Made by a program: the position numbers and the translations under genes
Assembly: GCF_003473485.1 (NCBI RefSeq)
Contig: NC_053045.1
Coordinates: 36,368,494-36,432,493 of the forward strand
DNA: 64,000 bases
Source: Medicago truncatula
Lineage: Eukaryota > Streptophyta > Magnoliopsida > Fabales > Fabaceae
Reading direction: 5' to 3'
In this document: piece by piece, positions 1-64,000 of the stretch
Layout of the letters: every line of letters starts with the position of its first letter
How positions within the stretch are numbered: position 1 is the stretch's first letter
The notes under the pieces: generated by a model
Seen by the model: the letters and a program-made list of their open reading frames with translations, nothing else
Told to the model about the DNA's origin: nothing
The model's database searches: none

Positions 1-263
1 CTGCAAACCTAACAAAATTAATAAATAATGATGATGATGATATAACATTATTATAGGAAAAGTTTGTTACACGTATAATTGGAATAATAAATAATATAAC
101 TAAAAAGTTTATATTCGATTTATATATACATTGTTATAATAATATTATTCTTATTTTAAATGAAAGAAAATATTATTCTTTAGATTAAGAGCAAAATTGT
201 AAGCAATAAATAAAGATAGCACAAATTCATGCACTTCATATTACTTGACAAACTTTCTTTCTT

Positions 264-479
264 TCAAAAATAAAAAATATTATGAAGATAAAAAGATAAA
301 ATAGTAAATAAAATATTTAGACCAATAATATTTGGGATGAGTTGGAGAATAGGAGGCGCAAAAGCTGGAGTTTCTATCCTGAATTTCTCTAAACTCTTCA
401 CCATCCATTCTGAGAGTCCGAGATCTGAAAACAACATGGGTTTGGTGTTTTCAGTCTTATCAGGAATTTCGACGTCCAT
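264..479 (-). pseudogene. DEAD-box RNA helicase 5' fragment
   Basis: Reading from an ATG at 479 on the minus strand, residues 17-40 resemble the N-terminal Q-motif region of plant DEAD-box ATP-dependent RNA helicases (FSDLGLSEWMVKS, then FRIETPA). The Q motif should be followed by a PxxxQ segment and the Walker A AxTGSGKT motif. Here the text goes straight to AFAPPILQ, which looks like the stretch just after Walker A (AFALPIL in the family). An internal deletion therefore seems to have removed motif I. After that the frame runs into AT-rich sequence and stops. No other helicase motif lies downstream in the window. It cannot encode an active helicase. The closest family is uncertain; an RH36/DBP8-like helicase is possible. 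Confidence 0.5.
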
Positions 480-823
480 TGTATCGCAGTGTTATAAACG
501 TGAATGACAAGGAACAAAACAAAGTGAGAATGGAAGAGGAGGCTGTTATACTTTTTTTTTTTTGTTACAAAGCTAAAAAGGAAGGAAAAAAGCAAAACAA
601 CAGAAAGAACACACCTAAGCTCTAGGAAATTGCAGTTCCCATGACGTCGAATCTGATCAAAGGAAGGAGATCATAAGGAGGAGATGTATGTCTCGCAAAC
701 TCTTTATACGGCCACAAACAAAGAATGTAAATTTAGGATTTGTCTTTGTTTTTGTTAGGAAAATTTAGGGTTTTTTCTTATGGTGTCTAGTTCACGGGGA
801 CTTCTAGAGCAGGGTTTGTCAAG
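480..823. other. Upstream sequence of the helicase fragment
   Basis: This holds the sequence 5' of the DEAD-box fragment on the minus strand, with a T-run near 550-562. No open reading frame, RNA gene or transposon end was recognised. It may be old promoter or 5' UTR sequence of the helicase gene. Confidence 0.35.
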
Positions 824-1055
824 TAATATTTTTTATTTTTTGAAAGAAAGAAAGTTTGTCAAGTAATATGAAGTGCATGAATTTGTGCTATCTTTATTTA
901 TTGCTTACAATTTTGCTCTTAATCTAAAGTATTTTATTTACTATTTTATCTTTTTATTAATCTAAAGTATTACTCTTATTTTGCTTACATATTATTTGAG
1001 CATGTATTAAACCAATAATTATGAATAATATTATTCTTATTTTGCTCTAAATCCA

Positions 1056-2154
1056 TTGGAGGAGGAGCAAATTTCTTTTCAAATGAAAGAAAATGTCACA
1101 AACTTATGGCACAAAAGGCTCGGGCATTATCATCATCAAGGTTTGCTGCAATTGAAATTCAAGGAGATGGCAAATGACATTCCAGAACTTGATGACCATA
1201 TTTCAAATTGCAAGGCTTGTCAGTTTGGAAAGCAAGGCAGGAAGCCATTTCCAAAGACAACTTGGAGAGCAACAAAGAAGTTGCAATTAATTCATACTGA
1301 CATTGTAGGCCCACAAAGAACATCTTCTTTGAATGGTAGTCTTTATTATGCTATATTCATTGATGATTTTACCCGTATGTGTTGGATTTTCTTTCTGAAG
1401 CACAAGTCAGAGGTAGCACAAGTATTTCGGAAATTCAAAGCAAGAGTGGAGAATGAAAGTGGTTGTAAAATTCAAGCTCTCAGATCAGACAATGGCAAAG
1501 AGTATACTTCTGAAGCATTTGATCGATTATGTGATGACGTTGGCATTCATCATCAATTGACTGTTCCATACACTTCACAACAAAATGGAGTTAGTGAAAG
1601 AAGAAACAAATTTATATTGGAGATGACCCGATGTATGCTGCATGAGAAGAACTTGCCAAAGCAATTTTGAGCGGAATCGGCAAACACTGCTGTTTATTTG
1701 CAAAATAGGCTTCCTACAAGAGCAGTAAAGGATAAGACGCCATTTGAGGCTTGGTATGGTTATAAACCCTCCCTGAATTTCCTTAAAATATTTGGATGTT
1801 TGTGCTTTACTCATGTTCGACAAATCAAGAGAGATAAACTAGACAGAAGAGCTCTTCCAGGCATTTTTATTGGCTACAGCTCCGTTGCAAAAGCTTATAA
1901 AATTTTCCAACCACAAAATGGTAAAATTATTGTAAGTAGAGATGTGCATTTTATGGAAGATGAAGAGTGGAACTGGGATGACACAAAAGGAGATGGAGGT
2001 AATTTTCAAAACTCCAAAACTCCAGGTTCCTACCTTAGAAAAAATTGATGAGAACATTGAAGATTGGGAAAATGAAATGGTAGATGAAGTTCCTGTCAGG
2101 GGCACAAGATTACTTTATGATGTTTATCAAAGATGCAACATTGTTGTTTGTGAG
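1056..2154 (+). pseudogene. copia GAG-pre-integrase and integrase, broken
   Basis: The frame shows the GAG-pre-integrase pattern (WHKRLGHYHHQGL, then CKACQFGKQ) followed by the integrase core: HTDIVGP with the first Asp, LRSDNGKEY with the second, and SERRN with the Glu. A TGA at 1668-1670 replaces the Trp expected after LPKQF; the same frame stays open after it to beyond 1950. Near 2040 the frame shifts in the acidic linker before reverse transcriptase. Translation into the inserted solo LTR ends soon after 2154. Not functional. Confidence 0.85.
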
Positions 2155-3587
2155 TGAAGGGATTTTAAGAGGGGTTTTTCAAAATTTTAATCCTCTTTGC
2201 GGAAGAAATCTCATTGAAACGGATCTTGATTAAATCATTAATCACAAATCAAACAGAAACTTAAACACTTTAAGATTCATATGTTTACCTCTTGAAGAGC
2301 AGAACCTTTGTAGAAGAAATATTTCTGATCACGAGCAAAGCAAAGCAGCGATGCCTCTACTCAGTCCACACGAACAGTACTTCTCCGATGACTGGTGCTA
2401 GCCAATTCCAACGGAGATTCAGAGAGAAGAAGGTTTAAAGAGCGGCAGCTAGGGTTTCACAACTTTTGTGAATTAGGTTAAGCACTCACAAAAAGTTAGT
2501 AATGCTTCAACACAAGGGTTCTATTTATAGAATCACTTGTGTGGTCAGCAAGACAACACTTAAATACACCGTACCTTACGGTGGACCGCGTTTCTCTATT
2601 TTTCGTAAATTAAATAATAAAGTCATATTTAATTACTAATAAGTCTCACTTATTATTTTATAAATAAGTCTTACTTATTTATTTCTCTCATCTATCTGTC
2701 CTTTGTGTGTGACCCTATAGGTTCCCGTAATGTTGGCAATAATATTAAATCACATATTTAATATTATAAACAGTGAACGGTATCTAGCAACACATCACTG
2801 CTACCCAAGTGACGAGAATGTCATGTGATCTGATGAAACCTTTCTGTGATAATGATCATGTGTATAATTACCCTTTTGCCCTCATGTCTATATTGAACAC
2901 AAGGCATAGACCGTGTCATCCTTGTCTAGTTCAATATTGGGCCCGTAGACATTTCTCCTGTTATGTAGGAGGGGCAAATTCCATCTAGGTCACTCATGTC
3001 CCTCAGCATGATTCATGGAGTACTCATCAACCAACTTTATAGTCATCCTGTTACGGACAACGTTTGAATGGTGACAAAGCACTCGACTCCAACATCTAGG
3101 GTACATAGTGGTTTCAGGTTGAAGGGTGGAATACACCACTATCACTATGAGAATATCTTATGACACTTTTCATAACTTTTACTATGTAGTATTCTCATGG
3201 CGGATCAATCCAATATAAATATTACTTCTAATATTTATATCTATGTGAAGACTTGATAACTCTTTATCCATGATATGTGAGATGTGATCATCAGTCTACC
3301 CACATAATAGTCTCTATGCTTTAATGATATCCCACTTCTCAATAAAGCTTGACTACAGATACTTTAAGAATAGTTTCCTTATGTTTAATGGGGTCTCACA
3401 ATTAAGTTATACTTAATGTTCCATTAAACGGACTAACTATTTTAGGGACTTTATTATTTTGAAACAAATCAAAATCAATAAAGAAATGCCTTATTATTTA
3501 TATATTCACAATATATATTTATATCAATATCTTGATACAAAGTCAAACCCAATCAATATAGATTGGCTATTAGGGCTTACTCCAACA
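2155..3587 (-). mobile_element. Solo LTR (1433 bp) with 5-bp target duplication
   Basis: The insert is flanked by the direct repeat GTGAG at 2150-2154 and 3588-3592. Read on the minus strand it begins TGTTGGAGTAAG and ends CCCTTCA, the TG..CA form of LTR ends. A TATA-like TATAAATA lies on the minus strand near 2522-2530, which sets the orientation. There is no internal coding region and no second LTR, so it is a solo LTR left by recombination between two LTRs. Removing the insert and one GTGAG rejoins the copia polyprotein just before the reverse transcriptase (EPAGFEEAK). Length suggests a long-LTR copia lineage, but the family is not certain. Confidence 0.88.
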
Positions 3588-5068
3588 GTGAGCCTGCTGG
3601 TTTTGAAGAAGCAAAACTTGATAAAAATTGGATGGTTGCAATGAAGGAGGAGTTGCACATGATTGAGAAAAATAATACATGGCAGCTTGTTGACAGACCT
3701 CAAGATAGGAAAATCATTGGCGTCAAATGGGTTTTCAAAACCAAGCTCAATGCCGATGGCTCTATCAACAAGTTCAAAGCAAGGCTAGTTGTTAAAGGTT
3801 ATGCTCAGATTTTTGGAGTGGACTACTCTGATACATTTGCGCCAGTGGCCAGGCTAGACACCATAAGGATGCTACTTGTTATTGCAGCCCAAAAGGGTTG
3901 GAAAGTATACCAGTTGGATGTTAAATCAGCTTTTTTAAATGGTTTCTTGCAAGAAGAAATTTATGTTGAACATCCTGAAGGCTCTTTATGGATTGAAGCA
4001 GGCACCAAGAGCTTGGTACAGCAGAATTGATAATCATCTGTTGACTCTGGCTTTGTGAAAAGCTTGTCTGAGTCTACCCTTTACATCAAACACAATGAGG
4101 TTGATATTCTTGTTGTTTCTCTCTATGTTGATGATATTTTGGTGACAGGAAATAATGTTGCATTGATTGATGAATTTAAATTGGAAATGATGAAGGAATT
4201 TGAGATGACAGATCTTGGATTAATGACTTACTTTCTTGGAATGGAAATCAAGCAAAGCAAGGATGAAATTTTCATTTGTCAAAAGAAATACGCAAAAGAA
4301 ATTTTGAAAAAGTTTAAACTTGAAGAATGCAGATAAATGAGCACTCCAATGAATTCAAAGGAGAAACTTTGCAAAGAAGATGGAACTGAAAAGATTGATC
4401 AAGCATATTTTAGAAGTCTGATCGGTTGTTTGATGTATCTGACAGCAACGCGGCCTGATATTTTGAATGCGGTAAGCATTTTGTCTCGGTTTATGCATTG
4501 TGCAAGTGAATGTCATCTCAAGGCAGCAAAGTGGGTGCTTAGATATATGAAAGGAACATGTGACTTTGGCATTAAATTTACCAAAAGCAATGAATTCAAG
4601 CTGATTGGTTTTTCAGACAGCGATTGGGGAGGTTCTGCTGATGATATGAAAAGCACTTCTGGCTATTGTTTCTCACTAGGTTCTAGTGTTTTCTCTTGGA
4701 GTTCGAAAAAACAAGAAACAGTGGCTCAATCAACTGCCGAAGCGGAGTTTATTGCTGCAACGGCTGCTGTTAATCAAGCTACGTGGCTGAGAAAGATATT
4801 GAGTGACCTTCATCTTGACCACAAAGAAGCCACTAAGATCTTTGTTGATAATCAAGCTGCAATAGCTATTTCTCATAATCCAGTTTTTCACGGAAAAACC
4901 AAGCATTTCAACATCAAATTGTTTTTCTTGAGGGAAGTGCAGAAGGATGGTGTTATTACTCTTGTTTATTGCAAAACAGAAGAGCAAAAAGCTGATATCT
5001 TAACAAAGCCCTTATCAACTATCAAGTTTGAAGATATGAGATCAAAGCTTGGTGTTTGCAGCTCCTAA
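3588..5068 (+). pseudogene. copia reverse transcriptase and RNase H, broken
   Basis: Reverse transcriptase begins with WMVAMKEE and includes GVKWVFKTK, FAPVARLDTIR and [11 protein letters not shown]. After about 3980 a deletion and frameshift remove the segment before [11 protein letters not shown], and a further small deletion follows before the YVDDILVTG catalytic box at about 4126. A TAA at 4334-4336 lies before the RNase H frame. RNase H runs to 5068 with SLIGCLMYLTATRPDI, DSDWGG, STAEAEF and DNQAAI recognisable. At least three disabling changes are seen. Confidence 0.88.
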
Positions 5069-5325
5069 AGCAAGGAGGAGTGTTAAATATCATGCTTAGG
5101 ACTGCTGATGTGTGTGTTGTTTGTTTTTATTTTAGTAACTGCTGTACAGTTTTTATTAATTAATTGTGTTGTATTGTGGTAGTTATTGGAAGTTTTAGTA
5201 TTGTTAATCTATGTAAAAGAGGTGTGTATGTTCAGTTTGTATTATCAGACCAATTATATGAATGAAAGCAGTTATTTCTCCTTTGTCTTGTTCATTTTCT
5301 GCAACTGTTTTCTTGTTCAATTTAT

Positions 5326-5445
5326 TGGGAAAAACCCAAGTCCCACATTGGATAGATAAGACTCTTGAAAGAGTATATAAAGAGGAGGCAATCCTCACCT
5401 TACAAGCCGGTTTTGTAAGGATGAGTTAGGCCCCAAATTTCAACA
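5326..5445 (+). mobile_element. Short LTR-like segment of legume TRIM type
   Basis: The stretch holds ACCCAAGTCCCACATTGG, a TATA-like AGTATATAAAG near 5371, and CCTTACAAGCCGGTTTTG followed by GAGTTAGG. From memory this promoter-like block recurs in many legume genomes as the LTR of small non-autonomous LTR elements. A TG start near 5326 and a CA end near 5445 fit, but no target duplication was found. It lies just upstream of the first surviving exon of the TRANK1-like gene. Confidence 0.4.
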
Positions 5446-5965
5446 CAATTAACAACAAACTGTTATATTCATTGTGCTTTTAATTTCATAGTATTAGATT
5501 TGATTAATATGTCTCATTTTTTATTTTATTGAATCATGAAGCAGTGTTACTTGTTAGCTTGTTATTATAATTTTCTTTTCAATTTAAATTATCCATATAC
5601 CTAAATACCTCACAGGTGATATTATGCTATATCACAAATAGTTTTATACTCTTATTACTATGTAAGGTATAGAGCAATGCTTTTAGGTGTGCCTCTTTTG
5701 TCTAGTATTATGAATCAAAGGATTCCATGGTTTTAGGTCAAATGCAATGGAAAGATAGATTGTGTAATTCTCTCTAGGAGTCATCACAAAGATAGATAGA
5801 AATGAATAAAAGATATGAAATAGTACAGTGGTGTAGCTTATTTATAGTGATTTGGAGTAAATAACTCCCTAACTAATTTTCTACTCTAGTTTATTCTCAA
5901 TATACTGTAATATCTAGTATTCTTTTTCCTCCAAATGATATATTATTTCGACTGTTCCTTTGCAG
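5446..5965 (+). other. Intron sequence before the first surviving exon
   Basis: AT-rich sequence ending in a good acceptor (CCTTTGCAG at 5957-5965). It is most likely the 3' part of an intron of the TRANK1-like gene, whose upstream exons are not in the window. No gene is seen. Confidence 0.5.
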
Positions 5966-6203
5966 TTATATTATCAAAATAACTATGAGATGGCAACAAT
6001 GTGTTTTGAAAGAGCCGGAGACTCTTATTGGGGAAAAAAGTCTAAGGCGGCTAGTCTTAGGGCTACTGCAATCCGTTTACATGACTTGAATCTGGAGGAT
6101 GCAAACGCAATCCTTAGGGAAGCTGCTGAAATTTTTGAAGGCCTTGGCATGGTTGACTCTGCTGCCCAGTGTTTTACTGATTTGGGGGATTATGAAAGAG
6201 CTG

Positions 6204-7757
6204 GTATAAACTTTAACTTTGGCATCCATGTCTATAGTTTTATGTCATTTTCTATTAAAAAACATTATGACATTTTAGAACACAAATATCAAGTTTATCC
6301 TACATGGTCCTATATTGTGTTCATTTGCTGAGGTTACCTTGATTGTAGTTTGAACCTGCTCAAGAAAACTAAATGATGACGATAGTTCATTTCACTAATG
6401 AATATATAAAAATCAAAACTCATAATACACATTGGTAACATGTGGTTTTGTGATATCAAAACATGAGATAAGAGAAATAAGAGATGCTTTGTTCCGTCAA
6501 TTTTTTTCCTTGTTTTCTGTTTTGTTCTTTTGTTTATGAGGATTCCTCTTTTCAACTCACCATGAATAATTTTCTTCTTCAATGTTAACATAACACTAAA
6601 CAACAGTACTGCACCTCTATGCATGAAGTGTATAAGCATCTGTGCCTAGTGCGTACAATAAATTTGTTCAATTCAATTCATATAACTGTTCTTTCACTAT
6701 TTAAGTATTTCTTCAACAAATACTTTTGAACTTAGACACTCCATATGCTACTAGATGTGGGACTTAAGCATTCCATAATATGTTTCTATCGAAGGACAAA
6801 TTTGAGGGAAGGCTCAGAGAAATTATGAGCCACAAGTACAGATTATTAATTTATCAAGCCACTTTTCAAATATATGGAGAGTTTAGAAGCAAAGAGGGAA
6901 ATGCAGGAATCAGATTTAGGAGGAGGTCGTTATGCTAATAGATAGGGGAGTGATGGTATTATAAACAGTTTTATTCAGAGGTTGTTTCGAGTATTGAAAA
7001 TATACCAGAGCATCTTTGTCCAAGTATTGTAATCCTCAAAGTTCGATTAATGATCAGAGGGATACTTTCAAGTCACTGTTTCTTTATTGTACTCTTTTTT
7101 TAAGAACGATTTCATGAAGCTAAGAAAGTGATTGTATTTCCCAAATAAACCAATCCAAACACACATTAAATTTAACTTTTTACTGTTTTTCACTTTTAAA
7201 ATATTACCATAAAGCAGCAATATTTCAATTACAATAACAAGAAAGTACAGAAACCAACTCACATTGATTTTTGAGTCGCATGCTTTGATTAAAATTTATT
7301 TTTCCTTTTACGTTTGTAGATGAAATTCAATCAAACTAATATATAATCTGTACTTATACCATTTTTATAAGTACTGCAAGATATAAAAGGTTTATGTAAA
7401 AATTACGCCTTTCATCTAAATATATCTTTTGTTATAGAGACTTACATATTTCACCCGGACAAAGCTTTTTATTATAACAATTCAGAACTTTCTTCTATAC
7501 CTAGCTCTTGTTGTAGTAACTGATACTATTTCATTCCCTTCAGATTATGTGAGTGTTAGTAATTGTTTTGTTGTTGATGAATCCATTTGATTTGAGTTAG
7601 GCATTTGACTCATTTTGTTTTACAAGAAAATATAATCTGATAAACAATCCTCTAATGAGATCACCTAAGCTTACACATTTTAATTGATATTCATGTTTAG
7701 GCTATTTTTTGCATTGTGCACTTTTACTCTTCAAAATTAATCGTTTTCTGCTAACAG
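6204..7757 (+). other. Intron of the TRANK1-like gene
   Basis: A 1554-bp intron from a GTATAA donor to a CTAACAG acceptor. It is AT-rich, with no supported reading frame or transposon end. The short open frames on either strand have no recognisable protein content. Confidence 0.6.
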
Positions 7758-8653
7758 GGAAGATTTACCTGGAAAAATGTGAAGAGCCTGATTTGAAAAG
7801 GGCAGGGGATTGCTTTTTCTTAGCTCGTTGTTATCACATGGCAGCTCAAGTTTATGCTAGAGGAAGTTTCTTCTCAGATTGTTTGAATGTTTGTGCAAAA
7901 GGTGGATTGCTTGACACTGGATCACATTACATTCAGTGCTGGAAACAAAATGAGAGAGCTGACCCTGGTTGGGCTAATAGCCATGACCTTTACGCAATTG
8001 AACAGAAATTTATGGAAAATTGTGCCCTCAATTATTTTGACAAAAATGATTACAGATCCATGATGAAATTTGTTCGAGCTTTTCATTCGATAGATTTGAA
8101 GCGCGGGTTCTTACAATCATTAAACTTACCTGATGAGCTTCTTGAATTAGAAGAGGAATCAGGCAACTTTATGGAGGCTGCTGTGAACATTGCTAAGACG
8201 ATGGGTGATATTCTTCGTGAGGCTGATTTGCTTGGGAAAGCTGGTGAGTTCTTGGATGCATATGAACTTGTGTTTTTCTATGTATTTGCAAAATCTCTTT
8301 GGTCTGGTGGAAGCAAAGCATGGCCCTTAAAGCAGTTTACGCAGAAGGCCGGGCTTTTGGGAAAGGCATTGACATTTGCAAAGGAAGTGTCGAGCAGCTT
8401 TTATGAGCTTGCATCCACAAAAGTTGAACTATCAAATAAGCATGATAACATTTTTGAAATAGTGAATCAATTGAAATCTTCTCGCATTCATAGCAGTATC
8501 AGAGGGGAAATATTATGTTTGTGGGAACTGCTGGATTCTCATTTTCGGTTAAACTCCTCAAAGTATGTCTGGCAAGACAGTATGTTTGATGTTTCTGTCG
8601 AAGGCATGATTATGAAGAATCAACTTTCCGTGGAGACATTGTTTTGTTGTTGG

Positions 8654-8857
8654 TGTTAGAGACACAATCCCTTAATTATTGGATCATATCAAGTCAACAC
8701 ATCAAGTTATAAATAACAATTATCTGCATATCAAGTCAGCACATCTTATACATAATTAGCAATTATGTTTCCTTATAGCTTATCATATTCTGTTGTATAT
8801 ATTGTATGTCTTACTCAACATTTTAAAGATAAGAAATACAATACAAACTTTCTATCT
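8654..8857 (+). repeat. 5' LTR of the young copia element
   Basis: It begins TGTTAGAGACAC and ends TTCTATCT; the end is TG..CT, not the usual TG..CA, but is fixed by the target duplication and by the primer site that follows. No difference from the 3' LTR was seen. Confidence 0.95.
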
Positions 8858-8871
8858 TGGCATCAGAGCTC
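8858..8871 (+). promoter_or_regulatory. Primer binding site
   Basis: TGGCATCAGAGCTC directly after the 5' LTR resembles the TGGTATCAGAGC complement of the initiator-Met tRNA 3' end used by plant copia elements, with one mismatch. Confidence 0.8.
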
Positions 8872-8905
8872 TTAAGCTGAAAAGCTCTTGATCCATCAGA
8901 AAAAC

Positions 8906-11900
8906 ATGGCTTCCGCTGCCAACAACAACAAAAATGACCTACCATCATCTGTATCTGTCAAGCTGGACAGAAACAATTATCCCCTATGGAAATCTCTAGT
9001 TCTACCAGTGGTCAGAGGATGCAAGCTCGATGGATATATGTTGGGAACGAAAAAGTGTCCTGAAGAATTCATTACCTCTTCGGACTCAAGCAAGAGCAAC
9101 AACCCTGCCTTTGAAGAATGGCAAGCCAATGATCAACGCCTCCTTGGGTGGATGCTCAACTCGATGGCTACTGAAATGGCAACTCAGCTGCTGCATTGTG
9201 AGACCTCCAAACAGCTTTGGGATGAGGCTCAAAGTCTGGCTGGAGCACACACAAGGTCTCAAATCATTTATCTCAAGTCTGAATTTCACAGCATCAGAAA
9301 AGGGGAAATGAAAATGGAAGACTATCTAATCAAAATGAAGAACCTTGCTGACAAACTCAAACTTGCCGGCAATCCGATTTCAAATTCTGATCTGATCATT
9401 CAAACTCTTAATGGTTTGGATTCCGAATATAATCCTATAGTTGTAAAATTGTCCGATCATACCACACTCAGCTGGGTGGATTTACAAGCTCAATTACTAA
9501 CTTTTGAAAGTAGAATTGAGCAACTGAATAACCTCACTAATCTGAATTTGAATGCAACAGCAAATGTTGCAAACAAATTTGATCACCGAGACAACAGGTT
9601 CAATTCCAACAACAATTGGAGAGGTTCCAACTTCAGAGGTTGGAGAGGAGGCAGAGGAAGAGGCAGGTCATCCAAAGCACCATGCCAAGTCTGTGGCAAG
9701 ACTAATCACACTGCAATAAATTGCTTTCACAGGTTTGACAAAAACTACTCAAGATCCAATTATTCAGCAGACAGTGACAAGCAAGGATCTCACAATGCCT
9801 TCATAGCCTCTCAGAACTCAGTCGAAGACTATGACTGGTACTTTGATAGCGGTGCAAGCAATCATGTAACACATCAAACTAACAAGTTCCAAGACTTGAC
9901 TGAGCACCATGGTAAGAATTCTCTGGTTGTTGGTAATGGTGATAAATTAGAGATTGTGGCCACATGTTCTTCAAAACTTAAGTCACTCAATTTAGATGAT
10001 GTCTTATATGTACCTAACATTACCAAAAATCTATTAAGTGTTTCAAAATTGGCTGCTGACAACAACATATTTGTTGAGTTTGATAAAAATTGTTGCTTTG
10101 TGAAGGAAAAATTGACAGGGAAGGTAATACTAAAAGGGCTACTTAAAAATGGATTATACCAGCTCTCAGGCACCAAAGGAAACCCATAAGCTTTTGTATC
10201 TGTCAAGGAAAGCTGGCATAGGAGACTTGGTCATCCTAATAATAAGGTCTTAGACAAAGTCTTGAAAAGTTGTAATGTCAAAGTACCACCTAGTGATAAT
10301 TTTCGTTTTTGCGAGGCATGCCAATATGGCAAAATGCACCTTTTACCTTTTAAGTCTTCTTCTTCTCACGCCCAGGAACCACTTGAGTTGGTCCACACTG
10401 ATGTATGGGGTCCTGCACCAATAATGTCTTCCTCTGGTTTTAAATACTATGTGCACTTTATTGATGATTTCAGTAGGTTTACCTGGATTTATCCCTTGAA
10501 ACTAAAGTCTGAAACTGTGCAGGCTTTTACTCAATTTAAAAACCTAACTGAAAACCAGTTCAATAAAAGAATCAAAGTAATTCAATGTGATGGTGGTGGT
10601 GAATACAAACCTGTGCAGAAACTTGCAATAGATGCTGGTATACAATTTAGAATGTCATGCCCATATACCTCTCAACAAAATGGAAGAGCCGAGAGGAAAC
10701 ACAGACATATAGCTGAATTTGGCTTAACCTTACTTGCACAAGCTCAAATGCCCTTACATTATTGGTGGGAAGCCTTCTTTACTGCAGTATACCTCATTAA
10801 CAGACTGCCATCCCAAGTTACTCAAAATGAGAGTCCCTATTCACTCATATTTCATAAAGAACCTGACTATAAGTTGCTAAAACCATTTGGTTGTGCGTGT
10901 TACCCTTGCCTCAAACCGTATAACCAACACAAGCTACAATTCCACACAACCAGGTGTGTGTTCTTGGGATATAGCAACTCCCACAAAGGTTACAAATGTC
11001 TCAACTCTCATGGAAGGACTTTCATATCAAGACATGTCATCTTTAATGAAGACCTTTTTCCATTCCATGAGGGGTTTCTCAATACAAGAAGTCCTTTGAA
11101 AACAACAATTAACAATCCATCTACTTCTTTTCCTTTGTGCAGTGCAGGTAATTCTATCAATGATGCTAGCATTCCAATCATTGAAGAAGAAAATCAAGAT
11201 GAGACAAACGAAGAAGACTCTCAAGGTGTTACTAGTGACACAGAACAAACTGACAATGGTTCATCAGAAGGTGACACCACTCATGAAGAGACACCAGACA
11301 TAGTTCAGCAGCAAAATGTGGGTGAATCAAGCTTGGACACAAATACAAGTAATGCAATACACACAAGGAGTAAGTCAGGCATTCACAAGCCGAAGCTACC
11401 TTACATTGGAATCACTGAGACTTACAAAGACACAGTGGAACCTACAAATGTCAAGGAAGCTCTCACAAGAACCTTATGGAAAGAAGCAATGCAAAAGGAG
11501 TTTCAAGCTCTCATGTCCAACAAGACGTGGATACTAGTCCCTTACCAAGATCAAGAAAACATAGTTGACTCAAAATGAGTCTTCAAGACCAACTACAAGT
11601 CAGATGGTTCCATAGAAAGGAGGAAAGCCAGACTAGTTGCAAAGGGGTTTCAACAAACAGCTGGAATCGACTATGAAGAAACATTTAGTCCTGTAGTCAA
11701 AGCTAGCACAGTCAGAGTCATCCTCTCAATTGCAGTACACCTCAATTGGGAAGTTAGGCAACTAGACATCAACAATGCGTTCCTAAATGGATACCTCAAA
11801 GAAACCGTATTCATGCATCAGCCAGAAGGATTTGTTGATCCTACCAAGCCTAATCACATATGCAAACTATCTAAAGCAATTTATGGGCTGAAGCAGGCAC

Positions 11901-12970
11901 CGAGAGCTTGGTTTGATAGTCTCAAAACTGCATTGTTAAATTGGGGCTTTCAAAACACAAAAAGTGATCCTTCTCTTTTTCTTTTAAAAGGTAAAGATCA
12001 TATCACATTTCTCCTTATATATGTGGATGACATAATAGTCACAGGCAGCAGCAACAATTTCCTTCAAGCTTTCATCAAACAACTTAATGATGTCTTCTCT
12101 CTCAAAGATTTGGGTCGTTTACACTACTTTCTGGGCATAGAAGTACAAAGAGATGCAAGTGGAATGTACCTTAAACAATCCAAATACATCGGTGACTTGC
12201 TGAAGAAATTCAAGATGGAAAATGCCTCACCATGTCCAACACCGATGATAACAGGAAGACATTTCACAGTTGAGGGGGAGAAATTGAAAGATCCAACTGT
12301 GTTCAGACAAGCCATAGGAGGGCTGCAATATTTAACTCACACAAGACCTGACATAGCCTTTTCTGTTAATAAACTCAGTCAATACATGAGTTCACCTACC
12401 ACTGACCATTGGCAAGGTATAAAAAGAATCTTGAGATATCTCCAAGGCACCATCAATTATTGCCTGCACATCAAGCCATCCACTGACTTGGATATAACAG
12501 GTTTTTCTGATGCAGACTGGGCCACTAGTATTGATGACAGAAAATCCATGGCTGGTCAATGTGTGTTCCTTGGTGAAACACTCATCTCTTGGTCCTCAAG
12601 AAAACAAAAAGTAGTATCAAGATCAAGCACAGAGTCAGAGTACAGAGCACTAGCTGACCTAGCTGCTGAGATAGCATGGATTCGTTCACTACTTTTTGAA
12701 CTGAAACTCCCATTGCCAAGGAAGCCCATACTATGGTGTGATAACTTGAGTGCCAAGGCACTAGCTTCTAATCCAGTATTGCATGCTCGTTCTAAGCATA
12801 TTGAAATTGATGTTCATTACATCAGAGACCAAGTACTACAAAATAAGGTTGTTGTGGCTTATGTTCCTACAACGGATCAAATTGCAGATTGTCTCACCAA
12901 GCCATTAAGTCACACACGTTTCAGTCAACTAAGAGACAAACTTGGTGTGATTCACTCACCACCAGTTTGA
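8906..12970 (+). pseudogene. copia gag-pol polyprotein with two nonsense codons
   Basis: One frame from the ATG at 8906 to TGA at 12968-12970, about 1354 codons. In order: UBN2-type gag (LDRNNYPLWKSLV), CCHC knuckle CQVCGKTNHTAINC at about 9684, protease DSGASNH at about 9847, GAG-pre-integrase WHRRLGHPNN, integrase HTDVWGP / QCDGGGEY / AERKHR, reverse transcriptase with YVDDIIVTG near 12020, and RNase H with DADWA and STESEY. TAA at 10187-10189 interrupts between protease and integrase, and TGA at 11576-11578 stands where reverse transcriptase expects Trp (..SK*VFKT). The frame is otherwise unbroken. The first ATG is placed 48 nt after the 5' LTR, normal for this lineage. Confidence 0.9.
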
Positions 12971-12977
12971 AGGGGGG
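12969..12977 (+). promoter_or_regulatory. Polypurine tract
   Basis: GAAGGGGGG lies immediately 5' of the 3' LTR and would prime plus-strand synthesis. It overlaps the last codon of the polyprotein. Confidence 0.85.
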
Positions 12978-13181
12978 TGTTAGAGACACAATCCCTTAAT
13001 TATTGGATCATATCAAGTCAACACATCAAGTTATAAATAACAATTATCTGCATATCAAGTCAGCACATCTTATACATAATTAGCAATTATGTTTCCTTAT
13101 AGCTTATCATATTCTGTTGTATATATTGTATGTCTTACTCAACATTTTAAAGATAAGAAATACAATACAAACTTTCTATCT
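12978..13181 (+). repeat. 3' LTR of the young copia element
   Basis: 204 bp, apparently identical to the 5' LTR, followed directly by the second copy of the GTTGG target duplication. Confidence 0.95.
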
Positions 13182-14986
13182 GTTGGACATGTTGGAAGGA
13201 TAACATTGTTCATATTCTGGAACTCTTTTCAAATTTCAAAACTCAAGAGCTTCATCAGCATAGCAGTTATGTAAAGTTTGCATTGAATTATTTGGGTGTT
13301 TAGAAGCAGATTTATAATCTTAATGACATTTACCTTTTGCTCATCCCTGATGCTAACTGGGTGATAAAATTGGGAGAGAGATTTCTAAAGAAGAGTGGTA
13401 GGCTAGTTTCTGTTGATGTTCAACCTCTAGTTTCTTTTGCTCAGAGTTATTGGACTTCAGAATTACTTTCTGTTGGCATGGATGTCCTGCACAACCTCAA
13501 CACACTCTACAAGTTTTCAATTCATAAGGATTTTTCCGAATTCTGTCGAGTACAGCCTTTATTGCATATCTATGAGGTCTCAAAATTTCTTCTCAAGTTC
13601 AAGTGTTTTAACCATGGCCACGGCAACTTGAAAACATTGGAGAGATTTTACAGACAGCCAATTGAGAGTGTACTCCACCACGTTGTTCCCCTGGACTGGA
13701 AGAAATCACTGGCAAAAGAAATGGTTTATCAAAGGATAACTGAAGCTTGGCAGGAAATTATGAAAGAAGCCATCAATGAAAACACTAAACAGAAAGATAG
13801 ATTGACCTATGGTCAAATTGGAAGGGTGGTAGTTATGATTCTTGGTACAGATAATGTAAAAGATGATCTGTTCCTGCAAGTTATGACAAGATTTGAAGAT
13901 AACAAACATTGGAAAGATTTCATTCAAAGCTTACGGTTTTATTCAGCACATGAAACTGTACGGGACTATAAAGTGACTTTTGAGATGCATCCCACTTGTA
14001 AGCTTTACCAAGCATTGCGTTATACATGGAGTGTGAATTGGATAAAGGATGTTGACTATATATCTCCCAGTTGCTTTATGTATCTTGTTGAACAGCTACT
14101 GCTGTTGACATCATGCTTGAGGGGGAGGCTCATTTATGCGACAAAGTCATCTTTCACTGAATGGCTTATTTGCCAAAATAAATTTCCCCTCTCAGATTTG
14201 AGCTTTAAGCGGGACACAAGAGATGTCCTTGATTTCATTGCGAATTTCCTTCGCGAATTTGTTAATGATCAAAATGATTTCAAAACCTGGATTAAAAAAT
14301 CAAAGCTGGATGTGGATAATTATTTTCCATCGCTTTTCCTGCGATCGGTTGTTTCAATGTGCTTGCTTCACCTCAGCACTGGGAGTAGGGAGTATTTAGA
14401 AATACTTCGCAGTTTGTTGAAAAATAGCTATATGACCACTCAATTGCCATTGGAATTTCGTAATGTTCTTCAAAAAGGAAAGAAACGCATGGGTTTCCAA
14501 GTCATTGCTAAGGCATTTAAAGTAATTGGAAACCCCTTGGTAATTGTCAAGCTTCAAAACAGTTCTTCCGAAATCATGTGTTCAGATGCTGTGTTCGTGG
14601 ATTTAACGACGTGCAAAAAAAGAGAGCTCGTATTTGAAACATTATTTCCTAGTATAGTTGACAGTGCGGGTGGGGAAACCAAAACAAAAGCCTCTGAATC
14701 AAAATGTTAGCCAATTTTTTGTTGTGTTTGAATAAAATGTGGTTATATCAAATGATTAATATTTACATTCTTTTATGACACTTCATTCTTTCAAGGAAAG
14801 CACTGCAGTAGGCAATGATGACCACAAGCAAAATGTTTTGAAGAAATCAAAAGATAACATGTCCAATAATTCTCAAGGAGCAGTTAATTCAGGGCATGGA
14901 AAGGCCAAGGAAAATAATAAGGGGAAGAAAAACAAGGGAGGAAAAAAGGGTAAGAAAGAAGTGAAACATTTAATATTAATTTATTG

Positions 14987-15150
14987 ACATGGATAAGGTA
15001 GATTTTGATTGTCAGGCTCAATTTTACTTGGAGTAAATAAGAAATGCTATGCTACTACATTTGCAAAACTAATTTTAATGAGTAGGCTATCTGAAACTAA
15101 TACCACTTCGATAATTCCAATTTCAAAATTCAACAATGAAAACAGCACTT
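14987..15150 (+). repeat. Left arm of a 160-bp inverted repeat
   Basis: This segment, starting at the stop of the TRANK1-like reading frame, is similar to the reverse complement of about 18325-18487. Shared words include GAGTAAATAAGAAATGCTAT and GAGTAGGCTA; similarity weakens toward the inner end. The arms enclose the MITE, the 825-bp element and the DPH4-like gene. No target duplication or known transposon end was recognised. Confidence 0.7.
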
Positions 15151-15424
15151 ACACCAGGAGTTTTTCCAACTGACAGCCAACTGTAAATAACTTAAGTTTG
15201 TTTTCAGCTTTCATTTCATTGGTCGAAAAGTTATTAAACAGGATTGTAGTGATTCGGTGTCCTATTTTACAACCGTTTATTCTGGGCAACAGTATCTTCA
15301 TTTATCATCCTCTCCATTTTTACTATTTGGATTTTGGAGAAAAAAAGAATTTAAAAAAGTATAAAGTAATTAATGATAGCCAGACTCACTTGATGTTATG
15401 ACCTAGAGTACTATCGTCAAGATT
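15151..15424. other. AT-rich spacer
   Basis: No supported gene or repeat was seen between the inverted-repeat arm and the MITE. Confidence 0.5.
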
Positions 15425-15585
15425 CTCTCCATTTATAATTTTTTTCATTTGTTGCAATTTGGAGAGAGATAGACACATAGAAAATAATAATGGTAGGATC
15501 CACTTAGTGATAGGATCCACCACTTATTTTTTTTTGTCTATCTCTCTTCAAATTGTAACAAATGGAAAAATTTATAAATGGAGAG
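15425..15585. mobile_element. Palindromic MITE, 161 bp
   Basis: The first 51 bases (15425-15475) pair with the last 51 (15535-15585) with about five mismatches; the arms begin CTCTCCATTTATAA. The loop of about 59 bases contains a GGATCCACT repeat. The arms may extend by six more bases on each side (AAGAT). A clear target duplication was not found. A partial third copy of the arm lies at about 15605-15635. Confidence 0.75.
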
Positions 15586-15864
15586 GATCTTTACCCCTAT
15601 TTTATGTGTCTATCTCTCTTGAAATTGCATACTCTATTTATTTTGTTAAATGAAGAACCCCCATCTAGTTTCCATAGATTGTAAAATTGGAAATTTGGAT
15701 GGCAAACAAGAAAGAAGGAATAATGGTGACAAAAGAAATTCTAATGAGGGGGTCTTTTATCCTTTATTTTATTTTATTTTTTTTAGGAATAACCTCGTTG
15801 ATCACTTGATCTCAATTACTTAATTAACAATATATTTTTTACAAGTTAATTAACAATATTTTAT

Positions 15865-16689
15865 GAGTTTTTCTATTTACACCCCATGTTTTTCTGGTTA
15901 CATCCAAATTTTCTTAAAATTTTTTTATAATACCAAAATTGCCCTTTTATATAAAAAATTTTAAAACCCTAATTTTATTCATTGTCAGTGAGTTTCACCC
16001 TCTTTCACCCCACAAAGCGATGGATCAAACAATTTGATGTTCAATATCAATCTCCATGAAAATTAAAGAGTGAATCAAATTTTTTTTTCATCCATACTCA
16101 ATTGGATATAAGTAAGTGAATTTCTTCTTCTATTTGCTAGTTTCAATTTTTTTTCCTTCAACTGCACTGATGCACTGTACAATTACGGTTTTAATTTACA
16201 TTGACGAGGTTAACTTAAATTCAGTTTAAGTAGGTTCATGTAAACTTAGTTTACATGAACCTACTTAAACTGAGTTTATATGAACCTACTTAAATTGAGT
16301 TAACATGAACCTACTTAAACTGAGTTTACATGAACATACTTAAACTGAGTTTACAAAATCGCAGAACTGTGAATCGCAGAACAAGGAAAACACAAAATCA
16401 GAACTGAGAACCCATAACAAGAAAAACACAATCGATTGAAGAACAACACTTGCTAACCTGATTTGCTTCGAATTTTCTTTGAAATCATGAATGGACGTGA
16501 GAAAGTATGGTTTTGAAAATCTTCGCAGAACACAATCGATCGATTGGAGAATTATGGTTTTGGAAGAAGGGTTTTGGGGTGTAACCAAAAAAGAAGGAAT
16601 AGACTTTTTGAAAATCAAATTTTATGAAAGGATAATCTTGTCATTTTGGGGTGCAACCATGATTAACTAGGGTGCAAGGAGAAAAACTC
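15865..16689. mobile_element. 825-bp MULE-like non-autonomous element
   Basis: The ends GAGTTTTTCTATTTACACCC and the complement of the right end match at 17 of 20 positions. The element is bounded by a perfect 9-bp direct repeat ATATTTTAT at 15856-15864 and 16690-16698. A 9-bp duplication is the hallmark of Mutator-like transposition. The interior has no protein match and contains the 25-bp tandem repeat listed next. Short terminal repeats and no transposase make it non-autonomous. Confidence 0.8.
16253..16352 (+). repeat. 25-bp minisatellite, four copies, with inverted half-unit
   Basis: Four consecutive 25-bp units built on ACATGAACCTACTTAAAC plus TGAGTTT, differing at one to three positions each. 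Just upstream (about 16219-16247) the same unit occurs inverted, so 16219-16277 can form a hairpin. It lies within the 825-bp element. Confidence 0.9.
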
Positions 16690-16865
16690 ATATTTTATTG
16701 ATTAAATCAGAATTATATATCTTTTTTGCAATTTTTTAAAAACTTGATAAAAACACACACAGTGAATGAATTATGATTGCCATTGGAATCCAACAATCTC
16801 TCTTGTCGTTTTTCTGTGAAGCGTCAATCATATATTCTCCTTTGTCAAATCAACGCCAACCACAG

Positions 16866-17623
16866 GTAAAACAGCTTATTTATTTATAGCTATTAGACAA
16901 CCAACAACCATTTAGATTATATATGCTTCAAGGTTTTGTTGCTCATGGCTCAATTAGGATGAGCAGTATGTGACACACACTACTTAGGCAATGTTTCAAA
17001 CACTTATCATATAAGTTCTTATGTATATAACAAAAGATAAAATAAACCCAAGATGTTTATAAGCTGTAAGTTGTTTTCATAAGAAATCAGGAAGAGCTTA
17101 TGGAAATAAGCTGCAAATAGTTTATGAATATGTCATGAGTTGTTTCCGTAAGCTCTCTCAACCAGTCTCACAAATGTTTATACCAATTAATAAGTTAATC
17201 CAAATTCTTGTACAATTTTTTTATCTTTGGTTATGAATTTTGATGTCATAGGTTTCTGTCGTATGCCTTGTTTTTTCTATCATTTTAATATTAATATTAT
17301 CCTTTCATTTTGGATTCAATGGATGGTAGATCAATGGACTTGATTGCCAATGTACAAATCCTCGTAGTAATTTGAGTGACAATCATCTTAGTATTTCTGG
17401 ATTATATTTCAAACTCAATAATAAGGATGTCATGCCAAAATCCAACTGGTAGAATTCAATTCGATTTCATAGATTTTAAGATTTGTTCCAAACAAGAGAT
17501 TTTTGTGAAATATGGTTTTAGTAGTTATAATTAAACTACTAGTAGTGGTACTTCTTGCGTGAGCGTGATGATAATAGTATGATCAACATTTGCTTGTTTC
17601 TGATGTTTCTCTTCTGAATGCAG
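16866..17623 (+). other. Probable 5' UTR intron of the DPH4-like gene
   Basis: A donor CACAG|GTAAAA at 16865/16866 and an acceptor GAATGCAG at 17616-17623 define a 758-bp intron ahead of the ATG at 17662. Within it, about 17000-17200 holds a copy of the dispersed repeat with AAGCTG and GAGCTTATGGAAATAAGCTG words found in other introns of the window. The transcript start is not known. Confidence 0.5.
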
Positions 17624-17661
17624 ACAACCTTGCCTAATTGGTGATTTGGTAACGACCAAAA

Positions 17662-18207
17662 ATGATTTTGGACAAGAAAAACATTGAGGAGACTCATTAC
17701 GAGGTTCTCAATGTCAAGGAGGATGCAAATTACGAAGAAATCCGTGCTAGTTACCGAAGTGCTGCACTCAATTTACATCCTGATAAGCTATTGAAGACAT
17801 CTGATGCATCCCGCAGTAACCAAACAACTTCAGAGAGATTTCTCAAAGTTCACAAGGCATGGGAAATTCTAAGCAATTCAACCTCTCGTTTAATTTATGA
17901 CAAGGAACTAAAAAGTTCGAGGCGGGAGGATTTCTTGGCTTCTGAAGTTGCAGAAGAGTTAAGGTTACAGGATATGACTGTTGAAGATGCTGGTGAAACA
18001 TTGGAATTGTTTTATCAGTGTCGATGTGGTGATTACTTCTCTGTAGACTCATTGGAATTGTAGAAAATGGGGTATTCCTTGTTGAGAGATGGAAACAGCA
18101 TCAGCATTTCTATACTTATTGTTGATACTTCACCAGGATCAGTGATTCTTCCTTGTGGATCTTGTTCGTTGAAAGCTCGTCTTGTACTTAGTATGGATAA
18201 CAATTGA
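17662..18207 (+). pseudogene. DPH4: DPH4-type J-protein (J domain + CSL zinc finger) with in-frame TAG
   Basis: One exon. Residues 9-70 form a J domain with the HPD motif at 39-41. The second domain begins YQCRCGDYF (Cys120, Cys122), the first half of the CSL zinc finger of DPH4/JJJ3-type proteins; in that family it binds iron or zinc and serves the first step of diphthamide synthesis on elongation factor 2. Codon 134 is TAG (18061-18063) where the family has Glu. The frame continues intact after it to a TGA at 18205-18207, including the second metal pair PCGSC (Cys165, Cys168), for a full length of 181 codons. So the truncated 133-residue product keeps the J domain but loses half the metal site. 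It may be a recent null allele, a sequencing error or a readthrough case. The 5' UTR intron and start context (CCAAAAATGA) look normal. Confidence 0.85.
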
Positions 18208-18324
18208 AATTATTCATATTTTTGGCATGATTGGTGACGATTACGATTACTAGCAGTTTTTTTTTATGAACATGGCAAATTACTGATAGTTGCCCATGAT
18301 TAAAAAAAATCTCGGGCTGAAACC

Positions 18325-18487
18325 TGTAAGTGCCGTTTTCAATCTCGAATTTTGAATTTGGAAATTGATGAAATGATATTAGCTAGCCTACTCACTAAAA
18401 TTAATTTGCAGTAGCATAGCATTTCTTATTTACTCCAAGAAAAATTGAGACTGACAATCAAAATCAATTTTATCCATCTCATAATGT
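18325..18487 (-). repeat. Right arm of the 160-bp inverted repeat
   Basis: Reverse-complement partner of 14987-15150. It lies about 120 bp after the original DPH4 stop codon and may include that gene's 3' UTR. Confidence 0.7.
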
Positions 18488-18609
18488 TACGTTTAAGCTA
18501 TATAACTTGAAAAAATTATGGCTTAAACTACAAGGATCTTGACTCCAAAAACAAAAGGCTGTGTTTGATAATTAATATTGTCCAATGTCTGCAGAAATAT
18601 ACATATGCA

Positions 18610-18800
18610 GATTTAAGAACCCAAGAACGCTTAGATGAGATGATATAAGTCTCTTCTAGCTTAACCGTGGTCTCAGGTTCAAACCCGAGCTTGGGCGTGC
18701 AGCATCGTTAAAATTCTTATGGAGAGTTTGCCGCCCATTTGGATCTCACAAGACTCGAGAGAATAGTTTCCGTGGTTGCCAAGTATTCATTGGTAATGGT
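18610..18800 (+). mobile_element. Possible tRNA-derived SINE
   Basis: GGTTCAAACCC at 18676-18686 is a good RNA polymerase III B box, and the sequence after it (GAGCTTGGGCGTGCAGCA) is of a kind I associate with legume SINEs. An A box at the right distance is not convincing and no target duplication was found. Confidence 0.3.
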
Positions 18801-18909
18801 ATAGATTTCAAAAAGGATAATATTGTTTACAATGCATTATTATACACACAATCTATATGTAACCTGACGATTATTCTATACACTAAAATCTTCGTAAATC
18901 TGCAATGAA

Positions 18910-21683
18910 TCATACAATTGTTTTCTTTAGTTCCAATAGTCTCGACCACCTTTTGTCGAAAGAAGCCTGACTTTGTCCACTTGTATCTGAAAAACAAAAC
19001 AACTGTTGATCAGTTTTTATTGAATTTTTCGTTTTCAATGTTGGTTTGTTCTTGTTTTTCCTACATCCTTGTATTGCAATGACCTTCTCAAGTTTTCAAA
19101 TAAGAAAAGTACTTACTTTGTATAGTACCCTCGGATTTTTTGCACAATTCCGAGCACGTATCCTGCAACAAAAAAAAATATTATGGGGATTCCCAAAATT
19201 CAAAATTTTGAAACATAACTTGCAAAATCATGATTTGCATTTCTGCTAAGTGTACATTTACTGCAGAGTTTAGCCGGATGGCATCTTTTACAATAGAATC
19301 AAGATCAACTTCGTATCCGGGTCTGGTATATATCACCTGTATTATATGAGGAGCTGTGTTAGATTATTTAGTATGCTATGCTTTTCAATCATCCCATGAC
19401 TAAAAATTTGGTATATGTATTTTATTGCTTCTTAAATATTTGTTATAAAGCTATATCCACTGAAAAAGACTATGCAACATTGATTACTTTTACAGTGCAG
19501 CATTTCCTGTACTCAAATATTGCCTAGGGACAACTGAATTGAATTCAAGTATATTAACAGATGCAATATAGTCTATGTTTTACTAGACAAAATTGGGAAA
19601 GGAAAAGAAAAACCTTTTATATATAAGTTGCTTATCACTAGGCAAATTCAAAATTAATATGTGAATACAGCAAAACTTACTGCAAGTGTATATTTGATAG
19701 CATTTTCAGGTATTCTTTTGAAACACAAATGGTTTTTAACATTCTAAAAAATAAAGTAATTTCAAGTTTCTAAAATATAAAATATTTCAATTTATGTCTA
19801 TATGCTATGTGCAGAAGAAAAAAAATGAAACTAATTGATTTGAGACTTACATAAGGGTCATCTCCAATTTCAGGTAGTGGCGTCTTACGTTTATCTCTAT
19901 TTGTAGCCCTGAGAACCCATACGTTAAATTTTGCATCAATCTGGAACCATTAATGAAGAGACAGAGTCATCCACATATAATAGTTTTTCACATTGTAGAT
20001 GATATCTTCAAGAGTACGTAAATTAGAAAATGTATTTACTTTATTAATTATAAAAATGTCTTGCAAATTAGACAATAGAGATCAAATTCATGATGTCAAA
20101 GGATACTAAAGTACTACAATAAAATCATAATTAGTACTTTGTTTGTCTTTATATTCTGATGTTTGGTCGGGAGGTAAGTAAAATTTGGTTAAAAAATGTT
20201 TTACTTAGAATTCGAACTCGGGAAAATCATAATTAATTTTGATTCCACCTTATATTTATGTAGGAAAAATATATCTGTATTGTCTAGGTATGTGAGAAAT
20301 CTAAACAAAGAAATTAATCATTATCAGTTCATAACTAATGAAATACCTGTCGGCAATATGGGGAAGAACAGTTGCTGCATTTTGAAGGGAAGGATGTGGT
20401 GATTCTTGCATCTACCGATAAGCCAAAGCTAGCATGCTGGCATTACCATTTACAAGTGTTGGCAAGTGACTAAACAAATAAATTTCAAATAGAAAGTGTA
20501 TTAAGTTATTATTTTGATAGAGCATTTTGTTATAATCACAATTCTTGTTCTAAAAAAATGGCGATTAGATATGTTGATGATATCACCAATAAAATTCATT
20601 TGACCCGACTTATATACTTTTTAAGTCGTAGAATCTAGTGAATTTTAATCCTGAGATCATCAACATAACTCCATTATATTGGATTCAAACATGAGGGGAT
20701 TTAAATTCGGTCAAGAACTGCTATGGACAAATTGAGATCTTTCTGATGAGGTTGTCCACTTATTCATAGTAGATTGGATTTTGAACCCTCACTTTCTTTG
20801 GTTACAATCACATTATAATTCTAGAATTTCTACTCACAAGTCAGGATAAAATATATGGATGAAACCACCTTTTGGACGCAGAGATTGATGACTACTTGTG
20901 CATTCTTACGTGGATCATCTTCAACTTCAATCAAATCCTGTAAATGTAGGTCTCGCAAAGATACAAGATAATCACTTGTCCATTCCCCGTTATATTTTCC
21001 ATCAGCCGGTGATATTGTGATCAGACGGCGGGTTGCCCTATTTGTGTTCTTCCCAATCTTGATTTAATCACATAGAGGAAACCATATTAAAAATGAAATT
21101 TCAAGACACTATTTGTATTGCAAAATTTACTATGAATATATGTTATGCACACAGCACAGCACATCAGCTCCACTTACTACTTATTAGCATTTACAAATTA
21201 CAAAACTTCAATCTGATTGAACATTCTAAATGATATTTGATACATTTAAGAGAGAAGAAAAACAAAAGAGAAAACAAAATAACTTGCTTTTACTAGCACG
21301 GATATGAAAAATATTCCACTAAGGACTAAAAGTGGAGGAATGTGAAATTGTAAGGACAGAAGGCCAGATTGAACTTACATAACAGGGACTAAAAACACTA
21401 TGAACTCTACTTGTGATCTTAACACAAAATCATGGATATAAGAAAAGGCATGCTAATATCACAGAATTAAAGTGAGAAGGGAGACTGTATATAGAATTAC
21501 CAATGGAGAGTCCAAGTTGTCCTTTCTTTTGGTAGATGCAGTGATGGTTACACTACCACTAGTATTATTGTAAGTGTGAAACTGAGAGAGAAAACTGAAG
21601 GGTTTGGCCTTGGTAGCAGTGTGGCATGGATTGAATATTGAGCTGAAGCTTCTTTGGGATACCAAATTTCCAGATTTTGCCAT
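18910..21683 (-). CDS. YceD homolog (DUF177), chloroplast large-rRNA accumulation protein
   Basis: Seven exons: complement(join(18910..18986, 19117..19162, 19262..19336, 19851..19940, 20347..20436, 20869..21057, 21501..21683)), 249 residues, all GT..AG, frames closing exactly. Residues 1 to about 50 are Ser/Thr/Lys-rich with few acids, a likely chloroplast transit peptide. Exon 3 carries CSNCSSPYC, and exon 5 GYEVDLDSIVKDAIRL, typical of the DUF177 domain. Bacterial YceD is linked to 23S rRNA; the plant homologs are called LARGE RIBOSOMAL RNA SUBUNIT ACCUMULATION PROTEIN YCED HOMOLOG and act in plastid ribosome formation. The final exon codes a tail ending LKKTIV. No lesion was seen. The gene lies head-away from DPH4 and in the same direction as the next two genes. 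Confidence 0.85.
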
Positions 21684-22592
21684 ATCTCAACTCACAATGA
21701 GCTCAAGATAACAATTTTGAAGTGTGTTGGATGGAACTTGGAATAAGTTGAGAAATCGGATATTTGAATGTTTCTATTTAATCTTATCTTCACGTGTGAC
21801 TCTCATTCATCCTTACGTAGTTGTGTGGGGGACCATGAATGAAAATTGAGACAACACATTTACACATTTCTGACAACCTTTTTTTCACTTCGACTCAGAA
21901 TGTTTTTCCATTTTTAACTGCATTGTTTTTTTTTACGTAAACTGCATTGTTTTTGTTTTATAGTTTTGAAATCATTCAAATACAAGAATAATTTAATTTG
22001 ACTAAGAAATATGTTTGGAGTTTAAACGAATTAAAAAACAAAACCATCAACTCAAATAATAAATAAAACATGAATTCGAATTTCATCAAATTTAGATTTT
22101 TTTTATTAAGAAATCAAATTTAGATTTCTAAATATATACAACAAATAAACAAAATTTCATTCCTATTGTATAGTATTCCAAACAAACAAAAAAATATTTA
22201 AAATCAAACAAACTCAATTTCATTCATAACAAGAATGTTAACAACCAATTTTATAAAGTTATATTATAATTGCCCTTCTGCTGCTCTGCATGTAGTGAGA
22301 AAATTATGAAAACTAAGCTCCATATTTATAAATGTGCATTATTCAATCAGTTTCTTTTAGATGAAATAAACATGTATCCTCCTATTGGAATGCACGTAAA
22401 ACCTCACTTCGTGTGACCTGTAAAATACATGTTCCGAACTCAATCTGACTTGGTGCATATCCAGGAACAATTCTCTAATTTAATAATTGACATGACTAAT
22501 GATATATCTTTCAGATATACATACTCAAGAAATTACTTTTGATACAAAATTGTGAAATAGAGAAGAAATATAAGAAACGCTTTGATCACAGA
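21684..22592. other. Intergenic region between YceD homolog and PAT11-like gene
   Basis: It should contain the YceD homolog promoter (near 21684-21900) and the 3' UTR of the S-acyltransferase gene (just below 22593). The middle is AT-rich. No RNA gene, repeat or transposon end was recognised. Confidence 0.4.
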
Positions 22593-25500
22593 TCATGTGT
22601 ATTTCCCTTTATGTGTCTCTTCTGAGTAACTACTAACTAGGAACTTGGGCAAATATCGTTTTACCGAAAATGAAAAACCAAAAAATCTAACAAGATTTTG
22701 GCAATCCTTCATTCCATCTCCATTATGCCCTTGCGAACTTAGGTGACTCAAGTAAGTTTCTCCCTCATAAATAAAACGTAGCTGCTGCCATAGAAGAACA
22801 CTCAACCCTATCATCATTGAAAAACTTGCAACAAATAGATAAATGAGAATAAACCCTCTAGCGGATAGAAGTTGCACAGATCTCATAAAGGCAAAAATAG
22901 TTTCTTTCACAATTCTCCAGGCTAGATTTTCAATAGTGGTCCCATGTATGCGTCCAATGGAATATGTCAATGGCGGCCACATATGAAAGCCAGCGTGTAC
23001 AGACACTATAGAAATATAGATGGTGCTGAACAATCCTGAAATTAGGAATGCAATGAAGCTGCGGTGATTAGCTGCGCCAACACAGTTCCCGATCTGCCAA
23101 AGGATTACCAAACAATAACCAGATTAGGATTAAGATAAAGGAATTTTGAAGATCTGTTGTACATTGTAACAACTTGACTATCGATAGTTTAATTTAAGGA
23201 CTATGAACAAAACTACCAGTAGCTTAATTTAACACAGTTGATGGCCAATGAATAAAACTTTGAATAATAGATAATAATAAATAAATGTCATTTTCATGCC
23301 ATACTCATGTTAACACAACATAGTCTATAAGTCTCTCATGATTACGGCCCAAACTCTATCACATGGACCCACAGTGTGGCAAGTTTACTCAAGGAAGGGT
23401 AAGGGAGTATCCGAAGGCACTTGAGGAAGCATGAGCTGGCAGTAGGTGAGACAATTATGGATTAACGAGTGACTAATTCTGTTAGGCTGAGGCAAGTGAA
23501 TGAATAGTGGAAGGAGAGAATCTAGGAGGCATCCAAAAGAATTAGAATGTAATCTGTTGAACGGAGAGCATTTATCCCTCCATAGGAGCTTAGCTCTGTG
23601 GTAGTTGTGATTGTTAGATCCTTCTGTAAATTCCCCAAAAGTTCAACAATAGTCAGTCTCGTATTTCAATCCATTTTCTCTATTTTACTGCATCAATCTC
23701 TTTACTGTTTCTCCAAGTCCTAACAGCCACCATAATCCATCATTGATAACACTGTCTCCAACATGAACCAGCAAGAACCTAGAAACACTTATCGCCTGGT
23801 AGATGAGTAATAAAATTCTCTAAGGAGACACAAAATTAAAAGAAAATCATAAATCCTTCTTGCATTAGCTCTTTTTTTCACATAAAATTTCAAAACATTA
23901 TTTAGATAGGATATTGTTTTCCGAATGTATATTTAATTATTGGTGAATGAGGAAAACAAATAGAGACTGGAACTAGGAGAAAGCAAAGAGACAATAGAAG
24001 AGGGTTTCATATCTCACTTCCTTCGAGCTATTCAAATTCAATACAGAAGAGTACAACCAAAAACCAGCAGAACACAACATTACCTATCATAGTCATCCAC
24101 TGCATACTTAAAGAAATCATCTATAATTTACACACACACAAAATGAGAGTGGTGATCACAGTATCACACCTTGAAAATTGAAATTTATGTTTCAAAGATG
24201 ATGGAAGCTTACAAATGGGCAGTGGTGATCCATGTTCAGTATACATTTTCCACAAGAGCGGCAGTGATGAGTTCTGGGTGACTTGGGTCTCGAGCAGTAG
24301 TGACAGAAGGTATAATTTTCAAGGTCACCATTCCCTATAGTGGGGTAGCTTCCCCACACTAAGTTTGGTGGTGTGCCAGCACAACGAAAAGCTGAAAGGC
24401 TGAAAGAGGAAATGGTAGCTACAGCCAAGGTTACCGTAATGATAGAGTGGAAAATCCCAGAAAGACTGATAGAATAGACGACAGGATAAATTGCCCACAC
24501 CCCGCCAACTGCACAAAATTAAATTAAATTAAATATATAAGAACTGTGTAAAATAATGCAGAAGACGTCTCTAATCTCTTCATTGATAAACCTTTTAAAA
24601 ATCAAGTTTCAATTTGAATGTACTAACCAAAATTATGACTCTAGTCTAGACAACCTTTTGACTGCATAAATTGAAAAGGAGGGAAAAAAGAATTCCGGTG
24701 AAACAGGAAGACAGCAAACAAAAGCCAAAAAGCAGCACGAACTAGGAACAACAGTGGCTTACAAATTATAAAGAGCATAAACATGATGACAATAGTAACA
24801 ATGCATCGATCACGCAGTAGTCTCCATCTAAGGCCATTCTTGTCACATTTCTGTTTGCTCTGATCTGTTATGGCCCCACACCAGCCACATTTGAACACTG
24901 GTGCACGAGATGGAAGCAAAAGGTGCAGTCCACAACCCCAACATGTTGTCTCATAATTCTTGGTAGCCGTAGTTACATGTCGCTCCTAAATGCGACTTAC
25001 ATCAGCAACTAATACAAATTTTCAAACTGTGCAAAATAGTGCAAGAAATACAGTTCATGAAGTAACTTGTTTAGTATTGACTAAACAAATTAACAAACCA
25101 TAACACCCAAGTACTATGAGGTAGCATACACTTTATTCTGTTTTGCTCTGTTAGATTCTCCTAATTTTATGAATACATCACAAACCCCTTATGGGGCACA
25201 ACTCAACATTTACAAGAAGAACCACATTTCTAATGTTTTGACTTTTGATCAATCAGAATTTACAGCACGAATATATTCACAGAAAAATTAAGCACGTCAC
25301 ACGTTATCTAACATACGATACTTGAAAGGGGCGTTTTGGAAGAGCTTATTTGGGCTTGTCTCATAATATTTGAAAGAGCTTACAATCATAAGTTGTTTTC
25401 AACTAATTTAATAATATCCCTAAGGCAGCTCATAGAAACAGTATATGCAGAGCTTAGCCTCCTTCCACCCTCAGATTCTATTGATATAATGAAATCAAAT

Positions 25501-26227
25501 ACTGAAAACACAAATAATTTCAACATGTACATCAAAACACTAACAACTTATTGAATTTAGACTTAGTGCTTAAGCTATAACCTCTCATTCGGTAAGAGCT
25601 TGTTGAATAAACATTAAACAGAGATTACCTTGTTTAGTCAAATGCTCACCAACTAAAACCCCTTCCTCTAAATTAGTAGTTAACTATAGTCTCTCGGCAA
25701 TGTTGAGAGCGAAATGTACTAAAACTAAATTCTTGAGCTAAAGGCAAAAACAACAACTATAAAGGAAAATCTTCAACACGAATACAATGCCCCAATATCA
25801 TGAAGACTAGCCAATTACCTTATTTTTCTAATTCTGCTCTGAAAGTACTTTTTTTAACAATTTCAAATTGATGTTTGGATTGGTAGTGAGTTTGTCATAA
25901 TCACATTGAGCCCTTGCAATTTAGGCAGAAACTACAGTTTCGGGTTTCAATAAAAATCATGGTACACCATGATTTTGTCAAACTCAGCACCAATCCAAAC
26001 ATGCCTAATTGAAGCCTTTTCAATCAAATTACTCCTTGAACAAAAATTATTTATTTGTGATTAAGCAATTTCATAATTGATATTGAGTTGAATTGAAAAG
26101 CTATTGGGTAAGTAACAGAATTGCAAAACTACAAACAAACCTGGGTTGAAGAAGCTGTGAAGATGTTTGATGGTGTTGCTATTATTCCTACTGTCGTTGG
26201 AATCAATTCCTCGGTGCTCGAATGCAT
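22593..26227 (-). CDS. DHHC-type protein S-acyltransferase, PAT11-like
   Basis: Four exons: complement(join(22593..23093, 24213..24508, 24763..24985, 26141..26227)), 368 residues. The first exon is short ([14 protein letters not shown]) and the second starts at a TTTAG acceptor. TCWGCG and KCGWCG near residues 40-62 form the N-terminal Cys-rich pattern seen in the Arabidopsis PAT11 group. Membrane segments: about 85-103, 107-140, 210-235 and 290-320. The Cys-rich domain [21 protein letters not shown] is followed by the catalytic D197-H198-H199-C200, then [12 protein letters not shown]. The enzyme transfers palmitate to Cys of membrane-associated proteins through the DHHC Cys, with the domain facing the cytosol. 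The motif after the fourth membrane segment ([22 protein letters not shown], shortened here) is as in the family. The gene appears intact. Introns 1 (1155 bp) and 3 (1119 bp) are long. Confidence 0.88.
23094..24212 (-). other. Intron 3 of the PAT11-like gene
   Basis: 1119 bp between F202 and I203 codons. No open frame. The part at about 23500-23760 reads like decayed retroelement leader or promoter sequence, but no boundary could be set. Confidence 0.4.
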
Positions 26228-28574
26228 TTTTATTATTCCAAAAATCAAATCAAATAAAAGTACAAAACAAACAAGTACAATCGGAAAGGAACTACGTCAA
26301 CGCCGTTGTACTTGTAAAATTCATAGTCAATACTGACCATGGCTCTATTACAAGTACAATCATTGTGATCCTCGAAAATGCAACCATTAAATAATTTAAT
26401 ATGCCTATGTAAAACAATTATACACGATCGATCATATTTACAAGAAACAAATGACTTGATTTATTAAATAATTATCGTATTTGGTCTATATTCTAGATCG
26501 GGTACATAAATTATTCAATAAACATAATCTAAAAAGTCAATTGTTTCTTGTAAATAAAACGGAGGGATTCCTTATCTTTTGTAACACTAGTCTTAACAAA
26601 CCTTATCTTAACGCAATATTGTTAAGTTTCACTCTTTTTATTTTATTTTATTTAATAGATAGATGAAATGGCAAAATTATAAATTCACACACATAAAGTG
26701 AGGTATCAGGTCATTTCTTCACAATTAAATTGTGTGGCTACTTAACCAAAAAAAAAAAAAGTGGAGAATTAGGGTTCGAATCCCGATTATGACATCTGGT
26801 CTAACATTTTTGACATTTTTATCGGTTGTGCTAAAACTTATGGGACTCGTTAACTTTCACTTTTTGTTGAATAAAACAAAATAATGCGACACTTTATAAA
26901 AAAAATGATGTGACACATAGTATATTTCATCAAATAAAAGAATAAACGTTAAAATAAATTGTGCAAACATTACTTAATTTGCTAATAATGTACTTTTAAG
27001 TTTTATGGAAATATTTTGTCCCTTATTATAGGTTCATCCGACAAATTTCACAAAAAGATTGTAGACCAATTTTACATATATTATTAAAAAGGTTTGTAGT
27101 ATATTTAATGCATTTATTTTGTATATGAATATTATTAAATTGTCATTTTCTTATGTGTTTTTAATTTGAGTTTTTATATTCTAAGATAAGTTAGTAATAC
27201 TAATTAAGGTTATGTTTAAAAATACAAAAGACTTAGTATATGGACTTATATTTATGCACAATATTTTCTATGAAAAGGTGGTTATGATTAGGGAGGGAGT
27301 ATTTATTTAAACAAATTTTTTGTTAGAACTTAGAAGTAATAAAACATAAATATAGAATTTTTTAAATTGAGATACTAAATTTGGAAGAAAAAAAATTAAT
27401 TAATTAATGTTTTTTAGTTTAAATTGTTATTATGTAAATTTAAGTTTCTGAATATTTTTATCTAATAATTTGAAAGATCAAAATAATGATTTACTTCTTA
27501 TTAACTATAAATAATAGTGCGGGCAAAATTTAACTCAACTGACAATGTCAATTTGTTAGATCTAACCATCCAAATTTGAATGGCGTGTGAGTTAACTAGC
27601 TTTAGTTAAATTATCTTCGTTATGATGGGGTGGTTTAGTTAAATTATCTTCGATATGATGAGGTGGGTTTTATACGACTGAGTGATGTGGTTAAGATGTA
27701 ATATTTGAGCAACTATTTGTTTGACAATTTATTGGACAATCATAATTTTACAAAGAAAAGTAATTATTGACACAAAAATTAAAGCAGTAGAAAGATAAAG
27801 TAAAAACATATATGAATATCAGAAATAAAGTTGTCACAAAAGTTGTAACATAATAGATGTACAAACATCATTTTGGTTTTATATAACTATCTTTCCGGTT
27901 GTATACAACATCTTTACACTACGATTATTAAACTCAATATCCTACCACCATGCATATTTTTTTAGAACTGTCATTATAGTTTCTTATTATCTTAGTTTCA
28001 TAGAACTTGCTGATCTCAATATTGCTAGCTACTCTTTCCTTCTCTAGTTTGATTAGAGCTAACAAGTATCAATGGTAACATCGGCCAGAGGAAATGAAGC
28101 ACAAATACATCCGAGGCATTGAAAACGGCCTCTGACTGAGTTCAAGTGGAGATCTTAGTACATGTTAATTGCTTTGTTAAACTAATTTACAATAATTTAT
28201 CGAAGAAAAAAAAAACTAATATGCAACATTTTCAATCACACACACTTAACCATATATTTCCTCACGGTTTAACCTTTTATTTTTCCCTTTAATAATTAAT
28301 ACACGGGTAAATTTTATGCAGACAAGACAACTCAACAACTTTACTCTCGAAAAAGACTTGGTGTAAAGGAACATCATGCAAACACATATAGGCATGGTGT
28401 AAGCAACAATTTCAAAAGAAAATTTGGTTGACTTGCCAAGGCATGCATTTTTCTAATCACACTGTATGCTGGATGGTACTTTCTACTATTTTTGCCTGTC
28501 ATACTATTTCTATAAATAACAATGAGATCAATCACAATGTTAATAGTACAGTAAAGATGATGAATAAATGATAG
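26228..28574. other. AT-rich intergenic region
   Basis: It should hold the PAT11-like promoter at its left side and the 3' UTR of the thioredoxin-UPF0301 gene at its right side. There is an A-run at about 26748-26760 followed by GGTTCGAATCC (26774-26784), which resembles a polymerase III B box, but the rest of a SINE was not found. A short tandem repeat is listed separately. No gene is supported in 2.3 kb. Confidence 0.4.
27601..27666 (+). repeat. 33-bp tandem duplication
   Basis: Two adjacent copies of a 33-base unit (TTTAGTTAAATTATCTTCG.. to GGTGG) differing at two positions. Confidence 0.9.
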
Positions 28575-31500
28575 TCAAGGCCATTGTAAATGTCTCGCTC
28601 CATCCTCACTCAAGTTCCACGCTCCTTCTGCCATCTCATGATACAACTGATTCCATTCCCAATTTGAGTACCCAAAGAAAAACCAGTAGCTGTCAACTGG
28701 TTCTTTTGCATATTTCAGCTTCTGGATTATGCTAGTTGTCACTACATAATCAAGGAAGTAAATTCCAGGTAGGATTTCAGGTAAATTATATCCAGAAACT
28801 GTTCTGGTTAAGGATAAAAGAGGCATTCCAGTTTTCACAACTGGACCCCCAAGGGACAAAGGAGCCTCTTTCAATTTTTCCAAGTCTTCTTCCAAGTTCG
28901 TCCATTTTAGATGCTTGTTAATGATAAGACCTTGAAATCCAGTTGCTGGATCCGCTGCCACAATGAGAATCTTGGATCCATCAAATGGATCAACCCCCAA
29001 AAGCTTTTCTGTGGCAATTAGCACCGAACCGACCACCACATGAGGCAATGTTTCTTGCCATCCATTTGATACTGGTAAATTTATCATGTTAGATTCGACC
29101 ACCTGATTCGGTATTTTATCTTGACCTAGGGCTCCATCATACTTGTTCCGTGTATGAAGTGATTCCTCATGGACATCAGTTTGCAAAGTACCACGTAAGT
29201 TTTGATTCCTGATTACTGTTTCAGACAGCCACAGAACTGCTACAGGAATCATGCATGAAAGAATTCAGATTAATAATTAATGTTTAGGTTTGACAAAACA
29301 GTAGACAAGAAATTAAAGGATGCTAATAAAAGCATAAGTCAAAAGAAGATACACAAACTACGAGTCTGACTCCACTCCACTAGTCAAGTCCTACTGAAAT
29401 CTGAATGGAGCCTGCTACAAGTGGATGGATACCAGGAATAAAAAGGGTTGGGAAACAAGGATGGTGGTAATGACAAGTCTGCGATCCAAGTATGACACCA
29501 ACAAAAACTGATTCACATGCTTTCTAATAATCTAATACGTGCATAGAAAGACGCTATAGCACATGAACGTTTACCTCTATCTCTGATAAGATGATTAAAG
29601 TTATTTCCATGTTCTGCTACAAACTTCATAACATCAACTACAGCCATGTCTCCTTCATAAAGAAGAGGTTCCTTCTTTTCTGCAGGAAATAAAACCAGTG
29701 CAGGATAAACATCCCTCTGCATATTTAACATACACCAAACATTATTAACCAGAGATCATAAACAAATGCCTATGATGTTCAACATTTTTCACTGCATAAA
29801 TTTCAAATTTACAGGCCAAACAACCAACTACTTGCATTCAGATCTATGATGCATGTTTCAAATAAATAGAAGATGAGATTCATCGTATTTCTTCCTGATA
29901 TATATTGATAACAAGAATATAAGATTTAAAACAATGCTCAAGTTCCTCTAGTCTTTGCAATGCAACTAAATTATGCCTAATTCTTTTCTAATTTATTCAG
30001 ACTTCTCCCTTATTAAAAATACAATGACATAAATGAGTAACAGTTGTACAAGCAGTTGCTGCTACACAACCAGACTCAAAAATAGCTTTTGCCTCCTAAT
30101 TCATGCCTGACCAACTTCTTTGTTTGTTTTTGGCTTAAACCACAAAATTCATTTTAGTCCAATATTCTAAAAAAAATAGCTAAAACAAAGAGTCATTTTA
30201 TGATTTATCACTACTCAGTACTCACTGGACATTATTTTATGATAAGACATTAAAGTGTCATTTGATTCATGCAAAAGTGTGGCAAAATCTCTACACAAGT
30301 AACAATTAACAATCAATCATCTTCATCTGGGCATACCCAACAATAATGGTACAGCTCGGAAATATAGTGCCAAATGTTAACAATCCACTAACAATCTCAA
30401 TATTGTTTAGAAAAAGTGTGGCAATAATCCCATAATAAATATAAAAATAAGACTGAACATTGAGGCCTGGAAAGTATAAATCCACAAGTACCTGATCTAC
30501 TGACTTCAGTACCAGATGGCAGTCATTCAATGTACAATCCAATAAGTAGATTGTTGGAATCTTCATCATAAGATAATCAAAATCTTCTGCCATGTAGCAA
30601 TCAGTTGTCAAACTATTAGAGACTGTATATACCATTTAATCAGAAAATTCTTAAAAAAAAATAAAAAATAAAAATTCAAATAACAAACATCCAACATCAA
30701 TCAAGTCCACCAAATAGGACAACAACCATAGTCATTAATGAAAAGATCAGAGATGCAGTGTCAAACTCATTCACAAATTACAAGTAAAAAACAGCATTTT
30801 CAAGATCAAGTTAAAACCATTTTGATAGTGAAATGCAGAATTGCAGTGCATAAGAGAAACAGGACAAGTCCATTGCCAATATAGAATTCACTGAACAACT
30901 TACTAAAACCCAAGCCACAAAATACTCACGTTTTAGCAAAAACGTGCTAAAATAAATAAGATAAACATTAAGCAAGTAAAATATAGGATGACAGAGAAAG
31001 ACAAACACATACATACAGTCAAATTCTCACCATTATCAGATCCCCCCTTTAATGTATCAACATGACCCTTGATGGCCCGATATACTTCACGAACAATCAA
31101 TTCCATTCTCTGGCAGAATGCACACCAACTATTGTTAAACAAGACCAAGACATCTTTATTCCATGCATTTGAAGTGTTTTCTTTGTTAGAATGGTTGAAA
31201 CCAATAACAAATTCAGAGAAAGCTTGAGCTGTGATTCGAGGTATAGAATCCACCTCATGAAAATCCAAATTAACAAATGGAGGACGCATGGCCTCCCTTT
31301 GGCCTTGAAGAACATGTTCTGACCATTGATATGGAATCAGGGTTCGATTAAGAAACTCAGAAAGAAAACCATACATTGAAGCATAGTTGAAACTTTTCTC
31401 TTCAGGGTAGACATAATGTTGCTGCCAAAAGGGATCAACTATGACCAAAGACGGAATTCTAGAAGTACCAGTGAGCCTTTCAAGCAATTGATAATTACCA

Positions 31501-34499
31501 TCAGAATAGAAAAAAGAACCATTAAAACCAAGAAAATAATCCTGTTTTCCATTATTGTTTCCATCAGAAGAACCATCGGTGGAACTATCTATTTCTGATT
31601 GAATAATTTTTGCACTAGGAAGTCCGTGATCTATGATGGATTCTTCAGATTTCACTGCTTTTGTCTCTTCACTGGTGACAATAGAAGATTTCTTGACTTC
31701 ATGCTGAGAAGATAGCACGACCAGTTTGGGATTTTTCCCAGGCTCTATAGCAGATTTATATGGATAGCCTTCTGTCATTGCAGTACTACCTGTATGATCT
31801 TCTTGAGAAGTTTCTGCTGAAATTTGATTTGACTGAACTTCTGAATGCAATTGTTGTTGTGTATTAGCTGAACTAATGTCAATATCACCGGATAAAAGTT
31901 GGAAACCTAAATCCTTTGCTAGAGAACTTAGTTTTCCATCCTTCTTTTGCTGGACAATGTAACTCAATAACTCATTCAAAGAACTCACTTGTAGATCAGA
32001 AGCTACATTATCCACACCAACTTGTTTACCTTCATTAATAATCGTGATGGAAGATATCTTCTTGTTTAGTTTAATCTTCTGAGCTTTCATCACCGAATTT
32101 GACTTAAGAAGATCAGGTGTACTCTTTGTGCCGCGATAATTTCGGATAGAAACTTTCTTGTGATTATCATTATTCTTTGTATCTATTTGATTCGCATGAT
32201 AGTGTTGTGCCAATACTCTAAGAGCTTTAAGAGCTTCCATACTCTTTCCCCTAGTTTCTGAGGAGTCAGATGATCTGTCAACAAATAGAAGTACTGACGG
32301 CTTATTTGCTGAAATAGTGGCTTCTTGATTGTGATCATTGCCTTCCAACTAAATGAAAACAAACAAATCAGCGTAAATCTCATAGAAAGATTAGTTGATT
32401 GAGAGAAGCAAAAATTCTTGCATGTTGGCGCGTATATCTACATCAGTTAAATAAACAAGTCTACAACAATAGCATTGGAATTTCAATGTAAAATCATTCA
32501 TATGGCTTCACTTAACAAAGGATTTCAGGATAGTTGATTCTGACAACTACAGTCAAAGTTGGGCTTGGATATGGGATAAAGGAGCAATGAAATATGGCAT
32601 CATGGCATACACCACAAAATATAGAACAATAGTTAGAAAGGTTTTATTCACCTCTTTGACAAAATAATTATTTCTCTGCAAAACATAGTTCAAGTCAGCC
32701 TCTTCTTTAAGAATATGTGAACAACTTGAACATCCAGCTAGGTAGCGAACTGCAAACCATGAACCAGAATCAGCAACACCTAAGGATGAAAGCATCGCCC
32801 TATCGGAAACTAGACCAAATCTATGACGTTCAGAAGGCAGAAAGAATTCCTTCACGGCATTCATGAATTTCTCGTAGAAAGAGTGGAAACGCTCAAATTC
32901 TTCAAATGAACAGGGGTTTAGATTATGACTGTTCTGATCCTTGAAGCCCTCCAAACGGCCATCATTAACTGATGTAAATTCCCCAAGCGAAGGAACTTCA
33001 CAAAATCCTTTATTGATGTTGTGCTCGGCCTTGCACATGCCCTCCTCTGATTATGGATGAAAAAAGAAAATGAAAACAGAAAGAAAGGAAATTATGTATT
33101 TATTATTTAAATTCAATCTTAGATAATACCAGCAACCTTCTGGTTAGTCTTCCCCTTTGACGCCAGTATTCTATCATTCTCTCCACTGAAGCCCATTACA
33201 TGGTGAAGCCCTGCAAGGAAAATGCGCGCACACAAATAGTGACTCATATTCTGATGAGCGACGTAGCTAATAACAGATTACACGTAACATATACATGCAA
33301 GTAAGCATTTAAAAAAGAGAAGCAGAGCATATGTAAATAGCAAAGTGAAAAAATAGAAAATATTAATACTGAATAAAGAAATTATTTCTAAGTGTTTACC
33401 ATACACGAACTTATGTCATGAGTGTTTAAATTCAAAAAGACATCTGCATTTGTATATAATATATACATATCAAAAAGCAATTTGCATTCTCAGCATTTAT
33501 TTTCACTATAAAGTTGCATTGACTTTATCTTGTTCATAAGCCATCGCTCGTTAGCAATGGTGAGAAGCTTACAAAAACCTAGAAACAACTTGAAAATTGA
33601 AAAACATATTCATTTAGCTGTTTGTATAAACTTACACAAGATAAAGTTATATTGAGTTCACATAAGCTTGTTTGCATATAAGCTATACATTGTTTTCCTA
33701 AGCTATCATGTAGAGTTTATGAAAATAAGCTGAAAACAGTTAAACTCGCTCAAACAGTCTCTCGAGTACTTATGGAAGTAAATAAGTTCAAAAAAGTCAA
33801 CCCAAAACATGCATATTAAGTTATAGAATAAGCTCAAAAGTGCTTCTGCAAATGCCATATTAGCAAATGTTAGTGAACATCAATTTCATGAAGGTTAGTT
33901 GCCAACTTTCAAAACTCACCAATAGTGCCATTTTGCGTTCCATTGAATTTCTTACTCTTAGCTAACAATTTCTGCGTCCACCCACAAAAATCAACAAGAA
34001 CAATACTCACATCAGCCGAATCAACAAACGTCGCAAAATCCTTCCCACTATCAATCACTTTAAAAGGAACCTCCTCAGGCGCAACTATAACATAACGATG
34101 CACCGAATTCAACACATTTCTCGCCGAAAGTCTCCCTGAATACTTATACCCCACAGAATGATGAAAATAAACAACATTCACCATTCCATCAACACTAACA
34201 CCAATTGAATCCGTTAGCGTTTTTTCATTATTGATGTACATGAACATTAGTTTAAGATTTTGAAATTCTTGTGGTTTATTGGAGATTGCGAGCGAGATAT
34301 CGTTCATAAGGGAACGAGATTCGCCGGACCAAGGGAGAGTGAGGAGGAGGAGGATGTGTTGGTGGAGTTGGATCTGGGAAGTGAAATTGTGGGAGGAGAG
34401 GATTTGCCATGAGGAGGTGGGGATGATGGAGAGAGATAGTGTTGCTGTTGCTAGGGTTATGGCTATCATCGTCGTTGATAACGGGATCGGAGGCTTCAT
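28575..34499 (-). CDS. Secretory thioredoxin-fold protein with C-terminal UPF0301 (YqgE/AlgH) domain
   Basis: Seven exons: complement(join(28575..29239, 29575..29716, 30492..30586, 31031..32348, 32652..33046, 33130..33210, 33920..34499)), 1091 residues, all frames closing. Residues 1-30 form a signal-peptide-like hydrophobic N-terminus. Residues about 45-185 look like two weak thioredoxin-like folds (LPWSGESRSLM, VLVDFCGWTQ) that lack CxxC. A long Ser/Asp/Lys-rich low-complexity linker fills about 350-600. A third fold has the redox-type motif W760-C761-A-F-C764, followed by YLLDCTLNDC and PALVLFP. Residues about 938-1085 are the UPF0301 domain (VGSVLIATEKL, ADPATGFQGLIIN, LGGPV, YFLDYV). I recall an Arabidopsis counterpart (At3g19780, endomembrane, thioredoxin fold plus DUF179) of unknown function. 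The WCAFC motif suggests a disulfide role in the ER lumen or Golgi; the job of the UPF0301 part is unknown. The start ATG at 34499 is the first of the frame and begins the signal-like segment. Confidence 0.88.
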
Positions 34500-34920
34500 C
34501 GTTGTTCACTTTTGTTAATTGGTATGATGTGTGCGGCTACTGCATCTACTGATGAAGACGATGATACGCGCCGCTATGTTATTCTGTGGACCCGCCATGT
34601 TAGATATAGTAATAGTAATAGTAATACTTTTTTTTTTTTTTTTTGAAGAATATAGTAATATTTTTTAATTAAATTAAGGGTTAAATGTGTTTTTGTCCCT
34701 ATAAATATGTCATCTTTTCATTTTAATCCCTCTAAAAAATTTCTTCAACTTTTGGTCCCTATAAAATTTTCCATCTTCACTTTTAGTCTCTCATTTAAAG
34801 TAAACTCATATGTATAATTCATATTTTTTAATAAAATTTTGCAGAAAAATCTATAATATTATGACAATCTCTCCCAAAAACCTTAGAATTTTTTAACAAA
34901 ACATGAATTTAATATGAATT

Positions 34921-36711
34921 TATCGAAGGCAGGAAAGGAAGTTATGATCAAATATGTGTTACAATCTATTCCTTCATATATAAGGAAGTTATGATCAAAT
35001 ATGTGTTACAATCTATTCCTTCATATATAATGAGCATTTATCTTTTGCCGAATTCAGTTATAGATGATATTGAGAAGATGATCATTGCATTTTGGTGGGG
35101 AGGAAGAAGTAACGAGGGATTAAATGGATGGCTTGGGAACGTGTGGCATGCCCCAGAGAGTTTGGTGGAATGGGGTTTTGGAATTTCAAAGCTTTTAATA
35201 TTGTTATGGTAGCTAAGCAAGGATGGAGTTTTCTGTCTAAATCTGATTCTCTGTTTGCTAGAATTTTTAAATCGAGGTACTTTCCACGGTATTCACTTTT
35301 GAGTGCTAAACTCGGTAATAGCCCAAGCTTTGCTTGGCGGAGTATTTGGAATTCGCGTCAGTTACTTTTATATAGTTGTAGATGGACGATTGGAGATGGG
35401 CAACAGGTTAACTTGATGAATGATCCGTGGGTTCGAGGTGTTCACGGTAGCTGGATTCAATCCCCACAAGGCCAAGATGTGCATAGTTTGCGTGTGTCTG
35501 ATTTGATAGCTGACGAGGAACGAGTTTGGGACATTGATAAGATTGAATCTTTGTTTTCCGATGATATGGTGCAAGCTATTCTCGACACACCACTGTTTGC
35601 GGAAGTTCAGAATGATATAATAGCGTGGATGATGAAACGTAACGGGAGGTATATTGTTAAGACTGATTATAAACTGGCTATGATGGAGTTGTTACACACG
35701 GATCGGTTCCATGTTGAGGAAGAGTGGCATAGAATCTAGAAGGTGAATTCCCCTCATAAAGCACGTAATTTGTTATGGAGGATTTGCAGGGGGTGTGTTC
35801 CTACTCGTCTCCGACTTCGATCAAGACATGTACAATGTGAGTTGGTTTGCCCCTGTTGTGATACGGCTGTTGAGGATGATTGGCATGCTTTTGTAGGTTG
35901 TACGGTTGCGCGTGAAAGTTGGTATTGGGCAGGACTTTCGACTGTGCTGCAAACGCGTGTTGGAACTGAGAGCCGCTTGGCAGATTTTGTTTTTGACGTA
36001 TGTTGTTCAGAAAGCCGAAACACTGTTGGTCGAGTGGCTTTCCTTCTTTGGCAAATTTAGGCTGCTCGTAATGATGTCATTTGGAATGACGTTCATCATA
36101 CTTCAAAAGTCATTGGAAGGACAGCATTAGATGCATGGCAGCAATGGCAAGAGGTTCATAAACATCCATCACTATTGGTTGTGCCACACGGCCAGAATAG
36201 AGTGTAAGGTAACAACCCAGTTTGGGATAAACCAAGCGAGACATGGCTGAAGTGCAATGTGGATGCCGCGTTCCATGACCGTAACCATCTTACATCTTTT
36301 GTGTGTTGTGTTAGAGATTCCTTCGGGCTCAAACGAAATGGCAACAGGCAAATATGACTGTTTTGGAGGGGGAGGCAGTAGCCTTACTCGCTGCTATTCA
36401 CTTTGCTGATGTAAACAGATGGGACCGGGTTGTCTTCAAGTCTGACTCTGATACTCTAGTGCCAGCTCTATCGTCAGCGGGACATGGTAATTTAGAATTA
36501 TATGCGATTGTTTCTAGTATTATTTATCAGTTATCTTTACATTCCAACTTCGAGGAGAAGTTTGTTAGGAGACAAGCGAACATGGTTGCTCATACTTTAG
36601 CTAAGGTGGCCTGCTCTTGGGCTAGTCACTGTATTTTTAATTCTTATCCTTCTTGTATTAAACATTGGTTGATTAATGATAATAGTTAACTTTGTTTTGG
36701 TAAAAAAAAAA
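34921..36711 (+). mobile_element. LINE (non-LTR) fragment, 5' truncated, with poly(A)
   Basis: Open pieces at 34991-35125, 35128-35739, 35743-36060 and 36354-36689 read through the C-terminal part of a plant LINE: end of reverse transcriptase (LQSIPSYIMSIYLLP), GGMGFWNFKAFN, the zf-RVT zinc-binding region (HKARNLLWRICRGCVPTRLRL, shortened, and CPCCDTAVEDDWHAFVGC), and a plant-type RNase H (EGEAVALLAAIHFA, SDSDTL, RRQANMVAHTLAKVA). Frameshifts and stops separate them. A 10-base A-run ends it at about 36711. Truncation at the 5' side with an A-tail is the usual form of a LINE insertion. The flanking words TATGAATTTAT and TATAAATTTAT may be its imperfect target duplication. Confidence 0.8.
34935..35028 (+). 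repeat. 47-bp tandem duplication at the LINE 5' end
   Basis: Two adjacent identical copies of 47 bases starting AAGGAAGTTATGATC (34935 and 34982), so part of the reverse transcriptase end is repeated. Confidence 0.9.
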
Positions 36712-36998
36712 TATAAATTTATATATTTTTTATGCTTAAAAATTCATATTTAATTTGTGCTTTGTTAAAAAATTCTAATTTTTTGGGGATTTTTTTTTTT
36801 TACAATATTCTACATATTTTGTACAATTTTATTAAAAAATACAAAAGTTAACTTAAAAATAGGGACCAAAAGTAGTGATTGAAAATTTTATAAGGACTAA
36901 AAGTTGAAGGAAAATTTTAGAGGGATTAAACGAAAAGTTTGTATATTTATAGGGACCAAAAACATATTTAACCCTTAAATTAAAAAGCCTTAAATAAG

Positions 36999-37163
36999 TA
37001 AAAGGTCCATGTAAGTTGGCGCATTTTTTGTTTTAGTCCTTGTAAATTTTTTTGTTGCGAAACAAACCCTGTATTTATCAAACATTTTGGATCTAGTCCT
37101 TGTCGTTCAGTTCCGTGAAAAAAACCATGAGCTGGCTAACGGAGCAATATGTGGCACTTCGTG
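36999..37163 (+). repeat. Left TIR of the MULE
   Basis: About 165 bp, opening TAAAAGGTCCATGTAAGTTG; pairs with 40717-40882. Confidence 0.85.
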
Positions 37164-37294
37164 AGTTGGCACTAGTTAATGATTGGGGTTAGTATGGGGA
37201 CTAAAACCAAAAACGCAGTTTGACAGGGACTAATTTAAAAAAAAAACTAATTTTCAATTTTTGAATTTCAAAAACTTAAAATCCCTTCTTCTTC

Positions 37295-37295
<1 letters not shown>

Positions 37296-37332
<37 letters not shown>
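37296..37332 (+). repeat. (CT)n(AT)n microsatellite
   Basis: A CT run followed directly by an AT run, in the presumed 5' UTR of the GRF gene. The same compound motif in the same order lies at 39585-39660 in the transposase. Confidence 0.95.
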
Positions 37333-37429
37333 GGTTTTCTTCCTTCTTCCTCTCACTCACTCTCTGTCTCTCTTCTTTCCTTCTTCTTCCTCTATTTGGG
37401 CCCAACATTTTCAGGAGAATCATTCAATA

Positions 37430-37956
37430 ATGTCTTGTCATTCCATTTATCAATCATCATGTAATGAGTTGCCTTTTTGTGGTTGCAACAAAACCGCGAG
37501 GATGTTCATATCCAATTCAATTGAAAACCCTAAAAAGAGATATTGGAAATGCCCAACATATACTCTGAGTTTGCCGTTGTAATACTTGGTTTTTTTTTCT
37601 TCTTCTTATTTTCACACATTTTAATTTGCTGCATATGTTTGTTTTCATCTCAGATTGCTAATAGTTGTAAGTTGTACATATGTGATGATGAAATTGAAGG
37701 ACATCCCCCATATGTCCGTCCTGTACCAGTACAAGCAATTGAAGCATCATCATCTGCCTTGAAGAAGCTTCCTTGTGACAAAAACTGTGAAGAAGTAATG
37801 AAAGATTTTATCCTGTTGATGAAAGAGATGAGAATTAACAAAAATGAGAAGTTTAAGAAGAAGCTTGAGCAATCAAGGAAGAAGAGCAACCTGTTTATGA
37901 TTTTGTTGATCTTATCTTGGATATCTTTTGCTTTGTTTGTGATGAATTTAAGCTGA
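37430..37956 (+). CDS. GRF-type zinc-finger protein with C-terminal membrane segment
   Basis: Two exons, 37430-37578 and 37665-37956, 146 residues, join at phase 2 (TT|T). Residues 15-58 fit a GRF zinc finger: C17-x-C19, then NPKKRYWKC (C41) in place of the family's NPGRRFYxC, then C51-KLYICDDE, with acidic residues where the family has W-x-D. Residues 75-122 are charged and probably coiled (KKLPCDKNCEEVMKD, KKLEQSRKKS). Residues 124-145 are a hydrophobic tail anchor (NLFMILLILSWISFALFVMN). The gene lies inside the MULE, reading in from the left TIR and converging on the transposase. Alternative acceptors 14 bases upstream would break the frame. Unlike the transposase it shows no lesion. Small GRF-TM proteins are numerous in legume genomes; their role is unknown to me. 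Confidence 0.65.
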
Positions 37957-38129
37957 ATGGCTAAGTTGTCAAAACTATGTTCAAGTTGTGTATTTTGGTT
38001 TGTAATGGTTTGGTTTATTTCCTTTGGAGTTTTATTGTAATTGAAACATGAGTTTTAGTGGTTTAATTGAATTAATGGAATGATGTTTGTTTATTGTCCT
38101 TTAAAGTATTTTGTGTGCTGAATTTGATA

Positions 38130-38774
38130 ACAAAAAAACATGATTAAGACTAACAAACAAATAGATAACAGTAGCTAGAAAAATTAAGCACTTAAATATG
38201 CAATTAATGAAAAATTACAACTAATTGATTATGATTGAACTCTAACCCCCTTACCTCAATTAGCAAATAATCCTAGCTAAAACTTCAATTTAACTCCTAG
38301 AATCTCCATCACCTCTTGGGTCTTCAAGTTTTTCTCCCTTCTAACCCTTCTATCTTCTCTTGAACTCTCTCTTTCTACCTCTCTCAAAATTCTTGTGAAA
38401 TGAAATGAAAACCTATTTTCTCTAAAGTATAGAACTTATATAGACTATACTCAAATGGGCTTAACCCTAATGCCTTAGTGTGCTTAACCCACTCATTCAC
38501 AAATTCTAAAATGTTTCTACTCACTTAACGGTAAAATAAATACAACAATCACTTACTGGCTCGCAACTAATTACCACACTAGTAACTTAGTAAAATAATG
38601 GTTCTCACTTGAAACACTGAAAATAATCATCACCATTACTAAATTACCTTACTCACAAAATGACCAAATTACCCGTCTAACACGAAACCCATTAAAATGC
38701 ACCAAACGATAAATAATCACACACAAGCACATAAAAACAATTAAAATAATTATAGCGAAAATCGGGCTGTTACA
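38130..38774 (-). mobile_element. Gypsy-type LTR fragment within the transposase gene
   Basis: On the minus strand it starts TGTAACAGCCCGATTTTCGC, a start I associate with chromovirus Ty3/gypsy LTRs, and carries a TATA-like CTATATAAG near 38433. It interrupts the transposase exactly after ..VEHRL. The expected continuation of the transposase on its other side is absent, so the far end and the transposase C-terminus were lost together. The left limit at about 38130 is approximate. Confidence 0.65.
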
Positions 38775-39578
38775 CAGTCTATGTTCCACACTCTCAAACA
38801 ATTCATCAAATACAACCATCAAACCCTATGATTCATAAATGAAAACAAGGAACAAGGTAAGTCAAAATACATGAAATTAAGAATGGAAACAAAATTAATA
38901 AAAGAATAAAGTAAATCAAAATAAAGAATTACCTTCTATTGGTCAGAGATGAAAACCCATCTCTTATCTTAACCAATATCCTCAAATAACAAGGTTAAAA
39001 ACCACTTCCAAGATTCTTTTGTTTCAATTTCACAAACCCCAAAAGCTAGTGGATAATATTGATCATTTGGGTCCCTAGCTACAACAATTAAAAGTGTACC
39101 TCCATATTTGGTCTTCAAATGGCATCCATCTGCACCTATGAAAGGTCTACAGGCAATAGTAAACCCTTTTTTGATACCATCAAAATTGAAATAAAAGGAT
39201 GAGAACCTTGGTTGTAGTTGTGGACCAAGCATCTCCATGTTGATCATGCACGTGTTTCCTCGATTAACCCTCTGCAATTCAGCTGAGTACTTCCACAACA
39301 GGTTGTACTGCTTTGCAGCATCACCCTCAATCTTCTCCTTTGCAATTGCTTTGGCCCTCCATGCTCTGTTTATGGTTATACCCACAACGTGTGTGGTTGA
39401 CATCTTCTTGAACACAACCTTTGATTCCCACTTTGAAGTTGCAGATCTATTCAAAGTTGCCCTGCAACATGTGTGCTTTTCATGCCACCGTTTCACTCTA
39501 AAAGTGTGTTTATCCCCCACTTTACTTACAAGTGCCCAGAAACCACATTTGACCTTGCATTCTACCCTTACTCTCTCC

Positions 39579-39662
<84 letters not shown>

Positions 39663-40462
39663 TTTTTAATAAATTTTATTTCCCACCCATTTAAAACTGA
39701 CCACTCAATAATAGCCTCTTTAAATTCAGCCAATGACTTAAACTTCAACCCAAGTTTAAACTTATAACTCTTTGATAACTCATCCATATTAAACTTATCA
39801 TATCTTGGTTCTTTTTCATCACCTGATGCATCAGGGTCACTACTATCAAGTTCCTCGCTAACATACCCAACATCCAAATCATCTACAACAAATGATGATG
39901 AACCAGAAACACAACTCAACACATTCATCCTTCTACTGTTAGCATCCATTGCATTGGTCTTTTTAGGAGGAGGAGGAGGAGGTAGAGGAGGGTCCTCACC
40001 TTTAATTCCAAGCTCATCATCCAAACCCAGTGATCTTTTCTCCTCACTATCATCAAGTCTTGCACCATCATGTTCATCTTCACTACTCTCAGTTTCATCA
40101 CCAGAGACTTCATTTCCAACATCATCTTTTCCTCCAGAAACTTCATATACACCATTAACAAATCCTCCAGAAACATCAACTGCACCATCATCAACACCTC
40201 CAGAAACATTAATAGGACCTCCTCCAACACTGGCTCCTACAATCCCTATCACTAAATGCTCAACATATATGCGAGCCACACTGTTTTGGATAACATAGTC
40301 AGAAATCCTGCCAGTGTCATTGTCATCAATAATCCTAACATACTTGTCCTCCTCATTAATATACCACCATAATCGATACTTAAGATGATCATCATATCCA
40401 AACTGCTTTAAAATACCAGTGGCTTCAAAATAGCTCCACCTATATTTACCTTCAAAGATCAA
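38775..40462 (-). pseudogene. Mutator-like transposase (MuDR family), C-terminus lost
   Basis: The N-terminal region (GKYRWSYFEATGILKQFGY, then VARIYVEHLV) is like MULE transposases; an acidic Asp/Gly/Ser-rich segment follows, then LGLKFKSLAEFKEAIIEWS and the MuDR-type zinc region (WHEKHTCCRATLN). The MULE core has FIGADGCHLKTKYGG with the first catalytic Asp, then VARDPNDQYYPLAFG and SWKWFL. TAA at about 38969 replaces the Gln of GQDKRWVFISD and a TAG follows. An intron (about 38832-38930) then leads to FDELFESVEHRL, where the LTR fragment sits. The frame is also disturbed by the AT/CT microsatellite at 39585-39660. No plausible ATG was found at the 5' end. Confidence 0.85.
39585..39660 (+). 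repeat. (CT)n(AT)n microsatellite in the transposase
   Basis: CT repeats to about 39612 followed by AT repeats to about 39660. On the coding minus strand it lies between FIKND and the CGFWALV segment, where the original seems to have been an Arg/Glu-rich GA stretch that expanded. Confidence 0.95.
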
Positions 40463-40716
40463 AACACAACTGTTTAATCTTCTTCTTCAACTGTCTAATG
40501 CCTTTGATCACCATCGTATTCTGAAATGGTAAGGCTTCTACGTCGTTTTTCGCCTACGATTACTGCCAAAACCGCTTCTTCTCTCACCGAAACTGACTTT
40601 CTGCCTTTCTAACTTCAGACAATGAAACCCTAAAACACAAGGACGAAAATGAAAAATGTAAGGCATTTTTTCAATATAAAGGGGGCAAACACTAATGCCA
40701 TCTCATCAACTACCTA

Positions 40717-40882
40717 GTCATCAGATGCCACGTATTGCTCCGTTAGCTAACTCATCGTTTTTTCACGAAATTGAACGACAAGGACCAGATTTAAAATGTT
40801 TGGTAAATACAGGGTTTGTCTCGGAACAAAAAAGTTTACAAAGACTAAAACAAAAAATACGCCAATTTACAATCACCTTTTA
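40717..40882 (-). repeat. Right TIR of the MULE
   Basis: Reverse-complement partner of 36999-37163. It ends 102 bp before the first AlaRS ATG. Confidence 0.85.
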
Positions 40883-40983
40883 TTTCTAAGTCGTTATCCT
40901 ACTATCTCTTTTATCTTAATTGAACTAAAAAAAAAAAAAAAGAAGAATAAAAGATTGATATCCACATTAGAAGAGGGTTGCGA

Positions 40984-43900
40984 ATGAAAAGAGGTTTCAG
41001 TTTACTCATCTCTCTCTGTAACCGTAACATTCTATTAGCGCCGCCACCCTCTCACGGTATCTCGAGATCTCTTCTCTCCACCTCCGCCGTCTCCACCGCC
41101 ATGACAGGAACTGATACACTCGATATCGAGTGGCCGGCGAATCGCGTCAGAGATACCTTCGTCAAGTTCTTCGAAGAGAAGAATCATGTCTACTGGAAAT
41201 CCAGTCCCGTCGTCCCCGTCAATGACCCTACTCTCCTCTTCGCCAACGCCGGTAGCTTCCCTCCCTCATCTCTCTTCTATGGTTATTATTGTTATGCACT
41301 ATTACTTACAATCACTCGAGTAACCAGTTAGATTTTGGTGATTCTTAGAATTGAATTTGCAATCGAAGTTCTTGTAATTTTATTGCCTAGAAATAGAATC
41401 TCAAATTGAAATCTACTATTTTATTGGTTTTTATTTGAGTTGTCCAATTTCAATAACAAAGTCTAAGATATACTGTTTTGACACCAGCTATAAGCTGTTT
41501 TCATAAATCATTTTGGAGAGCTTATGGAAGTAAGTTGAAAATAGGATATGGATATGTTATAAGCTGTTTCTATAAGCTCTTTCAAACAGTTCCACAAGTG
41601 CTTATACCCAGATAAACTACAATAAGTCAATACAAAGAGGTCGTAAATACTGATGATAGGTAAATATAGTAATCTTGCTGTAATTTTTGTTATGATTTTA
41701 TATGTGATAGGGATGAACCAGTACAAGCCAATATTTTTGGGGACTGTTGATCCCAACACTGCATTGAGCAAACTCTCCCGTGCTTGCAATACCCAAAAGT
41801 GCATTCGAGCTGGTGGTAAGCACAATGATCTTGACGATGTGGGGAAAGACACTTACCATCACACCTTCTTTGAGATGTTAGGTAATTGGTCCTTTGGCGA
41901 TTACTTCAAAGAAGAAGCCATTAGCTGGGCATGGGAGTTACTCACCAAAGTATGCTTTATCAATTGGAGTTTTATATCTTGCTTCTTGAACTATGTGCTT
42001 TATGTTGTTTCACCTGCTTGTTAATAAAATTATATAGTTTAGTAAAATCATTATGGGATTATTTTTTTATTTTTTAATTTTGCTTTGGAATGACATCTAA
42101 TTCTAAACTTTAAAAGCTAGGGAGTAGGAAGTTACTGAAGCTACCCATACTGGGATATATTCCTATTGACTGTTTCTTCTATATTAATTAGGTTTTCGTG
42201 CTGCTTAAATAACATGTTTCAATTAGAAACTGCACCATCACTCACTGCAGCTAACCACCACTTCCATCCTGTCAATTATACCATGCCTACCACTACTGCT
42301 CTGGGTTCCCTTTGATGACAAATTATATTTTTGAATTAATAGTTGCAGATACCAGTCTTAGCACTGCCAATCCCAACCCAACGTGGCCTTCGGTTTCTAA
42401 ATGTGGATAAATTAATAGTAAAAGTCAATTAAAACGTTCAATTCAATTTGAATAAGCTCGCTAAAGTTATTATGTTTATAGGTGTCTATCTATCGTGTTT
42501 GCAGTATCTTCAAACGCAAAAGTTGATAGTTATTTAGTTCCTCAGTAGATATATAGTGCATTACTAAATTCTTTTGTGGTTACATAATCTACTTCTTTAC
42601 TGTATTGTAGGTTTATAAATTACCATCAGATCGCATTTATGCCACATATTTTGGCGGTGATGAGAAGGCTGGTCTTGCCCCTGATACTGAGGCTAGAGAT
42701 ATATGGTTAAAGTTTTTGCCACCTGGACGTGTGCTTCCTTTTGGCTGCAAAGTATGTTTTTACTACGTTTTCTCTTAAATATGTGGAATGAAATATTTTC
42801 ATAATATATGCAAAGTCCATTTAATATCAAAGTAATATTTAATAATTTGATTTGATACATTTACCATTTATGTAATATTGTCTGCCATCTAGGTTATAAT
42901 TTGTACTGAAAACAATTATTTGACTCTGCTTTGTTGGGTTCTCTTCTTAAAAGGAAAATCTGGGGAAACAACCTTTCCCTATTTTTTAATTTTTTATTTT
43001 TATGAAGAAAAAAATAAAGAATAGTAGCTTTAGCTCTAACCTAAAGAGCTTATACATCTCTTCTCTCTCTTTTTTTTTTCCTAATTTCCTTAACCTCCTT
43101 TCTTTCTTCTTTAAAATCATAGTAACCCCTCGTCATCCCATCACAAGCCCATGTCACAAGCAGTAGGCTACTACTTGCAACAAAACTACAAGTCAACCTA
43201 GTGGGCTACTATACTATAAGTGCAGCCTTCTCTCCTTTCATCTGAGCTACACCCCACCCAGTCTCTCACGATCCATCCCCTGGAGTCCCACGACCGCTGA
43301 TGTCATCTTATTTTTGCAAACAGGATCCTCTGTTTTCTGTGAACAGAACAGATCGGGGCTCTCTGTTTTCTGTACAAAAAAAACCTTTGTCTTCAAAACA
43401 GATCTAACATCCTTTTCTGCCAATTTTACTCTTTTGTTTTCAGCCAACAGTAGTTCTACTCTCTGTTTCCTGCTGTTAGAATTACAGTCAGGGTTGCCAG
43501 CATTCATTCTAGAACTATAGATAGAATAGAGAATCGGAAATGCTTCTTGAGCTGTTTCTTTGATTATGATTTGTTAACCATTTCAATGATCTTTGCTATC
43601 TATTTATAGACTACGCCAGCTGTAACTAGTTACAGTTAGTTACAGTGCGTTTGAGACTACAACTATGTATATAAACCTTAGCTGCTACATACTCTTAATA
43701 TCTGCTGTTAGTTTTTCTCCAACAACCATGGCAACTTCATCTAAACCATCACCAACAGGTCCAAAAAACAGGACATCCACCTCTCCATAAGTGGTTTATT
43801 GTGCTCAAATGTTTATTTTTTACGTATTTGTTTAGTTTCTCAGATACTATGTCTGTGTTTGTAGAATTGTTTTGTAATCTGGCAAAAAATTATTTGAATT

Positions 43901-46900
43901 TTGGGGTGACACATGTTATTCAGCTATTCTAGTTTCCGTTTGGCTGATCCGTTATCCGGGATTGACAACCTAGTTTTTCTTATAAAGCTAAAACTGGCTT
44001 TAACTTTAAATAGCTTTAAGTTATAGTTAAAAACTAAAGTCAGGCGAAGCGCTACCATAGACCCTCAATTTACGTAGATGACAACAGCTTGTTGCTTTTC
44101 TGATGATATATTGAAAGTTATCTTTGTTCTTGAAAGGCGTTGCAATTACCTCATAAGAAAGTAATTTTAGATGTTTTATTCGTTCACTTCTATTATTCTA
44201 TGCCCGTCTCGAATATACGAACCATTAAAAATTATAATAACAAATTAACAATGTGACTGATGGTAGTTATCAATGATTAACCTCTTCTTTTCTGAAAAAA
44301 AAACAAATGAAAATTTAAATGGATTTATTTAAATAATGGAGTCATGCAAAATCTATTTAACATTATATTGTAAATTGTTTCTGGACTGAATTAGCAAATC
44401 TAATTAGGTGTTTATCTTTCGATAGGACAATTTTTGGGAGATGGGTGACACCGGTCCTTGTGGACCTTGCACAGAAATTCATTTTGACAGAATTGGCAAC
44501 CGGGATGCTGCATCTTTGGTTAATAACGACGATCCGACATGCATTGAGATATGGAACCTCGTCTTTATTCAGGTATTTTAATGATATCTAGTGTGTTAGT
44601 GTTACTGCCATTTCTCCTCCTGCCCGCCCACCCACAATAAAATTTGTGTACTTGATAAGTTGGTTTTAGAATCCACTGTTCTAGCATGCACACTTTTTTC
44701 TATACCAATGAAATTTGTATCTTACATGTTTCTGTTGATCCCATCTACATTATAAGTTAGCATTAGAATCAGCATGCAAACTTTTTCTTTCCCCGTGAAG
44801 TCTTATCTTATATGTTTCTGTTTGTCTCACCACAGTTCAACAGGGAGGCTGACAGTTCTCTTAAATCCCTGCCTGCAAAGCATGTTGACACTGGAATGGG
44901 TTTTGAACGACTGACCTCTATACTGCAGAGGAAGTTGAGCAACTATGACACTGATGTCTTCATGCCTATATTTGATGCTATTCAGCTGGTATGGTTGTTA
45001 AGGAACTAAAGCTTATCATATTTCCATATATATTTTTAAAACTAGAATCACATGTAGTCTTGAATTGTAAAACTTGTTATATTTTGTTGCTTATCACCCT
45101 TTGAAGAGAATGTTTACACACATGGGAGAAAGTATTTTGTTCGTAGGCCTTTTATTAGGCACACTTATTTTAGGCGCGCAGGTCCATTTTAAATGGCCCA
45201 GCCCTGACCTAGTTTAATATTATGTAATAGATTATATCTGTAGAATAAATAGAAGGGGCAGAACTGACATGAGAGGTTATATTGCTTATGGTTGGGAGAG
45301 AGTCAAGACACTAGGCTCTCTAACATCCTAGCAGTTTCCAGCAGTTGCAACTTCCTGTTGTTATCCCTTCTGTATTCTTTTTTGGTGGTGGCTGGGGTTT
45401 GAACCCCGAACCTTGCATATATTATGCATTGTCCATACCAACTGAGCTAAACTCACAAGGACATCCCTTTTGTATTCTAACTAAAGAGAAAGAGAACCAC
45501 AGTTTCCCAGGTATTATAAATAAAAGTCCTACTATTCAGAATTATATGGTCCCAGTTTAACATGTTTTCAAATTCATCTGGACCAATTTTTTTCTTTTTC
45601 TCAAGAATGGTTGAGTAATGTTTACAAATATATAACGAACGATACTCTTCAAAGGGATGTCAATAATCTTCGTTGCTCAAGATGATGCCCCCCCCCCCCT
45701 TTTGTATTCTAACTAAAGAGAAAGAGAACCACAGTTTCCCAGGTATTATAAATAAAAGTCCTACTATTCAGAATTATATGGTCCCAGTTTAACATGTTTT
45801 CAAATTCATCTGGACCAATTTTTTTCTTTTTCTCAAGAATGGTTGAGTAATGTTTACAAATATATAACGAACGATACTCTTCAAAGGGATGTCAATAATC
45901 TTCGTTGCTCAAGATGATGCCCCCCCCCCCCCTTCTGTTTCACAGCTTATGCTCATGGATGTCAATGTATAGCTCCCTGTAGGTTTAACTATATCAAATT
46001 CCGTGTCTACTTCTCTTGTTTTCTATTTGGGCATCTTGTTACAACTCTTCCTAAGTCTGTTTGATAATCTATTCTGTTCTCTGAATGCTGCCTTCTGAAA
46101 TATCTATTTATACCTTTGGAGTTTGGGCATAGATCTATGCATGTGAATTGTAAGTTCTGCTTGCTAGTCTTAAATGACGTTCTTTCAGAACTGTTGGCTT
46201 CCTATACATGCAATCTGAAACATGTCATATTCATAATCCAATTATTCAATGAACACGTGCATGTCTGTGAATTGTTTTTCATTTAGCATACTGATTTTAT
46301 ATCTGTAACTGTAAACTGACCGGGAAATGATATCTGGTTAAATTGATATATAATTCCGTTTTCCTGTAAAACATAACAGGCAACTGGTGCTCGGCCATAT
46401 TCTGGGAAAGTTGGACCAGAAGATGCAGATAAAATTGACATGGCATACAGGGTTGTTGCAGATCACATCAGGACTCTGTCATTTGCCATTGCTGATGGGT
46501 CTCGTCCTGGTAGGATATTGTAACTTTGTATTGTTATTGACATACTTTCTCTATGGGGATTCCAAAATTTTAACTCTCCAGTTTCATCAAAATTGCTGCC
46601 TTTTTCCCTCATGTCTTTAGGAAGGCATCTTTTTCACAGATAGGGTCGTAGCCCTTGGGGAGATGCACAGCGAAGATAAATTTTCTACCACTTATTGGTG
46701 ATTTTGAATTATATAAAATTTTTATTGTGATGCAAGCTGTAGAACAGATTATCTAAGTGAACACCATGTACTCACTCACTTTAAAATTTAGGATGTCCAT
46801 CATTATTGTGTTTTGATGATAGGGAGAGGAATGCTTACCTTAATTTTGTCATTCTTCCATATTTTGTAGGTAATGAAGGTCGTGAGTATGTTCTGAGGCG

Positions 46901-49900
46901 TATACTCCGTCGAGCTGTTCGGTATGGTCGGGAAGTGCTAAAGGCTGAAGAGGGTTTTTTCAATGGGTATGTACAATGGTTAACTATTTCAATTTTTTGT
47001 CAGAATCCATACCTAAATCTTCCTTACCACATACCAAATCCTAGTGCCATTTTAAATATCTAAAACTCGTATTAATCAATTATTTCAAATTCAAACTAGA
47101 TGCACTTATTTTGGATTTTTTTTTTTTTATTATTACTAGTCAATAGTCATCTGATTAATGGTTCCAGGCATAAATCTGTGAAAATATATTCTGTTTATAA
47201 TGTCTGTTTCTGTCATTAATCTTGGTGAAATCAGGCTTGTAAATGTTGTGGCAAATGTGCTGGGTGATGTTTTCCCCGAGCTAAAACAACAGGAAGTGCA
47301 CATTAGGAATGTGATTCAAGAGGAAGAGGAAAGTTTCGGCAGAACCTTAGTTAAGGTCAGGATAGACACGTATGAAGACATTTTTATGGGCTGTCACATT
47401 TTGGTTCCATGACATAATGACAGCCATCTAAGCTATTTTTGTAAAGGACTAAAGGAATAGCTGTTTTTTATTCTCCAGGGCATTGCAAAATTTAAAACAG
47501 CTGTTGGACATGTTCAGGGAAACATACTGAGTGGGGAGGCAAGTTGAATAATTTATTTTCAGATACTTGGTTGGCTTGGTTTCATCAATGTTTATTACTT
47601 AGATACTAATTTTTTAATTGGGTACTTGCATATAACAAACATTTAATGTTAAAACAAACAAAATTTCTGAAATTTCCAGTGGCTTAGTTATTTTGTTTGT
47701 TGTTGGAAAGTCATATGAGTGGTTCTTTTCATTTCTAGCATTTAAGTACTGCATTTAGCATAGCTGTCACTAGAGGTTGATGACTTGATGTTTATAACTT
47801 TTCAGTTTCACTAGGTCAGTGTGAACAGGTACATTTTTTCTATACCAAGAATTTGTTATAATAAAAAACGATACGTATAGCTAATAATTACACCATTGTT
47901 AACAAATTGAACTTCTCTCTTGTTTTTGCAAATAATGGTGATATTTTGGAGAATGTCTTCCTCTGATTCCAGGGTTTTATGGCATTTTAAGTTTTCAATA
48001 TTATTGGTCCTCATGAAGATCATGAATTTAAGGGTTTGTTTGGTTTTTGTATTCATTTTCTATTTTCAGTTTTAGTTCATCTCAGAAATATCTTTTCACT
48101 CATTTCAGTATCCTGATTTCAAAGATTTGTACAGGAAACTGTGAAAACAGTAAAGAAGTTGGTAGTGTTTTCCCAGTTTTATATTCAAAACTTCAAAAAC
48201 AGGAAACAAAGTTGAAACAAAATGGCATTTTATAATAAAACTGAAAATAGAAAATGAATGTAGAAATGTTTTCTAAAACAAAAAATCCTTACATTTTTTT
48301 ATGTTTTATCCACAACCATTGGTTGCAAATATTTTATCATATTTACCACAAAATTGCAATTGAATCACATTCATGGTACTGCATGGTATACATCTGTTGA
48401 TATGTATTTTCAATATAATTTACAACTGTGCTATTTAAACACAATTTTAGAAACAGTATGAAACACGTTTTGCTCTAGTTCTATCTCATGATTTTATCAT
48501 ACATGAAATTTACACAAAATACATTAAAACACAATGACTCCTTTTGTCAATCGTGTCTAATTAACGTTTCTGTATAAGTTTAATTGATATATTGTTTTCC
48601 TTAGTTTAGTAGTTTGTGATGACGGGGCCGTGAGCTATTTCTCTTACAGCTATCTCTTGATTATAGGTAGCATTTGAGTTGTGGGATACATATGGCTTCC
48701 CATTGGATCTCACACAGGTAGGTGCATTGCTTCACAATAACGCACTGTATGAAGTTGTTATTCTATTATGCTTTATGTTTTTTTTTTTTTTTTTTTTTTT
48801 TTTTGTATTTCCTAACCTTTTCTATTTATCAGCTAATGGCTGAAGAGAAAAAATTAAAAGTCGATGTCGAAGGTTTTAATAGTGCTATGGAAGCAGCACG
48901 AGAAAGATCAAGAACTGCTCAAAATAAGGTATCTTGTTTGCTTCAGTGTCAATGTACCCAACAAAATTAAAGGATCAACTAAAACCTTTGAAAATATTAA
49001 TACTGGTTGTCTTTTTCCTTGTCCCCTTCTCAACTTTCTTTTGTTACTATCAGCAAGCTGGTGGTGCTATTGTCATGGACGCTGATGCTACATCAGCGTT
49101 GCAGAAAAGAAGCATTGTTCCAACAGATGATAGTTTCAAATTTGCTTCGTTCAGGGTAAGAACAGTTACTATTGCTAATTTTTCAGAGGAGTGAAGTATT
49201 ACAAAGGGAAAGGATGATAAAAGATACCATATATTCACAAAATTAAATATAGTATAAATAGAACACTACATGTAGCTTGTTTTTATGGCGGTGAATATCT
49301 AATTGGAGTCGCAACAAATCTATTTGAAAGCATGTCCTAGGACATGGACTTTATCCAAGCACTCCACTTTTACCAATGGCATAAAAGTAAATTTAAAATA
49401 GCACATTTCTGTGATGTTTTATTATGCCACTTGTTCTTGCAAAATGGTGCTCTTTATTGTTCCCAAATGACTAAATCCTAACACCTTACTAAAGGAAGTC
49501 ACTTGATATTCTCTATAATATTGGCCGCCATTGAAGTGAGGAAAATGAAAGGGAGTCCTTCATGGAAGCTTTTGATATTCTATTATATATGCAATAGCTT
49601 ATGTTTATTAGATAAGCAGTTGTATTAGACTTTGCATTCTCAATTATCAATTTTCTTTCAGAATCAGTTAGGACTTTTTCCATTGATTTCTATTTTTCTC
49701 CATTTCTTGCCTTAGGACCATGAGACTGTGGTAAAAGCAATATATACTGGTTCTGAGTTTGTTGATTCAGTTAATACTGATGGTGATGTTGGTGTAATTC
49801 TGGAATCTACAAGCTTCTATGCTGAGCAAGGTGGTCAGGTATTCAGCATTGTTAATATTTTATATATGATATTTTGCATGTCAATCTTATTTTATTTAAT

Positions 49901-52900
49901 TTAACTGATGGCTATGGTTAGTAATCATTTATTTAAAATTATAAAACTCACTTTTGTCCAGAAAATGCAATCAAGTAGCTATAATGTTCTTCTTTGGTGT
50001 TTTCTATTATGATTTTCCTCTGCAACTTTACTCTATACATCTCCAGTTATAAATCAACATGCTTTCGTGAAGATGTTATCTTTAAAACTAAAATATATGT
50101 TTAAGGGCTTGTTTGCTTAAGCAAAAATAATTGATTTTGAAGTTTTGTATGTTGTATGTTTGGTTATATAAAAAGTACTTTCTCCCTTAACATTCTCTTC
50201 TTTCTCATCTATTGTCCGTTTGTTTCTAAAGCTACTTCTTTTAACTTTTCAAAATGTAAGAAATTTAAGATTGTTTAATGTAACAAACCTAATGCAAAAG
50301 AAATAGTAGTAATTTAATAAAAGAGAATACTGGCGTGGTGATACAATTTAATTTCTAAAGCTACTTCTTTTAACTTTTCAAAATGTAAGAAATTTAAGAT
50401 TGTTTAATGTAACAAACCTAATGCAAAAGAAATAGTAGTAATTTAATAAAAGAGAATACTGGCGTGGTGATACAATTTAATTTCCGTACACAGACTAAAA
50501 TATTAGTAGTATAAGATGGTTTGAAATTTAAAACATCAAGCAAAGTAGTTGCACTCTTGGATATGGTCACACGAAAATGTCTTACATGAAAATAGGGACC
50601 CTAAGGGTGTGTTTGGTTTACAAGAGAAATTGTGAAGAGAGAAATAAGTGAGAGAGTATGAGAAGAGAGAAATAGGTGAGAAATAAGATAGATTTGATGG
50701 GTTGTTTGGTATAAGAGAGAAATATAGAAGAGAGAAATATATTACTTTTTTTGAATTGACAAATAAGCCCCTTTCTAAAAAATATATTTACTTTAAACTT
50801 TAGATTTATTTTTTTTTGTTAAAATTTGTTTCCTGTGTCACGTTAATGACAATCATGGGTCTTTTTTCATAAAGAAAAAAAACCATTTTTTTTTTCTAGA
50901 AAAGAAAATTCAATTGTGTTTTTTTGGCACAATTAATCGTAAAGAAAATTGTTTTTTTTAGAAGTAAAGAAAATCATTATTCGTATAAAATACAACTATG
51001 AAATATATGAATTAATTGCTGCTAGTAACTAACGTAACACAGTAAGAAAGATCAAAACGTAGTGCTTGACTCCTTGCATCTGACAGATTGGTATAGTGTT
51101 TATGCGTAACAATTATTTACAAACGATAAAAAAAATAAAGCCAGGGTAAAAACATGATTTTAGTGATCACTCAGTACCTTTCCATTTCTTCTTAATCCAG
51201 CAAAGAAAGTGAAAAGTGGAAATTTGGTCTCTCTTATTTCTCTCTCTTTAACTTCTCTTCTTCACCAAACAAAAAGAAGCCCCTGTCTCTTCTCTACTTC
51301 TCTCTTTTTAATTTCTCTCTTCTATATTTCTCTTGAAACAAACAGCGTAAATAAATTTTTCCTCTCCATCAATTTGTTAGTTTAGTGTTTGTGATATGTT
51401 TTCTGTTTTCTTTTGCATAGATTTTTGATACCGGGTCTCTTGATTTCCATCATGCTTCATTTCAAGTTCATAACGTTCAAGTTTATGGAGGTTTCGTGCT
51501 TCACATTGGTAATGGGACTGGTATCTCTGTTGGCGACAAAGTAGTATGCAAGGTAACTTCGTTTCCTTCTATGAATTTCTTCATGACTTAAAATAACCCA
51601 TTGATTATTTTATTGCTCCTCGCCTTTGACTTAAAATACCTCTTTCTCTAGTTATCCTATGAATTTTTTCATGACTTAAAATAACCCTTTGATTATTTTA
51701 TTGCCCCTCCCCTTTTACTTAAAATACCCCTTCCCCTAGTTATCCACATATCTTTCATTACTTTTTGATGCTTTGTTTTGTTTTTTTTTTTAATTGCTTT
51801 TGCAGGTTGATTATGGAAGACGTGCCCTTATAGCCCCTAATCATACATGCACACACATGTTAAATTTTGCTCTTAGGGTATGTTGAAAATGCTATTGAAT
51901 TAAGCCGTACTAATTCTTTTCATATTGATCTACATGGTGATTGTTGTGATTTCATATGATGAATGCAGGAAGTACTTGGCAATCATGTAGACCAGAAAGG
52001 ATCTATTGTTCTTCCTGAAAAATTGAGATTTGATTTTTCTCACGGTAAGGCTTGTCCATTAAGGCTGCAAGAACTATGTTAAATTAAAAGAGTTTTTATT
52101 CACTATGCTGGAATGAGTAGGCAAGCCTGTTGATGCTGATTCATTAAGGAGAATCGAGTCAATTGTTAATGAGCAAATTCAAGCTGAATTGGATGTAAAT
52201 GCAAAGGAGGTAACTCTTGCCGATGCCAAGCGTATCAAGGGTCTGCGAGCTGTTTTTGGAGAAGTAAGCTCTGTAATTTTTATACTTTTTTCTCTAATCC
52301 GCAGGATCACATTCTTTAATATTCTGCTTTAATGTAGGTCTATCCTGATCCGGTTAGAGTTGTGTCAGTTGGACAAAAAGTTGAAGATCTCCTTGCTGAC
52401 CCTGATAACGAAAAATGGTTATCTATTTCATCTGAATTGTGTGGTGGTGAATATCAAAGTCAATGTTTTCTTTGAAACTTCTTTCTTTCTTAGTTTCTGT
52501 TTGAGATTCATTTTTACCCGATAATCTAGGTACTCATATCTCAAACACACGAGAGGCTAAAGCTTTTGCACTTTTAGCTGAGGAGGGAATTGCTAAAGGA
52601 ATCCGTAGAATAACAGCTGTCACAACTGACCGTGCTTCTGATGCAATGAAAATGGCAGATAACTTTGAGAAGCAAGTAGATGAAGTGGCTAAGCTAGAAG
52701 GAAGTTTGCTGGAAGAGGTTGGTATTGGTTTTTATTTGTCTAAATTCTGATAGCAGGCATGTGTTTTCCATTCTACTTGGTTTGGCAAGTTCCATCACTT
52801 GAGCCTTGGAAGGTCTGGCTTGGTTCACAGTTAATGAATGAAGATGGTAAAAACCCATTACTAACTGGCTGAACCAGCTGGCAAAACGACAACCAAATTG

Positions 52901-55364
52901 CTAATTATTACGAATGGGTTTCACTGTATGAAATTAGCTGCAACCTAAAAATTTCAAAATCATGATCTGATATGAAGGTTTTGGGACCTACTCAACATAC
53001 TGGAAAGTATTGAAATTGAAATGCTCATAAGCATGAACCTCTATTGAATTAAAGCGCACAAAACTAATGTAACAATTCTGTTATGCATTTACGGTTGCTA
53101 ATTTTTATTTTTGGCCTTGTTTACACTGTTAGAATATGGGTGTTTGGAATAGCTTATCTGGGTTTATCTTATGACAGCCACATTTGTGCAAGTGGTTGCG
53201 TTTATAAAAATAGCTTGATATGTTTATAAGTTGATATAGACGCGTACACACACTCATTTTACTTTTTTGGAGATCTTAAGTGGGTCCCATAGTTACACAT
53301 CACTTATTTTCACTTTTCACTACTTAAGCACTTCATCTCTCTAATTCAGCTCCTTTAAAAAAGTTACTAAACGGATCCCACTCCCACCAATAATTTTAGA
53401 TCATTACATTTTATTAATATTTAAAATCTTATACATGGTGTGCCTAGTTCTTAAGTGACTTTTCTCCAATGGTGGTTCTTGATAACCCACAAATCTTAAT
53501 ATGGAAGTATCCCAATAAGCTCCCCAGTCGAGAATGACTTGGTACTCACCTTCGCAACACGATTATCTGTTGCTTGATTTCCATATCTTTCTCTGCCTGA
53601 TTGACACTGATTTCCTTAGCAGATAGAGACATATGCTTATCTTCCAAAATTGTTAACAAGTTCAGCTTGTAATTCCCTTTTTGTCACAGAAAGTTTCATC
53701 TTTGAAAAGCAATGTGGAAACATTATCAATTCCTGCAGCTAAGAAAGCTGAAATTAAGACCAAGATAGCCCTACTTCAGGTATTATATGATTAAAAAATC
53801 TGCATCTCATGCTTTATACTTTTTCCCCTGTTCCACTTTTGTCTGTTTTTTATTGTTTTGCTTTCATTACATTTTACTGATGCGTAAAATTTAATATCAT
53901 AATTCTTGTAGGACCAAGTGAGAAAAGCGCAAAAGCGTGTTGCTGAAGAAAACAAACGTAAAGCTGTAACAATAACAGCTGAGAAGGCTGATCTAGCTGT
54001 TTCAGATGGAAAATCGTTCTGCATATCTCACGTTAATGTTGGCCTTGATGTTGCAGCAGTTCGTGAGGCTGTTACAAAAGTCATTGATCAGAAGGTATTT
54101 GCTAATTCATAATTAATTAAGAATCTAGCTGCATTTCAATGGATGACCTCGTTATGTGTTTAGTTGATGTCATTGTATGTCCGAACACGCTCCTTGAGTT
54201 TGTCATGTGTCCTTGGCAATTATATTTTCTGTCAACATCAAACAGTAATTAGAAGCAATTTTTGCTGATAAACAGGGATTGTCAGTGATGGTTTTTAGCA
54301 CTGATGAATCTACAAACAAAGCTGTAGTGTGTGCTGGGGTGCCGGAGAAAGGAGATAAAGGTAAGCTGGATGTATCAGAATGGCTGAGTAATGCTTTGGG
54401 GCCACTGAAAGGGAGATGTGGTAAAGGAAAAGGAGGTCTTGCAACTGGACAGGTTAGTATTTATTCAGACTATAATTTTCACTTATAAATATTCTCTCCA
54501 TTTCATATATTATGTCATTAGGTAATGAAATTTTAAATAATCTCTCCATTTCATATATCATGTCATTTAAGGTAATGAACTTCTGTAAAAAAATATGCAC
54601 TGTATTGTTTTCGATTTATAAAATAACTTATATTTGATCATAATGCCCTTATTTGGACGAACACAAAAATATAGTTACATAGATATGTAATCAATTCATC
54701 ATCTGAGTCCTTGTTTTTATGAACATGTTGTTTATATAGGTTCCTAAACAACTTTTTTTACCATTCTCTTGGATATAGGAAAATCTTCCAGCTCCACCAT
54801 GGATTGTGTTTAATGGTTTTTGAAATTTTGAATGGAGCTGATGTTTTGTAATATCAGTTATAGTTTTTTGAGCTTCTTAACACTTCACTTGATTTTTTTT
54901 ATATTGAAATGGAAAGGACAAGAAAGAGTTATCCAAGTTTGTGTTGGATTTTTTTTTTACCTAGTAGTTCAATTTTAAAATATTTTGTTTCCACAATCAC
55001 TTAAATTTTCATGGTCATCTGCTTTATGAAGTCTTTTAGACACTGCTTAGCTGATCTACTTTGAAATGCTCTGGGCCAAAAGCCTTCGGAGATACAGCTA
55101 GATTATAGTTTTGAATTTCTTATGGCATCAGTCATAAACATCTTAGGAATATTTCTATCATCAAATTATCATGTACTAACATGTTGGCTATTCATGAAGG
55201 GATTTTTTTAATTTATTCTGACTATCTAGCTTTGTTTTGTTGATATCATATTGATTTGTGTATGCACCATCCTTTTTTTTTTTTTCTTTCAGGGTACAGA
55301 TGCCTCACACGTAAATGAGGCTATGGATCTTGCAGTGAAATTTGCATCCGTGAAATTGAACTAA
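40984..55364 (+). CDS. Alanyl-tRNA synthetase, complete, probably dual-targeted
   Basis: 23 exons: join(40984..41251, 41711..41949, 42611..42751, 44426..44572, 44836..44988, 46380..46509, 46870..46966, 47235..47355, 47479..47538, 48667..48717, 48833..48928, 49054..49155, 49716..49838, 51421..51552, 51806..51877, 51969..52044, 52121..52263, 52338..52446, 52530..52717, 53690..53779, 53912..54094, 54276..54452, 55293..55364), 989 residues, all phases closing. It charges tRNA-Ala with alanine. The class II core opens with [15 protein letters not shown] and ends before [20 protein letters not shown] (residues ~360-380). The editing domain has H633-TCT-H637 and C752-GGT-H756, the four metal ligands that clear mischarged Ser/Gly. 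The C-terminal C-Ala region ends [17 protein letters not shown]. Residues 1-39 are an Arg/Ser-rich mitochondrial presequence; a second ATG at 41101 would give a cytosolic form, as known for Arabidopsis AlaRS. No lesion was found. Intron 9 uses GC..AG. Confidence 0.93.
41101..41103 (+). promoter_or_regulatory. Internal AlaRS start codon (cytosolic form)
   Basis: The in-frame ATG (CCGCCATGACA, good context) lies 39 codons after the first ATG and just ahead of the conserved core ([11 protein letters not shown]). The family precedent in Arabidopsis is alternative initiation for mitochondrion versus cytosol. Confidence 0.7.
42752..44425 (+). other. AlaRS intron 3, enlarged by insertions
   Basis: 1674 bp. 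Compared with intron 3 of the second AlaRS copy (from 63357), shared stretches are at about 43400-43446 and 44160-44290, and about 0.7 kb between them is extra here, containing the LTR-like fragment listed next. Confidence 0.6.
43474..43724 (+). mobile_element. LTR-like fragment with a gag-like start
   Basis: It starts TGTTAGAATTACAG and ends TTTCTCCAACA, with TATATAAACC near 43667. Four bases later an ATG opens [13 protein letters not shown], like a retroelement gag N-terminus, soon ended by a stop. A primer binding site is missing between the two, so this is a rearranged remnant if it is a retroelement at all. Confidence 0.35.
45379..45462 (-). mobile_element. tRNA-derived SINE with 16-bp target duplication
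   Basis: On the minus strand an A box (TTTAGCTCAGTTGG, 45439-45452) and a B box (GGTTCAAACCCC, 45394-45405) are correctly ordered, and the 3' end is A-rich (T-run on plus at about 45378-45383). Near-identical 16-bp direct repeats ATCCCTTYTGTATTCT flank it at 45363-45378 and 45463-45478. It lies in AlaRS intron 5. Confidence 0.75.
45468..45932 (+). repeat. 232-bp tandem duplication ending in poly(C)
   Basis: The unit 45468-45699 is followed by an apparently identical copy 45700-45931. Each copy ends in a run of 11-14 C. The first copy begins inside the right target duplication of the SINE. It lies in AlaRS intron 5 and does not touch an exon. Confidence 0.93.
47539..48666 (+). other. GC-AG intron of AlaRS (intron 9)
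   Basis: The donor is GGGGAG|GCAAGT and the acceptor GATTATAG|GTAGCA. No GT near the junction keeps the frame, while the GC donor with strong flanking consensus joins ..LSGE to [12 protein letters not shown] exactly as family conservation demands. Confidence 0.85.
48035..48285. mobile_element. MITE-like inverted repeat in AlaRS intron 9
   Basis: The left arm TTTGTTTGGTTTTTG.. TTCATTTTCTATTTTCAG matches the reverse complement of the right arm, with TTCATTTTCTATTTTCAG-type words on both. No clear target duplication; the GGTTTGTTTGG end is of hAT or PIF type. Confidence 0.5.
50223..50480 (+). repeat. 129-bp tandem duplication in AlaRS intron 13
   Basis: Copies 50223-50351 and 50352-50480 look identical (unit opens TTTCTAAAGCTACTTC). 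Confidence 0.93.
50605..51347. mobile_element. PIF/Harbinger-like MITE in AlaRS intron 13
   Basis: The ends GGGTGTGTTTGGTTTACAAG and the complement of the right end (CGCTGTTTGTTTCAAG) are similar, followed on both sides by GAAGAGAGAAAT-rich arms. TAA flanks both ends (50602-50604, 51348-51350), as expected for the 3-bp target site of PIF/Harbinger elements. About 743 bp, no coding content. Confidence 0.55.
51571..51746 (+). repeat. 88-bp imperfect tandem duplication in AlaRS intron 14
   Basis: Copies start ATGAATTTCTTCATGAC (51571) and ATGAATTTTTTCATGAC (51659) and differ at several positions, so this is older than the two identical duplications in introns 5 and 13. Confidence 0.85.
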
Positions 55365-55774
55365 CGAGTATACTGTGGTCATATTACGTATAAATCACTC
55401 AGAAGGGAAGGACACTTCCAATTAATTTATTAATCTGGATGAGTTGAACATAATTCAAATGTTTAATACATTAATTTTTAGGGTTAATACATTACAGTGT
55501 GTGCTTTGATTGCAAGGAATTTTTGTCTATAAAAAGATCACAAATTGTTTCAAGTGTAATAGCAATTGCATTGATTGATTTAGAAGGGAAGAACACTTTG
55601 GAATAATTTATTTATGGGAAATGCTAACATGTGTCCTGCTACATCTCTTCATGTATTATGCAATGTCCCCACTTATAATTTTAAAACTCTTCCCAACCAT
55701 TGACTAGGCAGGGTACTGAGTCGTTGGGTTAAATGGTTGAACAATTGAGTCATTGGTTGAACTGCGTGACTGAA
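55365..55774 (+). other. AlaRS 3' flank
   Basis: It should contain the AlaRS 3' UTR. The word AGAAGGGAAGGACACTT (55400) recurs with changes at about 55583. No gene was seen before the Pong-like remnant. Confidence 0.4.
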
Positions 55775-56440
55775 TCAGATCAACTTGGATGACTCAATTA
55801 GATAACTCACGGATGATTTTAAATCGAGCTTGAAGCATTTCAAATGCACGTTCGATGTCCTTCCGACATCCCTCTTTGCAAATAACTTATCGGGTTCACT
55901 TTGAGGAAGTTTGATTGATTTGATATAAGTTGGATACGAAGGGTAGATACCATCAGTTAGATAGTATGCCATGTTATAAGGACGTTGATTCACAAAGTAA
56001 TTCACCCTTGGAGCCTTTCCCTGTTCAACATCATCAAACACTGGTGACCGGTCTAGAACGTTTATATCGTTCAACGTTTCCGGACATCCAAAAAAGGCAT
56101 GCTAGATCCATAGATCATGAGATGCAATTGCTTCAAGAATAATTGTAGTGGTTCCCTTATCCCCCCCTGGTAAATTGACCTTCCCATGCTTTAGGACAAT
56201 TTTTCCACTCCCAGTGCATGCAGTCAATACTCCCGATCATTCATGGGAACCCGCGCATTTCACTAACATGTAGTATCCTTTGCAGGTCATCTTGGGTTGG
56301 TACTCTCAAGTACACTAACATGTAGTATCCTTTACAAAATCCAAGTAAGCACTCCAATGTTGTACCACTTCCTATTTTGATGTATTCATCGACCGCATCT
56401 GCTGCCACACCATATGCTAACATTCACATTACATTGTCAT
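55775..56440 (-). pseudogene. Pong/Harbinger transposase (DDE_Tnp_4), decayed
   Basis: On the minus strand the pieces VAADAVDEYIKIG, MIGSIDCMHWEWKNCPKAW and NDINVLDRSPVFDDVEQGK, with MAYYLTDGIYPSYPT, are typical of plant Pong-like DDE transposases (ORF2). IGSIDCMHW carries the first catalytic Asp and NDINVLD the second. Stop codons and frameshifts separate the pieces and the C-terminal part is missing. It lies downstream of the matching ORF1, on the same strand. Confidence 0.85.
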
Positions 56441-56536
56441 ATGTAGGCTTATTGACAAAGTACTGGGGACTAGACAACACTGACAACTCAAATATTTTGA
56501 CTGAATACAAACAAATATTTGATTGAAATTAATTTC

Positions 56537-57683
56537 AAAACAACTCAAACACCAACTTTTCCAACATCTCTTTCTTCCGGTCATTGAGATGCTCTTCGGG
56601 ACTTAACTTTACATACAATTTCATTTTCTTTAATTTGTTTTTCTCCTGTTGCACCAAGGTGAACTCTTTCAATTGTTCAATCTCTTGCACTTTGATTTGT
56701 TTGAATTCAACCCACTCCTTTTCCCCCTCCTCCAAGGCAACGTCCTTGCTTTTCTTTTTACCTTTTTTTTAGCTGCCTTCCTACCCATTGGACGAGCACT
56801 AGATCCTATAGAGTTTGAGCCACATGCATCACTGTCGTGAGATCTCTCAGATCCACTACCTCCTACTTGACTACCATAATGTGGTTTATCACGAAGAGCG
56901 TGTCATTCTTCCATTAAAGTAAATTGAACATTCTTCCCACATGCATATAATTCCTACGCTTTTGCCAAAACATCAGCCTCCGACCAACCACTTCCTTGCA
57001 AACTCTTAGCGCCTTCATAAGCGTCAATCCATTTATACAGTATTTTGCTCATATAATTAAAACGGTTTCTGCATGCAATTACACCACGTGGAGGATCGAA
57101 TGAGCAATGCTCATTACAATACTCAACAATTTTACCCCAATATGCTTCACCTGGTTGGTTTCTCCCGACAATACTGCATGTTCCATATTTTATCCACCCA
57201 CTAATTAGCACCAAATTTTGTTCAGTGTTCCATTCTGGTTGCTGATTTCTCTTGCTCTTGGGAGTTGTATCCTCTGGAATTGGAGTGACTTCATTAGCTC
57301 TTGTCATTCCACCACGATTTATTTGTGTTGAAAATTCAGGAAATTCACCAACACTCTGAAAATTTTCATTCACCATTGGCATATAACCATTAAATGAGGG
57401 TGTTTGAGATAGATATCCTATCATAGATCTATAATGTGGATTAAAGTTGTTTGGAACAGAAGATGAGTGATTGAAATTTGATACAAAACTAAAATTAGGC
57501 ATGTTTTGAGGATATTGGTTGGAAAATTGATTTGGGTTTTAAGGATGTTGGTTGGGAAATTGATTTGGGTTTTGAGGATGTTGATTGGGAAATTGATTTG
57601 GGCGTTGATAATTGTTGGGGTTTTGGTAGCTAAATTGGTAATCAGAAGAATTTTGGGTGTTGAATTGATTATTATTGGGATCC
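56537..57683 (-). pseudogene. Pong/Harbinger ORF1 (Myb/SANT-like), broken
   Basis: From an ATG at 57683 on the minus strand (MDPNNNQFNTQNSS) an Asn/Gln/Pro-rich start with three tandem copies of a PNQFPNQ-type unit leads to a SANT-like region (WNTEQNLVLISGWIKYGT, GEAYWGKIVEYCNEHC) and a Lys/Glu-rich coiled C-terminus (KKMKLYVKLSPEEHL). In-frame stops at about 57541, 56954 and 56909 break it. In intact Pong elements ORF1 is a DNA-binding partner needed with the transposase. Confidence 0.8.
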
Positions 57684-58313
57684 ATTTCACTAAATAAATC
57701 AAAAGAAAAGCTAATAAAAAGATTAAGAGAGTGAAAAACTTGGTGTTTTTTTCTGTGTCCAAATCAAATGATTCAAGTCTCTATTTATAGAGAGAAAAAA
57801 ATCACAAATTTTGGTAAAAAAAATAAAATTATTTGCAATGAAATAATTGAGTCCAAAGTATTAAGATAATAAAAATCGAAGCAGCCAATCGTAACATGCC
57901 AAATGTCCCAGCTTTATCCAAAACACTTTCTCTCTCTGCGTGCACAGGCTCCACACACGCCCTGTCGGCGCGTGCATCTCACGCACCAGCTTTGGCAAAC
58001 CACAACGCGCCACGTGGCTTAACCGGGATAGAGTTCAACATGTTGATTTGTTTCATCACCTCTTTCCTTCACATCATTTTCCTATCATTTTCAACAACCT
58101 CATTCCAATGGTTCAACATATTGAAGGTTTGGGCTTTGGCTGGCCTTGGCTTCGGTGTTCCTCTCTCTGGGGTTCCTATTTTGTGCGTTGGAAGTTACGG
58201 CCTTCAATCTTTTGTTGGAGTGGTTGTCTATTTCTATAGGCATCAGACCTACAGACCTCCCCTCTACATCGATGATGATGGATGCTAGTGGGGCCGGGTG
58301 GCTTTCAATAGGC

Positions 58314-58328
58314 TCATTGGACATGGTC
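58314..58328. mobile_element. Probable right terminus of the Pong-like element
   Basis: The complement reads GACCATGTCCAATGA, like a plant PIF/Pong terminus, and is followed by TAA, the usual target site. The opposite terminus near 55700 was not found. Confidence 0.4.
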
Positions 58329-58410
58329 TAAGATTGAAGTTTGGAAATTCTGATGGAATTATAGCATTAGCAACGTAGTTGTGAAACACAAAATGATGAA
58401 GGTAGTTTTC

Positions 58411-58944
58411 ATTTTAAATATGTTTTTGGACCCTATAAAATTGGGAACTTCTAAGTTTAGTCCTTACTTAATTTTAATAGGTTTTTTAGTCCCTACAAAA
58501 AAAAATTACTTCTAATTTTAGTCCCTCTTACAACAAAGTTTGTTTAATTATCCTTAAACTCTTAAATTTTTGAATGATTTTTTTGAGACAAGTTTAGAAC
58601 ACTATGAAAGGTTCATTTACTAAAATTTACAATTTTTTAACATGAAACAAATTGAATATGAATTTTTCAAAACGACAAAACTTAAAGATAAAATTAACAA
58701 AACGTAGAAATCAAATTTTGCGACAATTTTTTGCATAGGAACTTTTAGTAATGTTCTCAACACGTTGCAAAAAATTGTTCAAAAACTCAAGAGTTTAAGC
58801 ATAAATTAAACAAATTTGAATTTAGGAGGGACTAAAACTGGACGCAGAAAAAAAAAAATTAAGGACTAAAAAAACTATTTAAAATTAAGTAAGGACTAAA
58901 CTTGAAAGGTCCCAATTTTATAGGGACAAAAAACATATTTAACC
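58411..58944. mobile_element. MITE of the GGTTAAATATG family
   Basis: The left end TTAAATATGTTTTTGGACCC matches the complement of the right end (TTAAATATGTTTTTTGTCCC), and the arms agree over more than 100 bp. It belongs to the same family as the arms of 34678-36974. Its outermost bases are decayed and the target duplication is unclear. Confidence 0.75.
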
Positions 58945-58978
58945 TTTTATTTGTTAGTTAAAAATGTTTTTAAAACTA

Positions 58979-59359
58979 GGCTAAAATATGGTTTTAGTCC
59001 TTACAAATATGCCTCGTTTTGGTTTTAGTCTCTAAAAAAAATTGTAGTTTTTGGTCCCTGCAAAATATTTTGTTTTTGAAAATAGTCTCTGACTTCAATT
59101 TTGTGATGATTTGTCACCTTTGTAGGGACTATTTCTAAAAACAAAATATTTTGCAGGGATTCAAAAATAAAACAAAATATTTTGCAGGGACTTTTTTTTT
59201 TTTAAATGAGTTCAGTCATCATATGCCATGTATGCAAATCATCACAAAAATGGGGTCATGAACTATTTCCAAAAACAAAATATTTTGCAGGGATAAAAAA
59301 TTACATGGATTAAAATCAAAACGAGACATATTTGCAAGGACCAAAACCATATTTTAGCC
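58979..59359. mobile_element. 381-bp MULE-type MITE
   Basis: Ends GGCTAAAATATGGTTTTAGT are inverted repeats, and a perfect 9-bp direct repeat TTAAAACTA flanks it (58970-58978 and 59360-59368). An internal ACAAAATATTTTGCAGGGA word occurs three times. Confidence 0.85.
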
Positions 59360-59368
59360 TTAAAACTA

Positions 59369-60885
59369 TAATGAAGTTAATGACCTATCATATTTTTATT
59401 GGTCGTTTGTAAAGAGGATGTGTTATGTACGACTCTATGCAAGAATTTCTCATTATACTCCCCTTCAAAAAGAAAGATATGAAGCATTAAAAATGGGAAT
59501 CTAAAGCACAGTTCAAATAGAAATTATCAATTAATGTTTTATTAATTTTAAATTCAATTACATAAAAAAAAGCTTGAACAGATACAAAGTGGATAGTGTT
59601 TAAAATGAAAAATTGAAAACCCAATTATCAATGGGAAAATTAAAGATAGGACAAAGAAAAAAGGAAAAAAATTACACTCTCAAATTAGTGTTTTTGGACA
59701 ATTTGATAAAAATCTTATATTCTTAAATTATTTATTAATACTTGAAATAAAAAATTGAATTGGAATTTCTACACCTTTTTTTTTTAACCTGGGGCGTTCA
59801 ATGGACTTTATCAAAGACCACATTTTGGCAACTTAACAAATTTCTAATTGTTTTCATCAATGCATCTCAAACAAATTCTCCTTTATTTTTGCCATTTTTT
59901 TTATGCATCTACATTCAGTTCTTAATTACCACTCTAAATTTGTATTGTAGTTGATGTACATTTTGAACGGAAGTAAAATCATTGCATGTGTGGATTTTAA
60001 GTATACTTTCGTGTTTATTTTTTTATGTTTCATATTTGTTTCAGATATATTGTGTGATTGGGTTGCACATTCTTCTCCATTACTAATTTGAGGAAAGTAT
60101 GTTTTTCTATAAAATTAATGATTTTCGTGTTTGTGTAAAGGTTCATGATCAAATCTTGATTATTTAATATCGGTTGGAATATAATGTGGTTTCATGTTTT
60201 CCCTACCATTTTACTATAATTTTGCATAGCTGAATTTGTAGAAACATCATCATTTTGAGCTGTTGGGATTAGTGGTAGAATAAATATGTAAAAAGAAGAC
60301 TGGGGAGGGTTGAATCCGCGACGTTGGGCAATTTATGGCATCCCTTTCCACTGCAGCAGTAAAATTTTACTGATATTATACATCTATTATACTATATAAG
60401 GTAATTTTGGAGGATACCATGGCTCCCGCCCGTCACCAAAGAGATCCGCCACTGGTTGGGATATGAAATTTAATTTGGCGTATTGAAACACCACCAAAGA
60501 TTAACCCACAAGTAAAAGATTGCAAGAACAAGGAGTGCCATTCCAGAGTTTTACGTAATTTGTATCAATACCAACCAAGATTTATAAAAAAACGTATAAA
60601 TTGAATATTGAAAATGAATTTAAAATAAATTTAGATAACATTTCTTTATGCATAAATTTAGATAATATTAAGTATTATAAAACACAAACAAACATATTAA
60701 ATTAAAAATTGTACAATAAGTTATACATACGCAAGAAAATACAATATTTAAAGACAAATAGACAAAGATGTAAGTCTCAGTCTTTACGCCAGTAAAAATA
60801 AAAAATAAAAAATAAAAATTGTTACGAATTAAAATAAAAGTGATTTTGACATTGAATAGTTTACAAATTTATAAAAAATATATAT
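59369..60885. other. AT-rich intergenic region
   Basis: About 1.5 kb with no supported gene, no RNA gene and no transposon end that I could set. Short open frames here have no recognisable content. Confidence 0.45.
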
Positions 60886-60894
60886 TAGAATCTA

Positions 60895-61757
60895 GGCTTA
60901 ATTAATGATTTGGTCCCTTAAATTATTTGTTGGTTACATTTTGATCCCATAAGTTATTAATGTTACGTTTTGGTCCCCTAACTTATAGTCCGTTAGTCAA
61001 ATAAATCATTTCCGTTAAATTGGGTGAAAATCTGTTAATCTTCATCCCTTTCATCATTAAATCCAGAATTTCAACAAAATTCACCACCTTCATCAACTCT
61101 ATTCATCAGCTCCATTGAAAAATCTAAAAACTTCATCACCTCCCTTCAACACCAAACTCAAAAAAATCAAAAAATAAAACCCCAACAAACTCTATAATTC
61201 AATTAAAACTTGAATGTTCAATTTTTCCCAAATTCAAAACCATATTTATCAAACTTCAAATCAACTTCATGGATTCACATTCATACTTCATGTGGGTTAC
61301 CTTTCCCAGTTACGGTAACAACCTCATCTCTTTTACCCCAATTCTTCATTCTCTCGTCTACCCCAATTCATTACATCATTTACTTATAACAAGTCCAACA
61401 ATAACAACCTCATCTCTTTTCATTCATAGCACAATAAAAACAACAACAATAACAACAAATCTTCCAACTTAAAAGCCATAGAAATATTTGGAACTAAAAG
61501 CTTTATCTTTGGGGAAAAAATTAATTACTAGATTTAATGATGAAGATGAATGGGTGATGAATTTTGAGTTTTGATGATGAAGAGTGATGAATTCTGGGTT
61601 CAATGATGAAGATTAATAGTTTTTTTATAAAATTTAACGGAAAGGATTTATTTGACTAACAGATTACAAGTTAAGGGACCAAAACGTAATGTTAATATCT
61701 TATGAGACCAAAATGTAACCAACAAATAACTTAAGGGACTAAATCATTAATTAAGCC
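60895..61757. mobile_element. 863-bp MULE-type non-autonomous element
   Basis: Inverted ends GGCTTAATTAATGATTTGGT (one mismatch with the complement of the right end) extend to arms of over 120 bp. A perfect 9-bp direct repeat TAGAATCTA flanks it (60886-60894 and 61758-61766). The interior is a CAT/ACA-rich stretch with no transposase. Confidence 0.88.
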
Positions 61758-61981
61758 TAGAATCTATTTTTTTTTAGTTTGTTTATCTTTGTAATTATTT
61801 TATTTTAAATAATTTAGTTTGTTTGGATACAAGTATTGAAATGGATTTTTGGTTACAAAATTACTACAATCTTTCAACATTATTTTGTCTCCCATCCACA
61901 AAAAATATTTAGTTTGAGTAACTACTTTCAACAACTTGTCATTTAAATTTGTTTTTTTAGATAAAAAAAATCAAAATCTAT

Positions 61982-62098
61982 AACAGACTTGGGATCCAAG
62001 TTACCAAAATCACTTTTAAGATGATTATTATTTGTTTAAATATTTTTTTTTCTAAAAAAAACTTATAATAAACAGACTTGGGATCCAAGTTACCAAAA
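61982..62098 (+). repeat. 28-bp direct repeat, 89 bp apart
   Basis: AACAGACTTGGGATCCAAGT plus TACCAAAA occurs identically at 61982-62009 and 62071-62098, just upstream of the second AlaRS TATA box. Confidence 0.95.
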
Positions 62099-62124
62099 GT
62101 AACAAACCTTGGCCCCCAAGGCGC

Positions 62125-62138
62125 TATAAATATAAATA
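62125..62138 (+). promoter_or_regulatory. TATA box of the second AlaRS copy
   Basis: TATAAATATAAATA lies 165-175 bp before the ATG at 62302 and about 80 bp before the in-frame ACG at 62206. It follows GC-rich AAGGCGC. The first AlaRS copy has no matching box at the same distance, because the MULE TIR lies there. Confidence 0.45.
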
Positions 62139-62301
62139 CTTATCGCGCCACTTTCAAATTAGAAGTTAGACAAATAAAACGATAAAGCAGAAAGAAGTAT
62201 AAGAAACGATAAAGCATATAAATTCTCGCCGTAACTGTAAAGCTCCATTGCCGCCACCTTCTCGCAGCGTCTCCAGGTCTCTTCTCTCAACGTCCACCGC
62301 C

Positions 62302-63356
<1,055 letters not shown>

Positions 63357-63617
63357 GTATGTTTTCATTGGGTTTTCTCTTAAATGCGTAGAATAGAATA
63401 TTTTTATAAGACATGCAAAATATGTTTAATATCATAGTTAGCATTATATTATTCTAGCTACTAAACAGACCTAGCATCCTTTTCTGCCATTTTCCCCTTT
63501 CTTTTCAGCCATTGAAGATATTTTATAGGTTTACTTCTGTTATTCTATGCCTGTGCTGAATGTACTATTATAATAACTTATTAACAATGTGACTGCTGGT
63601 AGTTATCAATGATTAAC

Positions 63618-64000
63618 TGTTGTAGAAGTGACTCAAACTTGGTTTCTGGAAGTGCCAAAATCGGGGCCCGATTTGGTAAAATCGGAGGCCGATTTTGACA
63701 GTGTTTTGAGATTTTCCATTCGTGAAAAAACGGCGTCCGTTTTGTGAAAATCGGTGGCCGATTTCGCGCAGTGGGAAAAAAAGGAAACATATTTTCTGCT
63801 TCTAGATTTGTTCCAATTATTTGAGGGATATTTTTACTATAAATATAGACCTTGTATCAGATGTGAACCTTGAGGTAGAGAGTCTGAAAACAAGGGTTTA
63901 GAAGCCAACACTAAAACTAGGGTTTGCAGAGTTTGCTCTTGGCAAGAAACACTAGGGTTGGGATTGATTCACCTTGGGAAACACTGTTAGGATTGAGTCT
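63618..64000 (+). mobile_element. LTR retrotransposon 5' LTR, cut by the window end
   Basis: Intron 3 of the two AlaRS copies stays alignable up to GTAGTTATCAATGATTAAC; directly after it this copy switches to TGTTGTAGAAGTGACTC. The new sequence has three repeats of the type AAATCGGNGGCCGATTTT, and a TATA-like CTATAAATATAG at about 63839, as in an LTR. The other end and the coding part are outside the window. Confidence 0.65.

Follow-up and report, generated by a model that had tools for sequence, protein, structure and literature searches.

A 64,000-nucleotide stretch of Medicago truncatula DNA (the window) contains 3.9 kb bounded by inverted repeats, raising the question of whether this segment is a transposon with two converging genes and, if so, whether the smaller gene belongs to it as a regular partner. 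In maize MuDR, mudrA and mudrB converge, each from one end. The segment analyzed here has a pair of long inverted ends, a minus-strand transposase with recognizable domains and a broken frame, and a small plus-strand frame that lies between the ends and reads inward from the left one. Its long terminal inverted repeats and its Mutator-type transposase, in which both the MuDR DNA-binding domain and the MULE domain are recognizable, place it among the MULEs, and its two genes converging from the two ends give it the MuDR layout. The locus probably holds the degenerate remains of a Mutator-like transposon that once carried two genes in the MuDR layout, a short way upstream of an alanyl-tRNA synthetase-like gene.

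The left terminal inverted repeat spans 37000..37164 on the plus strand and the right one 40718..40881 on the minus strand, as judged from a BLAST self-match and from alignment of the two ends. Comparison of the element with the window by BLAST paired 36996-37156 with 40885-40726 (87% over 161 columns, E 3e-50), and an end-to-end alignment inward from 37000 and 40881 was identical at 141 of 165 columns; the differences comprised 17 transitions, 6 transversions, and 1 gap, giving a K2P distance of 0.159. These values bear out the 165-bp repeat pair of the original prediction, whose outer coordinates of 36999-40882 are correct to about 1 base. By blastn, the window held no second copy of the element, and a 22-base piece of the ends gave 0 matches in a viral contig collection, which is not a plant collection. 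MuTAnT was considered as an identity for the element and rejected, as MuTAnT ends begin GGGG and sit in TA tracts according to the available part of PMC4486113.

Target-site duplications of MULEs are mostly of 9 bases. Our target-site scan took in seven inverted-repeat elements of the window, including the Mutator-like element, and under strict settings detected no duplication within one mismatch at that element or at two other inverted-repeat elements. Among the 25 best matches of a separate, less strict scan, the highest for ends that pair was 6/9 (36994/40887), the flanks of the originally predicted ends matched at 5/8, and a 6/8 match fell at ends that do not pair. Perfect 9-base duplications flanked three of the six other inverted-repeat elements (34678-36974, 60895-61757, and 58979-59359), and an element near 165-942 had a target-site match of only 6/7. 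An old insertion whose flanks have decayed would likewise show no duplication, and only 25 bases separate the element from the insert at 34678-36974. Counting against the Mutator-like reading are this missing duplication, the single copy in the window, the lack of relatives in the collections searched, and a GRF score, described below, that is under the family cut-off.

Inward from the right end, on the minus strand, frame listing and Pfam revealed a 291-codon transposase frame (39614..40486) that ends within the opening part of the MuDR DNA-binding domain. An in-frame TAG at 39611-39613, in a (TA)n(GA)n tract, separates it from a 213-codon frame (39610-38972) in which the MULE domain begins. 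According to frames, Pfam, and BLAST, this second part of the transposase covers 38933..39610 on the minus strand; near its end are two further in-frame stops, a TAA at 38971-38969 and, ten codons later, a TAG at 38938-38936, and it is followed by a GT donor at 38932. A putative GT-AG intron (38826..38932) would then end with the AG just before 38825, where transposase-like sequence resumes in an exon of 17 codons (38775..38825, minus strand) that fits the transposase and is cut off by foreign sequence. The repeat tract, (CT)n(TA)n on the other strand and placed at about 39576..39660 by sequence reading and BLAST, lies within the DNA-binding domain. Of 2000 first-order random sequences, 0 contained frames as long as the 291-codon and 213-codon ones.

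In the transposase as found, the MULE domain scored above its Pfam cut-off (E 1.1e-6, 29.4 bits vs 27.6) and DBD_Tnp_Mut just under its own (E 1.8e-5, 24.7 bits vs 25). When the stops were read as X, in a query that omitted the repeat tract, both domains passed their cut-offs, at E 2.1e-6 and 27.7 bits for the DNA-binding domain and at E 6.3e-11 and 43 bits for the MULE domain (profile positions 3-92 of 99). These scores confirm the prediction of a Mutator-type transposase on the minus strand, read from the right repeat. The N-terminal part of the transposase matched 0 Pfam families; we take it to resemble PB1-like domains. The transposase had also been called broken, and so it is: the three in-frame stops, the repeat tract in the DNA-binding domain, and the LTR-like sequence that cuts it at 38774 show that it is disrupted in at least three ways. 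Two of the stops could have arisen from Gln codons by C-to-T changes, Gln being presumably the residue expected at those positions.

At 38774, the sequence switches to TGTAACAGCCC. From its first bases and from a later promoter-like and transcript-like part, this piece looks like the start of an LTR; read on the minus strand, the LTR-like sequence starts TGTAACAGCC at 38774 and may extend over 38100..38774, the lower coordinate being only a guess. It had no database match, and its far end was not found. The GACTG beside it was considered as one half of a 5-base duplication and discarded, as no TG start in 38051-38700 had a flank matching at 4/5 positions. Between the LTR-like piece and the small gene, no 3' part of the transposase was seen by eye or in the frame listing.

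The small gene reads inward from the left end on the plus strand, and its frame sits entirely between the two element ends. Exon 1 (37430..37578) begins with an ATG at 37430, 265 bases inward of the left repeat, and encodes the first part of a GRF-like finger (the CxC and third C); in the 146-residue model, Pfam placed a below-cut-off GRF match at residues 15-43. Exon 2 (37665..37956), delimited from frames, splice pairs, and hydropathy, would supply the fourth Cys, a charged middle, a C-terminal membrane-type helix, and the stop codon. An open 146-codon frame needs removal of an intron at 37579..37664, from the GT at 37579 to the TAG at 37663-37664. We paired GT and GC donors in 37480-37639 with AG acceptors up to 37759, and 16 donor/acceptor pairs yielded more than 100 residues. 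Only three of these 16 kept all four cysteines in an open frame, with donors at 37573 (GC), 37576 (GT), and 37579 (GT) and, in each case, the TAG acceptor at 37663-37664; the last of these donors gives the 146 residues first proposed.

The TAG appears to be a weak acceptor. The CAG at 37652-37653, which lies 11 bases upstream and follows a pyrimidine-rich run, looks better, acceptor strength being judged here by eye. This CAG occurred in a single listed pair, with a GC donor at 37496, to give 122 residues that lack the middle of the finger. The description of the small gene as an open two-exon gene therefore stands insofar as the 146-residue frame exists, but is weakened in that the four cysteines stay open in only three of 16 splice pairs, all dependent on a weak acceptor. 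Correct splicing has probably been lost in this copy, which cannot move by itself.

Whether this frame was ever a gene was judged from its length and content. A plus-strand frame of at least 140 amino acids between 37157 and 38060 arose in only 0.24% of 5000 first-order random sequences, and because such a frame is so rare we regard it as probably a former gene. That it is instead a chance open frame would agree with the sub-threshold GRF match and with the lack of any GRF protein among the solved-structure matches given below, but is improbable given both its rarity and the coherent order of start codon, four cysteines, charged part, and membrane tail.

The cysteines of the predicted protein are residues 17, 19, 41, and 51. 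Its GRF match (PF06839) had an E value of 0.013 and covered profile positions 1-30 of 45 rather than the whole finger, scoring 16.1 bits against a gathering cut-off of 25.9; removing the tail raised this score to 17 bits. With the exons joined at the CAG instead, and so out of frame, the GRF match scored 16.9 bits (profile positions 1-32), and a recombinase zinc ribbon came up as a weak second match (E 0.079). As the GRF scores were nearly equal for both joins, the family search cannot distinguish the TAG from the CAG join, and as all were under the gathering cut-off, we label the finger GRF-like only. The top Pfam match of the whole protein was DUF2956 (residues 108-143, 17.9 bits, cut-off 25), which we take to be compositional. 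Residues 122-146 form a C-terminal hydrophobic stretch with Kyte-Doolittle values up to 2.35 in 19-residue windows. Of the GRF-like finger and C-terminal membrane anchor in the original prediction, then, the hydrophobic stretch holds up and the finger does so in part, its 16.1 bits being under the cut-off.

Searches with the small protein confirmed no relative in the collections covered. Against solved structures, the whole protein gave 19 matches at E values up to 1 and the finger alone gave 1 match at E values up to 10, none of them named as a GRF protein. In the window, tblastn recovered only the gene itself and two matches with E values of 4.6 and 8.7. In viral and prokaryote contig collections, respectively, the small protein had 17 and 75 pattern stretches and the transposase part at window positions 38972-39568 had 2 and 19, with 0 confirmed relatives for either query; because these are, by description, not plant collections, the misses say nothing on plants.

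The open frame beside a wrecked transposase had been taken as a hint of selection or recent reuse. We simulated neutral drift with the transition share observed between the two ends and with indels left out, and the frame kept its ATG and remained stop-free in 70, 49, 27, and 7% of 4000 trials at 2, 4, 8, and 16% change per site, respectively. If the two ends were identical at the start, a K2P of 0.16 between them would mean about 8% change per end; this initial identity is an assumption, as the two ends of such an element can differ from the outset. As the frame stayed open in 49 to 27% of neutral trials at 4 to 8% change, its openness is no sign of selection, and as no target-site duplication was found and the ends differ by a K2P of 0.16, there is no sign of recent reuse either. 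We therefore do not uphold the hint, considering the weak acceptor that is needed, the frequency of neutral openness, and the divergence of the ends. Selection on the small gene, or its reuse by the host, would account for a 146-codon frame that is open under one splice choice although the transposase is wrecked, but the need for the weak acceptor, the ease with which drift (without indels) leaves the frame stop-free, and the weak finger score make this very improbable.

In the Mutator-like reading that we prefer, the transposase was read inward from the right end, and the GRF-like gene with its membrane tail was cargo of the element and was read inward from the left, with each end presumably serving as a promoter. 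We consider it somewhat unlikely that the element regularly used the small protein as a helper. If it was, its C4 finger would most likely have had a putative role in binding nucleic acid while the tail tethered the protein to the nuclear envelope or ER, and the protein would have acted on transposon DNA or RNA.

The small gene may instead stem from a one-off event, in which a piece of a host GRF-type gene was taken up, as in Pack-MULE-like transduplication, and never served the element. This origin differs from our main explanation only in where the small gene came from and is compatible with it. That plant MULEs capture genes is well established (PMC13317346), and both the small frame and its finger look worn; a start codon of its own near the end, a frame closed by a stop codon, and a convergent placement such as a genuine second gene of an element would have speak against capture, which we rate as a serious possibility at somewhat less than even likelihood.

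Known systems bear on this choice. The earlier likeness to maize MuDR is fair as to layout. In table 1 of PMC6446971, elements of the plant MUDR group have one or two ORFs and ends of 30-320 bp, with PMD antisense in most members; second genes that converge on the transposase are common among plant Mutator elements, making the layout an already known one. With maize MuDR, the element shares long inverted ends and two genes (PMC6446971), and differs in that its transposase is broken, no target-site duplication was found, and the Pfam matches of its second gene include nothing mudrB-like. With the plant MUDR and MUDRAVI2 groups, it shares long ends (30-320 bp in group 50) and a second ORF antisense to the transposase (PMC6446971, table 1), whereas PMD is absent from the Pfam matches of its small protein. 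VANDAL elements with VANC and KIU elements with ULP1 are also Mutator-like and carry extra genes beside the transposase (PMC13317346 and PMC6446971; VANDAL ends are 46-174 bp in table 1 of the latter), but they are classed as non-TIR in PMC13317346, and their extra proteins are quite other.

For the finger, the comparisons are by description: both At4g04775-like proteins and Medicago N20 have a GRF-type finger. Plant GRF-finger proteins of the At4g04775-like kind bear a membrane tail, as the small protein does. Plant genome annotations list many small GRF genes. PMC4517396 calls N20 a GRF zinc finger protein and gives its expression as nodulation-specific. The term GRF occurs 0 times in the main text of PMC6446971 and 0 times in PMC13317346. 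The literature searched, with subscription journals mostly outside it, held no treatment of GRF fingers as part of Mutator elements and no GRF-membrane partner of such elements; the sole co-occurrence of GRF with Mutator, MULE, or transposase was in work on NLR domains, with the words apart. We advance only tentatively, and with more doubt than belief, that GRF-like membrane-tailed genes are the regular second gene of a plant (perhaps legume) Mutator family, in a place like that of mudrB or VANC, and that they may be ancestral to host GRF genes, the nodulation-specific N20 among them. If Mutator elements did carry such genes repeatedly, these would add another accessory kind to mudrB, VANC, ULP1, and PMD, and the numerous small GRF genes of plants might stem from them; one broken copy cannot show this.

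The right end of the element is followed, after 102 bases, by the ATG at 40984 of the alanyl-tRNA synthetase-like frame (Pfam tRNA-synt_2c, E 4.7e-12). This frame opens the first of two diverged copies of one region, at 41011 onward and 62224 onward, pieces of which are 72.6 to 82.3% alike by BLAST. On the other side, the inverted-repeat element at 34678-36974, which has the perfect 9-base duplication TTAAATTAA and ends 25 bases left of the Mutator-like element, contains an RNase H-like frame (Pfam RVT_3, E 1.2e-13) and a 208-codon frame (35113-35739) that is LINE-like by eye and matches 0 Pfam families; one possibility is that a Mutator-type element here took up a piece of a LINE. Elsewhere in the window, the element at 60895-61757 has ends of about 160 bases at 88% and the perfect 9-base duplication TAGAATCTA, and the short element at 58979-59359 is 68% self-complementary and flanked by the perfect 9-base duplication TTAAAACTA. 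At 8652-13181, two identical 206-base repeats surround three long frames in a row that look Ty1/copia-like by eye, and the flanking frames look like one interrupted host gene.
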